Of a stretch of DNA of 64,000 nucleotides, positions 1-64,000 are shown piece after piece. The position numbers and the translations under genes were made by a program. Position 1 is the stretch's first letter. Each line of letters opens with the position of its first letter. This DNA comes from Phormidium tanganyikae FI6-MK23 (lineage in GTDB: Bacteria; Cyanobacteriota; Cyanobacteriia; Leptolyngbyales; Leptolyngbyaceae), in assembly GCA_019359175.1 (NCBI GenBank), contig JAHHHU010000021.1:1-64000 (forward strand). Reading direction: 5' to 3'. The notes under the pieces are model-generated. The model was not told the DNA's origin. It made no database searches and was given only the letters and a program-made list of their open reading frames with translations.

Positions 1-113
1 ATCATCAGTACGCCGAACCAGCCGACATAGAGCCGGTTTTCGGTGGAGGTGACCCAGTTGCAGAACTGCGCCCACAGGTTTGCGCTTTCGCGTCTCTGTA
101 AGGTTGTCGTCAT
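1..113 (-). CDS. psbA: Photosystem II D1 protein, N-terminal part (runs off window)
   Basis: Only the first 37 codons are in the window; the gene continues past position 1. Reading leftwards from the ATG at 113-111 gives [14 protein letters not shown], then [18 protein letters not shown], which is the cytoplasmic N-terminus and start of helix A of D1, the photosystem II core subunit in the thylakoid membrane that carries the oxygen-evolving cluster and QB site. D1 is among the most conserved cyanobacterial proteins, so the assignment is secure although the catalytic residues lie outside. A sigma-70-like promoter is visible upstream. Which psbA isoform this is cannot be told from the N-terminus. 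Confidence 0.96.
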
Positions 114-175
114 TGGTTTATGAGTGCTTGATTGGTTTACTCAAAGATTAGGTTGAAGAATCAATCCATGAATAT

Positions 176-204
176 AGATTAAGGGAGCTATTTCGTTTTG
201 TAAA
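176..204 (-). promoter_or_regulatory. Putative psbA promoter
   Basis: On the minus strand a TTTACA element (204-199) is followed after 17 bp by TAATCT (181-176), a reasonable -35/-10 pair for a type-1 cyanobacterial promoter. It lies about 65 bp upstream of the psbA ATG at 113, leaving a leader typical in length for psbA. The assignment rests on motif and spacing only. Confidence 0.5.
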
Positions 205-304
205 GGGTGAATTAAGTTTTTACTCATTTTCTGTAACAGTGGATTTACAGTTGCGAAATTCGATCGCTGATTATTGGTGTTTTCTGCTTCTAGAGACTGA
301 GAAC

Positions 305-1342
305 TCAAGAATGAGAAGCGTCTCCGATTCTGAGATTCGATAAGGCTTGCTTCATATCGGTTTCTAAGAAACGATCGATCGCGCAATGCACCCAAGCAAA
401 CGATCGTTGATTATCTTCACAGATCCGCTCAAATCCCAGAACATGGCGCAGCTTCTCATAAATGGGATGAACGATTAAGGTGTAAAGATCACAAATTTCT
501 GGGTAGTCGTTCCGAACCACGCGCAAAGTTTGCTGTGTATCTTCCAGAAGGTGACAAAGCGTTTCGACGGTGAGATGAGGCTGATCAATCACCCAAGCCC
601 GAATGTAAATCGATAGACAAGTTCGATCGCCTGGAGGTGCCATGACGAAGGGATCAACCGGATTATCAGTTGTGAGGTAAAAACTTCTACTAGGTTGCTG
701 AAAAAAGTAAGCATCAGATTCCGATGCCACAGGGAAAAGAACAGAAGCGGCAACGACACCTTCATTATCAGAGCGCCGCAAGACTCGCATTCCAATACTG
801 TATTGCTGCGACCAGATCCTTAACACTTTTGCAACTTTGGACATCGCAGCACCATCGCGAATCATCGGAGCATAGTTGCGGGTATAGAGATTCGCGATCG
901 AGATGGCATCGGTGCGTGGATTAAACGCATCGGCGAACAGTTCAATCGGTTTTTCTGGTTTGGGCAGTTCAAGTTCGGGAAGCGATCGGATTTGTAAACA
1001 AAGTGAATTTCCGTCGTATTGCTTTTCAAGTAGTCCGAGTGCAACCAGTCGATCGATCATCATGCCCGCAGATCGATCGCTGCCACGGTCTTGGTCACCA
1101 TAAAACAGTTCAGCGGCTTCTCGGTGAGTGCAGCTAATTAAACCATTTGGGGCGTGAAGCTCTTCTAGATTCGTGGGGAGTTGACCGCTCAGTTCCTCTT
1201 GCTGCTTGAGGAAGAGATAAGCCCATAAACGCACGAAATATTCTGCTTTGCGGCGGGTCAGTCCGCCTCGATGCTGAATCATTGCCACATAAGGACGCTG
1301 GATCTCGATCGGGAACAGACGATCTACGAGTTCTGGAATCAT
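305..1342 (-). CDS. Conserved hypothetical protein, possible winged-helix N-terminus
   Basis: 345 aa, ATG start at 1342. I do not recognise a named family. Residues about 20-115 look like a helical DNA-binding-type module (a helix-rich stretch, then AAELFYGDQDRGSDRSAGMM and a DRLVALGLLEK segment like a wing helix of replication or regulatory proteins). The rest is mixed alpha/beta without transmembrane segments or signal peptide. It is divergent from the LuxR-cofG pair and shares a 374-bp intergenic region with it, and is transcribed towards psbA. A role in regulation is possible but not shown by any motif I can name. Confidence 0.6.
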   Translation of the reverse strand: MIPELVDRLFPIEIQRPYVAMIQHRGGLTRRKAEYFVRLWAYLFLKQQEELSGQLPTNLEELHAPNGLISCTHREAAELFYGDQDRGSDRSAGMMIDRLVALGLLEKQYDGNSLCLQIRSLPELELPKPEKPIELFADAFNPRTDAISIANLYTRNYAPMIRDGAAMSKVAKVLRIWSQQYSIGMRVLRRSDNEGVVAASVLFPVASESDAYFFQQPSRSFYLTTDNPVDPFVMAPPGDRTCLSIYIRAWVIDQPHLTVETLCHLLEDTQQTLRVVRNDYPEICDLYTLIVHPIYEKLRHVLGFERICEDNQRSFAWVHCAIDRFLETDMKQALSNLRIGDASHS

Positions 1343-1716
1343 GATAGGTGGGGCTTGTGAAAAGTCGAAGAAAACAACCCAATCGGGTGAAGCAATTCGA
1401 TTGATCGATCAACGACAATCTGAGATGAGAAACTACGGATGCTTTTCGTTTGTTCTATTCCTGATGTCGAGGATCAGCCGAACTTGCAATCGGGATACCA
1501 TGAACAGCCTGAATTGAATCGCTCTGGTCTAACTGAGGTGATGCAACGTCAATCGTTTGCGCGGGATGACTCATTATGATTTGGTAATTCTCTTCAGAGG
1601 TGAGAAATTCCTAAAACTTCAAATTACTTCAGCTTAGTTCGCCGTTGTTCAGCTTACTTCGGTGTTCTTCAGGGCGCTCATTGTGACTTCAGAGTGACGG
1701 TACTCAAAATAGAGCA
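1343..1716. other. Divergent intergenic region carrying a phased TTC array
   Basis: 374 bp without a gene, between the hypothetical gene on the minus strand and the PAS-LuxR gene on the plus strand. It must hold the promoters of both. Its second half is occupied by a regularly spaced TTC/TTCAG repeat (listed separately). No RNA gene was recognised here. Confidence 0.7.
1588..1692 (+). repeat. Array of TTC(AG) motifs in 10/20-bp phase
   Basis: TTC begins at 1588, 1608, 1618, 1628, 1638, 1648, 1658, 1668 and 1688, so nearly every 10-bp step carries the triplet. The longer motif TTCAG begins at 1628, 1648, 1668 and 1688, exactly 20 bp apart, and a 14-bp near-perfect direct repeat (TTCAGCTTA, G or C, TTCG) sits at 1628-1641 and 1648-1661. 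A 10-bp period puts all copies on the same face of the helix. The array ends 29 bp before the GTG at 1717, so it overlaps the expected promoter position of the LuxR-cofG unit. Confidence 0.6.
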
Positions 1717-2421
1717 GTGCCTAAAAATTCTGAGCTTATGACTGCCCCTTTCTTCTCTATGCCCCTGGAGATTCAACCCTCCTGTTTGAAGGTTTACTCT
1801 CAACAACGATCGACGCGCCGTTCTCGCCGCAACGAGCCGAACCGACGGGAATTTTCAAGTTCGACATCTGCTAACTCGGATCGTGATTTTGTCAGTCATG
1901 ATCCGATGTGGGGAGTGTTGCTTGAGTCGATGCCGCTTGGTGTGATGGTGCTGGCATCTTCGCTGCAAACGGTGTATTGCAATGAGAAGGCGAAAGGTTT
2001 CTGCGATCGCTTACAGAATACAGATGATGAGTTGCCGATTAGCATTTGTCAGCTTTGCCAGCGATTGATGCAAGAGGATTCTGTTTCGTCAGAGCCGCTG
2101 ATTATGGAGTATCAAGAGCGAGATCAGTTTTTTCGATTGCAGGCGCGCTGGATGGATCTCTCTGCAACACAGCCGCTACTTTTAGTGTTGATCGAAGATT
2201 GTCAAGAATCGATGCGGAAAGAGTTAGTGATCGAGCAAGACAAATATGATTTAACCGATCGAGAAGCTGAAATTTGGTTCTTACTGCGCCAAAAATATTC
2301 CTACCAGGACATTTCAGATTTGCTAAGAATAAGCTTGAATACCGTGAAAACGCACGTTAAAAACATCTATTCAAAGCGAAAAAACTTAGCAAACGAGCGG
2401 AAAATTTGGTATTCCAGATAA
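1717..2421 (+). CDS. PAS-containing LuxR-type transcriptional regulator
   Basis: 234 aa from a GTG at 1717 (an ATG at 1738 is an alternative). Residues about 65-165 resemble a PAS sensor domain (WGVLLESMPLGVMVLAS, then VYCNEKAKGFCDRL). The C-terminal 60 residues are a LuxR/NarL helix-turn-helix: LTDREAEIWFLLRQKYSYQD, then ISDLLRISLNTVKTHVKNIY. There is no receiver domain, so it probably senses a small ligand or redox state directly. The next gene, cofG, begins only 15 nt after its stop, which suggests cotranscription. An array of phased TTC motifs upstream could be its own operator. The ligand is unknown. Confidence 0.82.
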   Translation: MPKNSELMTAPFFSMPLEIQPSCLKVYSQQRSTRRSRRNEPNRREFSSSTSANSDRDFVSHDPMWGVLLESMPLGVMVLASSLQTVYCNEKAKGFCDRLQNTDDELPISICQLCQRLMQEDSVSSEPLIMEYQERDQFFRLQARWMDLSATQPLLLVLIEDCQESMRKELVIEQDKYDLTDREAEIWFLLRQKYSYQDISDLLRISLNTVKTHVKNIYSKRKNLANERKIWYSR

Positions 2422-2436
2422 TAGGTTTATCTGTGT

Positions 2437-3414
2437 GTGCGAATGCGATCAATTACTTATAGTCCGGCTTACACGATCGTTCCAACCTACGAATGCTTTA
2501 ATCGCTGTACATACTGCAATTTTCGGACAGATCCAGGTAAGAGCGAATGGCTGAGTCTGTCCGAAGCAGAGAAGATTTTGAGAAAGCTACTATCTCAAAA
2601 TGTGATTGAGATTTTAATTTTAAGCGGAGAGGTTCATCCTCAGCATCCTCTAAGGTTTGCTTGGTTCGATCGAATTTTCTTGCTTTGCGAAGTTGCGCTT
2701 TCGATGGGCTTTCTGCCTCATACCAATGCTGGGATTCTTACATTTGATGAGATGGCAAAGTTAAAAACCGTCAATGTTTCAATGGGTCTGATGTTGGAAC
2801 AAATGACACCAACATTGTTAGAAACGGTTCATCGTAATGCACCGAGTAAAGTACCAGAAGTGCGATCGCAGCAATTGATTTGGGCTGGAGAATTACAAAT
2901 TCCATTTACAACAGGATTGCTGCTAGGGATTGGGGAAAGTGAGCGAGATCGTATTGATACGCTGGAGGAAATTGCTCAAATTCACGATCGCTTTGGTCAC
3001 ATTCAAGAAGTAATCTTGCAGCCGTATAGCCCTGGTCACAGAGAAAGCCTTTCTCAAGCTGCTTTTAGTCCACAACAATTGATTGAATTGATCAAAGTTG
3101 CGCGTGGGATTTTGCCGGAATCGATCACAATTCAAATTCCCCCAAATCTTGTTCAAAACGATTTACTTGCTTGTCTAGAAGCAGGCGCAACAGATTTAGG
3201 CGGAATCAGTCCACATGATGAAGTGAATCCTGATTATCCACATCCCAAAGCTGCGGATCTAAAGGCGTTGCTTGAACCGCATGGATGGGACTTGGTCGAG
3301 CGATTGCCGATTTATCCGCAGCACGATAATTGGCTTTCTGACCGTTTAAAGATTGCTGTTCAACGTCATAAAACCGCTGGACTTGCAGCACCTAAAAATT
3401 CTGTGACGTACTGA
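2437..3414 (+). CDS. cofG: FO synthase subunit 1, radical SAM (CofG)
   Basis: 325 aa from GTG 2437 or ATG 2443. The radical-SAM cluster motif CxxxCxxC is visible at C20, C24 and C27 (YECFNRCTYCNF), followed by TDPG and a TIM-barrel-like body; the GISPHDEVNPDYPHP stretch is characteristic of CofG. With CofH the enzyme makes 7,8-didemethyl-8-hydroxy-5-deazariboflavin (FO), the antenna chromophore of class I photolyases in cyanobacteria and the core of F420. No cofH is in the window. The last 49 bp overlap the 3' end of the convergent hydrolase gene. It follows the PAS-LuxR gene by 15 nt. Confidence 0.93.
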   Translation: MRMRSITYSPAYTIVPTYECFNRCTYCNFRTDPGKSEWLSLSEAEKILRKLLSQNVIEILILSGEVHPQHPLRFAWFDRIFLLCEVALSMGFLPHTNAGILTFDEMAKLKTVNVSMGLMLEQMTPTLLETVHRNAPSKVPEVRSQQLIWAGELQIPFTTGLLLGIGESERDRIDTLEEIAQIHDRFGHIQEVILQPYSPGHRESLSQAAFSPQQLIELIKVARGILPESITIQIPPNLVQNDLLACLEAGATDLGGISPHDEVNPDYPHPKAADLKALLEPHGWDLVERLPIYPQHDNWLSDRLKIAVQRHKTAGLAAPKNSVTY

Positions 3415-4223
3415 AGATAAGTGTCTGGATCTTCGAGCATTGGAAAGTGAGCCGTGTTTGGAATCGTGACGTGCTGAACTCGATCGCTGAATGCCGCCGC
3501 TTTTTCTCCCATCTCAGCAGGAATAATTTTGTCGTACTCACCTGAAATCAACAACGTGGGAACCGAGATTCGAGCAAATTCAGCAGGCATTGTTGTTGCT
3601 GCTTCTTCGCTCACGGCAGAAAACATTGTTCCGAGTGCTGCCGATTCATCAGCTAATAAAAAATCAGCCAAAAAAGCGCGGCTCATATCTCGTGGAACAG
3701 ATTGATGAAGGAATCGCTGCATGAATAAGCGATCGGTAAACGGCAAGCTATAGAGCCAAGGCAAACGGAATTTCACCACATAGCCGCCGAATTTATGAAA
3801 CGCTTTGAATGCTCTCTCTTGATATTCAAAGATGCCGCTGCAAGTGAGAACGGCTCGATCGACAAATTCTGCGTATCGATTTAAGAATAAAACCGCGATC
3901 GACGATCCCGTCGAATGAGCATTGAGACAAACTTTCTGAAGCCTCAATGCAACGAGCAAGCCCGCTAAATCCCTCACGTAAATATCAAGGTTGTAAGTCG
4001 ATTCGGGTGCGTCGTCCATTCTCGATCGACCGAATCCACGCATATCGTACAGCAAACAATCGAAATGATGAGAAAGCGATCGAGCCGTACTTTCCCAATA
4101 ACGTGAAGAGCCACCCCAACCATGAATAAAAACTAAAACAGGCTTACCGCTCGGCTGATTGTCGCCCGATTCGGTAAGCCATTCGTAATAGTGATTAAAG
4201 CCGTTGACTGAAATGTAAGCCAT
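3366..4223 (-). CDS. Alpha/beta hydrolase
   Basis: 285 aa, ATG at 4223. Alpha/beta-hydrolase landmarks in order: oxyanion-region HGWGGSSRYW (about residues 34-43), YDMRGFGRS, a nucleophile elbow HSTGS (AHSTGSSIA, the first small residue being Ala rather than Gly), a cap region, then GEYDKIIP (acid) and TAHFPMLEDP (catalytic His). The substrate is unknown. It lies 69 nt downstream of clpX on the same strand, with a hairpin between them, so it may be read through from the clp operon. Its 3' end overlaps cofG by 49 bp on the opposite strand. Confidence 0.88.
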   Translation of the reverse strand: MAYISVNGFNHYYEWLTESGDNQPSGKPVLVFIHGWGGSSRYWESTARSLSHHFDCLLYDMRGFGRSRMDDAPESTYNLDIYVRDLAGLLVALRLQKVCLNAHSTGSSIAVLFLNRYAEFVDRAVLTCSGIFEYQERAFKAFHKFGGYVVKFRLPWLYSLPFTDRLFMQRFLHQSVPRDMSRAFLADFLLADESAALGTMFSAVSEEAATTMPAEFARISVPTLLISGEYDKIIPAEMGEKAAAFSDRVQHVTIPNTAHFPMLEDPDTYLQYVTEFLGAASPAVL

Positions 4224-4232
4224 GCTGAAAGA

Positions 4233-4282
4233 GCAGATTGAAACGTTTCCAAAATTAGAGTATCACTCGATTTTCAATCTGC
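4233..4282 (-). terminator. Hairpin downstream of clpX
   Basis: A perfect 11-bp inverted repeat, GCAGATTGAAA at 4233-4243 and TTTCAATCTGC at 4272-4282, with a 28-nt loop. It starts 10 nt after the clpX stop and runs into the leader of the hydrolase gene. No good U-tract follows, so it may be a processing or attenuation hairpin rather than a strong terminator. Confidence 0.45.
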
Positions 4283-4292
4283 CAGTTAAGCT

Positions 4293-5630
4293 TTATGCTG
4301 ATTCTGGTTTTGGAATCGAAGAGGGATGTAGAAGCAGTTCAGCCGTCGATCGCTTCTCAACCATTTCGCGTGTAATTGTGCATCGAGTCACATCTTTGCG
4401 TGAAGGCAACTCGTACATAATATCAAGCATCATTTCTTCGACGATACTCCGAAGGGCGCGCGCTCCGGTTTTACGACGGTACGCTTCTTGTGCGATCGCT
4501 CTTACCGCATCCGACTTAAATTCGAGCTGCACGTTGTCCATTTTCAGCAATTTCTGGAACTGCTTGACCAGTGCATTCTTCGGTTCAGTTAGAATTTCAG
4601 CTAGTGCATCTTCATCGAGCGGATCGACGATCGCCATCGCTGGAATTCGTCCGATAAATTCAGGAATCAAACCGAATTTCACTAGGTCATCCGGTTCCAA
4701 ATGTTTCAGTACATCAGCGGTACGCTTTTCTTTCGATTGTTCAGCGGATTGAACAAAACCCATCGATCGCTTACCCATCCGCTGTTCAACTGCTTTGTCC
4801 AGGCCCACAAACGCACCACCGCAAATAAACAGAATATTGCTGGTGTCGATTTGGATGCAGTCTTGGTAAGGGTGTTTCCGTCCGCCTTGGGGGGGGACGT
4901 TTGCGACCGTGCCTTCCAGCATTTTCAATAGAGCTTGCTGAACGCCCTCGCCCGAAACATCGCGGGTAATTGAAGGGTTCTCACTCTTCCGCGCAATCTT
5001 ATCGATTTCGTCAATATAGATAATTCCGCGCTGCGCCTCTTCGACATCGAGATCAGCAACTTGGAGTAAGCGAAGCAGAATATTTTCGACATCTTCGCCG
5101 ACATATCCCGCCTCGGTGAGTGTCGTCGCGTCCGCGACCGCAAACGGAACATCAAGAATTTCAGCTAGCGTTTGAGCCAGAAGCGTTTTACCGCATCCAG
5201 TCGGGCCGATTAACAGAATATTCGACTTTTGAAGTTCAACAGCATCATCCGGCGACGATTTGCCATTGCTCTTTGCCTGCAAGAAGCTCAGACGCTTGTA
5301 ATGGTTATAAACCGCGACCGAGAGGACTTTTTTCGCCTCGTCTTGACCGATCACGTGCTCATCCAAATATTTCTTGATCTCTCGCGGTTTAGGCAATTGA
5401 TTCAAGGAAATATTGGCAGAACGAGATCGACGTTTTTCTGGGGCTTGCTCTCGGCGCGGAACAGGTTGCGGGGCAGCACTGGAGTCAAACAACTCCTCAT
5501 CCAAAATCTCGTTGCACAAATCTACACACTCATCGCAGATATAGACACCAGGCCCTGCGATCAGTTTGCGAACTTGTTCTTGAGACTTGCCACAAAAAGA
5601 ACATTTCAGATGGGAGTCGTACTTTGACAT
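4293..5630 (-). CDS. clpX: ATP-dependent Clp protease ATP-binding subunit ClpX
   Basis: 445 aa, the usual length. The N-terminal zinc-binding domain has C10, C13, C32 and C35; then Walker A GPTGCGKT, the pore loop GYVGEDVE, Walker [12 protein letters not shown], the ClpP-docking region near [11 protein letters not shown], and the sensor-2/C-terminal domain ([12 protein letters not shown]). ClpX is a hexameric AAA+ unfoldase that feeds substrates to ClpP in the cytoplasm. It follows clpP by 9 nt and is the last certain gene of a tig-clpP-clpX operon, an order widely conserved in bacteria. Confidence 0.98.
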
Positions 5631-5639
5631 ATCTGCCTC

Positions 5640-6335
5640 TTATCTTGCTGCGGCGACAGGTTCACCTGCCTTGGGAAGGTTCTGCCGAGTAATCACTTGG
5701 TCGATCAAGCCATACGCTTTTGCTTCTTCGGCAGACATAAAGAAATCGCGCTCTGTATCTGCTTCGAGGCGATCGAGCGGTTGTCCGGTGTGCTGAGCGA
5801 GTAGCTCATTCAGCTTGCGCTTATGATAAAGGATTTCTTTCGCTTGGATCTCGATGTCTACCGCTTGCCCTTGAGCACCGCCCAACGGTTGGTGAATCAT
5901 GATTCGAGAGCTTGGCAAAGACATCCGTTTTCCAGGAGTTCCACCGGACAAGAGGAACGCCCCCATACTAGCAGCCAACCCAAAACAGATAGTGACAACA
6001 TCGCAGCTCACTTGCTGCATCGTGTCATAGATTGCCATTCCCGCTGTGACGGAGCCACCCGGAGAATTGATATAGATTTGAATATCTTTTTCGGGATCTT
6101 CGGCTTCGAGAAACAACAGTTGAGCGACAAGAGAGTCGGCAACCGTGTCATCGATCGCGCTTCCTAAAAAGATGATGCGTTCGCGCAGGAGGCGCGAGTA
6201 GATATCAAAGGCACGTTCGCCCCGCCCAGACTGCTCAACCACCATCGGGACGACATTGGTTGGAGCAGCTTGAGATACGACATCAAGCGTGCTGAGATTC
6301 TGAATGATGTAGTCGTGAGATTGAGAGTTATACAT
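5640..6335 (-). CDS. clpP: ATP-dependent Clp protease proteolytic subunit ClpP
   Basis: 231 aa from ATG 6335; the frame stays open to a TTG at 6365, but the ATG is preferred. Counting from the TTG, the catalytic triad is S133 (AASMGAF), H158 (IMIHQP) and D207 (TERDFF), with spacings of 25 and 49 residues as in E. coli ClpP. A short leader before [20 protein letters not shown] is probably processed. It forms tetradecameric chambers that degrade substrates delivered by ClpX. Cyanobacteria have several clpP paralogues; the clpX-linked one is usually called clpP2, which is inferred here from context. Confidence 0.97.
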
Positions 6336-6431
6336 GAGGCAAGCGGCTACGTTCCACAAGTTCAATTCTAGCCAACAAAAGCTAAGTTATCCGGTACACA
6401 TACCGAATGCTTAAAGATTTGACGGATATCC

Positions 6432-7850
6432 CTACTCTACGACTTCGACTTCAACCGCTTCGGCTTCGGTTTCGTCGAGTTCGTCCTCTTCTTCTGGCTC
6501 GTCTTTCTTCAGCGTTCCTTCGGGAACAAGTTCGATCGTGGAATTCGCGATCAGCCAATCCATGATCTTCTCCTTTAGCAAGTCTTCTTCGACTGCACTC
6601 TTGAGCCGATCCATATCGATATCACGTCCCGCCAATTCTGTCAGCAGTTCTTGAACTTTGGTATTGAGTTCGTCTTCTTCGACTTTGATCGATTCTTGTT
6701 TGGCGACTTGACCGAGGGCAAGGGTGCGTTTGATTCGCTCGATCGCATCGGGACGCGATCGCTCTTTCAACATCGGAATCGTGTCCTTATTCAAGAGCTG
6801 CTTAATATCGATACCTTGTTGCTGAAGCTGCATCGCGGTTTGCGTCACCATATATTCGACTTCGCGTTCGATCATGGTTTCGGGTAAATCCGCTTCCACT
6901 TGATTCAGCAATTCGTTGAGAAGTGCCTCTTCTTTGTTCGATTTGGTTTGCTGCTCAGCTTCTTCGGCAAAACGCTTTTCTAGGGATTCGCGCATATCAG
7001 CGATCGTTTCAAATTCGTCATCACTTGCTTCTTTCGCAAAGTCGTCATCGACTTCGGGAAGTTCTTTTGCTTTCAGTTCTTTGAGGGTGATGTCAAATTT
7101 TGCGGGTCGTCCAGCAAGCTGTTCTTGGGGATAGTCTTCGGGAAAAGTAACGGAAATTTCCTTGGTTTCGCCAGGATTCATGCCGAAAATCCCATCAATG
7201 AAGCCTGCGATGAAGCGACCTTCTTCAAGTTCAAGCTGAAAATCAGAGGCTTCGCCACCGGGAACTTCGATTTCTTCTTCGCCCTCAGCAGGAATGAAAC
7301 GACCTTTGAAGTCGATTACAGAGACATCGCCTTTCTCAGCGGCTCGGTCTTCGATCGGGATCATCGTTGCCATCTGAGTCCGGTAGTTTTCGATTACCGA
7401 ATCGACTTTTTCTGAATCAGGCTTCACTTCTTCTGCTTGAACCGTGAAGTCTTTATACTGCTTCAGCGTCACTTCGGGAGACACATCCACGGATGCTGAG
7501 AACGTCAACGCTTGACCGGGCGTGTATTGGGCAATTAAGTCATCGAACGACGATCGCAGTTGAAAATTTCCAAGCGCGTCAATTTTCTCCTGCTTGATGG
7601 CTTCTTTCAGTGCCGTATCCACCAGCTCTTCGATCACAGAGGCTTTGATTCGAGCCATTCCGAAGCGCTGAATCAAGACTTGGCGCGGTACTTTGCCTTT
7701 GCGGAACCCCGGAACATTCAACGATTTCGTGAAGTCCTGGATCACGCGATCGTAGGTTTTCTGAGACATCTCTGGCGTAATTTCAATTTCCAACCCGATC
7801 TGACTGGCGGGAAGCTTTTCCTGGGTAACTTTCATCGGCGTAAGTGACAA
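6432..7850 (-). CDS. tig: Trigger factor, ribosome-associated chaperone and prolyl isomerase
   Basis: 472 aa. The N-terminal ribosome-binding domain contains VPGFRKGKVPRQVL (about residues 46-60), matching the trigger-factor signature; a central FKBP-like PPIase domain follows (EKGDVSVIDFKG, then ETKEISVTFPEDYPQEQLAG), then the long helical C-terminal arms. The C-terminus is a very acidic tail rich in E and D. It binds nascent chains at the exit tunnel. It is the first gene of the tig-clpP-clpX operon, 66 nt ahead of clpP counted to the TTG of clpP and 96 nt to its ATG. Confidence 0.97.
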   Translation of the reverse strand: MSLTPMKVTQEKLPASQIGLEIEITPEMSQKTYDRVIQDFTKSLNVPGFRKGKVPRQVLIQRFGMARIKASVIEELVDTALKEAIKQEKIDALGNFQLRSSFDDLIAQYTPGQALTFSASVDVSPEVTLKQYKDFTVQAEEVKPDSEKVDSVIENYRTQMATMIPIEDRAAEKGDVSVIDFKGRFIPAEGEEEIEVPGGEASDFQLELEEGRFIAGFIDGIFGMNPGETKEISVTFPEDYPQEQLAGRPAKFDITLKELKAKELPEVDDDFAKEASDDEFETIADMRESLEKRFAEEAEQQTKSNKEEALLNELLNQVEADLPETMIEREVEYMVTQTAMQLQQQGIDIKQLLNKDTIPMLKERSRPDAIERIKRTLALGQVAKQESIKVEEDELNTKVQELLTELAGRDIDMDRLKSAVEEDLLKEKIMDWLIANSTIELVPEGTLKKDEPEEEDELDETEAEAVEVEVVE

Positions 7851-8161
7851 AGAATGCGTATTTCTATCAAGCAGTAAGCTATACTAACCGATTCTAGCCA
7901 CGGTTGCGCGATCCGTTTGGGGGAATCTTAAGGATTGAACTGACAAAATCGCGAGACGATTCTGCGATAATTCAAGGAACACTGGCAGTCGGAAAGGCAT
8001 TTCACAAGTCGCTTGAATTCGTGCCCAAAGCACGTTAGTCTCTGAATGAAACTAAGATAGAACGATCGAGAAGCCTTTTATTATTCTTGCTAAGTCTGGC
8101 GAAAACGAAATCTTATTGATGCTTTTCTGAGTTGATTTGAAGTTGGTTGGAGGAATACATT
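7851..8161. other. Divergent promoter region between tig and asd
   Basis: 311 bp holding the promoters of the minus-strand tig-clpP-clpX operon and the plus-strand asd-dapA genes. A small hairpin (CGTGC-CCAAA-GCACG) lies near 8020-8035. A clear Shine-Dalgarno GGAGG is at 8149-8153. I see no further gene. Confidence 0.5.
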
Positions 8162-9199
8162 TTGGGTCAATCCTATCGAGTAGCGATTTTAGGTGCGACA
8201 GGGGCGGTTGGAACTGAACTGTTAGAGTTGTTGGATCGCCGCAATTTCCCCGTTTCGGAATTGAAGCTGTTAGCCTCGCCACGATCTGCAGGTTCTACTC
8301 TGATGTTCCAGGGAGAGAGTTTATCGATCCAGGCGGTGAACGAAGCATCATTTAATGATGTTGATATTGTTCTAGCCTCAGCGGGTGGATCAATTTCAAA
8401 GCAATGGGTGAAAGATATTGTTGCCGCTGGGGCAGTAATGATCGATAATTCCAGCGCGTTTCGGATGAATGCAGATGTACCGCTGGTCGTGCCGGAAGTG
8501 AATCCAGAAGCTGTGGCACACCACAGAGGCGTGATTGCTAATCCGAACTGTACGACGATTTTGATGTCGGTTGCGATCTATCCATTGCATCAAGTAATGC
8601 CAATTAAAAGAATTGTGGCATCGACATATCAATCTGCTAGTGGTGCGGGTGCGCGGGCGATGGAAGAAGTGAAACATCAATCGATCGACATTTTGCAAGG
8701 CAGATCACCGAAAGCCGAAATCTTGCCGTATCCTTTGGCTTTTAATCTGTTTCCGCATAATTCAAAGCTCGATGAATCCGGGTACTGCGAAGAAGAGTTG
8801 AAGATGGTAAATGAAACTCGCAAAATCTTCGGAGCGCCAGATCTGAGAATTACTGCAACTTGTGTACGGGTTCCCGTCTTACGAGCACACTCAGAAGCGA
8901 TTAACCTAGAGTTTGATGTGCCGTTTAGCGTGGAAAAAGCGCGAGAACTGTTGCAGGAAGCACCAGGAGTTAAACTCGTTGAAGACTGGAACGCCAACTA
9001 TTTCCCAATGCCGATCGATGCCAGCGGCAAGGATGAGGTTTTAGTCGGACGCATTCGCCAAGATATTTCTAACCCAAATGGTCTGGAACTTTGGCTGTGT
9101 GGGGATCAAATTCGCAAGGGAGCAGCCCTGAACGCGATTCAAATTGCAGAATTACTAATTGAAAAGAATTTGCTCAAACCAGCTTTAACGAATCGATAG
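8162..9199 (+). CDS. asd: Aspartate-semialdehyde dehydrogenase
   Basis: 345 aa from a TTG at 8162, chosen because GGAGG at 8149-8153 sits 8 nt upstream and the protein then begins [17 protein letters not shown]; an upstream TTG at 8147 overlaps the ribosome-binding site. The Rossmann motif GATGAVG, the active-site Cys in ANPNCTTI, the [10 protein letters not shown] segment and a C-terminal GRIRQD motif are visible. The enzyme reduces aspartyl phosphate to aspartate semialdehyde, the branch point to lysine/diaminopimelate and threonine/methionine. dapA follows after 25 nt, so the two enzymes of consecutive steps are likely cotranscribed. Confidence 0.97.
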
Positions 9200-9224
9200 T
9201 TATAAAGGGGAGTTTAAACAGAGT

Positions 9225-10124
9225 GTGGTAGTAAATTTTGGAACTGTTTTGACTGCGATGATTACGCCATTTACAGCGGATGGAGCAGTCGATTACGCTG
9301 TGACAGAAAAATTAGCGGCTCATCTGGTCGAGACCGGCACCAATACGATCGTCGTTTGCGGCACAACTGGAGAATCACCAACGCTCTCTTGGGATGAAGA
9401 ATTCGAGCTTTTCCAAGTCGTGAAACGTGCGGTTTCGGGAAAAGCGAAAGTGATGGCGGGAACTGGATCGAACTCGACATCAGAAGCGATCGCAGCAACG
9501 AAAAAAGCAGCTAAAATAGGGTTAGATGGCTCATTGCAGGTTGTGCCCTATTACAACAAGCCCCCGCAATCGGGACTCTATCATCACTTTAAAGCGATCG
9601 CAGAGTCATCCGATCTGCCCGTGATGCTGTATAACGTTCCAGGGCGCACCAGCCAGAATCTTCAGCCTGAAACGGTGGCTCGACTTGCACAAGTTCCAAA
9701 TATTGTTGCAATTAAGGAAGCAAGTGGCAATCTAGATCAAGTCAGCCAAGTTCGTCGGATGACCCCGCCCGAATTTGAGATTTATTCTGGAGATGATTCT
9801 TTGACCTTGCCAATGTTGTCGATCGGTGCAAAAGGAGTCGTAAGCGTTGCCAGCCATTTAGTCGGAACGCGATTGCAGCAGATGATCCAAGCATTTGAGA
9901 AAGGTCAAGTCCAGAAAGCGACCCAGATTCATTTAGAGTTGTTCTCCTTATTCAAAGTTCTGTTTGTGACGACCAATCCGATTCCCGTAAAAGCCGCTCT
10001 GAGCCTGCAAGGATGGCAAGTCGGCGCACTCCGTTCCCCGCTCTGTTCGCCCGACGAAGATGTGAAAAATCAACTGAAGCAAGTCATGGCTGAACTGAAT
10101 TTGCTGCAAGTCGCGCACGTCTAA
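9225..10124 (+). CDS. dapA: 4-hydroxy-tetrahydrodipicolinate synthase
   Basis: 299 aa from GTG 9225, with AAGGGGAG about 10 nt upstream. TIM-barrel aldolase landmarks: [16 protein letters not shown], the catalytic Tyr in [19 protein letters not shown], and the Schiff-base Lys in IVAIKEASG. It condenses pyruvate with aspartate semialdehyde, the first committed step of lysine and peptidoglycan diaminopimelate synthesis. It lies directly after asd, which supplies its substrate, and before rnj. Confidence 0.97.
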
Positions 10125-10249
10125 AGTTTCTGCACAACTGAATACTCTGGATCTTTTGATCAGAAGCTAAGCGCTTGTTTGCTGCTTCTTGATCTGCACT
10201 CTCAATATTTTCATTGCTACAAATTTTCTCTCAAACCTGAAGGATACTG

Positions 10250-12010
10250 ATGACTCAAAACAACACCTCAAGTGCACTCAAGATTATTCCGCTAGGCGGA
10301 CTGCATGAGATTGGTAAGAATACCTGCGTTTTTGAATACGGCGATGAGATTATTCTGCTGGATGCAGGACTCGCCTTTCCGACCGACGGTATGCACGGCG
10401 TAAATATCGTGCTGCCGGACATGACCTATCTGCGCGAGAACCGCGAAAAGATCAAGGGCATGATCATTACTCACGGTCACGAAGACCATATTGGCGGTAT
10501 TGCTTTTCACCTGAAGCAGTTGGATATTCCGGTGATGTATGGCCCGCGTTTGGCTCTGGCACTGCTCGAAGGCAAGCTCGAAGAAGCAGGAGTCTCCGAT
10601 CGCACTGAGCTTAGAACCGTTCGTCCTCGCGACATTGTTCGCCTTGGTACGCATTTCTTCGTCGAGTTCATTCGCAACACACACTCGATCGCTGATAGTT
10701 TCACCGTTGCGATTCATACTCCGGTTGGCGTTGTCATCCACACGGGCGACTTTAAGTTCGACCATACTCCGGTGGATGGCGAGAAGTTCGACATTCAGCG
10801 CCTAGCTGAATACGGTGAAAAAGGCGTTCAATGTCTGATCAGCGATTCGACTAACTCTGAGCTTCCCGGTTTTACTCCGTCAGAGCGAGCGGTGTTTCCG
10901 AATCTCGATCGCGTTTTCACTCAAGCTAAAGGTCGCTTACTGATCACCACCTTTGCTTCCTCGGTTCACCGGATCAACATGATTCTGGAATTGGCAGAAA
11001 AGCATGGTCGAGTGGTTTCGGTCTTAGGTCGATCGATGCTGAATGTGATCGCCCACGCTCGAAATCTTGGCTACGTCAAGTGTCGCGATGATTTACTTCA
11101 ACCGCTGCACGTTACGCAGAAGACACCGGACGAGAATGTTCTAATCCTGACCACCGGATCGCAAGGTGAGCCGATGTCAGCGATGACCAGAATTGCAAAC
11201 GGTGAACATCGTCAAGTGAAAATCCGCGAAGGCGACACGGTTGTATTCTCCGCGAATCCGATTCCTGGAAATACGATCGCGGTTGTGAATACGATCGACA
11301 AACTCATGATGAACGGCGCAAAAGTTGTTTACGGCAAGGATCAAGGCATCCACGTTTCGGGTCACGGCTGCCAAGAAGACCAGAAATTGATGTTAGCCCT
11401 GACTCGTCCGAAGTTCTTCTTACCTGTCCACGGTGAGCATCGGATGTTAGTCAAGCACTCGCAAACGGCTCAAAGCACTGGCGTTCCGGCTGAGAACATG
11501 GTGATCATCGACAACGGCGACGTTGTGGAATTGAGTAAAGATTCGATTCGTAAAGCTGGCAAGGTTAAGGCAGGCATTGAGCTTGTTGATACTTCGAGAT
11601 CGGGGATGGTTGACGATCGCGTTCTGAAAGAGCGTCAACAGTTGGCAGGCGATGGTCTCGTAACTGTTGCAGCGGCTGTGACGAATGAAGGTCGATTGTT
11701 CTCGAAACCGGATGTGCATTTGCGCGGCGTGGTGACTTCGGTGAGTCCAGAGCAACTGCGATCGAGAATTCAAGAATCGATCGAGGCAGTGTTAAGCGCT
11801 CGGTGGAATGAGTTCTACAGCACGTTTGAAGGTCGAGTTGAGATCGACTGGGCAGGCTTGGAAGTTCAGATCGAGCGCGAGATTCATCGCTTGCTCCGTC
11901 GAGAGCTTCAAAGCAATCCGCTGCTGGTGTTCTTGATGCAGAATCCTGAATCGGCTGCGGTGAAAGCGGCTCCGACTCGTCAACGGGTTACGGCGAAAGT
12001 CGCTTCTTAG
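10250..12010 (+). CDS. rnj: Ribonuclease J
   Basis: 586 aa. The metallo-beta-lactamase motif HGHEDH (H75, H77, D79, H80) and later HTGDFKFDHTP and SGHGCQED give the zinc ligands; the beta-CASP domain and C-terminal dimerisation domain complete the usual RNase J layout. It is an endo- and 5'-3' exoribonuclease for mRNA turnover and rRNA maturation, which cyanobacteria carry alongside RNase E. It follows dapA after 125 nt, and a strong hairpin lies just downstream. Confidence 0.96.
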   Translation: MTQNNTSSALKIIPLGGLHEIGKNTCVFEYGDEIILLDAGLAFPTDGMHGVNIVLPDMTYLRENREKIKGMIITHGHEDHIGGIAFHLKQLDIPVMYGPRLALALLEGKLEEAGVSDRTELRTVRPRDIVRLGTHFFVEFIRNTHSIADSFTVAIHTPVGVVIHTGDFKFDHTPVDGEKFDIQRLAEYGEKGVQCLISDSTNSELPGFTPSERAVFPNLDRVFTQAKGRLLITTFASSVHRINMILELAEKHGRVVSVLGRSMLNVIAHARNLGYVKCRDDLLQPLHVTQKTPDENVLILTTGSQGEPMSAMTRIANGEHRQVKIREGDTVVFSANPIPGNTIAVVNTIDKLMMNGAKVVYGKDQGIHVSGHGCQEDQKLMLALTRPKFFLPVHGEHRMLVKHSQTAQSTGVPAENMVIIDNGDVVELSKDSIRKAGKVKAGIELVDTSRSGMVDDRVLKERQQLAGDGLVTVAAAVTNEGRLFSKPDVHLRGVVTSVSPEQLRSRIQESIEAVLSARWNEFYSTFEGRVEIDWAGLEVQIEREIHRLLRRELQSNPLLVFLMQNPESAAVKAAPTRQRVTAKVAS

Positions 12011-12017
12011 AATTGAG

Positions 12018-12060
12018 TTTCAGTCGTTGCGATCGTGACAGATTGCAACGGCTGAAATTT
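12018..12060 (+). terminator. rnj transcription terminator
   Basis: A 13-bp stem (12018-12030 with 12045-12057, one G-T pair) with a 14-nt loop, followed by TTTAG. It begins 8 nt after the rnj stop codon and ends before the tRNA-Arg promoter. Confidence 0.7.
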
Positions 12061-12083
12061 AGTGCGATCGACGAAATTCTTGC

Positions 12084-12089
12084 TATACT
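12084..12089 (+). promoter_or_regulatory. Putative -10 box of tRNA-Arg
   Basis: TATACT at 12084-12089, 15 nt before the mature tRNA 5' end at 12105. A matching -35 box is not clear. Confidence 0.45.
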
Positions 12090-12104
12090 CACAGAGTAAC
12101 GAGA

Positions 12105-12177
12105 GGGCATGTAGCTCAGGGGATAGAGCACCAGATTCCGGTTCTGGGTGTCGCAGGTTCGATTCCTGCCATGCTCG
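12105..12177 (+). tRNA. tRNA-Arg (anticodon CCG)
   Basis: A 73-nt cloverleaf: acceptor stem GGGCATG/CATGCTC (12105-12111 with 12170-12176, one G-T pair), discriminator G, D stem GCTC/GAGC, anticodon stem CCAGA/TCTGG with loop TTCCGGT (anticodon CCG, codon CGG), and T arm GCAGG-TTCGATT-CCTGC. CCA is not encoded. It stands alone between rnj and an accessory region, a common integration neighbourhood. Confidence 0.97.
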
Positions 12178-12185
12178 TTAAGTTG

Positions 12186-12218
12186 AACCCCTTAAAGATC
12201 AGTAGCCTTTGAGGGGTT
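12186..12218 (+). terminator. Terminator after tRNA-Arg
   Basis: A 12-bp stem, AACCCCTTAAAG (12186-12197) with CTTTGAGGGGTT (12207-12218), 9-nt loop, followed by a T-rich stretch. It starts 9 nt after the tRNA. Confidence 0.8.
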
Positions 12219-12333
12219 TGCTGTTTCTGAAATCCTAATAAGTTGAAGAGCAAATTGATGAGAGCCAGAGAGATCATGCAGCTAATTTGCTTTAGGTGGT
12301 TGCAATTGATTACGGATGAATGCGTAATTGTTA

Positions 12334-12594
12334 ATGGCTAGCTTATTAAGCATCGAAAAGGTGAAGCTCGAAAGACTGTTTGACATGGGAAGTGGCTACA
12401 TTCTCGATTTCTCAAACAGAACCTTCCAGGAATTTATACTTGAAAACGCAAAAATTGATATTTACGATAACAAGTACGATTACGCTAGCGGATCTAAAGC
12501 TAATCGATTGAGAGCATTTTGGGATAAAGAGCCTAACTTTGTTGTTGGACGATTGATTTCAAATTTGTTGGAATATTGGAAAACCCAAAATTAA
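12334..12594 (+). pseudogene. Abortive-infection-like protein, N-terminal fragment
   Basis: 86 codons from ATG 12334 (MASLLSIEKVKLERLFDMGS) to a TAA at 12592-12594. Motifs GYILDFSNRTFQEF, SGSKANRLRAFW and LLEYW match, from memory, the N-terminal half of abortive-infection-type proteins. The frame stops early, but one added A in the AAAA run at 12587-12590 opens the reading on as KLINYREITSAEQS. The next ORF (12650) then carries the C-terminal half. The region looks AT-richer than its neighbours, which suggests transfer. Family membership is from recognition, not a search. Confidence 0.65.
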
Positions 12595-12649
12595 TAAACT
12601 ACAGGGAAATAACCTCAGCAGAGCAATCTTATTCAATGAGTGCTGTGCG

Positions 12650-13162
12650 ATGGCAGAAAGACTAAAACAAAGAAGCATTATTGAAAATATTGATGTAATT
12701 CAACCGTACTCCAATGATAAAGATTTCTCCGTGCTGGCGAACTCCATAAGAGAAAGTATTGAGAACAATGAACCAGAAGTCGCATTAGACAGGTTGCATA
12801 CTTTCGTAGTGAAGTACACAAGAAGACTGTGCGATAAGCATGGGATTAGTTACAACAGAAATAAACCATTACATAGTCTCTATGGGGAGTATGTAAAATA
12901 TCTGAGACAGAATGATTTGATTGAGTCACAAATGGCGGAAAGGATTCTAAAGTCCTCGATCTCAATTTTGGAGTCTTTCAACGATGTTAGAAATAATAGA
13001 AGTCTCGCTCATGACAATTCTATCTTGAACTACCATGAGAGCATTTTGATATTCAATAATGTTTCAAGTGCAATCAAGTTTATAGAAGCAATCGAAGAAG
13101 AAAACTCAGATGTTGACGAGCAAAAGGGAATTCAGGCAGAGTGGGAAGACATCCCCTTCTGA
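12650..13162 (+). pseudogene. Abortive-infection-like protein, C-terminal fragment
   Basis: 170 aa after the ATG at 12650, but the frame is open and protein-like upstream (LFNECCA precedes MAERLKQRSIIENID), so the ATG is probably internal. It resembles the Abi C-terminal domain: DRLHTFVVKYTRRLCDKHG, KPLHSLYGEYVKYL and RNNRSLAHDN. The original single gene seems to have been broken by two one-base losses (near 12587-12590 and 12629-12630). This domain occurs in phage-exclusion proteins; whether this copy is functional is doubtful unless the shifts are sequencing errors. Confidence 0.65.
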
Positions 13163-13305
13163 GAAAACTCATCTCGTTATGAGATCTCATAAACCAACAC
13201 GTATTAAATATCCTGCATTCTTTTACGATCGCTAATTCATCGCAAAGCCGCATTTCTGCATTCTGTTAGAATACTTATTACTGACTGATGCTGTAGCAAA
13301 AGCTT

Positions 13306-13539
13306 ATGTCGATCGAGATCACCCTAACGCCAGAACTGGAAGAGCAGCTACGCAAAAAGGCACTTCGTCAAGGTCAAGATATCAGCCTTGTTGCCGTTGA
13401 ACTTTTGGCAAGCGTACTTGCATGGGAAGCACAGGACTCAGAGGAAGCGATCAAAGGCATTCAACAAGGCTTAGATGATTTTGAAGCGGGAAATTTTCGG
13501 TCTTTTGATGAATTTGCTGCTGAACAACGTCGTAAATGA
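13306..13539 (+). CDS. Antitoxin-like small protein
   Basis: 77 aa. It starts with a short beta strand and helix pattern (MSIEITLTPELEEQLRKKAL) like ribbon-helix-helix-type type II antitoxins, and ends in a flexible toxin-binding-like tail (GLDDFEAGNFRSFDEFAAEQ). Antitoxins of this type usually precede a ParE/RelE toxin. Here only a 23-codon open stretch follows, so the antitoxin looks orphaned. Confidence 0.7.
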   Translation: MSIEITLTPELEEQLRKKALRQGQDISLVAVELLASVLAWEAQDSEEAIKGIQQGLDDFEAGNFRSFDEFAAEQRRK

Positions 13540-13540
13540 A

Positions 13541-13612
13541 ATGCCGCCTGCCTATGTGAGCTATCGGCTTAGGATTTCGAGTGTAAATGACAAGGATCGC
13601 TGTGAATTTTAA
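13541..13612 (+). pseudogene. Possible relic of a ParE/RelE-type toxin
   Basis: 23 codons starting 1 nt after the antitoxin stop (MPPAYVSYRLRISSVNDKDR...). The segment YRLRISSVND resembles the first strand and helix start of ParE toxins, which would be expected in this position. The frame ends at 13612 and the DUF29 gene occupies the opposite strand from 13609. Weak evidence. Confidence 0.25.
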
Positions 13613-14139
13613 TTCTCTACTAACTTGCTTGGTTCACCGGGATAGAAGCGATCGTCTAATATCTCTAACAAGCTGTAAGGGCATTCGGTTGGAAAAGTAC
13701 GATTCGGTAAGTCAGTCTCTTTAACTGCCAGTTCAATCCCTTTCAAATAGGCTTTACGAAGCGCTTCCTCAATGTAAGGTTTGAGGCTAGAATTGTCTTC
13801 AAGCAAATCATTGATATCCAAACGTTGAATCCGAAGGGTTGCTAACCAGCTACGACTGCGATGCTGAGGTTGATAGTGCCATTTCAACAAATGCCCGATT
13901 AGAACACTCAAGCGATTCCGAAGTTCTTGGCGCTGCTGTCTCCCCAAAGACTCAATCTCCTCAATAATATTGGGCAAATCAATTTGACTCCATTGCTTGT
14001 TGTGGAGGAGCATTGCCTGCTCTTGTGTCCAAGCATAAAAGTCCGCTTCGTAAAGATTGGGAGCAGAGGCCGGATGTTTCGCTGTCTCTGAATTTGCTTC
14101 CGGTGCGTTCATCGACTTGTTTCGATCGGAATGCTTCAT
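13609..14139 (-). CDS. DUF29 family protein
   Basis: 176 aa. The core ANLYEADFYAWTQEQAMLLH, IDLPNIIEEIESLGRQQ, RLSVLIGHLLKWHYQP and a LPNRTFPTECPYSLLEILDD C-terminus are the DUF29 pattern, a family multiplied in cyanobacteria and of unknown function. No signal peptide or membrane segment. It is 30 nt downstream of the nuclease gene on the same strand. Confidence 0.88.
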   Translation of the reverse strand: MKHSDRNKSMNAPEANSETAKHPASAPNLYEADFYAWTQEQAMLLHNKQWSQIDLPNIIEEIESLGRQQRQELRNRLSVLIGHLLKWHYQPQHRSRSWLATLRIQRLDINDLLEDNSSLKPYIEEALRKAYLKGIELAVKETDLPNRTFPTECPYSLLEILDDRFYPGEPSKLVEN

Positions 14140-14169
14140 TATAGAGGCACAGCACAGTTCAAGGATTGC

Positions 14170-14850
14170 TCAACCGAAGTATCCCAGTCTTCGCCAATAT
14201 TGCTGCACCCGCGCTTCCCACTGCTGCCAATATTCCTCGATCGCGCTTGGCTCAAACCAAAAAATCTCCGCAGGCGTTTCCGGAATTGCAACGACCAGCA
14301 GGGCATGACAGAGGTTCAGGTTATAGTCTCGATATAGCTGGTTCGTTGCTCCACAATACGCCACCATCTGAAGTGGATAATCGTACAAGAGATCGACAGT
14401 TTTTTTCGGTCGATCGCTTGTTTTCCACTCACAAATACAGGGCACTCCCTCATAACTGGCAACGCAATCCACGACTCCGGCGTATCCTAGCTGATCGTGA
14501 ATCACTACGCCTTCGACCAGTCGAACTTGCTCCACCGCTTTCAGCACAGGTTCCACACTTTCCCAGTAAGGGCGAATCGACTCTGGACAATCGACTTCCT
14601 GCCCTTGAAGGTATTTCTGGATATAGCGATGCGTTCCGGTTCCGCGCCGACTCGCTGTTTTTGTAATTTCTGCGGCTTGCTCAACTCCGATGCGCTGTTG
14701 CCAGTTGAACAATCGTTCTCGGTCTTCACGCGGCTTCGTTGCATTCAGAATCGTCGTCACGCTTGGAATACGATCACCATTACTATCCACATAAAACTGT
14801 TTGCCCGCTTCTCGGACAGATTTTGACGCATAGCGGGGCAATTCGGACAC
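14170..14850 (-). CDS. PD-(D/E)XK superfamily nuclease
   Basis: 226 aa from a GTG at 14850. Residues RRGTGTHRYIQ (around H74), YAGVVD (D128) and CICEWKTSD (E141, K143) form the PD-(D/E)XK core with the usual spacing, as in RecB-like and mitochondrial MGME1-type exonucleases. An IPSVTTILN motif near the N-terminus is also typical of MGME1-like proteins. It probably cleaves DNA ends in repair or mobile-element metabolism; the substrate is inferred only from the fold. It sits with DUF29 and the antitoxin in an accessory patch. Confidence 0.85.
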   Translation of the reverse strand: MSELPRYASKSVREAGKQFYVDSNGDRIPSVTTILNATKPREDRERLFNWQQRIGVEQAAEITKTASRRGTGTHRYIQKYLQGQEVDCPESIRPYWESVEPVLKAVEQVRLVEGVVIHDQLGYAGVVDCVASYEGVPCICEWKTSDRPKKTVDLLYDYPLQMVAYCGATNQLYRDYNLNLCHALLVVAIPETPAEIFWFEPSAIEEYWQQWEARVQQYWRRLGYFG

Positions 14851-15150
14851 CGTTTATTCCTCAAAAAACTGTTTTCGATCGTACCTGAAAAATCAGGCGT
14901 TAAAGCGTTCAAATTCTGGGTTTCTTCAACCACTTTGGAAAGTGTCCTAAGTTTAGAAACTTCTTAAGGAATCGGACGGTCAAAGTGTGAATATAAAGAG
15001 TAGATAACTGAGTGGAAAAACTGCGCCCCAAACGGAAAATTGAGAGATTAGAAAGATATTTCTCTAGTAGGATGCAGGAACTTTTTAACCCACTTAGACA
15101 TCTACTTAACTAACAAGAAACAACACTCTCTCGCTTGGGAACAGCTACCT
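14851..15150. other. Intergenic leader of the SLH-protein gene
   Basis: 300 bp between the divergently transcribed nuclease and SLH-protein genes. An A/T-rich stretch near 14985-15010 (GTGTGAATATAAAG) could contain a -10 region. I see no gene or strong hairpin. Confidence 0.4.
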
Positions 15151-16389
15151 ATGTATAGCACTGTAAAATCTGGTTTGGCTCTGACTTTGGCACTCGGTAC
15201 GATCGCAGGTGCAGCGGCTCCGATGGTAATGGTTGCCCCTGCTTCGGCTCAAGCAACCTTCTCTGATGTTGCCTCTGATAACTGGGCTTCTCCCTTCATC
15301 CAAGAATTGGCTTCTCGTAACATTATTGCTGGATTTCCTGATGGCACCTTCCGCCCGAATGATCCGGTGACTCGCGCTCAATTTGCAGCAATTCTTCTCA
15401 AAGCATTTCCAAATGCTCCGCGCGTCAATACTCCAATCAACTTTGCGGATGTTCCTGGCAACTATTGGGGACTTCAAGCCATTCAAAATGCTTACGCAAC
15501 TGGTTTCTTGGCTGGGTTTCCGGGTGGAACATTTCGCCCAAATGACAACATCCCTCGCGCACAAGCCCTAGTTTCATTGTCAAACGGTTTGAAATTTGCA
15601 GGCACTCAACCCGCTGACAGCTTGCTTCAGTCTTACACGGATGCTTCCAGCATTCCTGACTATGCTCGTAACAGTATCGCGGCTGCGACCGAACGCCGAA
15701 TCGTCGTTAACTATCCGGATGTTCGCTTCCTCAACCCGAATCAGACTGCTACCCGCGCAGATGTTGCAGCCTTCGTTTACCAAGCGTTAGTCAGCACTGG
15801 ACAAGTTGCTGCAGTCCAATCGCCTTACATCGTGGGGCAGGTGGCACCTCAGCCTCAAGCGGTCAATATTCCTGCCGGAACCGCAATTCCGCTCCGCTAC
15901 GATCGCGCTGACAGGATCCTTCTCGCGAAGAACGAACCGCAACCGACTCCGATCACGCTGACGGTTGCTCAAAACATCGTCACTTCGGATGGAACCGTTC
16001 TAATTCCAGCAGGTAGCCAAGTCTCCGGACAGCTAACCGTCGCTCAAAACGCAGCGCAGTTCACTGCGTCTGAACTCACCTTGGCAAACGGTCAGAAAAT
16101 CGCGATCGCAGCGACTTCTGATCCGATTACAACCACGGAATCGATTCGTCGCGGTGCAAACACGGGCACGATCTTGAAAGATGCGGCTTTGGGTAGCGCT
16201 GCGGCTGCGGGTGTCGCCGCTGTCACGGGCGATCGCAACATCAAAGCGGGTGAAGTTCTGATCGGAACGGGTGTCGGCGCTTTGGCGGGTCTGATCTTCG
16301 GCGGCGATCGCATCGACTTGATCTCAATTCGTCCGAACACGGATCTAAACCTCCGACTCACCACCACATTGACCTTACCGCGTTCCTAA
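15151..16389 (+). CDS. S-layer-homology (SLH) domain envelope protein
   Basis: 412 aa. A signal peptide (hydrophobic stretch to about residue 33, cleavage after ASAQA) is followed by three SLH repeats at about residues 38-95, 98-155 and 160-215 (FSDVASDNWASPFIQELASR; GFPDGTFRPNDPVTRAQFAA; GFPGGTFRPNDNIPRAQALV), which bind cell-wall polymer. The C-terminal part has an IPAGTAIPLRYDRADR strand region and a Gly/Ala-rich zipper (GTGVGALAGLIFGGDR) like outer-membrane-interacting proteins. It is likely an abundant envelope protein of the periplasm or outer surface. Its stop overlaps the convergent histidine kinase stop by 4 nt. Confidence 0.92.
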   Translation: MYSTVKSGLALTLALGTIAGAAAPMVMVAPASAQATFSDVASDNWASPFIQELASRNIIAGFPDGTFRPNDPVTRAQFAAILLKAFPNAPRVNTPINFADVPGNYWGLQAIQNAYATGFLAGFPGGTFRPNDNIPRAQALVSLSNGLKFAGTQPADSLLQSYTDASSIPDYARNSIAAATERRIVVNYPDVRFLNPNQTATRADVAAFVYQALVSTGQVAAVQSPYIVGQVAPQPQAVNIPAGTAIPLRYDRADRILLAKNEPQPTPITLTVAQNIVTSDGTVLIPAGSQVSGQLTVAQNAAQFTASELTLANGQKIAIAATSDPITTTESIRRGANTGTILKDAALGSAAAAGVAAVTGDRNIKAGEVLIGTGVGALAGLIFGGDRIDLISIRPNTDLNLRLTTTLTLPRS

Positions 16390-17651
16390 TGCTTCTGGGA
16401 TGGGGCAATTGTCTCATCCCGTAATAGCTCAACCACAAAACTTGTTCCTTGTTGCGGGGGTGGATCGTACAAGACGATCCACCCCTCGCTTTTTAGTGGG
16501 CTGAACACTTGAATCGAGCCGTGCATTTGTTCGAGCAAGCGACGCGCGATCGCAAGTCCCAATCCCGTCCCTGGAATTTCTCCACTTGCCTGCACTCCGC
16601 GATAATGCCGCTCGAATAACCGCTCCAAATCTTCTGGCGGAATTCCATATCCGGTATCGCTCACCCAAATAACAATGCGATCGTGCTGCTCATCCACTCG
16701 GATATGCACTTCTCCGCCTGATGGCGTATATTTCGAAGCATTATCAATCAAATTACTTAACACTTCCCGCAACGCGCCAGGATTGGCGGAAACGAGGGGA
16801 AGCGAACTTGGAATTTCTGTTCTAATCGCAAGTCCCTTTTCTTGGGCGATCGCCCAAGCGGTTTCAATCAGCGGCAGCAAAATTTCATTGACCGAACAGG
16901 GGAGCAGCTCCAAATTTGAAGTCGTTAGAACGCCTGCTGGCAGTAACGGGATCGGACGACCGACCAACGAGGCATCTTCTGCCAAAACATCAACTGAATT
17001 GAGGTCGATTGCTGCATCAAACTGCTGCAAAAGTTCCTGTAATCGATCGCTTTCTCGCAAAATACTTCCGGCAATTTCTCGATTCGGATCTTCTGCTTGT
17101 AACCGCTTGACCAACAATTTTCCAAACGTGCGTAAAGCTGTTAACGGACTCTTCAACTGATGCAGGAGATTATCTAAAACATCGTGCTGCTGAGATTGTC
17201 TCAATCGATGTTGCTGCTGAGACTGATTGAGCCATTGCGCCCGCTGATCCATTACGCACGCCAGCGATAGCGTGCTAGCAATCCGTTCGACCTGCGATCG
17301 CTCCCACGTCGTCCAAGGTCGATCCTCGCGCTCTGTCACCAACAATCCGAACACCAACTCCTCATGAATCAGCGGCAAAACCAATTGCTTCGGTTGCGTC
17401 AGCCCCGTTTGCGAAACAGCATCAATTTCCGGGAGCGCCTCGACTGCGGCAGGAAGGGCGAGACGATTCGATCGCTCTAACGCCACAGCACTGTCCGGAT
17501 ACGCTGCGATCGGCATTAGACGTGCCTGAGAACTCTCCACTAATTCTTCAGTTAGATAAATAACGCTGAGTGATGCCCCCAGTGCTTGAGTCAATAACGC
17601 AATTTGCGATCGACACAACTCAATGAATTCGGAACTTGTGGGCATCAGCAT
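16386..17651 (-). CDS. GAF-domain sensor histidine kinase
   Basis: 421 aa. An N-terminal GAF-like domain (about residues 5-145) is followed by HisKA with the phospho-acceptor H164 (LLHQLKSPLTALRT), then HATPase_c with the N box (NLIDNASKYT), G1 (VSDTGYGIP) and G2 (GTGLGLAIA). There is no transmembrane segment, so it is a soluble cytoplasmic sensor. The signal and the partner regulator are unknown; no response regulator is adjacent. A 22-bp palindrome lies about 110 bp upstream of its start. Confidence 0.92.
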   Translation of the reverse strand: MLMPTSSEFIELCRSQIALLTQALGASLSVIYLTEELVESSQARLMPIAAYPDSAVALERSNRLALPAAVEALPEIDAVSQTGLTQPKQLVLPLIHEELVFGLLVTEREDRPWTTWERSQVERIASTLSLACVMDQRAQWLNQSQQQHRLRQSQQHDVLDNLLHQLKSPLTALRTFGKLLVKRLQAEDPNREIAGSILRESDRLQELLQQFDAAIDLNSVDVLAEDASLVGRPIPLLPAGVLTTSNLELLPCSVNEILLPLIETAWAIAQEKGLAIRTEIPSSLPLVSANPGALREVLSNLIDNASKYTPSGGEVHIRVDEQHDRIVIWVSDTGYGIPPEDLERLFERHYRGVQASGEIPGTGLGLAIARRLLEQMHGSIQVFSPLKSEGWIVLYDPPPQQGTSFVVELLRDETIAPSQKH

Positions 17652-17762
17652 CTCTTTTTCGGCAGATTTTACAAAAATAAGGATTGACGATAAGTAATTT
17701 TTCTTATTAATTTAGTAGATAGCTCTGATCCCCAACGCTTTTGCATCCGTTTGTCTTAATCT

Positions 17763-17784
17763 TTGAGAGTGTCTACACTCTCAA
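17763..17784. promoter_or_regulatory. 22-bp palindromic operator-like site
   Basis: TTGAGAGTGT (17763-17772), CT, ACACTCTCAA (17775-17784): perfect 10-bp arms around two central bases. The tiny centre argues for a protein-binding dyad rather than an RNA hairpin. It lies between the divergent histidine kinase gene and DUF3155 gene and could regulate either. Confidence 0.55.
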
Positions 17785-17943
17785 TTCTGAGTTACGTGAC
17801 AAGTATCCAGAAAATAAAATTAAGAAATTGTATAGATGCGTTAAGAGAAGTTGAAGTCTGGAGCTGTAGCTGATATATTTTCGACGGGTTTTGTAACGAT
17901 CATTACAACTTTCGGCAGTTTGGAACCTAAGGAGGTAAAGGGT

Positions 17944-18258
17944 TTGGCAAGAAGACGTAAACGGAAAAGCCGGAGACGGCAAGAAGGAAGACGGATTTTG
18001 GAAAGCGTCCCTCAATTTAGCATTGAGTGTGGCGAAGATAAACCTGTCACCGCTGCTCGCAAGTTCATTCACGCTGAAGGCATTTTGCCGCCCGCACTGT
18101 TACTGGTTAAGAGGAACGAGCATACCACGGATCGATACTTCTGGGCAGAGAAGGGGCTGTTCGGCGCTCAATACGTCGAAGAAAACCACTTTTTATTCCC
18201 CAGCTTGAGAACCTCTGAGGATGAAGTTGATGTCGTCGTTCCTTCCCGGAGCAGATAG
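17944..18258 (+). CDS. DUF3155 protein
   Basis: 104 aa from a TTG at 17944, chosen because GGAGGT at 17931-17936 lies 7 nt upstream and the protein then begins MARRRKRKSRRRQEGRR; longer readings add non-conserved residues. The body (VPQFSIECGEDKPVTAARKF, then YFWAEKGLFGAQYVEENHF) is the cyanobacteria-specific DUF3155 pattern. The very basic N-terminus suggests nucleic-acid or ribosome binding, which is only inference. A bidirectional terminator follows. Confidence 0.88.
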   Translation: MARRRKRKSRRRQEGRRILESVPQFSIECGEDKPVTAARKFIHAEGILPPALLLVKRNEHTTDRYFWAEKGLFGAQYVEENHFLFPSLRTSEDEVDVVVPSRSR

Positions 18259-18383
18259 GCATTTGATCTAAACAGCTCAGTTTACCCTGATTTCGCCTGC
18301 TCTAGAATGCGAGTGCAACTGTAGTTTTCTCATCTACAGGTTCAGTCGAGCAAAGCGATCGTACATTCCAGCATTCACCCGAT

Positions 18384-18417
18384 AAAAGCTCCCCTCAACG
18401 CATCGAGGGGAGCTTTT
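18384..18417. terminator. Bidirectional terminator
   Basis: AAAAGCTCCCCTC (18384-18396) pairs perfectly with GAGGGGAGCTTTT (18405-18417) across an 8-nt loop, with T/A runs on both sides. It lies between convergent DUF3155 and ccb genes and can end both. Confidence 0.85.
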
Positions 18418-18426
18418 ACATACAGA

Positions 18427-18951
18427 CTATTCTGATTTCAGTTCTAACGATCTCTGTAATTCTTCCAACTCATCCCGGTGCGCCCTGACTGTAATAACGC
18501 TTTGGGAAGTCGCATCTAAGCTTGGCTCAACCTTCAGCGACACCTGCTCAACCCGCTCTGCCCCTTTCCAGTAAAAGACTCCTGCCAACGGGGACAGGAG
18601 TAATAATCCAAACCAAAAATTTGACCAATCGGGCAGCACCATCGAGAGCACAAACACAAAGCACAGCACGCCGATCGAAGCAAGCAACGACAGAAATACT
18701 GCCAGGAACACGCTAGGACGAACAACGCCTTCAAATGTAACCTGATTTTGGGTTGCGTCGATCGCGGCCACTCGATACGATCGCTGCCCGAAATACGAGC
18801 GCAATTGAGAGAGCAGAGAATCTTCAGATTGGTCGGAAAGCAACCGCACCTCCTGAGTTCGATCTTTGACTGAGGCGCGAATGAAGAAAAACAGCCCAAT
18901 CATTAATAGAATCGTCAGGAGAAACGTGGAGGCAATTACAGGCTGAGTCAT
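18427..18951 (-). CDS. Cofactor assembly of complex C subunit B
   Basis: 174 aa with one N-terminal membrane helix (residues about 6-25) and two further helices (about 82-103 and 110-128). The VTFEGVVRPSVFLAVFLSLL segment and general layout match the family annotated as cofactor assembly of complex C subunit B (CCB), which takes part in covalent attachment of haem ci to cytochrome b6 of the b6f complex. Assignment from family recognition; no catalytic motif can be cited. Confidence 0.75.
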   Translation of the reverse strand: MTQPVIASTFLLTILLMIGLFFFIRASVKDRTQEVRLLSDQSEDSLLSQLRSYFGQRSYRVAAIDATQNQVTFEGVVRPSVFLAVFLSLLASIGVLCFVFVLSMVLPDWSNFWFGLLLLSPLAGVFYWKGAERVEQVSLKVEPSLDATSQSVITVRAHRDELEELQRSLELKSE

Positions 18952-19027
18952 GGCGCAACGAAGAACAAAGATCCGGATTACACCACAAGTTTAGACAACA
19001 ACGGGGTCATTCTCAGAACTCCGTTAT

Positions 19028-19420
19028 CTATTTTTCAGCCCCACTAACCTGAGGAATTCCCGAATTCTCGCGTGCTGTTTCGCGCTTCACCGCGTATTCG
19101 CGCCAAAGTCGGGCGAGATCTTGTGCCTGCTGCATGGCTTCAGATTTAATCTGATACATCCGGCGGGGACGACCGCGACCTTCGACTTTTTTCCAGTAGC
19201 CTGTGACCATTTCTTCATCTTCAAGAAACTTCAGAGCACTATAGAGAACGGTATCCGATAAACGATAGAGCGGGTATTCAGTTTCGAGCAGTTGAATTAG
19301 CTCGGTTCCGTAAGAGTCTCCCCGTAAGAGAACGGCGAGAACATAGCAGACCGCCAGTTCCTTATTGAGATAAAAAGGGGGCGGATCTTTGAAAAATTGA
19401 TAGATATCCTCAAATTTCAT
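19028..19420 (-). CDS. PadR-family transcriptional regulator
   Basis: 130 aa. The PadR winged helix is clear: ELAVCYVLAVLLRGDSYGTE, then YRLSDTVLYSALKFLEDEEM and the wing KKVEGRGRPRRMYQI. The C-terminal dimerisation helix is short. The clock-period protein Pex of Synechococcus is also a PadR-type protein, so this could be a relative, but I cannot decide that from sequence. It follows a long gene-free region that probably holds its promoter and leader. Confidence 0.88.
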   Translation of the reverse strand: MKFEDIYQFFKDPPPFYLNKELAVCYVLAVLLRGDSYGTELIQLLETEYPLYRLSDTVLYSALKFLEDEEMVTGYWKKVEGRGRPRRMYQIKSEAMQQAQDLARLWREYAVKRETARENSGIPQVSGAEK

Positions 19421-20332
19421 CTGTCTGATTCCAGGCGTGAGAAATAACTTGCTTGAAAAAGCGATGCCAAATTGAAAACTCAGCGTAGCTTACCTAAGAT
19501 TAACAACCACGTTGCGGACGTTGCCGTCCCCCTAAAGGGTTAATCCTTCAACGTGAAATATTAAACTAACTCGAATCGCTAAGGTGAGTAGATACAATTG
19601 ACGACTCTACAACTCAGGGAACATTTACGATCGAATTGTTAGCGTGAAAGAACAGCGCAAGTCGATCGCAGTTTGAGTGGGGGCAATGTCGCTTCATCGT
19701 TAAGCAATTTCAGAAAATTAGTGCTGAAGAACCAGGGCAATTTAGGATTTGGTTTGATCGCAATCTCGATCGCAGTGTCGGTGGATGTCGCCTAGCATTC
19801 AATGCGCTTCTCTTGCAACAGCAATCTCGTTAAGTTGCTTAACTTCTACGAATTGTACATCCCGATTCTAAACTTGAATTCCTAATTTGTGGGTTACAAA
19901 GTAAATTAGCTTGCGCTGGATCAAAGAGCCTTCAAGGATTTGGCGCTATTTGAAGAAATATTTCAATAAATCGCAATCTCTATAGGTCTACTTATTCGCG
20001 GAGATCTAATTTCGCTGGCTCAATCTAATCCTTGCTTAAGCTTCATACCTAGGCAGTTCGTGGTTTTGACTCGATTTTCAAAACTGTCAAAGTTGGTAGG
20101 AGAATTTTTAGCCTTTCTCTGAATCCACAAAGACTAAATTTCTTGCTCTCTCGATTAAAAGCACTGGCGATTTTAGCGAAATTCTAGCCAAAATTGGCAG
20201 AATTCTCATTTAGATTAGCGTGCTAAACGATCGCGGAAATTATTTTTGCGTCGTCGCCCAAAATCACGACAATTTGCTAAAATCACTGCTGATCCGACGC
20301 GCAGTTTTAGGAAAGGTTCCCAACAAGAAGAA
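19421..20332. other. 912-bp gene-free region upstream of padR
   Basis: No ORF of plausible length, tRNA or recognised RNA family. Visible structures are a small hairpin GGAC-GTTGCC-GTCC near 19515-19530 and an inverted repeat TTTTGAC/GTCAAAG near 20064-20091. The stretch is unusually long for this gene-dense window and could hold a small RNA, a long padR leader or decayed sequence. Confidence 0.5.
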
Positions 20333-20593
20333 TTAGACTAAGCCTGTTCGCAAAGCAACCACAGCAGCTTGAACGCGATCGTCTACTGCCAGCTTGTTCA
20401 TAATGCCGCGCACATGGGTTTTTACTGTGTTCGGGCTGAGATAAAGCTTTGCGGCGATTTCGGGATTGCTCAAACCGTCCACCATCAGTCTGAGAACCTC
20501 ATGTTCTCGCTGTGGCAATTGCCCGATCGTGTTATCAGCAGCGGGAGGCTTGAGATGTTCGATCACGCGATGGGCGATCTGTGGATCAGACAC
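20333..20593 (-). CDS. HTH-only NarL/LuxR-type protein
   Basis: 86 aa from a GTG at 20593; an in-frame stop 39 nt upstream bounds the frame. Nearly the whole protein is the LuxR-type helix-turn-helix: LPQREHEVLRLMVDGLSNPE, then IAAKLYLSPNTVKTHVRGIM and NKLAVDDRVQAAVVALR, typical of cyanobacterial NarL response regulators. The receiver domain that normally precedes it is absent. It may be a stand-alone regulator or the surviving tail of a truncated one. Confidence 0.8.
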   Translation of the reverse strand: MSDPQIAHRVIEHLKPPAADNTIGQLPQREHEVLRLMVDGLSNPEIAAKLYLSPNTVKTHVRGIMNKLAVDDRVQAAVVALRTGLV

Positions 20594-20692
20594 GCAGCGA
20601 TGGAAGAGCCATAATAGAGCATGCTAAAAACAGCTTCCCTCATCATAACGGTCGGCTACGAGGATTCTTTGGCAGTGGTTAAAAGACGATCG

Positions 20693-21418
20693 CTAAAATC
20701 GCCGACCGAGCAATCGCTGTTTCACCCCTTCTGCGATCTTCTGACCGAGATATTCAGGAATCAGACTTTCGTTTGGGCCAAGAAGATAGAGAATCAGTCG
20801 CGTTCGTCCGCGCCAAACGAGCAGATTCGCGTTCACAACCAGCAAATCCTCTTGCCAAATTGCGTACATTACTTTATAGAACAGTCCCGGTTGGTTATCT
20901 GCTTCGATCAGCAACGCAGGCAGGTGAAACACTGGATCGACGTAAAATTCAGTCTCAACCTGTTCCAAACCTGCGTCTAGGTTAAATTCAACCGCTAGCA
21001 TTTCCTCGACTTCAAACCGTCCTGCCAACGCTTCTCGAATTGCTCGGCAAACGTTTTCAGAGGTTTTATCGGTCAGGGCTTTTCCGCTGCGGGACACGAT
21101 TAGTTTAATAAATACCAGCATTGGCGGATAAATCTGTCCGTACAAGCTCAGACTGTGAATCGTCAAGCCATAAGCCGCCAATACCCCAAAAATATCACTG
21201 AGCAAAAAAGATTGATTTCGGTAAGCGAAATGCAGTGCGCTTTTCGTCCCCTCGGTTTTTAGCTCAATCACCGCCTGTTTCGACTTGTACAATTGATACG
21301 CCAGTCGAAGGTTTTGCAGTTGAATTTCGCTGCTGACAAATTGTTCGTAAAACTGCGGAAACGCTCGATTGAAGCGCTTTAACAGTTCTAAAGTAGACGA
21401 TTTTAGACCCAGAGCCAT
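20693..21418 (-). CDS. Tandem ACT-domain-like protein
   Basis: 241 aa. Two GlnD-type ACT-like modules can be seen: around residues 60-105 (FAYRNQSFLLSDIFGVLAAY, then LTIHSLSLYGQ) and around 170-220 (IEADNQPGLFYKVMYAIWQE, then VVNANLLVWRGRTRLI). ACT domains bind small ligands such as amino acids. There is no catalytic domain, so it may be a metabolic sensor; function unknown. It is followed by the HTH-only gene on the same strand after 99 nt. Confidence 0.72.
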   Translation of the reverse strand: MALGLKSSTLELLKRFNRAFPQFYEQFVSSEIQLQNLRLAYQLYKSKQAVIELKTEGTKSALHFAYRNQSFLLSDIFGVLAAYGLTIHSLSLYGQIYPPMLVFIKLIVSRSGKALTDKTSENVCRAIREALAGRFEVEEMLAVEFNLDAGLEQVETEFYVDPVFHLPALLIEADNQPGLFYKVMYAIWQEDLLVVNANLLVWRGRTRLILYLLGPNESLIPEYLGQKIAEGVKQRLLGRRF

Positions 21419-21593
21419 AGTGGTGGAGACTGCCCCTAGAGGACGTGCGGATAAACAAGCGGAAACCAGGAATGAACGGAAGAAATCGATCGAGAAACGG
21501 CAATTGCCAACATTTCCCTAAAATCGGCAGAATGCAACCCAAATCCGAGAGATATACTAACTATTACTGCTTCACTGTTATCACCACGCTTTC

Positions 21594-22130
21594 ATGGGTT
21601 TTTGGAAAAGCTTATTTAGTAGTACGGACGCTTCGATCGAGAAACCAGCTTCGACCGAGAGCTATGTTGTCCCTGGATCAGTGGATGGCTCGACGACGGG
21701 CGATCGCGCAAACTCACGGATCTTTTTCTCGACTGAACGCGAGATCGATCTTTACGAGCTAGAGGAGTTATGCGATGCGGTCGGTTGGTCGCGTCGTCCG
21801 CTCAGAAAAGTCAAAAAGGCGATTCAGCATAGTTTTTTGGTTGGTACGATGTGGGAGCAACGCGGAGCAACGCGGCGACTGGTCGGATTCGCACGGGCGA
21901 CTTCTGACCATGCGTTTAACGCCACGATTTGGGATGTCGTGGTACATCCAGATTTCCAGGGCAAGGGGCTTGGGAAAGCGCTAATGAAGTTCATGATTAA
22001 GAAGCTTCGGAGTGAGGATATCAGTAATATCACTTTGTTTGCTGATCCGCAGGTCGTTAATTTCTACCGAAATTTAGGATTCATGCAAGATCCAGAGGGA
22101 ATCAAAGGGATGTTTTGGTATCCGGATTAA
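21594..22130 (+). CDS. GNAT acetyltransferase, Ycf52/SNAT type
   Basis: 178 aa. After a variable N-terminus of about 45 residues comes a GNAT fold with motif [18 protein letters not shown] (acetyl-CoA binding) and NFYRNLGF near the C-terminus. The family includes plastid ycf52 and the plant nuclear-shuttle-interactor/serotonin N-acetyltransferases, with cyanobacterial homologues reported to acetylate arylalkylamines; lysine or polyamine substrates are equally possible. Cytoplasmic. Confidence 0.87.
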
Positions 22131-22208
22131 ATTTGTATCCGGGATTCCACTTTACAAGAGTTCCCCAGTCGCGAAGCAGGGATACGGGCGATCGATGAAA
22201 TTCCGGAA

Positions 22209-22661
22209 TTATCGAAGGATGCGGGCTTGCTGAATCCATAGACCAAGGTAATCCGTGGTCGGACAGAGATCGCGGCGTTGCATGGTGGAGACATGAAGCC
22301 GGAGTAATTGGCGGTGGAGTTGCCCGATCGAGGTTTGCGATAGTTGCGCGGGTGAAGCGATCCCCGCATGAAGCAGTAAGCCTGCGTATTCACATCCAAC
22401 GCTAGGAATTCGGGCAAGATTCGCAAGTGCGACCCATTTGTTCAATTGACGGATCGGAACGTGAAGTTCGTTTGCCAGGAGATTTCGCTTATCTTGCGTA
22501 CCGCCTAACTTTACGAGATCTAAAGTAGTGTGGATTTCTCGATCGAGTAACCGAGTCGCATCATCGGCAGCTAGTCCAGGAAGTAAATCGATCGCCCAAC
22601 TCGCGGATGCAATTCCTGAAGGCTTTTTCGATGGCGGTGAGGCATTGGAAGAATGAGCCAC
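22209..22661 (-). CDS. DUF4332 helix-hairpin-helix protein
   Basis: 150 aa from GTG 22661. The C-terminal half has LANLARIPSVGCEYAGLLLH, AGIASPAQLSQ and RRDLCPTTDYLGLWIQQAR, the DUF4332 pattern with helix-hairpin-helix-like repeats of the kind found in DNA- or RNA-binding proteins. Function unknown; cytoplasmic. Confidence 0.82.
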   Translation of the reverse strand: MAHSSNASPPSKKPSGIASASWAIDLLPGLAADDATRLLDREIHTTLDLVKLGGTQDKRNLLANELHVPIRQLNKWVALANLARIPSVGCEYAGLLLHAGIASPAQLSQTSIGQLHRQLLRLHVSTMQRRDLCPTTDYLGLWIQQARILR

Positions 22662-22915
22662 GGTATCCTCGAAGCAAAATTAAGACATTTTAGTTTAACG
22701 AACTTGTTACACAAATGCAGCGCTTCAAAGCAAAGTTGTAGCGAGTTTGCTTTAGCGTGTGATAGAAATAGATCAGATGAGCTAACCTCTATCATTCGAT
22801 AGGGTATCAGACCATTCTGAAAACGAATAAAGCTTTCATTTAAAGTTGTATTTTCTAACAGATTCACGATCGAGATGCTTCATTAACAACAGAGTCCATA
22901 GCATTACTAATTACG

Positions 22916-23356
22916 ATGAACACCGAACTTACGTCAGACCTCAAACCGATTCGCTGCCTTGATGATGCGATCGAGCGCTGCCAAACGCTCGGAATGCGGC
23001 TTAGTCGCCAACGTCGATTTATTCTGGAACTGCTTTGGCAAGATCAAGAGCATTTGTCCGCGCGGGAGATTTACGATCGCTTAAATCGCCAGGGAAAAGA
23101 CATCGGACATACATCGGTGTATCAGAATTTAGAGGCACTGTCTGAGCAGGGGATCATCGAATGTATCGAGCGATCGGACGGAAGATTGTATGGAAACGTA
23201 AGCGATGCCCATAGCCATGTGAACTGCATCGATACCCAGCAAATTCTAGACATTCACATCGAACTTCCTGAAGAAATCATTCGACAGGTAGAGGCGCAAA
23301 CGGGTGTGCGAATCACAGAGTATCACATCGATTTCTATGGCTATCGAGCGAAGTAG
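22916..23356 (+). CDS. Fur-family transcriptional regulator
   Basis: 146 aa. The Fur winged helix (RLSRQRRFILELLWQDQEHL, then HTSVYQNLEALSEQGIIECI) and metal-binding region (RLYGNVSDAHSHVNCID) are present. The CxxC structural zinc motifs of typical Fur/Zur/PerR proteins are not seen; the only cysteines include C in HVNCID. It may sense iron, zinc or peroxide; the subfamily cannot be fixed. It is divergent from DUF4332. Confidence 0.88.
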   Translation: MNTELTSDLKPIRCLDDAIERCQTLGMRLSRQRRFILELLWQDQEHLSAREIYDRLNRQGKDIGHTSVYQNLEALSEQGIIECIERSDGRLYGNVSDAHSHVNCIDTQQILDIHIELPEEIIRQVEAQTGVRITEYHIDFYGYRAK

Positions 23357-23645
23357 AAACCGATGTGCTAGAGAAATCTTTTATACGCGATCGCAAATGC
23401 TTTCGGAGTTCAGATTGAGAAATTCGTGATTCAATAGGCGAAACCCGTTCTTCTCAATCGCGTTCATTTCATCGTCGCTTACGTCCTAAACGGTTTATGA
23501 GCGAAGTTTTTGTAATTACTCCCGGAAACATTGATCCTTCGAGCGGAACTTGTAACAGCATTCTGCATCGAGGGCTCCATCGGCAAAATCGCCTGTAAAA
23601 TAGCCGAAACTCTGACCCGCGCCTGATATACGGTTCGCAGCGATA

Positions 23646-25709
23646 ATGGCTAGAAAACCCACCCCCCAATGGCTTCAAGGGCTTCAATCATTCCAGAAGC
23701 CGAAATCTGAAGAAGAGCATCCGTCGACTCCAATCGATCGCCCCTCCGACCATTCCACTGTTCTCCTAGAAGATGACCCCAACTCTGAGGATTCTACGGA
23801 GTTAGAACCGCGTGAGTCTCTGCCGCATCCGGTAAAGCACCGAGTTGCCAAGATTAGCAAACGCGCAGCGAAAACTGCGACGGCTGCAACCACCGTGACC
23901 GCCCACCGAATGGGATCGCTTGCCAAAGCTTGGAAGTGGCAACTGATCTGGTTAAGTATTCTCGGTGTTTTTGGGGGAACCGGAGCGATCGCGTTTTTGT
24001 GGATCTCGAAAGTTCCGCCCGCTGTCGAGTGTCAGAAAGTAACCGTTCAATCGTTGGAGTCAGAGCAGCTTTCTTGCGCTCAACAAGCCGCGCAGTCGGG
24101 TAACGCTGATCAGATTATTGCTTCGATTAATTTGGTGAAAGGCTGGACGACAGAGCATCCCCTGTATGGACAGTCGCGATCGCTGCTCGAAGATTGGTCA
24201 AATACGCTGCTGATTTTGGCACGCGATCGAGTGAATCAGCGAGACATCAAAGGCGCGGTTTCCCTAGCAAATCAGATTCCGCAGTCGAGTCCGATCTACA
24301 AAGATGCTCAAGCGGCGATCGATCGATGGCAGGCAGAGTACCGCAGAGGAGAAGCGATTTACGCCAAAATTGTCGATGCGCTGAAGAAGCAAAGCTGGGA
24401 TAAAGCGTCGGAGCAAATGGCGCAATTGGCGCTCGTGAATGATCCCGGTTGGCAAGAGCGCTTAGGGCAGATTCGTGAACAGACCAACAGCGAGAAGAAA
24501 GCTTGGAAATCTTTAACTGACGCGCGGAATTTTGCGAAAGCGAATCCACCGACGCAGCTAGGGCAAGCGATCGCACTGGCTGATCCCATCGATCGCAAAA
24601 CGTTCGTTTGGACATTGCAGGCAAATCAGGAAGTGACTCGCTGGCGCAATACGATTTTTAGTCTAGTGATCGCGCAGTTTGATCAGCAAAAGATTGGTGT
24701 TGCAAGCAATCTACTCAACTCGCTGCCAGAAAGTGTTCAGTTGACGGGCGCTAACCAGGATCTAATTCGATTGGTGCGGGCAAGAGAAATTGAAACTGCT
24801 AATCGATACAATGCGCCGGGATTGGAACGAATTGTGCCGATAATGATGGCGACTCATCTGGTGAAGCAGATCGATTCCCAAAGTCCATTTGCATCACGGG
24901 CAAAAACGTTAATTCCCCGCTTAGAGCAGCAGACACAAGATTTAATGCAGTTGAACGTTGCAAGCACGATCGCGAATTTACAACAAATCCCGATGCTGGA
25001 AGTTGCGATCGCTCAAGCAACTTCGGTTCAACCAAAACGTCCCGGACGGCTTCACGCGCAAACCTTGATCGCACAATGGCGTAAGGAATTGCAGTCGATG
25101 CAGGATCGACCTGTTTTAACCCGCGCGGAACAGGTCGCGAAATCCGGCAAGGTTGGAAATCTTCGATCCGCGATCGCGCTGGCATCGCTTGTAAAACCGC
25201 AGCGATCGCTCCGAATTCAAGCGCAAACGAATATCGCGGATTGGACAAATCAGATCGAGATTATTGAAGACCGTCCAATTATCAACAATGCAAGAGCGAT
25301 CGCGCAAACTGGACAACTCGGACAGGCGATCAACGTGGCAGGAAGTATCCGGCCGGGACGAGCCTTGTACAACGAGGCGCAAGGCTTGATCGGGGAATGG
25401 GTGTATCAGATTCAGCTTGCCGAGGATCGACCAGTTCTAAATCAGGCGGCAGGGCTAGCAGGTCAGGGATATCTGACCCGCGCGATCGATGTGGCAGCGG
25501 GAATTGCGCCGGGACGACCGCTGTATGGGGAAGCGAGAGGCTTGATCGGGCAGTGGGCAGCAGAGCGGGCAGAAATTTGGCGGCAGCGGGATGGCGCTCC
25601 TCAGCCTGCACCGAGTTACGAGTCACCTGTGCAATCGGCTCCTTCACCTGAGCCGAGTCGATCCGAACCCATGCCACCTGCTTCGTCGGAACCTACCCCG
25701 CCGCAGTAG
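23646..25709 (+). CDS. Repeat-rich membrane-anchored protein
   Basis: 687 aa. A charged N-terminal cytoplasmic segment (about 1-95) is followed by one membrane helix (about 100-120, LIWLSILGVFGGTGAIAFLW) and a long alpha-helical outer part. From about residue 475 on, a unit of about 50 residues recurs (EDRPVLNQA...AI.VA..I.PGRPLY.EA.GLIG.W), at least three times, ending in a Pro/Ser-rich tail. Cyanobacterial homologues are often labelled chromosome segregation ATPase, but no ATPase motif is visible, so that label is unsupported. Possibly an envelope or scaffold protein. Confidence 0.72.
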   Translation: MARKPTPQWLQGLQSFQKPKSEEEHPSTPIDRPSDHSTVLLEDDPNSEDSTELEPRESLPHPVKHRVAKISKRAAKTATAATTVTAHRMGSLAKAWKWQLIWLSILGVFGGTGAIAFLWISKVPPAVECQKVTVQSLESEQLSCAQQAAQSGNADQIIASINLVKGWTTEHPLYGQSRSLLEDWSNTLLILARDRVNQRDIKGAVSLANQIPQSSPIYKDAQAAIDRWQAEYRRGEAIYAKIVDALKKQSWDKASEQMAQLALVNDPGWQERLGQIREQTNSEKKAWKSLTDARNFAKANPPTQLGQAIALADPIDRKTFVWTLQANQEVTRWRNTIFSLVIAQFDQQKIGVASNLLNSLPESVQLTGANQDLIRLVRAREIETANRYNAPGLERIVPIMMATHLVKQIDSQSPFASRAKTLIPRLEQQTQDLMQLNVASTIANLQQIPMLEVAIAQATSVQPKRPGRLHAQTLIAQWRKELQSMQDRPVLTRAEQVAKSGKVGNLRSAIALASLVKPQRSLRIQAQTNIADWTNQIEIIEDRPIINNARAIAQTGQLGQAINVAGSIRPGRALYNEAQGLIGEWVYQIQLAEDRPVLNQAAGLAGQGYLTRAIDVAAGIAPGRPLYGEARGLIGQWAAERAEIWRQRDGAPQPAPSYESPVQSAPSPEPSRSEPMPPASSEPTPPQ

Positions 25710-25730
25710 GAGATTGTTTGAAGTTGACTT

Positions 25731-27437
25731 GTGCTGGGCGTTTCTAAGCGGTTTAATCAAGACAAACGTGCTGGCGAATGGATGAATAGTTTAGCTGGAG
25801 TGCGGCGATTGATGATTGTGGAGCGAGATCCGGTGTTTCGATCGGGCTTGCTCAATTGTTTGAGTCGATTTCCAGAGTTTCGGGTCGTGGCGGAGGCGGA
25901 ATCGATTCCGATCGCGTGGCGAAATTTGGCGGAACTGTCTCGCGATCGATTAGATGGGATTCTGATCGGGGTTGGGATTGAGTTTGCTCAACAGGTAAAA
26001 GCGCAGTATCCGACGGTGCCAATTTTGCTGATCGAGCCGCTGTCTGAATCAGACTTAGGCGCGGCGTTTCAAGCAGGAATTGAAGGGTATTGCCCAAAAG
26101 GAAGTTCGATCGCAGAATTTGTCGCGGCAATTCGGCAGATTACAACGCAGCAGAATTATTGGCGATCGGAGGTGTTGGAGCAGTTGACTGTATCGAGTCC
26201 GCGATCGCGATCGATTAGTGTGGTGAAAGTGATTCGGCAAAATTGGCGATCGTCGGGACTCGTTCAGATTGAAGCGGCACTGAATGACATTGACGCGCAA
26301 CTGCGATCGACGAGTCTTTCGACATTGGATCAGATTTTTCTCACGGGAAGACGACGGGAACTCAAAGCGGCTCGATGGTTGATTCAGAACGCGATCCCAT
26401 CTGAGGAGATTCAACCGAATCCACGCGCGATCGTTCCGGTTGAATTCGCGATTACGGTTCCTGAGACTGCGGAAATTGTTCCAGAAGCGCCGCTTCCGAA
26501 AGCATGGCAAGGGGAAATTCTCGATCGCATTGCAGCAAAACTACAATCGAATCTCGATAATCTCACCAATATTCCATTAGAAATTGACGTTTTAAGGATC
26601 GAAAAGAAAAGAGAATTGTTCTTTACAATTTTGCGGCAATTAGAAGATTTGCTGGATGAATTGCGATTTTCTCAGATTCAAATCGATCAATTCGCAGCGA
26701 AACAATCGGATATTTTGCGCGACTTGTGGCAAGCGATCGTGATGCAGTTTTTCGGGCGTTATTCGATGGTGCGAGTGAAAAAACGCGATCTTGAAATCGT
26801 GTCTGCACTGCTCAAGGAAGGCGATATGGTTCAAGCTCAAATTCTGGATCAAATTCCATTTTTACGAGAGATTTTTGAGCATTTGCTATTTGAAACACCG
26901 CTGATTGTTGATCAAACGCTTTATCAAGTTGGCACGATCGAAGCTAGCGATCGCGCAATTTATCTGCTCGAAAATCTGATGATTCAGCTTGCAGATGCAG
27001 TGATTCAACCGCTACTGAATCGATTTTCTAACTTGGAATCAATCAAACAAAGTTTTTACGATCGTCGCCTTTTATCGACTCGCGAAATCGAACGGTTTCG
27101 AAATGATTTGTCTTGGCGATTTCGAGTAGAGCGATTTTTTACTGACCCGAAAGCGATTTTTGAAAGTCGATATCGGCTCTTTGTCTTAACCGAATACGGC
27201 ATCGATCGTATTATCGTTTATTCACCCAGAATCGAAGAACTCGAAACACTTTCTGGAGTGCAATTAGCAGTCACTCTAGCGTTAGAAACTCGCGATGCGC
27301 TTTCTCCTCGATTGAGAGGTACGATCGCATTTCTTGGCAGTGGAATTGTCTACATTTTGACTGAAGTAATCGGGCGTGGGATTGGACTGATTGGACGTGG
27401 AATTCTCAAAGGAATTGGAAAATCAGTTCGCGGATAG
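25731..27437 (+). CDS. DUF3685 protein with degenerate receiver domain
   Basis: 568 aa from GTG 25731; ATG 25782 is an alternative start. Residues about 25-140 resemble a response-regulator receiver with the acidic pair near E31/D33 and K123, but the phospho-acceptor position at the end of strand 3 reads ILIGVG (Gly instead of Asp), so it is a pseudo-receiver. The rest is DUF3685, ending in the conserved NDLSWRFRVERFFTDPKAIF and a hydrophobic tail with TEVIGRGIGLIGRGI. The family is conserved in cyanobacteria and plants with unknown role. Confidence 0.82.
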   Translation: MLGVSKRFNQDKRAGEWMNSLAGVRRLMIVERDPVFRSGLLNCLSRFPEFRVVAEAESIPIAWRNLAELSRDRLDGILIGVGIEFAQQVKAQYPTVPILLIEPLSESDLGAAFQAGIEGYCPKGSSIAEFVAAIRQITTQQNYWRSEVLEQLTVSSPRSRSISVVKVIRQNWRSSGLVQIEAALNDIDAQLRSTSLSTLDQIFLTGRRRELKAARWLIQNAIPSEEIQPNPRAIVPVEFAITVPETAEIVPEAPLPKAWQGEILDRIAAKLQSNLDNLTNIPLEIDVLRIEKKRELFFTILRQLEDLLDELRFSQIQIDQFAAKQSDILRDLWQAIVMQFFGRYSMVRVKKRDLEIVSALLKEGDMVQAQILDQIPFLREIFEHLLFETPLIVDQTLYQVGTIEASDRAIYLLENLMIQLADAVIQPLLNRFSNLESIKQSFYDRRLLSTREIERFRNDLSWRFRVERFFTDPKAIFESRYRLFVLTEYGIDRIIVYSPRIEELETLSGVQLAVTLALETRDALSPRLRGTIAFLGSGIVYILTEVIGRGIGLIGRGILKGIGKSVRG

Positions 27438-27590
27438 CACAAATCGGCTCTAAAATATCACTAGAAACGTGCGTCGATCTTGAATTTCGCGCGTGAATCT
27501 GCAACATTTTCAAATAGAGCGATTAGACTAAATCTGCAACTTCTATTTTGAATCACTCATTGAGAACCTGGCGCAACGGGAGCGCAATCT

Positions 27591-28403
27591 ATGGAAATTG
27601 TTGGTGCATTGTTTCTGATTGTTTTGGGTTACATTATTGGTTCTGTCCGCATCGTGGAGCAGGGCGATCAGGCGATCGTGCAGCGACTCGGACAATACAA
27701 GCGCATCCTTAATCCAGGACTCAATTTTGTGATTCCACTGATGGACACGGTACTCGTCGAAACCATTCGGGAGCAACTGTTAGATATCGAGCCACAACGC
27801 GCGTTTACGAAAGACAATGTACCGATCGAAGTCGATGCGATCGTGTCTTGGCAAATTCTTGATCTGAGAAAGGCTTACTACGCGGTAGAAGATTTGGAAG
27901 AGTCGCTGAAGCAGATTGTGATCTCAACGTTGCGAAATGAGATTGGACAACTGACCTTAGAAGAAACCTTTTCATCTGCTAGTGGGATTAATCAAGCACT
28001 GCTGCGGCAGTTGGATAAGTCCACAGCAAACTGGGGCGTGAAGGTGATTCGTGTCGAGGTGCAAGAGTTCCAGATTTCTCAAGCTTTGCGGGAGTCCTTG
28101 GAGAAGGAGCGGGCAGCGCGAAGTGAAAAGCAAGCTGAACTGACGCGCACCCAAGGAACGGTGCAATCGATTCAGGAGTTGGCGCAGGCGCTTCAGGGAC
28201 AGATGAACGCAGACGATGTGCTGCGCTATTTAGTTGCAAAGGATTACGTCACGGCGAGTATGGAACTTGGTAAGAGCGATAATTCTAAGATTGTGTTTAT
28301 GGACCCGCGTGCGCTGAATGAAGCGGTGACGGATCTGATGGGTCATGCTCCAGCGATTGAACCACGCGATCGCGGAAGTATCGACGGAAACGGAGAATCG
28401 TAG
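27591..28403 (+). CDS. SPFH-domain stomatin-like protein (paraslipin)
   Basis: 270 aa. One N-terminal membrane helix (residues 1-20) leads into the SPFH/band-7 domain: VEQGDQAIVQRLGQYKRILN, PGLNFVIPLMDTV, then RNEIGQLTLEETFSSAS, and a coiled coil (ESLEKERAARSEKQAELTRT). Such proteins form large membrane-bound oligomers that organise membrane microdomains and proteases. No partner NfeD gene is adjacent. Confidence 0.92.
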   Translation: MEIVGALFLIVLGYIIGSVRIVEQGDQAIVQRLGQYKRILNPGLNFVIPLMDTVLVETIREQLLDIEPQRAFTKDNVPIEVDAIVSWQILDLRKAYYAVEDLEESLKQIVISTLRNEIGQLTLEETFSSASGINQALLRQLDKSTANWGVKVIRVEVQEFQISQALRESLEKERAARSEKQAELTRTQGTVQSIQELAQALQGQMNADDVLRYLVAKDYVTASMELGKSDNSKIVFMDPRALNEAVTDLMGHAPAIEPRDRGSIDGNGES

Positions 28404-28440
28404 ATCGACGCAATTTAAGTTTCAGGTTTGGTGATTGCCC

Positions 28441-29238
28441 ATGACTCAACAACTTCTCAACAATGAAGAGATCGTCTCTGAGCTTGACATCAGCCATTTG
28501 ACGATCGAGGACGATACACCCGTGGATAACTTTCAATCTGAAGAGCAACAACGGCTCCTAGTCGAACCGCTTTATAGTTCTAAGGCTCTGCCTGTCCCCT
28601 TTCTAGCCGCTGCTAACGTCGGGCTGTTCTACAAACTTAAAGGCGATCCGATCGTGCCCGATGCGCTGCTGAGTTTAGAAGTCCAGCGCCCCAACGACTT
28701 TTCTGAAAAGCGCAATCGCTCCTACTTTGTGTGGGAGTTTGGCAAAGTGCCAGAAGTCTGTATCGAAATTGTGTCGAATCAAGAAGGCGATGAGGTGATT
28801 CTCAGTCAAAAATCGCTTCAAAAAGGCAAGACGACGGCGAAGAAAGAGATTTACGCTCAGATCGGGGTGCGATACTACGTGGTCTTCGATCCGCTCGAAC
28901 AGATTCAAGCGCCAGAAGAAATGAATCGGGCGTTGTTGCGGGTGTGGTCAATTTCTGGCGAAGGCTACAGGGAGGTGACACCACCGGAAGGAATTCGCGA
29001 AGTAGGGCAATCCGTTTGGCTAAATGGAGTTGGAATTGGTTTGACCCTATGGGAAGGGCAATTTGAAGACGAAGGGATGCGGTTGTGGTTGCGCTGGTGC
29101 AATCGTAACGGGCAGGTCATTCTCACTGGCGCAGAAGGCAAAGAAATAGAACGCCAAGGTAGAGAAATGGAACGCCAACGAGCGGAGCGACTTGCCGATC
29201 GACTCCGAGCGCTGGGCATCGATCCGAATGAGGTTTGA
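28441..29238 (+). CDS. Uma2-family PD-(D/E)XK endonuclease-like protein
   Basis: 265 aa from ATG 28441. The Uma2 core is visible: PIVPDALLSLEVQ, then PEVCIEIVSNQEGDE (the E/D-x-V region), GVRYYVVFDP, and a charged coiled-coil tail (GKEIERQGREMERQRAERLA) ending LRALGIDPNEV. Uma2 genes are highly multiplied in cyanobacteria and have a restriction-endonuclease fold; biological function is not settled. Confidence 0.87.
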   Translation: MTQQLLNNEEIVSELDISHLTIEDDTPVDNFQSEEQQRLLVEPLYSSKALPVPFLAAANVGLFYKLKGDPIVPDALLSLEVQRPNDFSEKRNRSYFVWEFGKVPEVCIEIVSNQEGDEVILSQKSLQKGKTTAKKEIYAQIGVRYYVVFDPLEQIQAPEEMNRALLRVWSISGEGYREVTPPEGIREVGQSVWLNGVGIGLTLWEGQFEDEGMRLWLRWCNRNGQVILTGAEGKEIERQGREMERQRAERLADRLRALGIDPNEV

Positions 29239-29242
29239 TAGT

Positions 29243-30073
29243 TTATCTCCAAATTGCATCAGCCACCCGACAAGCATCGTGCATCGCTGCGACATCATGC
29301 ACTCGAACGATATCGGCTCCATTAACGATCGCACTCACACAAGCGGCAGCCGTTCCCCAAACTCGCTTCTTTGGATCGGGCTGATCGAGAATATGCCCGA
29401 TGAAGCCTTTTCGCGAGGCTCCGACTAAGATGGGACAGTTCAAAGATTGAAAGGCTTGTAATCGTCGTAAGATTTCTAAGTTTTGAGCGTATTTTTTTGC
29501 AAATCCGATTCCTGGATCGATCATGATTTGCTTGATTCCATGTGCGATCGCGCTTTCAATTCGTTCTTGCAAGAAATCACAAATCTCTTGAATCAGATCT
29601 TGATACTCAGTTAAAGACTGCATTGTTTTCGGTGTTCCTCTCATGTGCATCAGAATAATTGGAACGCCTAATTTTTTAACCGTTGAGAGCATTTCTGAAT
29701 CGAAAACTGCACCAGAAATATCATTGATGATATCGGCTCCGGCAGCGATCGCTTCTCTTGCAACCTGCGATCGAGTTGTATCGACTGAAATTGGAATCTG
29801 AACATCCTGTCGAATGGCTTCGATTACAGGAATCACTCGATCGAGTTCTTCTTGCAATGAGACTTCATCCGCATTTGGGCGCGTGGATTGTCCGCCGATG
29901 TCAAGAATATCTGCACCGTCTTCGATCATTTGATTGGCTTGAGCGATCGCGCTTTCCAATGAGTTGAACTGTCCGCCATCGCTAAAACTATCGGGCGTGA
30001 CGTTCAAAACGCCCATGATGTAGGTTTTCTGTCCCCAATTGAAAGTGGTGCGCGGTAGTTCCCAGGCTTGCAT
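29243..30073 (-). CDS. folP: Dihydropteroate synthase
   Basis: 276 aa. Signature MGVLNVTPDSFSDGG at the N-terminus, DIGGQSTRPNA, SVDTTRSQVA, DIINDISGA, MIDPGIGFAKKYAQN and VGASRKGFIG cover all conserved DHPS loops. It joins p-aminobenzoate to the pterin pyrophosphate in folate synthesis. Its stop lies 4 nt from the convergent Uma2 stop. Confidence 0.97.
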   Translation of the reverse strand: MQAWELPRTTFNWGQKTYIMGVLNVTPDSFSDGGQFNSLESAIAQANQMIEDGADILDIGGQSTRPNADEVSLQEELDRVIPVIEAIRQDVQIPISVDTTRSQVAREAIAAGADIINDISGAVFDSEMLSTVKKLGVPIILMHMRGTPKTMQSLTEYQDLIQEICDFLQERIESAIAHGIKQIMIDPGIGFAKKYAQNLEILRRLQAFQSLNCPILVGASRKGFIGHILDQPDPKKRVWGTAAACVSAIVNGADIVRVHDVAAMHDACRVADAIWR

Positions 30074-30202
30074 TACTAATCCATTGAATCACTACTATTG
30101 ATTATCCCCGTCTTTCGGTAGAGATCAGATCCCGCACTGAGAAAGACGCAAAGATCTCGCGATCGTCAAATGATAGTCACAGTACGTTATGGAGTAATTT
30201 CC

Positions 30203-30236
30203 TATGTTGTCGAATCTCCCTATGTTGTCGAATCTG
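30203..30236 (+). repeat. Tandem duplication at the psaK start
   Basis: TATGTTGTCGAATCT occurs at 30203-30217 and again at 30221-30235, a unit of 18 bp, so the start codon and first codons are doubled (MLSNLPMLSNLL). The first copy has the better-spaced Shine-Dalgarno. Confidence 0.75.
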
Positions 30237-30503
30237 TTGGGCGCTGCGTTTCAATTGCCCCCTTCTGGAAATCTATGGAACTGGCAAGGTACACCGTTTA
30301 TCGTGGGGGCTTGCTTGTTGGTGTTGTTGATTGGTTCACGCACAATCAAATATCCCCATACGGGTGCAAGAATGCCGCTGCCTTTTTCTAAATCGCTGTT
30401 CAACAATATCAGCGTTGGAGCATTTTTGGCTTGCATGAGCTTCGGTCACATTCTGGGCTTTTTGCTGACGCTGGGATTTGCGAATACTGCATTGCGAGGA
30501 TGA
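30204..30503 (+). CDS. psaK: Photosystem I subunit PsaK-like protein
   Basis: 99 aa, ATG 30204 with GGAG at 30191-30194; an ATG at 30222 lies in a tandem copy of the same segment. Two membrane helices (about 28-46 and 70-93) flank a positively charged loop (RTIKYPHTGARMPLP), the PsaG/PsaK layout, and FGHILGFLLTLGFAN is the conserved C-terminal PsaK motif. PsaK binds peripheral antenna chlorophyll at the edge of photosystem I. Confidence 0.78.
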   Translation: MLSNLPMLSNLLGAAFQLPPSGNLWNWQGTPFIVGACLLVLLIGSRTIKYPHTGARMPLPFSKSLFNNISVGAFLACMSFGHILGFLLTLGFANTALRG

Positions 30504-30533
30504 ACCGAATAAAGGTTCTTTATTGACTAACGC

Positions 30534-30580
30534 ACTTGAGTGATTGACCCTCTGAGCCACTCGATCACTCAAGTTCAGTT
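30534..30580. terminator. Hairpin between psaK and the hybrid kinase gene
   Basis: ACTTGAGTGAT (30534-30544) and ATCACTCAAGT (30564-30574) form a perfect 11-bp stem with a 19-nt loop, followed by TCAGTTTAATAA. It lies between convergent genes and probably terminates psaK. Confidence 0.6.
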
Positions 30581-30590
30581 TAATAAGCAT

Positions 30591-33500
30591 TTACGATTCA
30601 GGCTTCAGCAGTGACACGATTGTATTAATCAATTGATCCGGATCAACAGGTTTCGCTAAATGTCGCTGAAATCCTGCGGCTAGGATTTGACGCTGATTCA
30701 CTTCTCCAGCATAAGCAGTCAACGCGATTGCAGGAATCTGACTCTGTTGCCGAATTTGCTGAATCAGTTGATAGCCATCCAGATCCGGCATAGCAATATC
30801 ACTTACCAACAGATCTGGTGCAAACTCAGATAGTTTCATTAGGGCTGATTTTGCAGACTGAGCGCTTTGTACGATCGCGCCTGCTGTCTCAAGCAAGAAC
30901 ACCAAAAAATCGAGGTTGTCCGTTTCGTCATCGATCGCGAGAATTTTAACTCCAGCAAGATCCTGCTTTGATTGAGGTTGGTCTAAAGGAGCATCGATCG
31001 GCGCTTGGGAAAGTGCGATCGGCAATCTCACTGTAAACGTCGCACCTTGATTTTCACCGAAGCTTTCAGCCGCAATCGTGCCGCCGTGTAGCTCGACTAA
31101 ATGACGTGCGATCGCAAGCCCCAAACCCAATCCGCCAAACTGCCGAGTCGTCGAAGAATCAGCTTGATGAAACCGCTCGAAGATATACGGCAAAACTTCC
31201 GATCGAATGCCTTTTCCTGAATCGCGGATTTGAACTTGCGCTTCAGTTCCAACTTGCGATAACGTCACTTCAACTTGTCCCGAGATCGGCGTGAACTTCA
31301 CTGCATTCGAGAGCAAATTCCAAAAGACTTGCTGTAATCGATTCGCATCACCTCGAACTGAGCCAACCGTTGAATCGAGATGCAGAACAAGGTCGATCGC
31401 TTTCGATTCTGCGGCTAATTGAACGGTTTCTAACGAAGCTTTCACCGTTTCTGCAAGATTGACTAAATCCGTATTTAGCGTAAGCTTGCCTTGGAGAATT
31501 CGAGAGACATCGAGTAAATCTTCGATCAGTTGAGCTTGCAAATAAGCATTGCGCTCGATTGTTTTTAATGCTTGCGGAACTTTGGTTGGGGGGCATTTCT
31601 CCGCTCTCAACATTCCCACCCAACCTAGAATCGGATTCAGCGGCGTTCTAAGCTCGTGAGAGAGAACGGCGAGAAATTCATCTTTGATCCGATTTGCTTG
31701 TTCGGCTTGTTCGCGCAAGAGCTTTTCTCGATCGAGCAATTGCTGTCGTTCTGCTTCACTCTGTTTCACCTCGGTCACATCTAACAACGTTCCGACCCAG
31801 CGCAGCGGTGTACCATCCGGTGCAAGAAAAACTTTGCCGCGCGACGAAACCCAGCGTTCAACCCCGTCGGATTGGCTAATAATGCGATACTCAATCACTT
31901 GATCGCCTTCGTTTTGTCGATCAAGGACTGCCTGTACTGCTTGATTGACGCGATCGCGATCTTCGGGGTGCATTCCTCGTTCTATGGTTTCGTAAGTAAT
32001 TTCGGCATCGATCGGCACACCAAACATCGCTTTGCAAGCATCATTCCAAATAAGTCGGCTTGTGATCAAATTAAAGTCCCAAGTGCCGAGTTCCGCAGAC
32101 TCGATCGCCAATCGTAAGCGCTCTTCAGTTTCTTCTAGTTCCGCTTCGATTTGTTTACGCTCGGTAATGTCAGAGAGTGCGCCTGGAAAAGAAAAGGGCG
32201 TTCCTTCGGTATCGTATTCTACTCGTCCGCGTGCTGCCACCCAGCGTTCTGCTCCCTTCGCAGGCTGCACTCTGTACTCTGCAAAATAGTCTTCGCCCGT
32301 CTCGATCGCTTTCTGAATTGCGACTGTCACTGATTCACGATCCTCTGGATAAATCGCATTCAAAAAGAACTCGATCGGTAAACCTCGCAGTGCTGCTTCT
32401 GGATCGACTCCAAATAAATTTGCAAACGCAGCATCGGTCGAAACGAGATTATCCTGAATTCGCCAGCGCCAAGTATGAATAGAGCCAGCCGTTAAAGCGG
32501 AAGCAAGTAACGAGTCGGCTTCTCTCAGATTGGCTTCGGTTTGCTTGGGTTGCGTGAGATCGATCGCAAAAAAGAAGCCACTCCGAGCATTCCGACCAAA
32601 CGTACCACCGCTAATCAGAATGGGGATACGCTGCCCATCTTTGTGAAAATATTCTTTCTCATAGGAAGCGCAGTAGCCTTGAGTTGCTGTTTCTTGCAAC
32701 GCTTGGATATCACGTTCTGCCCACTCGATCGGGGTTAGCGCTTTCCAGCTAATTTGTCCTGATTCAAGCTCTGAGCGCGTATAGCCAATCAAATCGAGCA
32801 GCGCATCATTCGCGTTAATTAATCCGCCTGCTTCTGTCCAAATGCCGATCGGAATCATGTTGCACTCAAACAAGCTGCGAAACCGAGCTTCACTCTCGCG
32901 CAATGCCTGTTCTGTCTGCTTGCGTTCAGTAATATCGGTGATAAAGATCGAAGCGCCCGTTTCAGAAGGGTAAATCCGATTGAGATACCACCGATTCCAA
33001 CTCTCATAAAAGAACTCAAATTCGATCGTGCGTTGTTCCTTAATCGCTCGCTGATATTCAAGCTCGATCGGGCTACCGATCAAATCTGGAAACACATCCC
33101 AAATCCGATTCCCGATTAATTCTGCTTCTGATTGCCTTAATAATTCCGTTGCCATTTGATTGACATAGGTATAGCGCCACTCGCGATCGAAAACTGCAAA
33201 CGCATCCGTAATACTTTGGATTACCGTTTCCGCTTGGGCTTTTGCGGCTTCGGCTTCTTCACGAAGAAAGCGTTCTCGATCGGTTGCTTCCTGTTGTGCT
33301 TTCTCGTTTAACTTTTCTTGTGTAATGTCGCGCACTTCGATCACAGTCCCGATCGTGCGTCCTGCCTCTCGAATCGGACTCGCTGTATACGCCACGGGAT
33401 AAAAGTGTCCATCTCGATGCACGAACACTTCTTCGCCTTGCTCTTGATTGTTTTGCGGAAACACTTGATCGATCGGACATTCACACAGCGGATAGGGACG

Positions 33501-33710
33501 ACCATCTGGGCGAGTGTGATGAATCACATCATGTAGAGCCTGCCCTTCAACTTCCGACAGCAAATATCCAGTTAGCTGTTCTGCCGCAGGATTCATGTAG
33601 ACACAGTGCTGATATTCATCCATGACAAACAGCGCCAATGTTGCATTGTTGCAAACCGCTTCCAAGTACTGTTTGTAATATTGAGGATCTGTCAAAGCCT
33701 GTGGAGTCAT
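30591..33710 (-). CDS. Multi-PAS hybrid sensor histidine kinase
   Basis: 1039 aa, soluble. Five PAS/PAC modules at about residues 18-130, 160-265, 275-390, 400-515 and 525-645; HisKA with H685 (AVLSHELRTPLNPILGW); HATPase_c with NLLSNAVKFT, DSGKGI and GLGLGLAIARHLVE; and a C-terminal receiver (ILAIDDETDNLDFL) with phospho-acceptor D971 (VSDIAMPDLDG) and K1020. The many PAS domains suggest integration of several redox, light or ligand signals. No separate output gene is adjacent. Confidence 0.94.
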   Translation of the reverse strand: MTPQALTDPQYYKQYLEAVCNNATLALFVMDEYQHCVYMNPAAEQLTGYLLSEVEGQALHDVIHHTRPDGRPYPLCECPIDQVFPQNNQEQGEEVFVHRDGHFYPVAYTASPIREAGRTIGTVIEVRDITQEKLNEKAQQEATDRERFLREEAEAAKAQAETVIQSITDAFAVFDREWRYTYVNQMATELLRQSEAELIGNRIWDVFPDLIGSPIELEYQRAIKEQRTIEFEFFYESWNRWYLNRIYPSETGASIFITDITERKQTEQALRESEARFRSLFECNMIPIGIWTEAGGLINANDALLDLIGYTRSELESGQISWKALTPIEWAERDIQALQETATQGYCASYEKEYFHKDGQRIPILISGGTFGRNARSGFFFAIDLTQPKQTEANLREADSLLASALTAGSIHTWRWRIQDNLVSTDAAFANLFGVDPEAALRGLPIEFFLNAIYPEDRESVTVAIQKAIETGEDYFAEYRVQPAKGAERWVAARGRVEYDTEGTPFSFPGALSDITERKQIEAELEETEERLRLAIESAELGTWDFNLITSRLIWNDACKAMFGVPIDAEITYETIERGMHPEDRDRVNQAVQAVLDRQNEGDQVIEYRIISQSDGVERWVSSRGKVFLAPDGTPLRWVGTLLDVTEVKQSEAERQQLLDREKLLREQAEQANRIKDEFLAVLSHELRTPLNPILGWVGMLRAEKCPPTKVPQALKTIERNAYLQAQLIEDLLDVSRILQGKLTLNTDLVNLAETVKASLETVQLAAESKAIDLVLHLDSTVGSVRGDANRLQQVFWNLLSNAVKFTPISGQVEVTLSQVGTEAQVQIRDSGKGIRSEVLPYIFERFHQADSSTTRQFGGLGLGLAIARHLVELHGGTIAAESFGENQGATFTVRLPIALSQAPIDAPLDQPQSKQDLAGVKILAIDDETDNLDFLVFLLETAGAIVQSAQSAKSALMKLSEFAPDLLVSDIAMPDLDGYQLIQQIRQQSQIPAIALTAYAGEVNQRQILAAGFQRHLAKPVDPDQLINTIVSLLKPES

Positions 33711-33789
33711 GAAGAGCGGAAGTCCATCTTGGAATAGAATTCATCATAAGGTAGACGATCGTGAATCTCTGTGTACCGATCGAAAGAAC

Positions 33790-35010
33790 TTACCTCAAAA
33801 GAGTGTTGTACAGTTCAAGATATCGCTGTGCCTGAATTTCCAAGCGATACTCGGAAAGCGCGATCGCTCTACACTGTTGCCTCATCTGCTGCCGGAGTTC
33901 TTCATCTTCCAGCAGCATTACAATGCCTTGAGCCAAATCATTGATATCTTCTGGTTTCGCCAAATATCCCGTCACACCAGGACGCACCAGATCAGACACT
34001 CCCCCAACATCACAAGAAACTATCGGTGTTCCACAAGCTAGACTTTCTTGAAGCACGAGCGGTAAGTTGTCCGCACGAGTCGGAAACACAAACAAATCAG
34101 CGGCAGAATATGCGATCGCTTTCAATTCTTCCTCTCGCACATATCCAAGCACGATCGCTTCAATTCCCGCTTGTTGTGCGATCGAACTTTCTCCATCTCC
34201 CAGCATCAATAGAACTATCTCACCTTTCAGCGATTCTGGTAACTGTTGCAGTGCAGCTAACAATAAATCGCCGCCTTTGCGCCATTCCTGAAGATGCGTT
34301 GCCACAAACAACAATACTTTCTTCCCTTTCGGAATGTTCAATCGATCGCGGCATTGTTCAGGATCAAGCGGTTGGTACAATTCCACATCAATCCCATAAG
34401 GAATGTGATGCACATCAAACGATTGAAACAATCGGCTTTCTCGTGCAACTGTTGCAAGCCATCGACTCGGAGCCACGATCGATAAATTCGCGCGTTGATA
34501 TGTCCATTTTTTGAGCTTCCATTCCCAGCGACTACTATCCCGTTTCATCGGTGGGAAGATCTCTAAGTCTGGACAATGACCGCAACCCATCTTCCAGCGA
34601 TCGCAATCATAGCTAAAAGAGCAATGTCCAGTGAGCGACCACATATCATGCAGGGTTAGAACCGCAGGCCTATTCTGTGTTAAATGTGCGATCGCAAGAT
34701 AGTTAAAATACCCGTCATGTAAGTTATGAAAGTTGATTACATCCGCAGATTGATAGAACGGATGCTGTTTAAGCTTGAATGTTGAAAGTAAGTGAATTTG
34801 AGCGAATCCGAGTGGATCAGTGAAACGCTGAATTCGCTTTTCTGTGCGGGATGCGGGAGCAATTAAATTCACTCGATCGCTCTCAGTTTCTTTGCGTGCG
34901 ACTAGTGATCGAGAATCAATTCTTTGCTGCAATAGTCCCTGATGTAGCCGATAGGCTGCAATTGCTGCCCCACCTGCTGTATCTGATTGATTGATATGGA
35001 GAACTCGCAT
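33790..35010 (-). CDS. GT4-family glycosyltransferase
   Basis: 406 aa, GT-B fold. N-terminal GGAAIAAYRLHQGL, then a Cys/His-rich segment (HCSFSYDCDRWKMGCGHC, about residues 132-150) found in a subset of GT4 enzymes, and the C-terminal donor domain with VLLFVATHLQEWRKGGDLLL, YVREEELKAIAYSAADLFVF and LQESLACGTPIVSCDVGG. It probably transfers a sugar to an exopolysaccharide or lipid-linked precursor at the membrane; specificity unknown. It is 31 nt downstream of vapC on the same strand. Confidence 0.9.
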   Translation of the reverse strand: MRVLHINQSDTAGGAAIAAYRLHQGLLQQRIDSRSLVARKETESDRVNLIAPASRTEKRIQRFTDPLGFAQIHLLSTFKLKQHPFYQSADVINFHNLHDGYFNYLAIAHLTQNRPAVLTLHDMWSLTGHCSFSYDCDRWKMGCGHCPDLEIFPPMKRDSSRWEWKLKKWTYQRANLSIVAPSRWLATVARESRLFQSFDVHHIPYGIDVELYQPLDPEQCRDRLNIPKGKKVLLFVATHLQEWRKGGDLLLAALQQLPESLKGEIVLLMLGDGESSIAQQAGIEAIVLGYVREEELKAIAYSAADLFVFPTRADNLPLVLQESLACGTPIVSCDVGGVSDLVRPGVTGYLAKPEDINDLAQGIVMLLEDEELRQQMRQQCRAIALSEYRLEIQAQRYLELYNTLLR

Positions 35011-35040
35011 GACCCAGTATCACACCTTCCTAACGGTAAT

Positions 35041-35445
35041 CTAGAGTTGCCGCCAGTTCTCAATTTGCAAGCCAGGAATTCGAGTAAACTCTCGCTCGTT
35101 TGCCGTGACCATCACAAGCTGATGCCGAAAGGCAATGGCTCCAATCAAAACATCGTAAGCACCGATCTGCTGACCTTGAGATTTAAGAAGGCAGCGAATC
35201 TGCCCCGCTTGCTCAGCATCTGGCACATCGAAGGGAAGTAGCGAAACCGAACTCAGAAAGCTAGAAATAACAGGTTCAATTTTTTGGGCACGCTGGGGAT
35301 TGAGTTGTAAGCCGTAGCGTAATTCCATTACAGTAATTGCAGAAACAGCAATCTCAGCGGGTGGCGTTTGCCGAATTCGAGATTGGGTATTGGGTTCACC
35401 TTTGATAAAGTCACTAATCACGCAGGTATCGAGCAGGTAACGCAT
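35041..35445 (-). CDS. vapC: VapC-type PIN-domain toxin
   Basis: 134 aa. PIN-domain RNase motifs: D6 (RYLLDTCVIS), E41 (VMELRYG), D98 (GAYDVLIGA) and N116/E117 (VTANEREF). Such toxins cleave tRNA or rRNA when freed from their antitoxin. Its ATG overlaps the stop of the upstream antitoxin by 1 nt (TAATG), the typical translationally coupled layout. Confidence 0.93.
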   Translation of the reverse strand: MRYLLDTCVISDFIKGEPNTQSRIRQTPPAEIAVSAITVMELRYGLQLNPQRAQKIEPVISSFLSSVSLLPFDVPDAEQAGQIRCLLKSQGQQIGAYDVLIGAIAFRHQLVMVTANEREFTRIPGLQIENWRQL

Positions 35446-35687
35446 TAAAACAGCTCCGTTTCACGGGGCGGAAGAAGTTCAGCACGATAAGATTCGAGAT
35501 TGGGAAAATCCGGCGTGCCTTCATAAGAGAGAACGAGAGCTGACCAATCCGCGTCTTGAGATAATTGGGTGACTTGGCGAAGGGACTGAAGAATCAGTGT
35601 TTCAACTGGAATATTTAGTTGGGCAGCCTGTTGAAGTAGATTCTGTTCTAAATCTTTGGGTAAGTCGATCGTAATCTGCATAATCAT
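35445..35687 (-). CDS. vapB: VapB-type antitoxin
   Basis: 80 aa from ATG 35687 (second ATG at 35681). The N-terminus (MQITIDLPKDLEQNLLQQAA, then PVETLILQSLRQV) has the ribbon-helix-helix-like antitoxin pattern, and the C-terminus is an acidic, proline-containing toxin-binding tail. It precedes vapC with a 1-nt overlap and begins 16 nt after the STAND NTPase stop. Confidence 0.87.
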   Translation of the reverse strand: MIMQITIDLPKDLEQNLLQQAAQLNIPVETLILQSLRQVTQLSQDADWSALVLSYEGTPDFPNLESYRAELLPPRETELF

Positions 35688-35703
35688 GAACTCTCTGATT
35701 AAT

Positions 35704-38700
35704 CTATTTTTCTAGCTTTTGCTCAATTTGAGGAGCTGTATTTGGCTTGAAGAAAAATTTCTTGATTTCGTCGTTAAATACTCCACTAACAGCTATGGAA
35801 ATTAGTGAAATAGCAATAGGAAGCCAGAATTTCCAGTTAGCTTCCTTTTCAGGAGGGGGATCGCTTCTGTGTTCAATCTTGCCACTGCCCACAACTCCGC
35901 TGATTTCGGAATTCATAACATGAATACTTTGATCGATCTTAGGTTCATCTGCCATTTCCTGTGTTCTCCGAGCAATTGTACCAAGCTGATTGTATAACTC
36001 TAAGTTGGAAGGCTCTTGATTCGCCACAAGCCGAAGAATTTCCTCCGGTTGCGGTGGTTTCCATTCCCTACGCCGAGCAGAAGCCTCAGCTTCTGGTAAT
36101 CGCCATTGCAGTTTATCTTTCTGTTCAGGAAGCTGATGAATTATTTTACGAAGTGCTTCACACGCTCCGCGAGTACCGCGTTGTTGAAGCCGCTGTGGAA
36201 TTTGTTCTCTCCATCTTCTGATGCTATCTTCAGCGCTGATTGAATAGTCTTCGATTCTAATGTCTTCATTTTGAATGTTTCCTTGCTTTTGTTGGGGTTC
36301 AGGATAGTGTTTGACCAAGAAAATGTATAAATCAGCAATATAGTCTTCACAAAGTCTATGTTCGATACTTCCTTGAAACTCATTTGCAAATGACACAGCT
36401 TCTAAAACTTTCTTCCTGTATTCAAAGTCATGTTGAATTGAGTTCCATACTAGCGCCCAGCTTTCATCGTCGGTGTAGAGCATCAACATTTGGGCTGCAA
36501 CGATCGCAATTTCTCTCGCTTTTCCCGCGATCGGCGGAGGCGATGAGATTTGAGCTTGCGCGAATGTCTTAGCTGGCTTGCTTTGTTTGCTCAAAAGCTG
36601 TTTGAGTAGAGAGCCAATGCTCTTAGCGGTTAGTTTTTCATCCTGCAATTTGCGGCAGAGTGCGGTCTCCAGTCGCTCATTCCAAAGCTGATCTACTTGA
36701 TTAGAAATATAGATATCACCATGTTGAGTGTTGTCCCAATCTAGCAAGATTATTAGCCTACTTACAAATTCATCTGGCGCGTTCTTGTAAGTTAAAGACA
36801 ATAGCGGTTCTCGATGCTCCTTGTTTCGACTATCACTAGAATTTGGATAATCGAGAATTATTGCCGTCCACTTTCTCCAAATTTCAGGAGGAATATCAAG
36901 AACGTATTGACGTTCTTTTTCAAGAACTAATCGCAAAGCTTTGTAACCCGCAAGTGCAGAGTATCGAGCAGAGTATCGAAAAGAATTTGTGCCAAACCAA
37001 GCATCTGTCTCAGGGTTGCCGTCATAAATATATCGCTTCGCCGCTGAAATAATTCGCATCTGTGTTAAGTCATCTGCTTCTCTCCAACCTGGAAGCACGG
37101 TCAAATCTGATTGGGAGTCATCACCGTAATATTGGCTTGTTGGCAGCAATGTCATTTCTCTGCAAAGAAGCCACCATGCTTCCACTTGACCAAGCTCAAA
37201 CTGCTCTAAGTACGTCAGCACTCTTTCTTTAGGAAACGGCTTTACTTCAGGCTTTTCATCCTCCCAGGAGCGTCTTTCGTCTATCTCACGTAAGTAATTT
37301 GCTCTTGCTGTTTCAGCTTCAGATGAATTAATCTCAATTTGTCCCAGAAATGCTGCAAATTCCAATTTCAAAACAGGAAAATTCTCACTAGCAGCGATTA
37401 CTAAACTAAGTTGATCTGCATCAGTCCAATCTAATTTCAAGCGCACCAACCAAGCGTAAGTTCTTTGAACCGATTCTAGTTCTGAAGTTTGAATTTTCTC
37501 AATTAGCCATGAAAAATCTTGTTTTAGAGGAGTTACACGACTATAAAAGCTAGCTCCAGATAAGTAATACAGATGTTCTGTCGAGTCAGCGACGAGATTG
37601 ATGATTGCGTCAAGAAGGCAACGACGTTTAGAATCGTCCTCAGCCAGTAAATCTATAAACTCGATGCCTGTAAGGCTATCGATAACCTGTTGGTATGCCC
37701 TAATCCTTAGCAGAACGATTTTGGAAAATATTTCAAGAACTTGTCGGATTTCGAGATGCTGCCATGCCTTGAGCAAGATTCTATCTGATAATGCGTTGAA
37801 AGGATAGTGAGAGTGATGCAATACTGGCTGATTTTCTAGCCATGTTAGTACGGCTGGTAAATCACTTACTTGAAGATGTTTCGCAAATTCTTTTGCTAAG
37901 AAATCTTGATAAATGCCGCCGATGACCCTTGCTCTAGGTTGCGTAATACTGTCTAAAACTTCTACGGCTGCTAGATGTTTGGGATAAAGAGCGTGTAGCG
38001 CGTGTCCTTTCAATTCGTCCTCTAAATCATCATCAGCCTGAGAGACAGCTAAAGGTTTTAATCGAAGTTTAGTTTCGGCATCTCCCAAGCGCTTTACTGC
38101 TTTTGCAGCCCTAGCTCTAAGCCAGTAAGGTTCTGTGGGATCTAGAGTGACATCAGCCAACCAGTTTTTAACTGCTTGTACATTGCAGGCTTCTGCAATA
38201 TCGATTGCAACATATCGCGGTACCTCACTTTTTGTAGAATTGCAGATATACCATCGCAATTGAGTCGATAATTCAGCATGATTCCATCGCTTGTAGGGCG
38301 AAAACTCAGGCAGATGAAAGTCATAGACTAACTTTCCTTGATCATGCAACGCCAGTAGAGAATCAAGCACTGCTGCTTTTTCTTTATCGCTACTTACCAA
38401 AATCTCGCTTTGAAGTAGGATATTTGGATCAGTCGTCATAACGCTTTGAAAGGTTTGGGTGTCCAAACTCGCTAACCAGGCAGCAGTTTCATGAAGTTGA
38501 GGAATAACTCTCCCATCTGGGTGAATAATTAGGCTTAGGATTTGATCCAGAGACAGATTATGTTGCTTCAAATACCATGCAGCTAGAAATTCAGGATAAG
38601 ACTGATGCGCCCATCCCATACGATTAGTACCGCGAGATGAAAACAGCCCAGTATCCAAAACTTCTCCGATAATGGTAGCGGTGACATCCACAGACCTTTG

Positions 38701-39678
38701 ACTTGCTCTCTCACTTCCTAAACAAAGCCTTTCGAGCAGGATGTCTTCATCAGCAACATCGCTCAAACTTCCCGTCCAAACCGCAGATTTTCTAGCAAAG
38801 ATAGTTACAGCAGCAATACGAGCAGCGATAATTAAGCGTTGCCCAACGTCAGTGCTGCTAGCTCTTCTGCTTGGATGATAGTTTTGGTCTTTTGGCTCTT
38901 CACACAATATCCTGCATCCCTCAAGGTAAAGATCAGTCAGCCGTTGCGGGAATTGCTTATTATTACGTTGAAAAATGTTTATTAGGAACTGTAGCGTTAT
39001 TGGCTTAATTGCAAACGGTACGACCCCTTTACGATCTACCGCTTCCAAAAACCTATCAGCGTCTATCCTAGACTCGGTTGCTGCTATTCTTACGTCAGTT
39101 CGTCGAAGCGGAACTAGCTCATAAATTTTTACATTATTCTTCCAGAGCTGGTTCAATCCTTCTTCCATACTCTTTGGAAAGACAGCAGTTCGACAAGCAA
39201 TACGGAAGTAAAGACGACTGAGATGTCCACGGTATTCCTCTTTGCTAAGTTCTTCGACCAACAGCATTGAGAGGGTATCGATTTTTAATAAGCCTTCGTC
39301 TAGGCTATCTAGAAAGAGATGAAGACGATGTGTACCATTCGTCCAGTCAATAAAAGTTTTAGACTCAAATAGATTTCGGATTAATCTAGTTTCGCTGCTG
39401 TAAGCTTGCAGATCGAGAGGCAGTTGCTTGTCAAGCGCATTAACGGCAGTTTGAGTATGGTTTCTCAGATTTTTTAGTTCCTGCGACTTGCCAATTCCTG
39501 GTTCACCTAGCAAAACCAAGCATTGAGACTCAACCATCGATTCAAGACTAGTCAGTTCTGAATTGCAATACTTTCCCCACTCAGAACCAGGATTGGTCAG
39601 ATAGCCACGATCGCTAAGATCGAATTGACTCGATCGAGCACACCAAAAACGCTTCCAGTCATACACAAGATCCGGCAT
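35704..39678 (-). CDS. Large STAND/NACHT-like NTPase with C-terminal membrane anchor
   Basis: 1324 aa. After a conserved-looking N-terminus (YDWKRFWCARSSQFDLSDRG) comes a P-loop NTPase: Walker A GEPGIGKS (58-65), Walker B LHLFLDSLDEG (about 119-129), and WAHQSYPEFLAAWYL (356-370), typical of NACHT/STAND ATPases. About 800 residues of helical, HEAT/ARM-like sequence follow, which in STAND proteins form the sensor. Near the C-terminus a short MNSEISGVVGSGKIE motif precedes one membrane helix (about 1281-1301). This architecture fits an antiphage STAND protein acting at the membrane; no named system is claimed. Upstream is an antidote-like gene, downstream VapBC. Confidence 0.8.
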   Translation of the reverse strand: MPDLVYDWKRFWCARSSQFDLSDRGYLTNPGSEWGKYCNSELTSLESMVESQCLVLLGEPGIGKSQELKNLRNHTQTAVNALDKQLPLDLQAYSSETRLIRNLFESKTFIDWTNGTHRLHLFLDSLDEGLLKIDTLSMLLVEELSKEEYRGHLSRLYFRIACRTAVFPKSMEEGLNQLWKNNVKIYELVPLRRTDVRIAATESRIDADRFLEAVDRKGVVPFAIKPITLQFLINIFQRNNKQFPQRLTDLYLEGCRILCEEPKDQNYHPSRRASSTDVGQRLIIAARIAAVTIFARKSAVWTGSLSDVADEDILLERLCLGSERASQRSVDVTATIIGEVLDTGLFSSRGTNRMGWAHQSYPEFLAAWYLKQHNLSLDQILSLIIHPDGRVIPQLHETAAWLASLDTQTFQSVMTTDPNILLQSEILVSSDKEKAAVLDSLLALHDQGKLVYDFHLPEFSPYKRWNHAELSTQLRWYICNSTKSEVPRYVAIDIAEACNVQAVKNWLADVTLDPTEPYWLRARAAKAVKRLGDAETKLRLKPLAVSQADDDLEDELKGHALHALYPKHLAAVEVLDSITQPRARVIGGIYQDFLAKEFAKHLQVSDLPAVLTWLENQPVLHHSHYPFNALSDRILLKAWQHLEIRQVLEIFSKIVLLRIRAYQQVIDSLTGIEFIDLLAEDDSKRRCLLDAIINLVADSTEHLYYLSGASFYSRVTPLKQDFSWLIEKIQTSELESVQRTYAWLVRLKLDWTDADQLSLVIAASENFPVLKLEFAAFLGQIEINSSEAETARANYLREIDERRSWEDEKPEVKPFPKERVLTYLEQFELGQVEAWWLLCREMTLLPTSQYYGDDSQSDLTVLPGWREADDLTQMRIISAAKRYIYDGNPETDAWFGTNSFRYSARYSALAGYKALRLVLEKERQYVLDIPPEIWRKWTAIILDYPNSSDSRNKEHREPLLSLTYKNAPDEFVSRLIILLDWDNTQHGDIYISNQVDQLWNERLETALCRKLQDEKLTAKSIGSLLKQLLSKQSKPAKTFAQAQISSPPPIAGKAREIAIVAAQMLMLYTDDESWALVWNSIQHDFEYRKKVLEAVSFANEFQGSIEHRLCEDYIADLYIFLVKHYPEPQQKQGNIQNEDIRIEDYSISAEDSIRRWREQIPQRLQQRGTRGACEALRKIIHQLPEQKDKLQWRLPEAEASARRREWKPPQPEEILRLVANQEPSNLELYNQLGTIARRTQEMADEPKIDQSIHVMNSEISGVVGSGKIEHRSDPPPEKEANWKFWLPIAISLISIAVSGVFNDEIKKFFFKPNTAPQIEQKLEK

Positions 39679-39770
39679 ACGAAGAAACTTTGAGGGTAGA
39701 ACTCCTGTTCTAAGATAACGCCACTTCAGAATTTTGAGTACGGAGACAATAAGATTCTTGCATGGAGAAC

Positions 39771-40058
39771 TCAGGTTTTTTGAGCGATCGACAGTCTCAA
39801 ATTCAATTGCTCCAAAAGCTCAACCAGCATCAATAAACCCGGCATTTCTCCCTGTTCAAGCAGCTCGTAACACTGTTGCCACTTTGAAGTATCTTCTAGT
39901 CCAGTTGAACCCGCACGAGCCTCCGCCACATTCTTTAAAGCTAAACGAATATGCTGTGGATCGCCATCTTCTAAGACAGAATCCAAATATGCTGCTGCTT
40001 CATCTAGATTTTCTAGCGAAGCAATTAGGAAAGCATAGTAACTCTTAACTGTCAGCAC
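39771..40058 (-). CDS. Antidote-like small protein (HigA/addiction-module type)
   Basis: 95 aa from a GTG at 40058 that matches the usual family start (VLTVKSYYAFLIASLENLDE); a TTG at 40094 gives a longer form. The segment AAAYLDSVLEDGDPQHIRLA, LKNVAEAR and the C-terminal LNLRLSI match addiction-module antidote proteins, but the region that should form the helix-turn-helix (STGLEDTSKWQQCYELLEQG) departs from the consensus, so DNA binding may be lost. No toxin gene adjoins. It is 92 nt upstream of the STAND gene on the same strand. Confidence 0.7.
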   Translation of the reverse strand: MLTVKSYYAFLIASLENLDEAAAYLDSVLEDGDPQHIRLALKNVAEARAGSTGLEDTSKWQQCYELLEQGEMPGLLMLVELLEQLNLRLSIAQKT

Positions 40059-40125
40059 TATCAATTGTTCTCTGATATGAGCCTGAGCGCGCAATCAGAA
40101 AAAAACTGAATTGCGCTTCCACGGT

Positions 40126-41715
40126 CTACAGGGGGCGGTAAACGCGGTAGTTGATGTCCGGGAAGATATTGTCGATCGCTTCGACTTTCTCAACCCAACC
40201 AGAGTCTACTTTGCCGTGATTGAGATCTTCGTAGAGCTTATTGAAGCGCATTAAATGCGATCTGGTTCTTCTGATTGCATAAGGAACCATTGTTCCAGTT
40301 CGCATAATAAACGCCCAGTCGGAGGATTGCGCCAGCAACAACTCACGTGCTGCTTGGTTTAATGCTTTCCATTCCAGTTCGTCCGCAGGTTCACGTTTTG
40401 CAAGATCGATCATCCGTTCTGCGGCTTTATGCAAATGCGGATAGATCCAAGCATTCGTTTCATTCAGCCAGTACTCGTGGAAGCCTTTGTAGCCCCAGCT
40501 TGATTGCGACGGGCGGCAGACTTGCTGAGTCGGATGCTTTCTCAAATAGTCTGCTAAGTGCGCCATCTCAAACGTATCTTGATCAAACCAAGCTTTGCGG
40601 AACAGGTAATCAATAAACATCGGGCCTTCATACCACCAGTGACCAAATAGTTCCGCATCATACGGCGAAACAATAATTGGCGGACGGTGCATGATGCCAA
40701 ACAGATGTTCAACTTGGCGCTCGCGGTTGTAGACGAAGTTTGCTGCGTGTTCCGTCGTTTTTTGCCGCGCCCAGTACGGGTCGTAAAGCTGCTTGTCCCC
40801 TAGTCCTAAACCTTTGCCTGTAATCTTGTGGTACTTGATGCCGACATTCTTGCGCTGACCATTCGGCATGGCATACGGCTTGATATATTCATAGTCCGCA
40901 TCCCAACCCAAATCGCGGTAAAACTCTCGGTATTCGACAGCGCCCGGATACCCGACTTCAGACGACCAAACCTGCTGCGAAGATTCATGGTCGCGTCCGA
41001 ATGCAGCAACACCCGGTTCTGTAAAAATCGGTGCATAGCTTCCATACCGAGGACGAGGACGAGCGTAGAGAATTCCATGTCCATCCGTGAGAAAGTAGCG
41101 CAGTCCCGCATCGGCTAACATTCGCTCTACGCCTTCGTAGTAAGCGCACTCAGGCAGCCAAATCCCTTTCGCGGGACGACCAAAGGTTTTTTCGTAATGT
41201 TCGCAGGCGACTTGGATCTGTGCCCAAACTGCTTGCGGGTACATCTTCATCAAAGGCAAGTAGCCGTGAGTTGCACCACAAGTAATGATTTCTAGGTTGT
41301 TGGAGTCGAGAAACTGTTTGAACGCGGTGATCAGATTACGATCGTACTTTTCCCAAGTGTTCCGAACGCCGTTAAATTCCTTCGCGTTATGTTCTGCGAG
41401 ATACTTCATGTGTCCCGTATGAGCATGACGCTCGACTTCCATTTCTGCCAGTTCTTCGAGTTTAGACAGATGCTCATCGTAGCGATCTTGCAAGAGCGGA
41501 TCTGCCAGCATCGAACACAACGGCGGGGTCATGCTCATGGTGATTTTGAAGTCTACGCCATCGCGTTTCAAGCCTTCAAACACCTGAATCAGTGGAATAT
41601 AAGTCTCAGTAATCGCCTCATAGAGCCATTCTTCTTCTAGTACAAAGTCACTTTCAGGGTGACGCACAAACGGGAGGTGAGCGTGCAGTACTAGGGCAAC
41701 ATATCCGATGCTCAT
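40126..41715 (-). CDS. GH57 1,4-alpha-glucan branching enzyme-like protein
   Basis: 529 aa. GH57 motifs: HAHLPFVRHP (residues 11-20), HGYLPL, the nucleophile E189 in GIWLPECAYY, and the acid D353 in SPYDAELFGHWWYEGP. These match the DUF1957-containing branching enzymes (Thermococcus/Thermus type). It likely introduces alpha-1,6 branches into glycogen, in addition to any GH13 GlgB. Cytoplasmic. Monocistronic by context. Confidence 0.92.
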   Translation of the reverse strand: MSIGYVALVLHAHLPFVRHPESDFVLEEEWLYEAITETYIPLIQVFEGLKRDGVDFKITMSMTPPLCSMLADPLLQDRYDEHLSKLEELAEMEVERHAHTGHMKYLAEHNAKEFNGVRNTWEKYDRNLITAFKQFLDSNNLEIITCGATHGYLPLMKMYPQAVWAQIQVACEHYEKTFGRPAKGIWLPECAYYEGVERMLADAGLRYFLTDGHGILYARPRPRYGSYAPIFTEPGVAAFGRDHESSQQVWSSEVGYPGAVEYREFYRDLGWDADYEYIKPYAMPNGQRKNVGIKYHKITGKGLGLGDKQLYDPYWARQKTTEHAANFVYNRERQVEHLFGIMHRPPIIVSPYDAELFGHWWYEGPMFIDYLFRKAWFDQDTFEMAHLADYLRKHPTQQVCRPSQSSWGYKGFHEYWLNETNAWIYPHLHKAAERMIDLAKREPADELEWKALNQAARELLLAQSSDWAFIMRTGTMVPYAIRRTRSHLMRFNKLYEDLNHGKVDSGWVEKVEAIDNIFPDINYRVYRPL

Positions 41716-41887
41716 AGGGACTCTGGGGGTAGGTAGGTGGGATCGTTGCCCAAATTGTACGGCAAAATTGTGACCAATTTGGTTAATTCGGGATCAGATT
41801 TAGCCACGGGGATCGGGTCAGGATCGAGACCTCCAGAACGGTGACGATCCTAGCCAAACGCCATGAAGTTCTCCCACCTAAAATCGA

Positions 41888-43078
41888 TTACTGAGGATCG
41901 AGTGGAACAAGGACGGCTCCAATATAGTACTGAGGCAAAATCTCGTTGTATTTCTTTCCCTGACGCGCCATGTTGTAGGCTCCCCATTGGCTCATACCCA
42001 CGCCGTGCCCAAAACCGCGTCCAGTCACCACAAATTGCAGCGTCGCTTTTCCACCTGCTTTACTTGCGATCGGTTGAGCCGCGATCGTAAACAGCGTACT
42101 TCTCAGATTGAGCGCCGCCTGAATATCGTCACCTTTGACAATTTTCGTTCCGCGATCGCCCACAATTTCCATTGCCAGCACTCGCCCACATTTGGTCAAA
42201 TTCTTAGGAGCAATTCGCTGAATATTGCCGACTCCAAAATGGCTACTCATTTCGCTAAGAGAAAGCGTTTTCGACCAAGCACTGACAGGCGTACCTTCAT
42301 CAAAACCGACCTGACGCGACTGAAAATAGGGCAGTGCCGTTGACCAAACATTCTCTGATCCTTCTGTGCAGCCCCCCGCCGAGGAATGAAAATACGCTTC
42401 CACGACTCGATTGTTGTACGCCAAAACCTGTCCAGCGGTCGAAAGAACGGCTTGCTGAGTCCCGGTCGATTCTGATTGAACTCCGTTATAAACCTGCGAT
42501 CGCGTTGTATCGTCGAGGTCGAAAACACTATTGATGCTATTTCTCGCGCCTTGTAGCTTGTAGACTGCGTAGCTCCGAGCCGCGACTGCTTGGGCTTTCA
42601 GCGCTTCTTGCGGCCAATTGCCGTTCATCTCAGCGCCAAGAACGCTGAACAAATACTGCTCCAAATCCACGTAATTGACTGCCGTGAGTCCTTTGCCTGT
42701 GGGAACGAGGTACACTCGACCGCGATACCAGCGATTTCCAATCCAAACCACGTCGGTTGCTTGCTTCGGCACAATCCACATCGCGCCAGACTTCCATCGA
42801 TCGAGCGCGACTCCACCATTTTTTGCCTGTGCCGCGAAGCCATTCATCGCTTGAATTTCACCGACAACCTGCCCAGAACCATCGAGAACTTGAGCAGTGC
42901 CTGAGCTACCGACATTGACTTGCGGCGCATTTTGTTCGATCGCCACTCGCAGCTCGACAGATCCTCCAGCACGAGCAGGCATCATCGCCGCCACCCAGAT
43001 CAAGAGCGCAAACCCCAAGGATTTCGGAATCGAGTTGAAAAACGAAAGGATCGATCGAGCATTCATCTGATTAACCAT
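41888..43078 (-). CDS. SpoIID/LytB-domain secreted protein
   Basis: 396 aa with an N-terminal signal/anchor (FALLIWVAAMMPARAGG). The SpoIID/LytB core is clear: EQYLFSVLGAEMNGNWPQEA, LKAQAVAARSYAVYKL, YHSSAGGCTEGSENVW-like (YFHSSAGGCTE) and GRGFGHGVGMSQWGAYNMA. SpoIID in Bacillus is a peptidoglycan lytic transglycosylase; the cyanobacterial members probably act on cell-wall glycan in the periplasm. Confidence 0.92.
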   Translation of the reverse strand: MVNQMNARSILSFFNSIPKSLGFALLIWVAAMMPARAGGSVELRVAIEQNAPQVNVGSSGTAQVLDGSGQVVGEIQAMNGFAAQAKNGGVALDRWKSGAMWIVPKQATDVVWIGNRWYRGRVYLVPTGKGLTAVNYVDLEQYLFSVLGAEMNGNWPQEALKAQAVAARSYAVYKLQGARNSINSVFDLDDTTRSQVYNGVQSESTGTQQAVLSTAGQVLAYNNRVVEAYFHSSAGGCTEGSENVWSTALPYFQSRQVGFDEGTPVSAWSKTLSLSEMSSHFGVGNIQRIAPKNLTKCGRVLAMEIVGDRGTKIVKGDDIQAALNLRSTLFTIAAQPIASKAGGKATLQFVVTGRGFGHGVGMSQWGAYNMARQGKKYNEILPQYYIGAVLVPLDPQ

Positions 43079-43448
43079 TGCACTACGAAATTTTCACTAA
43101 CAACTAACAGCGGTCATTCCAAGCGTTCTGGATCAATTTGCCACGATTTGCGAAGTTTCTAACATTTGTTAATATATTCGACTTTGTTTTGCCTGTAATC
43201 CGGATCACGCAAATCCGATCGAAATTTCATCGTTCCTTCGCTCTGACCGTCTCAGTTTGGCGCAAGTTCCTGTGGCAGTATGAAGATAATGTATTGAGTT
43301 CAAATCGATCAGCCTTACAGATCACATTTTTAGGCACGAATATTTAATCGATTGGTATGGGATTACCAAATTAAGTCCGAGCGACTTGGTGAAGAGTGAA
43401 TTAGAATTTGGTAGGAAATTTTGCGGATTCAAGTCCCTGTGTTGCGTT
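43079..43448. other. Intergenic region upstream of clpS
   Basis: 370 bp between the divergent spoIID-like and clpS genes. The region is AT-rich near 43160-43360; a 69-codon open frame at 43138-43347 has no protein-like features. No RNA or regulatory motif was identified with confidence. Confidence 0.45.
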
Positions 43449-43772
43449 ATGACTAGCGTTTTTGTCAATTCAACTTCGATGATGGTGGGAAGTGTCGCGA
43501 CTCCTGAGAAAACCAGTCAAACGATTCGCCAAACTTACCCAAACTATAAAGTGATTGTTCTCGACGACGAGTTCAATACGTTTGAACACGTCGCTAAATG
43601 CTTAGTGCAGTACATTCCAAAAATGACCAGCGATCGCGCTTGGAAGCTCACCAATCAAGTGCATTTTGAAGGACAAGCGATCGTCTGGACAGGCCCGCTC
43701 GAACAAGCCGAACTCTATCATATGCAGCTCAGTGTAGAGGGTTTGACGATGGCTCCCTTGGAGAAAGCATGA
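43449..43772 (+). CDS. clpS: ATP-dependent Clp protease adaptor ClpS
   Basis: 107 aa from ATG 43449; the frame extends to 43386 but the added residues are not conserved. The ClpS core is present: YKVIVLDDEFNTFEHVAKCL (substrate-pocket strand and helix), W in the DRAWKLTNQVHFEG segment, and LEQAELYHMQLSVEGLTMA. It delivers N-degron substrates to ClpC/ClpP. The next gene overlaps by 4 nt (ATGA), so the two are translationally coupled. Confidence 0.92.
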   Translation: MTSVFVNSTSMMVGSVATPEKTSQTIRQTYPNYKVIVLDDEFNTFEHVAKCLVQYIPKMTSDRAWKLTNQVHFEGQAIVWTGPLEQAELYHMQLSVEGLTMAPLEKA

Positions 43773-44056
43773 AAAAAGAACAGGGGCGGCTAGTTCTCAA
43801 TCACTCGACCCACCTTCCGGGTCTGATTGCACTGCTCGAAAAGCTCATCAAAATTGAGGGAATTCAAACGATCACGCCAGCGGTGATTGGGTCAGTGCGT
43901 TCTCATTCTCCCCAGTTTAAGCTCAAAATTTCGGTGCCGATTCGCGGCGGGTTTAAAGCGATCGCGCGTCAAGGTAAGTCGTTTCAGGAGGTCTTCATCC
44001 TCACAACATTGGAACAAGACCAGCTTGAAAGTGCGATCGCTCAATTGCTCAAGTAA
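43769..44056 (+). CDS. DUF2103 protein
   Basis: 95 aa. The LVLNHSTHLPGLIALLEKL and GSVRSHSPQFKLKISVPIRG pattern matches DUF2103, cyanobacterial proteins annotated as predicted metal-binding (His-rich N-terminal HSTH and RSHS). It starts inside the clpS stop (ATGA overlap), suggesting a joint role with ClpS that has not been defined to my knowledge. Its stop directly abuts that of the convergent membrane protein gene. Confidence 0.85.
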   Translation: MKKEQGRLVLNHSTHLPGLIALLEKLIKIEGIQTITPAVIGSVRSHSPQFKLKISVPIRGGFKAIARQGKSFQEVFILTTLEQDQLESAIAQLLK

Positions 44057-44377
44057 CTATTCTGCTTGCTGTTGAGTGGAAGCAATTCGGTGAAGCGGTA
44101 GACTCAACGCACAGGAGAAGGTGAGGAGGTAAGAAATTACAGCTGTCCACTTGAGGCTGAGCAGACAGGTCGCCCAGTCAGGAGAAACCCACTTCTGTGC
44201 CCCGATCGCGATGCAATGTACAATCCAATAGGCAAACGCCATCGAAAAAAGAACCTCATCAGCAATATCAGAATCCTCGCTCTGTGCCTGCTTTTTGTAG
44301 AGCAAAATGTAGAGTCCGAGAACGCTGGCAAAGAACGAAGCGAGGTTCAAATAGTCGTGCCAAATTGAGTAAGCCAT
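44057..44377 (-). CDS. Small integral membrane protein, unknown
   Basis: 106 aa from ATG 44377 (MAYSIWHDYLNLASFF); the frame continues upstream to 44461 without conserved-looking residues. Three hydrophobic helices at about residues 10-27, 45-62 and 76-98, with a charged loop between the first two. No family recognised. Confidence 0.6.
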   Translation of the reverse strand: MAYSIWHDYLNLASFFASVLGLYILLYKKQAQSEDSDIADEVLFSMAFAYWIVHCIAIGAQKWVSPDWATCLLSLKWTAVISYLLTFSCALSLPLHRIASTQQQAE

Positions 44378-44515
44378 AGTGCGGATATAAGACAGATTTA
44401 AGTCACGAATCAGTCTAGAGGATGAGACGGGCAATTCTCCAGAAAGTCTTACAAACAGCAATATTTGAGCAATTTTTTTTACAAAACTACAGATAGGATT
44501 CAGGCGATTTTTTGA

Positions 44516-45433
44516 ATGAATTTGCCGCTAATTTACCACCCTAACTACGTTGTACCCTTGCCATCGGATCATCGCTTTCCGATGGAGAAATTTAAGAAAC
44601 TTTACGAGCTACTTTTAAGCGATCGTGTTGCTGATCCCACTCAATTTCACTTTCCCGATCGGTCTCCACAAGCCTGGATCGAACTCGTTCACACCTCCGA
44701 TTATGTCAATGCGTACTGCACCGGAACGCTCGATCCAAAAGCCCAACGCCGCATCGGTTTGCCTTGGAGTCCTGAGCTTGTGAATCGGACTTGTACCGCA
44801 GTCGGAGGAACCGTTCTGTCCGCTCAACTTGCTTTGAAGTCTGGGTTAGCCTGTAATACGGCAGGAGGAACCCATCATGCGTTTCCAAGTTATGGATCGG
44901 GATTTTGTATCTTTAATGATTTAGCGATCGCGTCTCGTATCTTACAAAAATTGGGATTAGTCGAAAAAATCCTGATTGTCGATCTCGATGTTCATCAAGG
45001 CGATGGCACTGCACTGATTTTTCAATCTGATCCGAGCGTATTTACCTTCTCAATGCACTGTGAGACCAATTTCCCTGGCACAAAGCAACAGAGCGATTTA
45101 GATGTTCCATTAACGGAAGGGATGGAAGACGATGAATACCTGCAAACTTTGGCGCAGTATCTTCCCGATTTACTCTCTGAAGTGAAGCCGGATTTGGTGC
45201 TGTACGATGCTGGAGTTGATCCGCATTTCGGCGATCGTTTAGGCAAGCTCGCACTCACGGATTCTGGTCTGTATCGTCGGGAAATGCAAGTTTTAACGAC
45301 CTGTGTTTCGCAAGGGTATCCGGTCGCTTGTGTGATTGGGGGCGGATATGCCGAGGATATGGAAGCGCTCGTTTATCGTCATTCGATTGTGCATCGGGCT
45401 GCAAGCGACGTGTTTCGGCAATACCGATTGTAA
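44516..45433 (+). CDS. Histone-deacetylase-superfamily protein
   Basis: 305 aa. HDAC/acetoin-utilisation superfamily motifs: NTAGGTHHAFPSYGSGFCIF (tandem catalytic His and Asn-Asp), VDLDVHQGDGTA (zinc Asp and His) and LYDAGVDPHFGDRLG (zinc Asp), GGGY near the C-terminus. It removes acyl groups from lysine or small amines; prokaryotic substrates vary (polyamines, acetyl-lysine). Cytoplasmic. Confidence 0.93.
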   Translation: MNLPLIYHPNYVVPLPSDHRFPMEKFKKLYELLLSDRVADPTQFHFPDRSPQAWIELVHTSDYVNAYCTGTLDPKAQRRIGLPWSPELVNRTCTAVGGTVLSAQLALKSGLACNTAGGTHHAFPSYGSGFCIFNDLAIASRILQKLGLVEKILIVDLDVHQGDGTALIFQSDPSVFTFSMHCETNFPGTKQQSDLDVPLTEGMEDDEYLQTLAQYLPDLLSEVKPDLVLYDAGVDPHFGDRLGKLALTDSGLYRREMQVLTTCVSQGYPVACVIGGGYAEDMEALVYRHSIVHRAASDVFRQYRL

Positions 45434-45492
45434 ATACAAGGAATTCGACGATCGCACATTGAAGCATCTGATCAAACGACACTCAAACTATT

Positions 45493-46026
45493 ATGCTTCT
45501 CAATCGCCGATTCTTTGTCCCAGCAATTTTTCTTACGATCGCTGTAACTACCCTTCCGCCCGCCATTGCGTTTTCCGCTCCTGTTGCAGCTTCTCCGGTG
45601 CGTGAAGTCTCGATCTCCCGCATGGGACTGGGTGGCATCAAACTTGGAATGAAAGCGGCTCAAGTTCAGCGCAAAGTAGGCAAACCTTTGAAAGTAGAAT
45701 CTGAGAATTCTAGATGTTGTGGTGTGTTGCTGCACTGGCAATATTCAGATCTTGAAGTTCGGTTAGAAGTGCCAGAAGGTAGAAATCAAGAACGAAACGC
45801 TTCAGTGTATTCGATTTCGACCCGAAGCGCTAAAGTTGCCACATTAGAAGGAATTCGAGTGGGCGATCGGCGAAGCAAAGTGATTCGAGCCTACGGCGAA
45901 CCCTATGGCAGTGGGACGACCGAAGACAGAATTTTTTACAGCAACGACACATCCGCTTCGGCGTTGGTATTTCGGTTTAAAGACGATCGGGTCGTCGAAA
46001 TCAGCGCAAACAATCAACTGAATTAA
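45493..46026 (+). CDS. Secreted protein with BamE/SmpA-like repeats
   Basis: 177 aa. A signal peptide (to about residue 28, FSAPVAASP) precedes two copies of a short module, GGIKLGMKAAQVQRKVGKPL and EGIRVGDRRSKVIRAYGEPY, each of the G(x)R/K-G-x4-V-x5-G-x-P type seen in BamE/SmpA-like periplasmic domains. Function unknown; likely periplasmic. Confidence 0.72.
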   Translation: MLLNRRFFVPAIFLTIAVTTLPPAIAFSAPVAASPVREVSISRMGLGGIKLGMKAAQVQRKVGKPLKVESENSRCCGVLLHWQYSDLEVRLEVPEGRNQERNASVYSISTRSAKVATLEGIRVGDRRSKVIRAYGEPYGSGTTEDRIFYSNDTSASALVFRFKDDRVVEISANNQLN

Positions 46027-46102
46027 TTCAGTTGATTAAAAATCTTTGGAACTTTTACTCTGAGAAAATCATCCGTGAGTAAAGTGGTGATCTTAAAACA
46101 AT

Positions 46103-46356
46103 GGGTAGTGCTAAACGGGTAAGGATGGCTGAAATCCCCTTTTAGCCAGAAGCTCACTGATTGACTACCCTATGGAACAATCTAAGTATCTGCTCAAGAT
46201 AGAAGCTGCGATGCTAGTCTTTCGTTAACGGTTTGGCTGTGGGGCTGCAAATGTGTGAAAAAAGCCAGGATACTTCAAGGCTGTGAGCTTAATCATATGC
46301 TCTGCAACCCCCGTAAAAAAAGAGTTATATCGATCCTTACCCGTTTAGCACTACCC
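46103..46356. mobile_element. MITE-like element or IS remnant with 24-bp inverted ends
   Basis: Ends are perfect 24-bp inverted repeats at 46103-46126 (starting GGGTAGTGCTAAACGGG) and 46333-46356. The 206-bp interior has only short frames: about 18 codons from the ATG at 46172 on the plus strand and about 23 codons on the minus strand (MIKLTALKYPGFFHTFAAPQ). An additional inverted ACTACCC copy is at 46164-46170. No clear target-site duplication is seen. The size, ends and lack of ORF fit a non-autonomous element or internally deleted IS; the family is not identified. Confidence 0.7.
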
Positions 46357-46420
46357 GCAGGTTGAGATTCAAGTGCGATCGATAAAACAATTTAGGTAGA
46401 CCTGCAAACCCATGCGAGAC

Positions 46421-46455
46421 AAAACCGGGGTCAGCACTTCATGAACCCCGGTTTT
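46421..46455. terminator. Bidirectional terminator of the OmpR regulator gene
   Basis: AAAACCGGGGT (46421-46431) pairs with ACCCCGGTTTT (46445-46455) across a 13-nt loop; TTTTATTTT follows on the plus strand and TTTT on the minus strand. It lies 21 nt downstream of the regulator stop codon at 46477. Confidence 0.85.
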
Positions 46456-46476
46456 ATTTTGATTGAATATCTAGAT

Positions 46477-47184
46477 CTAACTCACCACAGCAGGCGATTC
46501 AAACTTATAGCCCACACCGCGAACTGTTTGAATCAAAGCAGGCTGACTGGTATCAATCTCGATCTTTTTCCGAATCTGTCCGATGTGGACATCCACCACC
46601 CGCTGGTCGCCCACATATTCATAATCCCAAACTTCCTGAATCAGTTCAGCCCGTCGCCAAACTCGACCCGGATGCGCCGCCAAAAAATGCAGCAAATCAA
46701 ACTCCAAAGCTGTCAACGGCACAATGTCTTCATTTAGCTTCACTTCGCGCCGGACTGGATCAATCATCAATCCACCAAATGCGAGACATTGCTGCTCGGC
46801 GGCTGTCACGATTCTCTGACGTTTGAGAATCGCACCGACTCGTCCGCCCAGTTCCACCAAGCTAAACGGCTTTGTAATGTAATCATCTGCGCCCTGTGCG
46901 AATCCACGAACTTTATCCGCCTCATCGGTGCGGCTGGTTAACATCAAGACAAATACATTTGTGCGGCTCTGCATCTCTTGACACAGCGAGTAGCCATTTG
47001 CATCAGGCAGGTTCACATCCAAAATCACGAGATCCGGGTTGAACTGCTCAAATGCCTGCATCGCGGATTTGCCATCTTCCGCAGATTCCATTTGGTAGCT
47101 TTGCTTGGTGAGGAAGCGATGAACGAGATTCCGAATTGCCGGATCATCATCCACGACGAGTATCTTGGCTGGGGCTATGACCAT
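46477..47184 (-). CDS. OmpR/PhoB-family response regulator
   Basis: 235 aa. Receiver domain with the acidic triplet in ILVVDDDPAIR, phospho-acceptor Asp in LVILDVNLPDANGY, Thr in LMLTSRTDEAD and Lys in ITKPFSL; C-terminal winged helix with PLTALEFDLLHFLAAHPGRV, YVGDQRVVDVHIGQIRKKIE and RGVGYKF. It resembles cyanobacterial regulators of the ManR/NblR-like size and layout, but the exact orthologue and its kinase partner are not determinable. Terminator 21 nt downstream. Confidence 0.93.
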   Translation of the reverse strand: MVIAPAKILVVDDDPAIRNLVHRFLTKQSYQMESAEDGKSAMQAFEQFNPDLVILDVNLPDANGYSLCQEMQSRTNVFVLMLTSRTDEADKVRGFAQGADDYITKPFSLVELGGRVGAILKRQRIVTAAEQQCLAFGGLMIDPVRREVKLNEDIVPLTALEFDLLHFLAAHPGRVWRRAELIQEVWDYEYVGDQRVVDVHIGQIRKKIEIDTSQPALIQTVRGVGYKFESPAVVS

Positions 47185-47510
47185 AACCTTGCATTAAAAG
47201 TAAATTGAGAAGTGATAACGATCGAGAGGCAACAGGGAAAACCCTTATTTCTGTCTTACACAGAAGAAACTTGTCATCAGCATTAGTATGCCTCAGCTTT
47301 TGAATAGAATATCCTGGTTTGTCGCAGTTTCCGCAAATTTACGGTCGAATCTAAAATCAAAGTGGGATTTAAGATCGCAGTCTACGGAGGATGCGACGAT
47401 AAAGATCAATCGGTAAACTTACCGCAAGTCGGGGGCACATCGTCTACACTCTAGTTGTAATCCCCAACGCAGCTAGGTTACTTTGGTAGAGAAGGTGGAG
47501 TAACAAGCCC
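47185..47510. other. Divergent promoter region (OmpR regulator / CPP1-like)
   Basis: 326 bp with promoters for both directions. A TACACT (-10-like) near 47450 and GGTGGAG ribosome-binding site before 47511 serve the plus-strand operon. A 43-codon ATG frame at 47288 has no recognisable features and is not annotated. Confidence 0.45.
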
Positions 47511-48128
47511 ATGAGCGCGCAAAGCCCGTATGAAAAGTTAGGCGTTTCTGAAGGTGCGACGTTTGAAGAAATTCAGACGGCTCGTGCCCGATTAGTTGAA
47601 GAATTGGCAGGCGACCAGCGGAAAATCTCGGAAATTGAGGCGGCATATGATTCTGTGCTGATGGAGCGCTTGCGCTTGCGGCAGGAAGGAAAGATTAAAG
47701 TGCCTGATCGCATTCGATTTCCCGAAAAATTAGTGCAGGCGACTCCAGCGGAAACTCCTGCCCCCGCAAAAAAATCGACTCAATGGCTGACGAATTTGAT
47801 CGATCAGCCGAGCGCTCAGGATATTGCTTTTCCTGGCGTTGGAATGGCGGGATTGGGGGCACTGGTTTATCTGTCTCCGACGGATCAAGTGCTGCAAATC
47901 GCGATGGCGTTGGCAACGGGGACAACGCTCTATTTTCTCTACCGCAAAGAACGGAAACTAGGACGGGCAATTTTGCTTGGTGTCGGGGGGTTGCTGTTGG
48001 GATTTGCGATCGGGGGCGCGGCTTATACGCTCTTATTGCCTTCCCTACCGATGCTGCCCTCAAATGAAATTGTGATCAGTTTGGTGACTTTTCTGGTTTT
48101 ATGGTTGGTCAGTAGCTTTACCAAGTAA
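47511..48128 (+). CDS. CPP1-like J-domain-related membrane protein
   Basis: 205 aa. An N-terminal J-domain-like region (SPYEKLGVSEGATFEEIQTA, then EIEAAYDSVLMERLRLRQ) lacks the HPD tripeptide, as in chaperone-like protein of POR1 (CPP1). The C-terminal half has three to four membrane helices (from about 113). Plant CPP1 stabilises protochlorophyllide oxidoreductase in plastids; a similar thylakoid chaperone role is inferred here. It is 6 nt from the next gene, so an operon of three genes is likely. Confidence 0.88.
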   Translation: MSAQSPYEKLGVSEGATFEEIQTARARLVEELAGDQRKISEIEAAYDSVLMERLRLRQEGKIKVPDRIRFPEKLVQATPAETPAPAKKSTQWLTNLIDQPSAQDIAFPGVGMAGLGALVYLSPTDQVLQIAMALATGTTLYFLYRKERKLGRAILLGVGGLLLGFAIGGAAYTLLLPSLPMLPSNEIVISLVTFLVLWLVSSFTK

Positions 48129-48134
48129 TTCCTG

Positions 48135-48755
48135 ATGGCGGCTGAACAATTTCAGAAGAGTGATTTCAATTGGCAAATTCAGCAGTTTTTCCGGCAGGTG
48201 GGTGAGTGGATCGAGTTGCGATTTCCTCAGATTCAGCCGCCCGATGTCCCCAATGCGCCAAATTGGGCGTTTCCGTCTTGGTGGCTGGAGGCGGGTTTTT
48301 GGGTGGTTGTCGGGCTTGCGGTGCTGTGGTTGGGGTTCCAAATTTATCTTTGGGTGCGATCGTATCTGAATCGAAATCAAGCTCAGATCGCTAAGTTTCT
48401 CGATCGAGGTTCTGCCAATGCCGAAAAAGAGCGCACAATTTCAGGCTGGGTAAAATCCGCTCAAGAGTTTCAACAGCAGGGAAATTACCGAGAGGCATCA
48501 AGAGCGCTTTACATGGCGACGTTGCAACGGCTGAGTGAGACGAAATTGATTCCGAACGACAAGAGCCGCACCGATCGAGAATATTTGCGTCTCGTTCAAC
48601 TCTTGCCGCAAGCCGAGTCGTATCAAATGCTACTTGACACTCATGAACTGCTTTGTTTCAGCAATCTGCCGATCTCAGCAGAAATGTTCGATCGAGTCCA
48701 GCGAGCGTATGACAACATTGAACGCGCGACCCTCGATTCGGTGAGAATGGCGTGA
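48135..48755 (+). CDS. DUF4129 membrane protein
   Basis: 206 aa. One membrane helix (about residues 52-78, rich in V/L/W) and a cytoplasmic C-terminal DUF4129 domain (YREASRALYMATLQRLSETK, DREYLRLVQLLPQ, FDRVQRAYDNIE). DUF4129 genes often sit with DUF4350 and MoxR/DUF58 genes; here the DUF4350 gene follows with a 1-nt overlap, but MoxR and DUF58 are absent from the window. Confidence 0.88.
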   Translation: MAAEQFQKSDFNWQIQQFFRQVGEWIELRFPQIQPPDVPNAPNWAFPSWWLEAGFWVVVGLAVLWLGFQIYLWVRSYLNRNQAQIAKFLDRGSANAEKERTISGWVKSAQEFQQQGNYREASRALYMATLQRLSETKLIPNDKSRTDREYLRLVQLLPQAESYQMLLDTHELLCFSNLPISAEMFDRVQRAYDNIERATLDSVRMA

Positions 48756-49831
48756 TGAAAAAACTCGATCGACGTTTGGTATTTGGGCTGATTGCGATCT
48801 CCGTGGTCATTGCCCTCACGCTGTTTATCGCGCCCAGAAGCAACCGAATTACGAGCGGCTCCACGTTTAGTCGTTCTCCCGATGGTTACGGGGCTTGGTA
48901 CGCCTATATGCAGCAACAGGGAACGCCCATTGAGCGCTGGCGCAAATCTCCAAATGAGATCGATCAAATCTCAGGAACGGGAAACACGATGATTCAAGTC
49001 GATACCTCTGGGGTTGGGGCAGCATATCCCGATGAAGATTGGATCAAGCGCGGCAATACCTGGATCGTTTTGGGAAAAAGTAATTTTGCGGCGACTGAGG
49101 CAGGATTTTTGACGCGGCATCAAAGCGATCGAGGATCGGTCAAAATCGAAACCTCCAGGCGACTTGAAATGGATAAAGGAGTGAAACAGATTTTAGGCGA
49201 TCGCTTTGGGTCGATCATTTGGGAGGAACGTAAAGGCAAAGGTCGAATCGTTTATGCCGTCACTCCGTTTCTCGCTGCCAATGCTTACCAAGATGAGCCT
49301 GGAAATTTTGCGTTTTTGGCGCAATTAGCAACTGGGAAAAAGATTTGGATCGATGAATACCTGCATGGCTATCGGGATGAAACTGCCAAAACGGAAAGCA
49401 CACAAACTTGGGCAGATTATCTGATCAGAACGCCTTTATCTGTCGGATTGCTGCAAGCGATCGTGATTTCTCTCATTCTAATTTGGGCAAAGAATCGTCG
49501 ATTTGGACAACCGAAACCGCTCGAAAGTCCGCGCGTGAATGATAGCGAAGCGTATACGCAAGCGTTGGCGGGTGTGTTGTACAAAGCGGGACGGAGTGAA
49601 TTTGTCGTTGATGTGGTCGGGCGTGAGGAGCAATTGCGGATTCAGAGATCGCTCGGTGTGGGGGGGACATTGCTCGATCGAGAAGCGTTGATCAATGCCT
49701 GGGTGCAACAAACCGGAAGACCTGCCGCAGAACTGGCGCAGCTTTTCCCAGAGAAACAGCGATTGAGTGAGCAAGAATTAATCAAGTGGCTGGCTCAAGT
49801 GAAAGAGATCAAGCAACATCTTCCAATTTGA
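48755..49831 (+). CDS. DUF4350 membrane protein
   Basis: 358 aa from ATG 48755, which overlaps the DUF4129 stop by 1 nt. An N-terminal helix (about 8-26), a GATase-like extracytoplasmic domain (SPDGYGAWYAYMQQQGTPIE, GNTWIVLGKSNF), a second helix (about 230-250) and a C-terminal helical part ending in EIKQHLPI. Function unknown. A degenerate copy of its last 22 codons lies 1.7 kb downstream at 51531-51596. Confidence 0.87.
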   Translation: MKKLDRRLVFGLIAISVVIALTLFIAPRSNRITSGSTFSRSPDGYGAWYAYMQQQGTPIERWRKSPNEIDQISGTGNTMIQVDTSGVGAAYPDEDWIKRGNTWIVLGKSNFAATEAGFLTRHQSDRGSVKIETSRRLEMDKGVKQILGDRFGSIIWEERKGKGRIVYAVTPFLAANAYQDEPGNFAFLAQLATGKKIWIDEYLHGYRDETAKTESTQTWADYLIRTPLSVGLLQAIVISLILIWAKNRRFGQPKPLESPRVNDSEAYTQALAGVLYKAGRSEFVVDVVGREEQLRIQRSLGVGGTLLDREALINAWVQQTGRPAAELAQLFPEKQRLSEQELIKWLAQVKEIKQHLPI

Positions 49832-49876
49832 ATGCTAGATCTGGTTAATCAATGTTAGATTGCAAAACAAGCACAG

Positions 49877-50536
49877 ATGCCAAGTTCTACTTCTAGGTAT
49901 CGCGATTGGGTAGACAAGCGGAATGATCCGCTTGATCGGAAACAGATTGCCTACGCTGCACTCGACGCATACGAAGAGATCGCAAATCGCGATCTCATTC
50001 AACTCGATGACCTTACACCGATTATTACTGCTGCAAAGAGCCAGTATATGACCGTCTGGGATGTTGGCACCGTCTTCCTCGTGCGATTAGCTGAAACTCA
50101 TATTGCTGCACAGGGAGCAATGCTAGAAATAATGGACTCCCCAAAGGCAAAGGAGCGATTGCACCTCATTTGGGCGTTAACAGCACGATTGCCTGAAGAC
50201 TTTCGCATGAACATAATCCGCAAAGCAATTTCTGATCGTGCTAAGCGTGTCCGCACAATAGCCGCTGCAAAGGCTGACCTATTCGGATTCAAAGAATTGC
50301 TCCTCGAACTCGAAGCGCAACGCGACCGAGAGAGCGATGACGACGTTAGAAACACTCTTCAGTTTCATATCGTCATGCTTCGCAGTGGGTACATTCTAGA
50401 ACGCGACGCTGACGGTAATCCTTGCCTGAGCGTTCGCACGAAGAATGGCTGGACAAGTCCCCGCATTACCCAAGAAGACATTGATCAAGGTAGACTGGGA
50501 TCGAAAATCGAGGAGATGCAGACCAAGGATTATTAG
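49877..50536 (+). CDS. HEAT-repeat-like hypothetical protein
   Basis: 219 aa, soluble, mostly helical; repeated helix pairs (ERLHLIWALTARLPEDFRMN, then SDRAKRVRTIAAAKADLFGF) suggest HEAT-like scaffolding. C-terminal LSVRTKNGWTSPRITQEDID. No family named. Comparison with the degenerate duplicate downstream suggests that this gene was inserted between DUF4350 and the 50640 gene. Confidence 0.65.
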   Translation: MPSSTSRYRDWVDKRNDPLDRKQIAYAALDAYEEIANRDLIQLDDLTPIITAAKSQYMTVWDVGTVFLVRLAETHIAAQGAMLEIMDSPKAKERLHLIWALTARLPEDFRMNIIRKAISDRAKRVRTIAAAKADLFGFKELLLELEAQRDRESDDDVRNTLQFHIVMLRSGYILERDADGNPCLSVRTKNGWTSPRITQEDIDQGRLGSKIEEMQTKDY

Positions 50537-50639
50537 TGAACTCAAGAAAGCTATTCCAGATTCTATAACTTAGAGATTAAGAACTATATATAATTGTTCA
50601 GTTAAAGTAGAAAAAGCAAGTTGCAATGAGGTCAAACTG

Positions 50640-50912
50640 ATGGCAGTTCGCCAACGCCGTTACAGTAAAGAAGAATTGGCTCGACGTGGGCAAGAACTCT
50701 ATGAGTCTGGCATTCGGCAGCAAGTCGAAACCGGAAACGAGAGCAAAATTGTGGCGATCGACCTCGAAACCGGGGCCTTCGAGGTCGATGAAAATCTCGT
50801 ACCCGCAACCAATCGCCTGTTTGAGCAATATCCTGATGCTCAACCTTGGGCAATTCGGATCGGACATCGCGCCGTTGATCATTTTGGGGCACGGAGTCTG
50901 AAGCAGAATTGA
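50640..50912 (+). CDS. Partner of retropepsin-like protein (antitoxin-like)
   Basis: 90 aa. Very basic N-terminus (MAVRQRRYSKEELARRGQEL) and an acidic, structured C-terminal half (KIVAIDLETGAFEVDENLVP, then WAIRIGHRAVDHFGARSL). The pair with the following aspartic-protease-like gene recurs in cyanobacterial genomes from memory, with overlapping ends. The role is unknown; the layout resembles a toxin-antitoxin-like module. A truncated relative lies at 51638-51757. Confidence 0.75.
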   Translation: MAVRQRRYSKEELARRGQELYESGIRQQVETGNESKIVAIDLETGAFEVDENLVPATNRLFEQYPDAQPWAIRIGHRAVDHFGARSLKQN

Positions 50913-51220
50913 TGATTTACGGAGTTGTGAATTCACGTCGTGAAGCAACGCTTCCACTGGTAGTTGGGAACTCAACAGGACAACGGCAATTGATCGATAC
51001 GGTGATTGATACAGGATTCAGTGGGTTTTTATCTCTACCATCCGCGATGATTGCTACCCTCGATTTACCCTGGAGCGCTTCTGATATCGTGACCTTGGGC
51101 GATGGCAGTGAAACTCTATTCGATCTGTACCCTGCAACTGTGATTTGGGATGGGCAGTACCGCGAAATTTATATTGCAGAATCAGAAACAGAACCTTTGT
51201 TAGGAATGGCATTACTCTAA
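50912..51220 (+). CDS. Retropepsin-like clan AA aspartic protease
   Basis: 102 aa from ATG 50912, overlapping the preceding stop by 1 nt. The active-site motif VIDTGFSGFLSLP (D-T-G) and a flap-like stretch DGSETLFDLY, then a C-terminal PLLGMALL matching the retropepsin ILG/LLG motif. One such domain would act as a homodimer. The substrate is unknown; the neighbouring partner gene may bind or be cleaved by it. Confidence 0.82.
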   Translation: MIYGVVNSRREATLPLVVGNSTGQRQLIDTVIDTGFSGFLSLPSAMIATLDLPWSASDIVTLGDGSETLFDLYPATVIWDGQYREIYIAESETEPLLGMALL

Positions 51221-51430
51221 CCTGAGTTCGGGTTAAGCTAAAGGTTAAAACGCCCGCCGCAGCTAGCTTGAGCCAATTAACCGGATGGTAAGACTTTCTC
51301 AATAAGGCCTGCTACTGAAAATATTCTCAACTGCGAGACTTATTGACAAGAGCTTGACTTGAAGCCGGGTTGCAAGCCACGGAGAATCAAGACTTTTGGC
51401 GATTTCTTATCCCGAACTGACGTTACTCTA
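51219..51430. repeat. Degenerate element with imperfect inverted ends
   Basis: TAACCTGAGTTCGGG at about 51219-51233 and CCCGAACTGACGTTA at about 51412-51426 are inverted copies matching at 12 of 15 positions. The related AACGCCAGTTCGAC/GTCGAACTGACGTT pair occurs again at about 52628-52690. Likely remnants of a dispersed repeat or insertion sequence; no transposase can be read between the ends. Confidence 0.4.
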
Positions 51431-51530
51431 TGGTTATCGATTACAGGTTGATGCGATCGAGGGTGGTAGCGTTAAGATCGAGCTATTGTGATGCTTGCGA
51501 GCGCAGTAGAACTGAAGAAAAACAGCGATC

Positions 51531-51596
51531 GGTGAGCAAAAGTTACGCAAGTGGATCGCTCAAGTACGGGAAATTAAACAACATCTTCCGACTTGA
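51531..51596 (+). pseudogene. Duplicated 3' fragment of the DUF4350 gene
   Basis: 22 codons ending in TGA read GEQKLRKWIAQVREIKQHLP, closely matching the C-terminus of the DUF4350 protein (SEQELIKWLAQVKEIKQHLP). Upstream, GAAAAACAGCGATC resembles the preceding codons with a one-base shift. It is a decayed copy, followed after 41 nt by a truncated copy of the 50640 gene. Confidence 0.75.
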
Positions 51597-51637
51597 ACTT
51601 GAGATGAAAGCTTAACCTTTAAAGCGAGTTCAAGCAT

Positions 51638-51757
51638 GTGACAGTTCGACAGCCTCGATACGACAAAGAGAAAATTGCTCGGCGTGTGCGTGAGATTTAC
51701 AAGTTGCAAGCGCGTGCTGCTTTGCAGATGCCGTCAGGGTCGCAAGCCGAAGATTGA
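51638..51757 (+). pseudogene. Truncated copy of the 50640 gene
   Basis: 39 codons from GTG 51638 (MTVRQPRYDKEKIARRVREI) to TGA. The first 21 residues share about 12 identities with the start of the 50640 protein, then the sequence diverges and stops at less than half length. With the DUF4350 fragment it forms a degenerate duplicate of the region above. Confidence 0.65.
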
Positions 51758-51805
51758 TGCTCGCGGGCATAGCTCCTATCACTTGGAGCAACATCACTAC
51801 TCAAA

Positions 51806-52123
51806 CTACAACGGATCTGGGCGAGAAATCGAATCAATCAACTCCTCGATCGACTCAACATCAGGACAGTTCTGCAATTCACCCTTGAACCATTTCACCT
51901 CGTTCGGGTCGGTATCAGGCAGTTGATAAACGAGCAATACCCCAACCACTCGCGCCAAGGTCAACGGGTCAGGCGAGAGATGACTCAAAAGTTCTTGTGC
52001 GGTCTGGTAGAGTTGTTCGATCTCCGCTGCGCTCTTCGACCGTCCAAGCTCGATCGACATCTGCTGTAAGTTCTCTTTGACCGCTTGAACAATCTCTGCT
52101 GAGTCATCGACAGAATAAGGCAT
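51806..52123 (-). CDS. Small hypothetical protein
   Basis: 105 aa, ATG 52123. All-helical, acidic, soluble (AEIVQAVKENLQQMSIELGR, then EIEQLYQTAQELLSHLSPDP). No family recognised. It lies in the decayed patch but its frame is intact and it may be real. Confidence 0.5.
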   Translation of the reverse strand: MPYSVDDSAEIVQAVKENLQQMSIELGRSKSAAEIEQLYQTAQELLSHLSPDPLTLARVVGVLLVYQLPDTDPNEVKWFKGELQNCPDVESIEELIDSISRPDPL

Positions 52124-52201
52124 GATATTTCAGCTTCAGTATGGCAATTGTGCCTTCACCCTTCAAGTTTATATCCTAGAATATTCAGACAGCCTCAATA
52201 A

Positions 52202-52537
52202 AGAATCAACGGCGAACAATTCAGGTTCACTGATGCTGTTATTCTTCAATTCAGCTTTGAAGGGTGTGAAGAGTTCGCAAGTCTATCTGCACGTCGCAGG
52301 TTTGGGGGTCGCAGACTGGTACTCACAGGGAAAGGGCAGCCGAGACTATCCCTTGGGTGACGTGATGTGGAAGCTCTCGACCTGCCGAAGATAAGCACAT
52401 CATTCAATCTCAAATTCAACCCTGGCGAAAAAGTCCTTCTTGCCAAATCAAATGATTCTTCGATCGTTGAGATGCCATCAGTTCAACAATACTTAGAAAT
52501 GTCCCCCATCTATCAGCTTATTGAACTGTCTCGATAA
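52202..52537 (+). pseudogene. Interrupted ORF, unknown product
   Basis: One frame reads FTDAVILQFSFEGCEEFASL...GGRRLVLTGKG, meets TGA at 52358-52360, and continues in the same frame as DVEALDLPKISTSFNLKFNP...PSVQQYLEMSPIYQLIELSR to a stop at 52535-52537. Both halves look coding, so a single nonsense change may have split a protein of at least 110 residues. No family recognised. Confidence 0.4.
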
Positions 52538-52620
52538 GCTAATGTACAAACTATTCTGTTCCTAATCGAATGCAGGAAGTCTTTCATTGTGGGTGTGCTT
52601 ATTTTGCCAGGTTTGAATTA

Positions 52621-52700
52621 ATTTAACGCCAGTTCGACGGGCTTCCCGAAGTCACAACCGAAGCCAACCACTTCTGTCGAACTGACGTTAATTTAGCTAA
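52621..52700. repeat. Inverted repeat / hairpin
   Basis: AACGCCAGTTCGAC and GTCGAACTGACGTT are inverted with 13 of 14 matches, with AATT-rich flanks on both sides and a loop of about 36 nt. It shares its terminal motif with the pair at 51219-51430. Confidence 0.5.
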
Positions 52701-52994
52701 CGCTCCAACATCCGATTACCAAATCGCTCATGGTACTGCTGGCAGTCGGAGCGATAAAGGATTTTCCCTCTTTCACGACTTGCCCGTTGCGAACTACGTT
52801 CCGTGCTCTCCCTTGAGGTTCAACTGACTTTGATACGCATCGAACTTATTAAAGCATCGTTTCGTTCAGCATGATCTATGGAAGACGCGTTGGCAGGTCG
52901 GTTCCAATGCTTTTTCCCTCACTGATGATCACTGGGGAGCCGTTTACTACGTGTTTAAAAAACAGGTTCTAACCTGAGTTAGAACCCAATCTGA

Positions 52995-53351
52995 TTATTC
53001 TTCAATTACTTCGCGGATGCGGCGCTCCAGACGGTCTAGATCCAATCCACCCTCATCGCGAGTAAAGCGGCGTACCGTCCCATTCGCTTGCTGAAGATCG
53101 TTAAGCAAATCGCGTAAAATCTCCTGCTGCTGACGCGATTGCGTCACTTCGCGCGGCTCCTGCACCAAATCTCGCACGATCGAATCTTCAGCACGGGATG
53201 CAACAATTGGATCAGTCTGTCCCTGAATCTGAACAAACGTCCGGCGACCCGGGCCCCGCTCTTCTTCGATGGGAATCACAGCCGTCACTTGGTCAGACCG
53301 CACATACTTACCAAACCCTAAGTGAACGAGAACAGACGATTGAATTCGCAT
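52995..53351 (-). CDS. RemA-like (DUF370-type) small protein
   Basis: 118 aa. The N-terminal VLVHLGFGKYVRSDQVTAVI and RGPGRRTFVQIQGQ segments recall the beta-rich GFGN core of RemA/DUF370 DNA-binding regulators, but the second half is a long helical extension (QSRQQQEILRDLLNDLQQAN, then LDRLERRIREVIEE). The similarity is moderate; the protein may be a cyanobacteria-specific relative with unknown function. Confidence 0.55.
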   Translation of the reverse strand: MRIQSSVLVHLGFGKYVRSDQVTAVIPIEEERGPGRRTFVQIQGQTDPIVASRAEDSIVRDLVQEPREVTQSRQQQEILRDLLNDLQQANGTVRRFTRDEGGLDLDRLERRIREVIEE

Positions 53352-53589
53352 ATCGACTCTTACCTTGCTTGATATCTCTATTATCGAAGATAAGATCGAT
53401 CGCTGAAAGTATCTGTCCGAGCGGTTTTCCGTCTATTTGGAGTAGGAATTACCGCAGGAGTTTCGCGATCGTCCAAAACCGCTGAAATGGTGAAACTAAC
53501 AGCCCAATTGAAAGTCCGCGATCGCACTCAAGCAACAATGTTCACCAGTAGATTCTTGCCCTTATTGGAACGATCGTTGTAATTGACGC

Positions 53590-54786
53590 TCAACTGCCGC
53601 ATTGCCAAACCTTTAAACTGTTTCCAACACTCGTCACAAGCAGACGACTCTGCTGGCTAAACTGAATCGATTGCCAAATTCCTTGACCCAAGTTGGCTTG
53701 AGAAAGGCAACCGAACGGTTCTCCCGTCTGTGCATTCCAAATTCTCAGAACATTCCGTCGAGCTAGATAACTTCCGAATTTGGGATGAGTGTCGGTGTGC
53801 TGAAATCCTGCAACAAACCATTTGCCATCGGGACTAAGCGCAGAAACCTGAAGCGCTCGATCGCACAAATCAAGCTGAATCCGACAATATATCTCGCCCG
53901 TTTTAACTTGACGAAGCAGCACCTGCCGACCGACGATCGTTGCTGCACTCTCCCAGTCTGGAGTAATTGCTAGTAATTGTTCGCACTGAGTCAGCCACCC
54001 TAAGCTAGAGATTGTTTCTCCCGTTTCCAAGTTAATGACTTCCGATCGCGGTTCAATCCTCAAAAGTGCTTTCTCACTCGCTGCCATTCTGAGCGTAGGA
54101 ATATCCGTGATACAGGGCAAGATGTGAGTCACTTTGCCTTCGGGAAGGTTCCAAATGCGTAAAGCTCGATCGCGAATCGTGGTGTAGGCTCGACGATCGC
54201 GAATTTCATACTGATTGCAACCACTACTTACTACCGTTTGCCCATCTGCACTAATCGCGATTGCGGTAACTGAACTGTGATGACCTGTGAGCGTTGTTCG
54301 TTCTTCGCCCGTTGAGACATTCCAGACTTTGATCGTGCGATCGCGGCTTCCGCTGACCAAAGTGTTTCCATCTCGGCTCAGTGCGATCGTTGTGATCGGC
54401 GCTTGATGCCCTTTGAGTGAAAAAAGACGCTTGCCTGTGCGCCAATTCAAAACTTGAATCGTGTTCGTTGATTCGGGTTGACTGTCGCGAGTGGGAGAGC
54501 CAACAGTAAAAATCGTCTCTTCATTCGGATGAATCACAATTCGACGTACAGCATCACCAAAGCTGAAAGTTTGGAGACAACGCAGCGCGGTAGTTTCGCT
54601 AGTTTGAGTAGGTTGTTTTGTAAAAGATGCGAGATCCCATTTAGGATCTTCGTAACGAAGGGATTCTTCTAAAGGAGCAATTTCACGATCGAGCCAAGTT
54701 TCAGCGGTATGGAGCAAATCGAGAGTTGAATCTGGGGTGCGATCCAACAAGGTAGGCATTTCTTCGATCGATGAGTCTTGAAACAT
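53590..54786 (-). CDS. WD40-repeat protein
   Basis: 398 aa, soluble. WD repeats are clear at about residues 120-155 (LKGHQAPITTIALSRDGNTL, DRTIKVWNV) and 160-215 (LTGHHSSVTAIAISADGQTV, RALRIWNL), with further degenerate blades to the C-terminus (LSPDGKWFVAGFQHT; NVLRIWNAQTGE; SLKVWQC). A beta-propeller scaffold for protein contacts; partner unknown. Confidence 0.85.
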   Translation of the reverse strand: MFQDSSIEEMPTLLDRTPDSTLDLLHTAETWLDREIAPLEESLRYEDPKWDLASFTKQPTQTSETTALRCLQTFSFGDAVRRIVIHPNEETIFTVGSPTRDSQPESTNTIQVLNWRTGKRLFSLKGHQAPITTIALSRDGNTLVSGSRDRTIKVWNVSTGEERTTLTGHHSSVTAIAISADGQTVVSSGCNQYEIRDRRAYTTIRDRALRIWNLPEGKVTHILPCITDIPTLRMAASEKALLRIEPRSEVINLETGETISSLGWLTQCEQLLAITPDWESAATIVGRQVLLRQVKTGEIYCRIQLDLCDRALQVSALSPDGKWFVAGFQHTDTHPKFGSYLARRNVLRIWNAQTGEPFGCLSQANLGQGIWQSIQFSQQSRLLVTSVGNSLKVWQCGS

Positions 54787-54957
54787 GGCTTGCTCTCACC
54801 AATGGGGATCAATGCCAGTGTTCACCCTGACTCTCATTCGCTCCACGGTGTTACTGATGATTTCTGGATAAAGTTTTCGCCATCGCTCCCCAGATTTACT
54901 GAGTTAGCTGAATCACAGGAGTTTTTTGCATCCGTAGAAATCGAGTTTTGTCATGGT

Positions 54958-55938
54958 TTAACTACTCGATTGAATCCCGCGTTCTCTCAACTGCCGCACA
55001 AAAAATTCTTCAAGTGAAGGACGCGCCAAATCGATCGAGATCAATTGAGCATTCATCAAACGCAAACTTCCTAAGAAATCCTGTGGTTCTCCGTTGAGAT
55101 GCCCCGTCCACAAGCCGTCTTGAAGTTCCAGATTCGGTATCCATTGGTGCAGCGTTTCCGGCTTTCCGCCTTTGACTGAAACGCGGTAGTTTTCAGCAGT
55201 TCCGAGAAGTTCCTGCATCGAACCGATCGCAATCATTTCGCCTCTTGCAAGCAGAGCCACGCGATCGCAAATTTTCTCCACATCCGACAGCACATGACTA
55301 TTAAAGAAAATCGTTTTGCCTTGGGACTTAAGCGACAGAATGATTTCGCGCATTTGGTAGCGTCCCAGGGGATCGAGTCCTGACATCGGCTCATCGAGAA
55401 ACACGAGATCTGGATCATTCATCAATGCTTGCGCCATTCCAATTCGTTGCAGCATTCCTTTTGAGTATTGCCGCAGTTGTTTTTTCTTTGCCGCAGACTG
55501 AGCCAAACCGACTAGATCGAGCAGTTCAGGAATGCGTTTTCGTTGTTGCGATCGCCCAATTCCAAATAGATCTCCGGTGAAGTTGAGAATCTCCCAGCCC
55601 GTTAGATAGTCATAAAAATAGGGATTTTCGGGCAGATATCCGATCCGTTGTTTGACAGTGCGATCGCCAAGCGGTTTGCCTAAAAGGGTGGCTCGTCCCG
55701 ATGTCGGACGGACAATTCCGAGTAGCGTTTTCAGCAAAGTGGTTTTTCCGGCTCCGTTTTGTCCGAGCAAGCCGAATGTTTCACCCTCGTATACGGTGAG
55801 ACTGACCGTGTTAAGCGAAGCAACCCTTTTGTTCATCCAAAACCCAGTGCGGTAGGTTTTGCTAAGTTCATAAGTTTGCAGCGCGATCGAACGGTCGAAA
55901 ACAGGAAGTTGAAGGCGAGTTGCGACAGCAGAATCCAT
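54958..55938 (-). CDS. ABC transporter ATP-binding protein
   Basis: 326 aa. Walker A GQNGAGKT (59-66), Q-loop region YLPENPYFYD, signature YSKGM (158-162, a variant of LSGGQ with QRIGMAQAL following), Walker B LVFLDEP (178-184), H-loop NSHVLSD. The C-terminal 80 residues are of the type found in gliding/Nos/CcmA-like exporters. A permease partner is not adjacent. It may export a lipid, antibiotic or polysaccharide component. Confidence 0.92.
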   Translation of the reverse strand: MDSAVATRLQLPVFDRSIALQTYELSKTYRTGFWMNKRVASLNTVSLTVYEGETFGLLGQNGAGKTTLLKTLLGIVRPTSGRATLLGKPLGDRTVKQRIGYLPENPYFYDYLTGWEILNFTGDLFGIGRSQQRKRIPELLDLVGLAQSAAKKKQLRQYSKGMLQRIGMAQALMNDPDLVFLDEPMSGLDPLGRYQMREIILSLKSQGKTIFFNSHVLSDVEKICDRVALLARGEMIAIGSMQELLGTAENYRVSVKGGKPETLHQWIPNLELQDGLWTGHLNGEPQDFLGSLRLMNAQLISIDLARPSLEEFFVRQLRERGIQSSS

Positions 55939-56071
55939 AAGTACCCCGATCTCTACTGAGTAGCCATTTAATCACTTCTTACGATTCCCGCCTCAGCAAT
56001 TTTTGCGATCGTGTCTTCTCGCTTCCCCAAAATTTTGTAAACTTTGTCTAGAAGCTTATCTTTTCCCTTAT

Positions 56072-56218
56072 ATGACTCGCTCAAAGTTTGTTGCAGTATT
56101 GACCGGAGTTATCTCTTTGGTTTTAGGTATCGGTTACTTACTATTGGTTCAGCTGCTCGATTTTCGGGGGGAAATGCTTCCGGCTCCGATCGAAGTGATT
56201 CCAACATTTTTCTTCTAA
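56072..56218 (+). CDS. Small single-helix membrane protein
   Basis: 48 aa from ATG 56072 (MTRSKFVAVLTGVISLVLGI, then YLLLVQLLDFRGEMLPAP). A positively charged N-terminus and one membrane helix. Very similar small proteins recur in cyanobacterial genomes from memory, which supports it as a real gene. It ends 1 nt before the stop of the convergent GTPase gene. Function unknown. Confidence 0.7.
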   Translation: MTRSKFVAVLTGVISLVLGIGYLLLVQLLDFRGEMLPAPIEVIPTFFF

Positions 56219-56219
56219 A

Positions 56220-57821
56220 TCATCTCCAATCGTCGATCGTATCTTCTCTCGATCGTGGTAACTCCTCATACTCCGGCATTCTCAATTCTTCGAGCGGTTC
56301 CGGCTCAATCTCTGCTTTCATTTCAAGCTGCAACGGTCGAATTACGCGCGTCACTGCTTCTTGCATAAACGTCTTAATAAATTCATCGCGTCGATTGAGT
56401 TGGAACTGTTGCTGTACCACTTCGGTAATGCCACCATCGCCCCAACTCTGATTATTTCGGAAATATTCGATAAAGCTCTTGCCTGCGATACGAGTGAGAT
56501 AAGCCGCACTCACGCCCTGAATTGCTCGACCCGCTAAAAATCCCGCTACGCTGAATTGAAGCGCCGTTGTCACAACCTCGATCGCACCTCGAACAATCCC
56601 CAAACCGACCAACGTTTTCGCTAACGAAATCGCCATCTCTTTCGCATGATCGACCGTAATTTCGCACCCATAAATCCGCCCAATTTCAACGACCATTTGA
56701 GCATTGACCGCCGTCGTTGCCAATAAATCTACAACCGGGATCGGCGTTGCAGCAATCACTCCCGCTCCAATCCACTGATATCGATCGACTAATTTTTCTG
56801 CCTGTCGTCTTCGCTGCTCATCGATCAACCGCCGCGCCTCTTCGCCCAACCGCTGCGACTGAATCAAAATGTTATCCGCCAGCAAATCTTCGCCTTCAGT
56901 CCGCAGAATCTTCGCAATTCGATCGATCAATTCTGTAACCTCTGGATCGGGATAAAGCCATTCTCCAGTTTCGGTTCGCATGGCGGGCGGATTTGCCGCG
57001 ATCGCGACGACATCTTCCATTGCCACTGTTCCGCGCACCCGTTCCCGCAATCGCGCCAAAATCGCCGCTAGATCTTCCTCGGTATAGAGATCCGCTTTGT
57101 TTAAAACGACAATTGATCGCTTTCCAATTTGCGTTAATGCCTGTAACGGCTCATACTCCGACTGCCGCAAATCGTTATCCAACACGAACACAATTAGACC
57201 CGCTTCGGTTGCCAATCGCCGCGCCAATGCTTCTCGATCGGTTCCCGCCACTCCCGCTTCTAGAATTCCAGGTGTATCGGTGATGATGACTTCTCGATCG
57301 ACTCCGTTTAACTTCAATCGATAGGTTGCGCCCGCTTCCGTCGTTCCCATTGGTGCGCCCACTTTGCCGACAATCTGCCCCATTAGTGCATTGACTAGCG
57401 AAGTTTTTCCTGACGATCCGGTTCCAAAAATGACCAGCCTAAATTCACCCCGCGCCAGATCCTGTTCGATCGCTTTCGATCGCTGGATCAATTCTCGTCG
57501 CGCAACTTCATCTTGAATCTGCGAAACTTGCTGCCGCACCGCTTGTAAATTTTCTTGTGCGGCTTCTGTTTTGACTTCTGAAACTTTGGGGAGCGATCGC
57601 TTCCGCCGCTTCGCTCGATTTGGCAACCAGAAAAAGTAATACGTAAAGGCTGCAATCAAAACTGCCAGCAGCACGACCACTAAGAAAATAACCAGATTTG
57701 CCAAAAATGGATTCGCGATCGCCCAACTCAATCGCGTGATCGAGTCGATTAGCCAGATCACCAATCCTAAGATCACAGCAATACCGACAACCAGCGTAAT
57801 CAGTCGAGATAGGCGCATCAC
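56220..57821 (-). CDS. Membrane-anchored GTPase with DUF697 domain
   Basis: 533 aa. Two N-terminal helices (about 8-25 and 40-65), then a dynamin/Era-like G domain with G1 GTGSSGKT (133-140), G3 DTPG (182-185) and G4 NKAD (241-244), and a C-terminal DUF697 domain with hydrophobic segments (VIAATPIPVVDLLATTAVNA, then LAKTLVGLGIVRGAIEVVTT). Such GTPases occur in cyanobacteria and may act in membrane remodelling or transport; substrate unknown. Confidence 0.92.
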   Translation of the reverse strand: MMRLSRLITLVVGIAVILGLVIWLIDSITRLSWAIANPFLANLVIFLVVVLLAVLIAAFTYYFFWLPNRAKRRKRSLPKVSEVKTEAAQENLQAVRQQVSQIQDEVARRELIQRSKAIEQDLARGEFRLVIFGTGSSGKTSLVNALMGQIVGKVGAPMGTTEAGATYRLKLNGVDREVIITDTPGILEAGVAGTDREALARRLATEAGLIVFVLDNDLRQSEYEPLQALTQIGKRSIVVLNKADLYTEEDLAAILARLRERVRGTVAMEDVVAIAANPPAMRTETGEWLYPDPEVTELIDRIAKILRTEGEDLLADNILIQSQRLGEEARRLIDEQRRRQAEKLVDRYQWIGAGVIAATPIPVVDLLATTAVNAQMVVEIGRIYGCEITVDHAKEMAISLAKTLVGLGIVRGAIEVVTTALQFSVAGFLAGRAIQGVSAAYLTRIAGKSFIEYFRNNQSWGDGGITEVVQQQFQLNRRDEFIKTFMQEAVTRVIRPLQLEMKAEIEPEPLEELRMPEYEELPRSREDTIDDWR

Positions 57822-58001
57822 TTCAAATATATTGGGGCAACGTTTCTCTATTGTGTCTGATTCGTTTCGATCGTGTTCCGCAGTCCAAAACGTATCAGCG
57901 ATCGGTTTGCTACCCGTGGGATCTCAAGTTTCGGTTGATTTTCTTGAGTAGATTTTTTATCTTCAAAAAGTTAACGCTCTCATCACAACGAAAGCAAAAT
58001 T

Positions 58002-58535
58002 ATGGGTCTTTTTGATCAAATTGTTAGCGCTGTCGCAAATCCGCAACAGCAAGCTTCTACCAATCAACTCGGTAGCATCCTCGGTGTTGCTCAACAACTC
58101 ACTGGAAACCAAGGACTCGACTCAAACGCAACTCAAGCCGTAATGTCTCTACTCGGCGGGCACGTTCGATCGGCATTACAAAACACTCAAGCGAATCAAG
58201 GCAGCGATCAAGTTCATTCCTTGGTGAATCAGTTCGCTGGACTCGGCAGCAATCCGCAAGCAGTTAGCACTCTCTTTCCAGGAGGCGCACAGCAGCAGGT
58301 TTCTGAAAACATCGCCCAGCAAACCGGACTGAATGCGGGCATGATTCAATCGATGCTGCCCGTCCTCGTTCCCCTCGTTCTCAATCTTCTTCAAAGCGGC
58401 TCGGCGCAGCAGGGCGTTCAATCCGGCGGTGGAAACCCCGTGCTCAACACCTTTCTAGATGCCGATCGCGATGGCGATGTCGATATGGGTGACGTGATGG
58501 GCATGGCTGGACAATTTCTCAACCAGCAGCGCTAA
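58002..58535 (+). CDS. DUF937 protein with dockerin-like calcium loop
   Basis: 177 aa, Gln- and Asn-rich. The body (LGSILGVAQQLTGNQGLDSN, MIQSMLPVLVPLVLNLLQSG) is the DUF937 pattern of unknown function; the C-terminus has DADRDGDVDMGDVMGMAG, an EF-hand/dockerin-like calcium-binding loop. No signal peptide. Ends before a bidirectional terminator. Confidence 0.85.
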   Translation: MGLFDQIVSAVANPQQQASTNQLGSILGVAQQLTGNQGLDSNATQAVMSLLGGHVRSALQNTQANQGSDQVHSLVNQFAGLGSNPQAVSTLFPGGAQQQVSENIAQQTGLNAGMIQSMLPVLVPLVLNLLQSGSAQQGVQSGGGNPVLNTFLDADRDGDVDMGDVMGMAGQFLNQQR

Positions 58536-58563
58536 ATTCTCGCATTCAACTCCTAGAAAGCAA

Positions 58564-58599
58564 GAAAGCGGACTGGATCGCCTTGATCCGTCCGCTTTC
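58564..58599. terminator. Bidirectional terminator
   Basis: GAAAGCGGAC-T-GGATC (58564-58579) pairs with GATCC-GTCCGCTTTC (58585-58599) with a single bulged T and a short loop. It lies between the convergent DUF937 and RRM genes and serves both. Confidence 0.82.
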
Positions 58600-58604
58600 A
58601 AACG

Positions 58605-58910
58605 TTAGAAGTTGTTTCTGCTAAAACTCTTGGCTCCTCCAGCTCCTCCGGCCGCGCCTGCACGCGGTTCACGCGGCTTCGCTTTATTCACTTTTAGTTC
58701 TCGACCCAGCCACTCTGCACCATCTAGTTCAGCGATCGCGGCATCTTCTTGGGCATCTTCCGCCATCTCGACAAAGGCAAATCCCCGTTTTCTGCCTGTT
58801 TCTCGGTCTGTTGGAAGGCTCACCCGGCTCACTTCGCCGTACTCCGCAAACACTTCCTTGAGATCATCTTCAGTGGCCTGAAAGGACAGGTTTCCAATGT
58901 AAATAGTCAC
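58605..58910 (-). CDS. RRM-domain RNA-binding protein (Rbp type)
   Basis: 101 aa from a GTG at 58910, with GGAGAG just upstream; longer readings add residues without conservation. One RRM with RNP-2 (TIYIGNLSF) and RNP-1 (RKRGFAFVEM), then a short Gly/Ala-rich tail (GAAGGAGGAK), the layout of cyanobacterial Rbp proteins, several of which are cold-induced. Cytoplasmic, binds mRNA. Confidence 0.95.
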   Translation of the reverse strand: MTIYIGNLSFQATEDDLKEVFAEYGEVSRVSLPTDRETGRKRGFAFVEMAEDAQEDAAIAELDGAEWLGRELKVNKAKPREPRAGAAGGAGGAKSFSRNNF

Positions 58911-59430
58911 GTTACTCTCCAACCATTCGTGTGAGGGGTGAACTCGGAGAAGGTCGATAGAGCAGGAACCAAGACCGCTCACCTAATCGCCGTCGCCGAA
59001 CTCTGTTTTGAGAGTATTATACTAGACTCATCTCGATTTGAGAAGCACACTAACGGTCATTCGTCTATCCGTAAAAATAGGAATTTCTATCATTGGTCGC
59101 GTGAAATCTTATGGATGAGATCGTGGAATTCGTGACAAAACATTTTTTAACAATAGAAGTTGATAGATTTGCTCTCAGAAAGTTGACAAAACGTTACAAA
59201 ATAAGGGAACCTTAAGAATAGGAATCAGTGCTGTTGCGCTGTTCTGGAAAGAACAAGTTTATTGCAGTCACGGATAAGATTCGATTTTTCTAAGGATCTG
59301 TTCGTTTTTGTCTGTAGCGCAGGCAACATTCAGCAAGGTTATGGTAGAAAAATTACCCTCTTAACCTTGTCTTAAGTCTGTAGATGTACCCTGTTGGATA
59401 TACCTACATGCGTTGCTCTGCGTTTTATTT
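58911..59430. other. Divergent region between rbp and pstS
   Basis: 520 bp with the long leader typical of rbp genes on the minus strand and the pst promoter on the plus strand. A Pho box is at 59360-59378. No further gene is supported. Confidence 0.6.
59360..59378 (+). promoter_or_regulatory. Pho box of the pst operon
   Basis: CTTAACCT (59360-59367), TGT, CTTAAGTC (59371-59378): two 8-bp direct repeats spaced 3 bp, matching the cyanobacterial PhoB/SphR consensus. A degenerate third half-site (AATTACCC) may precede it. It lies about 52 bp before the pstS start and predicts induction under phosphate limitation. Confidence 0.75.
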
Positions 59431-60540
59431 ATGGCGTTTTCTCAGCGAAAAATTCATTTGGGAGTGTCTTTTTCCTCCCTTGCTGCTCTAGTACTCGGTC
59501 TAGCAGCGTGTACTCCTCAAACCGCAAGTACTCCTCCTCAAGGTGCAACTGGCAACAGTCCTGCTGCGCCCGCTTCAGCTCCGGGCGGTGCGGCTTCGAT
59601 CAACGGTGCGGGTGCTTCGGCTCCGAACTTGCTGTATCAGCGCTGGTTTCAGGAATATAACAGGAAGAATCCAGGTGTACAGATTAGCTATGACTCCGTG
59701 GGAAGTGGTGCGGGTGTCAAGCGATTTCTAGACCAAACGGTTGATTTTGCAGCGACGGATGACCCCTTGAAAGACGAAGATCGGGCGAAACTGCCAGGCG
59801 ATCGTGGTAAAGCCGTTCAAATTCCCTCAACGGGATTGTTCATCGTGATGGCGTACAATGCGCCTGGATTGACGGATCTCAAACTGACGCGCGAAGCATT
59901 CTGCGGCATCGTCGATGGTTCGATCAAATCCTGGGACGATCCAAAGATCAAAGCAAATAATCCAGCCGCACCGAGCCAGCCTTTGACGTTTGTTCACCGC
60001 TCCGACGGCAGTGGAACGACGGCAATTTTTACCAACCACATCACAAAAGCGTGCCCGAACTGGAAAGGCGGTTCAGGTAAAACGGTGGAATGGCCCACTG
60101 GAACAGGCGCGAAAGGAAACGAAGGTGTGACCGCTCAGATTCAGCAAACCGCTGGCGCGATCGGATATACCGAGTATTCTTTCTCAAAGCAGAACAACTT
60201 GCCGACCGCAAGCTTGCAAAATAAGTCGGGGGCTTTTATTGCACCGACTCCTGAATCTGCTTCAAAAGCTTTAGATGGCGTGTCTGTGCCTGATAACTTT
60301 GTGGTGAAAGTGCCCGATCCAGAAGGCAAAGATTCTTACCCGATCGTCAGTTTGACCTACTTGTTGCTGTACGAAAACCCGAAAGATCCGGCGAAAGCGA
60401 AAGCCTTCAACGAGTTTATGAAGTGGGCTTACGGTGACGGAAAAGCATTTGCGACCGAATTGGGATATCTTCCGTTGCCAGAGTCGATTTCCACCAAGGC
60501 GGCTTCTGCATTGGATACGATTAAGGTAGCTGCGAAATAA
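59431..60540 (+). CDS. pstS: Phosphate ABC transporter substrate-binding protein PstS
   Basis: 369 aa from ATG 59431. A lipoprotein signal with lipobox LAAC (LGLAACTPQ) gives a membrane-anchored periplasmic protein. Phosphate-binding motifs: GAGASAPNLLYQRWF, TDDPLKD, and VHRSDGSGTTAIF (Ser/Gly/Thr ligands). First gene of the pstSCAB operon under a Pho box. Confidence 0.96.
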   Translation: MAFSQRKIHLGVSFSSLAALVLGLAACTPQTASTPPQGATGNSPAAPASAPGGAASINGAGASAPNLLYQRWFQEYNRKNPGVQISYDSVGSGAGVKRFLDQTVDFAATDDPLKDEDRAKLPGDRGKAVQIPSTGLFIVMAYNAPGLTDLKLTREAFCGIVDGSIKSWDDPKIKANNPAAPSQPLTFVHRSDGSGTTAIFTNHITKACPNWKGGSGKTVEWPTGTGAKGNEGVTAQIQQTAGAIGYTEYSFSKQNNLPTASLQNKSGAFIAPTPESASKALDGVSVPDNFVVKVPDPEGKDSYPIVSLTYLLLYENPKDPAKAKAFNEFMKWAYGDGKAFATELGYLPLPESISTKAASALDTIKVAAK

Positions 60541-60631
60541 CCGCAGCGATCGACTAGAGAGCGAGTATTACTCTCTAGTCGATGTGCGATCGCATGGTAT
60601 TGTTTTCATCACTTTCCTCAAAGAGTTTTTT

Positions 60632-61588
60632 ATGGCTTCGCCTGCGGATCGATCATCGCGAATGTCTTGGCGGCGTACTGATACGTCTCGCCTGATTGAT
60701 AACGGATTTGTTTGGCTCACGGCTGCGTTTGCGGTTGGAATTGGTCTTTTGCTATTGGCGATTGCAGGTCGAGTGGGAGCCGATGCGATCCCAGCAATTC
60801 AGAAATTTGGGCTTGGTTTTTTGGTGACGAGTCGGTGGAGCGTCAATGATGAAGTATTTGGCGCACTGACTCAGATTTATGGAACGCTCGTGACTTCGTT
60901 TTTGGCGTTGTTGCTGGCAGTACCCGTCGGGATTAGCGTGGCGCTGTTTTTGAGCGAAGATTTTTTGCCGCCCAGAGTGAAGCAGCCGATCGTGTTTATG
61001 GTTGAACTCCTAGCGGCGATTCCGAGTGTAGTGTACGGACTGTGGGGCATTTTCGTACTGATCCCGGTGCTGCGTCCGTTTGGGATGTGGTTGAATGCAA
61101 CACTCGGCTGGATTCCGATTTTTAGTACGGCTCCAGCGGGGCCAGGAATCTACGCGGCTGGAATTATTTTGGCAATTATGATTTTGCCGATTATTGCAGC
61201 AATTTCGCGTGATGCGCTCGTTGCGGTTCCGGCAGAATTGCGCCAAGCGTCGTATGGACTCGGTGCAACTCGATGGGAGACAATCTTCAAGGTTTTGCTT
61301 CCTGCGGCGTTTTCTGGGGTCGTGGGTGGCATTATGCTGGCGTTGGGTCGGGCGATGGGTGAAACGATGGCGGTCACGATGGTGATCGGAAACGTCGATT
61401 CGATTCGATCGTTCTCGATTCTGGCTCAAGGTTCTACGGTGGCATCGCTGTTGGCGAATCAGTTTGCAGAAGCGAGTGGGCTGCAAGTGGCATCATTGAT
61501 GTATGCGGCGCTGGTCTTGTTCGCACTGACATTGATTGTAAATGTGTTGGCGGAAATGGTCGTCCGCCGATTCAGTATGAAGCTCTAG
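60632..61588 (+). CDS. pstC: Phosphate ABC transporter permease PstC
   Basis: 318 aa from ATG 60632, with GAG about 7 nt upstream. Six predicted membrane helices; the permease loop SRDALVAVPAELRQASYGLG, then TRWETIFKVLLP, matches the EAA motif. Forms the channel with PstA. It follows pstS by about 91 nt. Confidence 0.95.
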   Translation: MASPADRSSRMSWRRTDTSRLIDNGFVWLTAAFAVGIGLLLLAIAGRVGADAIPAIQKFGLGFLVTSRWSVNDEVFGALTQIYGTLVTSFLALLLAVPVGISVALFLSEDFLPPRVKQPIVFMVELLAAIPSVVYGLWGIFVLIPVLRPFGMWLNATLGWIPIFSTAPAGPGIYAAGIILAIMILPIIAAISRDALVAVPAELRQASYGLGATRWETIFKVLLPAAFSGVVGGIMLALGRAMGETMAVTMVIGNVDSIRSFSILAQGSTVASLLANQFAEASGLQVASLMYAALVLFALTLIVNVLAEMVVRRFSMKL

Positions 61589-61618
61589 GCACTAAGCTCG
61601 AATGAGACAAGGATTTGT

Positions 61619-62494
61619 ATGACTTCTCCAGAATTTGCGACTGCCGGACGGAGCTTGAAGCGATCGCCGAGTTCTCCTCGCACCCTGTTTTCTTCAGCGA
61701 TGACGATTCTGACGTTTGCGTGTGCGGCGTTGGCGCTGATTCCGCTGGCGGCTGTGACGTTCTACGTTTTGATTAACGGGGCTTCACGACTGACTCCCAG
61801 TGTGTTTATCGAATTGCCCCCTGCGCCGGGATTAGCGGGCGGCGGTTTTGGCAATGCGTTTGTAGGAACGCTGCTCACGGTTGGAATTGCAGCATTATTG
61901 GCGATTCCGTTTGGCATTATTGGTGCGATTTATCTGTCTGAGTTTGGGCGCGATACGAAACTGGCAGAAACGGTCAGCTTCTTGACCAATGTGTTGAGTG
62001 GTGTGCCATCGATCGTGATTGGTGCGTTTGCTTACGCGATCGTGGTGTTGAATACTGGGACGTTCTCGGCGGTGGCGGGTGGTTTTGCGCTGGGGGTGCT
62101 GATGCTGCCGACGATCGTGAGAACTGCAGCCGAAGCGCTGGAAGCTGTGCCAAATGATTTTCGTCAAGCTGCGATCGGACTCGGTGCGAGTCGGATTCAG
62201 ACGACGTTGCAGATTGTGCTTCCGGCAGCGATTCCGGCAATCGTGACTGGAATTTTGCTAGCATTGGCGCGGGCGGCGGGCGAAACGGCTCCGGTCTTGT
62301 TTACGGCTTCATTTAACCGATTTTGGAATACGACTTTGTGGGAACCGACGGCTACGATGTCGCGGTTGGTCTTTGACTTTGCAACTTCTCCGTTTAAGGC
62401 TCAACAAGAGCTTGCCTGGGCGGGTTCGCTGGTGTTGGTTTTGCTGGTTTTATTCACCAGCATTTTCTCCCGGATGTTGATCAAACGTCGATAA
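61619..62494 (+). CDS. pstA: Phosphate ABC transporter permease PstA
   Basis: 291 aa. Six membrane helices and the EAA-like loop TAAEALEAVPNDFRQAAIGL, then GASRIQTTLQIVLP. AAGETAPVLFTA is the conserved PstA signature. 30 nt after pstC. Confidence 0.95.
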   Translation: MTSPEFATAGRSLKRSPSSPRTLFSSAMTILTFACAALALIPLAAVTFYVLINGASRLTPSVFIELPPAPGLAGGGFGNAFVGTLLTVGIAALLAIPFGIIGAIYLSEFGRDTKLAETVSFLTNVLSGVPSIVIGAFAYAIVVLNTGTFSAVAGGFALGVLMLPTIVRTAAEALEAVPNDFRQAAIGLGASRIQTTLQIVLPAAIPAIVTGILLALARAAGETAPVLFTASFNRFWNTTLWEPTATMSRLVFDFATSPFKAQQELAWAGSLVLVLLVLFTSIFSRMLIKRR

Positions 62495-62538
62495 ATCCTT
62501 TTTGAAACGCTCCAATCCTCTATCCTTCAATTAACTTT

Positions 62539-63345
62539 ATGACTTCTAGAGTTCAGAACGCTCGCCAAACTGAAACTATCTTTCGCACCGAGAACCTCAA
62601 TATCCATTACGGCAATTTCTTGGCGGTGCGAGATGTGTCGATCGACATTCCGAAAAACGCTGTTACTGCTTTTATTGGCCCTTCAGGTTGCGGTAAAAGT
62701 ACCGTGCTGCGCTGCTTTAACCGACTGAATGATTTGATCAAGTCGTTCCACATCGATGGCAAGATTTACTATCACGATCAGGATCTTTACGCGACTGAAA
62801 TTGATCCGGTCGAGGTGCGTCGGCAAATTGGGATGGTGTTTCAAAAGCCGAACCCTTTCCCGAAAACGATTTATGACAATGTCGCATTTGGTCCTCGGTT
62901 GCTTGGCTACAAGGGCGACATGGATGAACTGGTCGAACGATCGCTCAAACAATCCGCACTCTGGGACGATGTGAAAGATAAGCTCAAAGCTTACGGAACC
63001 GATCTTTCTGGGGGTCAACAACAACGGCTGTGTATTGCGCGTGCGGTGGCAGTCCAACCCGATGTGATTTTGATGGACGAACCTTGTTCGGCGCTTGACC
63101 CGATTTCGACTTTGAAAGTGGAAGATTTGCTGCAAGAGCTGAAAGAGAAATACACGATCGTGATTGTGACTCACAATATGCAGCAGGCTTCTCGCGCCTC
63201 GGATTACACGGCGTTTTTTAATGTGGAAGCGAATGCGAAGGGACAAAGAACGGGCTATATCGTGGAATACGATCGCACTGAGCGAATTTTCCAAAGTCCT
63301 CAAGAGCAAGCGACTCAGGCTTATGTCAGTGGTCGTTTCGGCTAA
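62539..63345 (+). CDS. pstB: Phosphate ABC transporter ATPase PstB
   Basis: 268 aa. Walker [24 protein letters not shown] (PstB-specific), signature LSGGQQQR, Walker [15 protein letters not shown]-loop VTHNMQQA. Supplies ATP-driven uptake for the PstSCA complex. No phoU follows; the next gene is on the opposite strand. Confidence 0.97.
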
Positions 63346-63376
63346 ATCAGCATCTTGATAGGCTGGAACGGGGAAG

Positions 63377-64000
63377 CTACCTTGCTTCTCTTTTTTGTGG
63401 GTTGCGGAGTTGCACAAAGCTGGCGACTTCTAAGCGAGAGGGTTCTAGCTTTAGATTGAGAATGCGGGCAGTGATGTTTGACGATTCCAAGCGGCGTAAA
63501 TCGGTGCGATCGCGGATTAAGTTCTCGATCGCGCGGGTGACAACTTCGGGACTTTCCTGTCCGTTTGCCCAAATTCTCAGCTTGTTGAGTTGCAGCGATC
63601 GGCCTGAAATGATCTGCGGTTCGGCTTCAGCGACGATTTTGAGTGTTGCGGGATCGCCTTGTTCTTGGAGTTCGACTTGGAATCGGATTCGATCTTGCGG
63701 GAGAAGTGTGAGTTGTGGATTGAGAAAGTCGTAGCGTTCGACTTGTCTCACATCTCGGCGGAGCAGTCGAATTCCAAGATTTTTAAGTCGAGCGGTAACG
63801 AAGGGCGATCGTAATGCGCGATCGATGTCTTTTTGAGTCAGAACAATGCGAACGCCTGCTTGTAAGGGCTTTTCGAGTTTGCGGGTTTTGAGTTGAAGCG
63901 CGATCGGATCGGTTTCGAGTTCTAAGGTATCGATGCGAAAGTCTTGAACTGGGAAAAGTCCACGACCAGCGATGCGAATGCGATCGGCGCGACCTTGAAT
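63377..64000 (-). CDS. DUF2993 (LmeA-like) protein, C-terminal part (runs off window)
   Basis: At least 207 codons, open to position 64000, so the start lies beyond the window. The readable part (IRIAGRGLFPVQDFRIDTLE, VLTQKDIDRALRSPFVTARL, LLPQDRIRFQVELQEQG) is the DUF2993/LmeA pattern: repeated beta strands thought to bind phospholipid. Such proteins are secreted or periplasmic in actinobacteria; here the N-terminus is not visible. Confidence 0.85.
   Translation of the reverse strand: MQGRADRIRIAGRGLFPVQDFRIDTLELETDPIALQLKTRKLEKPLQAGVRIVLTQKDIDRALRSPFVTARLKNLGIRLLRRDVRQVERYDFLNPQLTLLPQDRIRFQVELQEQGDPATLKIVAEAEPQIISGRSLQLNKLRIWANGQESPEVVTRAIENLIRDRTDLRRLESSNITARILNLKLEPSRLEVASFVQLRNPQKREAR

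Follow-up and report, generated by a model that had tools for sequence, protein, structure and literature searches.

An overlapping gene pair of a small basic protein and a predicted retropepsin-like protease in cyanobacteria: a candidate toxin-antitoxin-like module

The closest described parallels to the locus presented here are the type II toxin-antitoxin systems, as regards gene layout, and the retropepsin-like proteases of clan AA, as regards the protease that it encodes. To our knowledge, few bacterial retropepsin-like proteases have been characterized, and a retropepsin would be an unusual toxin for a toxin-antitoxin system. Those of interest here are Rickettsia APRc and Pseudomonas RloA/RimB. 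RloA is reported to be secreted and to be encoded in one operon with two other proteins, one of them transmembrane and one of the ATP-grasp type (PMC12239564). The pair described below comprises gene A, coding for a small basic protein, and gene B, coding for the protease. It resembles the type II systems in having small overlapping genes with a plausible antidote first, in being multi-copy and plasmid-borne, in the occurrence of putative orphan antidotes, in a putative toxin gene that is rarely intact alone, and in its patchy distribution: within a set of 244 genomes from the same phylum as the window, 52 contain a match to A and 52 a match to B. It differs in that no DNA-binding domain was recognized in A, and in that its putative toxin is a retropepsin-like protease.

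The window, that is, the whole stretch of 64,000 nucleotides analyzed, carries one copy of the pair on its forward strand (Table 1). The first-pass annotation had described a small protein with a basic N-terminus and a D-T-G protease-like partner, the genes of which overlap by a single nucleotide, and all three statements hold. The overlap is found in the sequence TGATG, the basic stretch of A reads VRQRRYSKEE, and B contains the motifs VIDTGFSGF (V-I-D-T-G-F) and LLG. The start codon of B is the ATG at 50912-50914 and the stop codon the TAA at 51218-51220; an alternative TTG start is listed at 50909. By visual inspection of the window and 42 other stretches, a TAAAAT-like box approximately 35-50 nt 5′ of the ATG is seemingly present in most A leaders, and the DNA further upstream looks unrelated between loci.

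Table 1. Features of the A-B locus and its immediate surroundings (window coordinates)
Feature	Position	Strand	Remarks
Gene A	50640-50912	+	90 aa + TGA stop; proposed antidote or partner
Gene B	50912-51220	+	102 aa; D-T-G retropepsin-like (clan AA); proposed toxin
A leader	50598-50639	+	-10-like TTAAAGT at 50602-50608; resembles the short leader of other A genes
Diverged copy of the DUF4350 gene 3′ end (49750-49832)	51516-51597	+	65/83 positions identical
Relic of a second A gene	51641-51730	+	first ~30 codons only; E 0.065 and 9.7e-4; 36/51 nt identical

The window B is short at its C-terminus, a feature that had been missed in the first-pass annotation. Full-length relatives are about 20 residues longer (...MALLYGYRLQVD..GGIVKIEAL); the window protein ends at alignment column 102, and the strands found at 105-109 and 116-121 in the model of a relative are missing. 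In retropepsins the last two strands help form the dimer sheet. Because these strands are absent, the window B is probably inactive, an already dead copy, and the locus is probably no working pair; the window A would then probably be an orphan antidote left beside a dead B.

B is predicted to be a retropepsin-like protease from the fold of a full-length relative. The window protein scores 45.9 bits against TIGR03698 (clan_AA_DTGF), below the cut-off of 57.35, which is exceeded by the relatives L083 (58.6 bits), L017 (59.0 bits) and L004 (77.3 bits). The D-T-G triplet is invariant across 35 aligned B proteins, the window's included, all of them preselected by a D-T-G pattern. The model of L017 (mean pLDDT 93.6) has a retropepsin fold; its best match among solved structures is Rickettsia APRc (5c9b; Foldseek E 1.2e-4), with retroviral proteases ranking next, and the RloA structures 9g58 and 9g59 are also among its fold matches. 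The sequence profile of B gave no match to solved structures, though the fold comparison found one. The window B thus shares with the TIGR03698 members of clan AA the D-T-G and LLG motifs and, through its relative, the predicted fold; it differs from them in its score, in lacking the last strands and in its partner A, which matches no NCBIfam model. From RloA, B differs in the apparent lack of a signal peptide (by eye) and in having A as its operon partner.

The window A gave no match in Pfam, NCBIfam or PADLOC, each searched at E up to 1, nor in PHROGs. Its model (mean pLDDT 78) consists of a long helix and then the succession strand-strand-helix-strand-strand, for which the fold search returned no clear match (Foldseek best E 1.3; VIA-align best Z 3.6). 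Sequence profiles of A produced only chance-level matches to solved structures, a result with which a known fold is still compatible. The window B had no PADLOC match, and a PHROGs search with six proteins yielded one weak match of unknown function (E 0.06). No A was found in the phage records searched, and neither A nor B in three scans of viral contigs. Membership in a known defence or phage family was rejected, PADLOC, PHROGs, phage records and viral-contig scans having given nothing useful.

The pair had been taken to be recurrent, and this has proved correct. The genome to which the window belongs contains six A genes, counting that of the window, in addition to the relic in Table 1. A species-genome scan for relatives of A found 82 loci, of which 80 were kept, and 68 of these hold a full-length A. 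Because of these numbers the pair is more than chance; chance or mis-called open reading frames are ruled out by its recurrence as a pair and by the purifying selection on both genes. The named relatives of A are nearly all from cyanobacteria, and most A proteins are 65-90% identical to that of the window; the two-gene cassette as such is distributed over cyanobacteria, some Planctomycetota, and plasmids. In the window's genome only the B at C33 is strictly intact, as judged by coordinates and stop counts; the others are truncated (window), interrupted at the N-terminus (C75), reduced to remnants (C76 and C3) or absent (C16). Taking the six and the 68 together, 55 of the 74 full-length A genes, again with the window, are followed by a D-T-G frame, which is absent from 19, several of which retain B remnants. 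The ATG of B lies 4 nt before the end of A in 38 of the 55 loci, 1 nt before it in 15, and further downstream in two. In 53 of the 55 loci B starts from an ATG of its own inside the overlap, an arrangement of overlapping, small, co-directional genes such as is found in type II toxin-antitoxin systems.

The decay of the pair is one-sided: B is rarely intact without A, and A is often without an intact B. In the phylum set, "strong" denotes the best 107 A rows and the best 70 B rows of the profile matches. Strong full-length A genes number 96, of which 59 have a strictly intact B, at least 18 a damaged B, and 19 no B among the matches listed; B-start remnants (E < 0.01) occur at two of these 19 loci. 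For 59 of the 61 strictly intact B genes, an intact A lies upstream in the same orientation; measured between match ends, the distance is no more than 30 nt in 57 cases and 173 and 1133 nt in the remaining two. The first-pass annotation had counted the frequent occurrence of either gene alone against a joint module; A is indeed often without an intact B (37/96), whereas B without an intact A is rare (2/61, under strict rules in all 244 genomes). The 37 A genes are spread over 24 genomes and the two B genes over two. One of the latter (G116:C98) is an intact B beside a damaged A, in a single open frame (241 codons); its contig is 4.8 kb long and comes from an assembly comprising approximately 350 contigs. 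The other (G211:C8) has no A, and its B has lost the D-T-G. The asymmetry of 37 against two has a binomial p of 1.9e-7 relative to the expectation from gene length, a value inflated by kinship between the genomes.

With a looser rule for intact B, superseded by the strict one, under which the window's truncated B counts as full, 65 of 67 B genes have an intact A and 65 of 96 A genes a full B. Ten "partial" A genes stand beside a full B under this rule; nine are weak matches to diverged A and the tenth is G116:C98. In the set of 80 loci collected from A, an intact B was found beside 41 of 64 intact A genes and beside none of 11 broken ones (p 5.8e-5); because related genomes were counted, both p-values overstate the independence of the cases. 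One of the 11 (L058) is classed as broken solely for a missing start codon; damage is seen in its B as well. Contig ends led to the exclusion of five of the 80 loci; in two of them (L043 and L082) A is cut by the contig end and B is intact. At two further loci the disruption looks like an insertion: at L192 (G002:C1) A and a full-length B are approximately 1.1 kb apart, and at L177 (G097:C30) B is split by approximately 0.5 kb, to both sides of which a few profile positions match.

Judging from substitution rates, purifying selection acts on both genes of intact pairs. In 96 comparisons among 37 intact pairs (dS 0.2 to 1.2), the median dN/dS was 0.108 for A and 0.115 for B. Twelve A genes without an intact B, from the 80-locus set, gave values of 0.07-0.25 against their nearest paired relatives, which cannot date the loss. 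Four orphan A genes without any B match (L164, L166, L168, and L169) gave pairwise values of 0.09-0.20, from which it follows that selection maintains some A genes in the absence of B. In five of the six comparisons among them homology is confined to approximately 310-340 nt, corresponding to A and about 60 nt upstream. The homologous stretch extends to 605 nt between L166 and L168, and L164 and L168 have an additional block of 509 nt in common elsewhere. Orphan antitoxins also occur among toxin-antitoxin pairs. Some of the A genes without B may never have had one and, since A alone is common and conserved, A may have a job of its own.

The rarity with which the protease gene is intact without its partner suggests a poison-antidote pair. 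With moderate confidence, we propose that the two genes form a toxin-antitoxin-like module in which B would act as a cytosolic protease harmful to the cell, with A as its antidote. Comparison of the sequences supplies the coupled pairing, the predicted fold of a relative, the cassette-like spread, the carriage on plasmids, the purifying selection and the one-sided decay; to these we add, by inference, that both genes are on one message, that B is toxic and is inhibited by A, and that there is a trigger. A would be made first, from the same message as B, and would bind B and hold it inactive, possibly through a cap over the edge strands by which two B molecules pair as a dimer. Unchecked, the protease activity of B would harm the cell; loss of A, upon plasmid loss, stress or phage takeover, would free it. 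The first-pass annotation had suggested a protease-based toxin-antitoxin or regulatory module. That the pair is a recurrent module built around a retropepsin-like protease is well supported, and several of its traits agree with toxin-antitoxin behavior, namely the tight overlap, the mobile cassette, the plasmids and a B rarely intact alone.

The main rival to the toxin-antitoxin reading is a regulatory protease with a helper. Here A would be the dedicated partner (adaptor, folding helper, substrate, or zymogen-like regulator) of a non-toxic protease, and B, being useless without A, would decay. We regard this as a serious, if tentative, possibility. The similar purifying selection on both genes is in keeping with it, translational coupling suits a complex of fixed ratio, and the fusions of DUF5678 to retropepsins (L273, L276, and L286) are as compatible with a built-in regulator as with an antidote. 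However, an A serving only B should decay after the loss of B, and some orphan A genes remain under selection; the extreme turnover of the neighborhood and the partition genes next to the pair would also be unusual for a housekeeping protease.

DUF5678 (PF18929) bears on both readings in that it, too, is a small protein encoded before, overlapping or fused to retropepsins. A search of seven genomes with PF18929 gave 23 matches in six of them, and 20 loci were fetched. In at least nine of the 20, DUF5678 is fused to a retropepsin-motif frame (the three fusions above), overlaps it (L281, L285, and L287) or lies no more than 30 nt from it (L280, L282, and L288); L275, where the motif looks like chance, was left out of this count. 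The neighboring proteases mostly have motifs of the D-S-G or D-T-G-A type, in which they differ from B. PF18929 did not match the window A, found no A gene in the window's genome and matched one of 46 A proteins at E 0.052, short of Pfam's threshold. When profiles were compared, a broad A alignment matched the DUF5678 proteins with a probability of 78.7% (E 1.7e-5) and a narrow one with only 2%; two control comparisons gave 0.1%. It is plausible from these profiles that A and DUF5678 are distant homologues. A wider view, in which A and DUF5678 would constitute one protease-control superfamily and, with the retropepsins, a large undescribed class of protease-antidote modules having an aspartic protease as the killer, is speculative and in our opinion less likely than not; separate pairs, plasmid-borne or chromosomal, would then act as toxin-antitoxin systems, and the fused proteins would restrain themselves.

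The surroundings of the pair suggest that it spreads as a mobile cassette. Among the 80 loci, any flanking open reading frame (100 codons or more, within up to 3 kb on each side) is common to only 38 of 3160 locus pairs. Nine plasmid records contain A, nine contain B, and 22 contain a diverged B. We opened 19 regions on 18 plasmids, for which the following neighbor counts are raw. Annotated partition genes adjoin the pair in five of the 19, and in a sixth region an unnamed gene has the same size and place; an integrase or recombinase gene lies within the stretch in eight, and RelE/ParE-type genes are found nearby in two. One of the 19 regions has A without an annotated B. On a plasmid of Nostoc sp. 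MS1 (L216) the pair is flanked by pglZ on one side and pglX on the other, within a BREX-1 locus.

This last position, together with the patchy, mobile, and multi-copy nature of the pair, would suit an anti-phage abortive infection module, in which A would be removed or inactivated upon infection, leaving B to cleave essential proteins. Such a role seems unlikely: BREX is the sole named defence system in the 19 plasmid regions (NB-ARC and patatin-like genes being left aside), PADLOC recognized neither protein of the window, and the idea overlaps with the toxin-antitoxin explanation. A remnant of a gag-pro-like retroelement, brought to mind by a small basic protein followed, after a tiny overlap and in the -1 frame, by a retropepsin, is highly improbable, given that B nearly always has its own ATG at the overlap (53/55), that the A model shows nothing suggesting a nucleocapsid protein, and that the unit is not accompanied by a polymerase or an integrase, flanking genes being so rarely common to two loci (38/3160).

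The association of the two genes extends to diverged relatives. Fifty-one weaker B matches with no A among the matches listed were inspected individually, and 48 of them (22/22 and 26/29) have a diverged A directly upstream, mostly with a 4-nt overlap. The diverged A proteins have a basic start and can be aligned with A. Of the other three, one is a truncated B and two have a D-T-G-A motif and are taken for another subfamily. Within the group of 22, the B of L197 has lost its start codon while A is still open, and the B of L196 is broken. At L194 (G022:C1) diverged A-B pairs occur three times in tandem.

In two Planctomycetota genomes, chosen for holding A, this gene lies upstream of nine of 17 TIGR03698 matches (8/10 and 1/7). 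In the remaining eight the residues around D-T-G or D-S-G differ, and these proteins seem to belong to other subfamilies. Among 99 genomes drawn around one of the two, four have an A match, that genome counted.

The protease family is already known. What appears to be undescribed in the literature searched is its partner family, the nearly obligate association of the two genes, and the pattern of decay. No description of the A-B pair was found in searches of PubMed Central, a scope outside which lie preprints and most subscription journals. A dedicated, co-mobile partner offers a direct handle on the role of bacterial retropepsin-like proteases and on how they are restrained. Should B be toxic and A its antidote, aspartic proteases would join the effectors of toxin-antitoxin systems, cyanobacteria would possess a candidate plasmid-maintenance system, and retropepsin research would gain a naturally occurring protein inhibitor to study.

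The truncated relative that had been noticed close to the pair is the A relic of Table 1. Both it and, shortly 5′ of it, the copy of the DUF4350 gene end lie downstream of the pair (51516-51730), and we take the two to be what an old duplication has left behind. Positions 49877-50536, separating the DUF4350 gene from A, encode a 219-residue protein, which has a weak match to HEAT repeats (E 0.15) and an NblB-like match (E 0.0042) far below the cut-off. On the minus strand, positions 52995-53351 encode a 118-residue protein with a weak RemA-like match (E 0.0028, below the Pfam cut-off).
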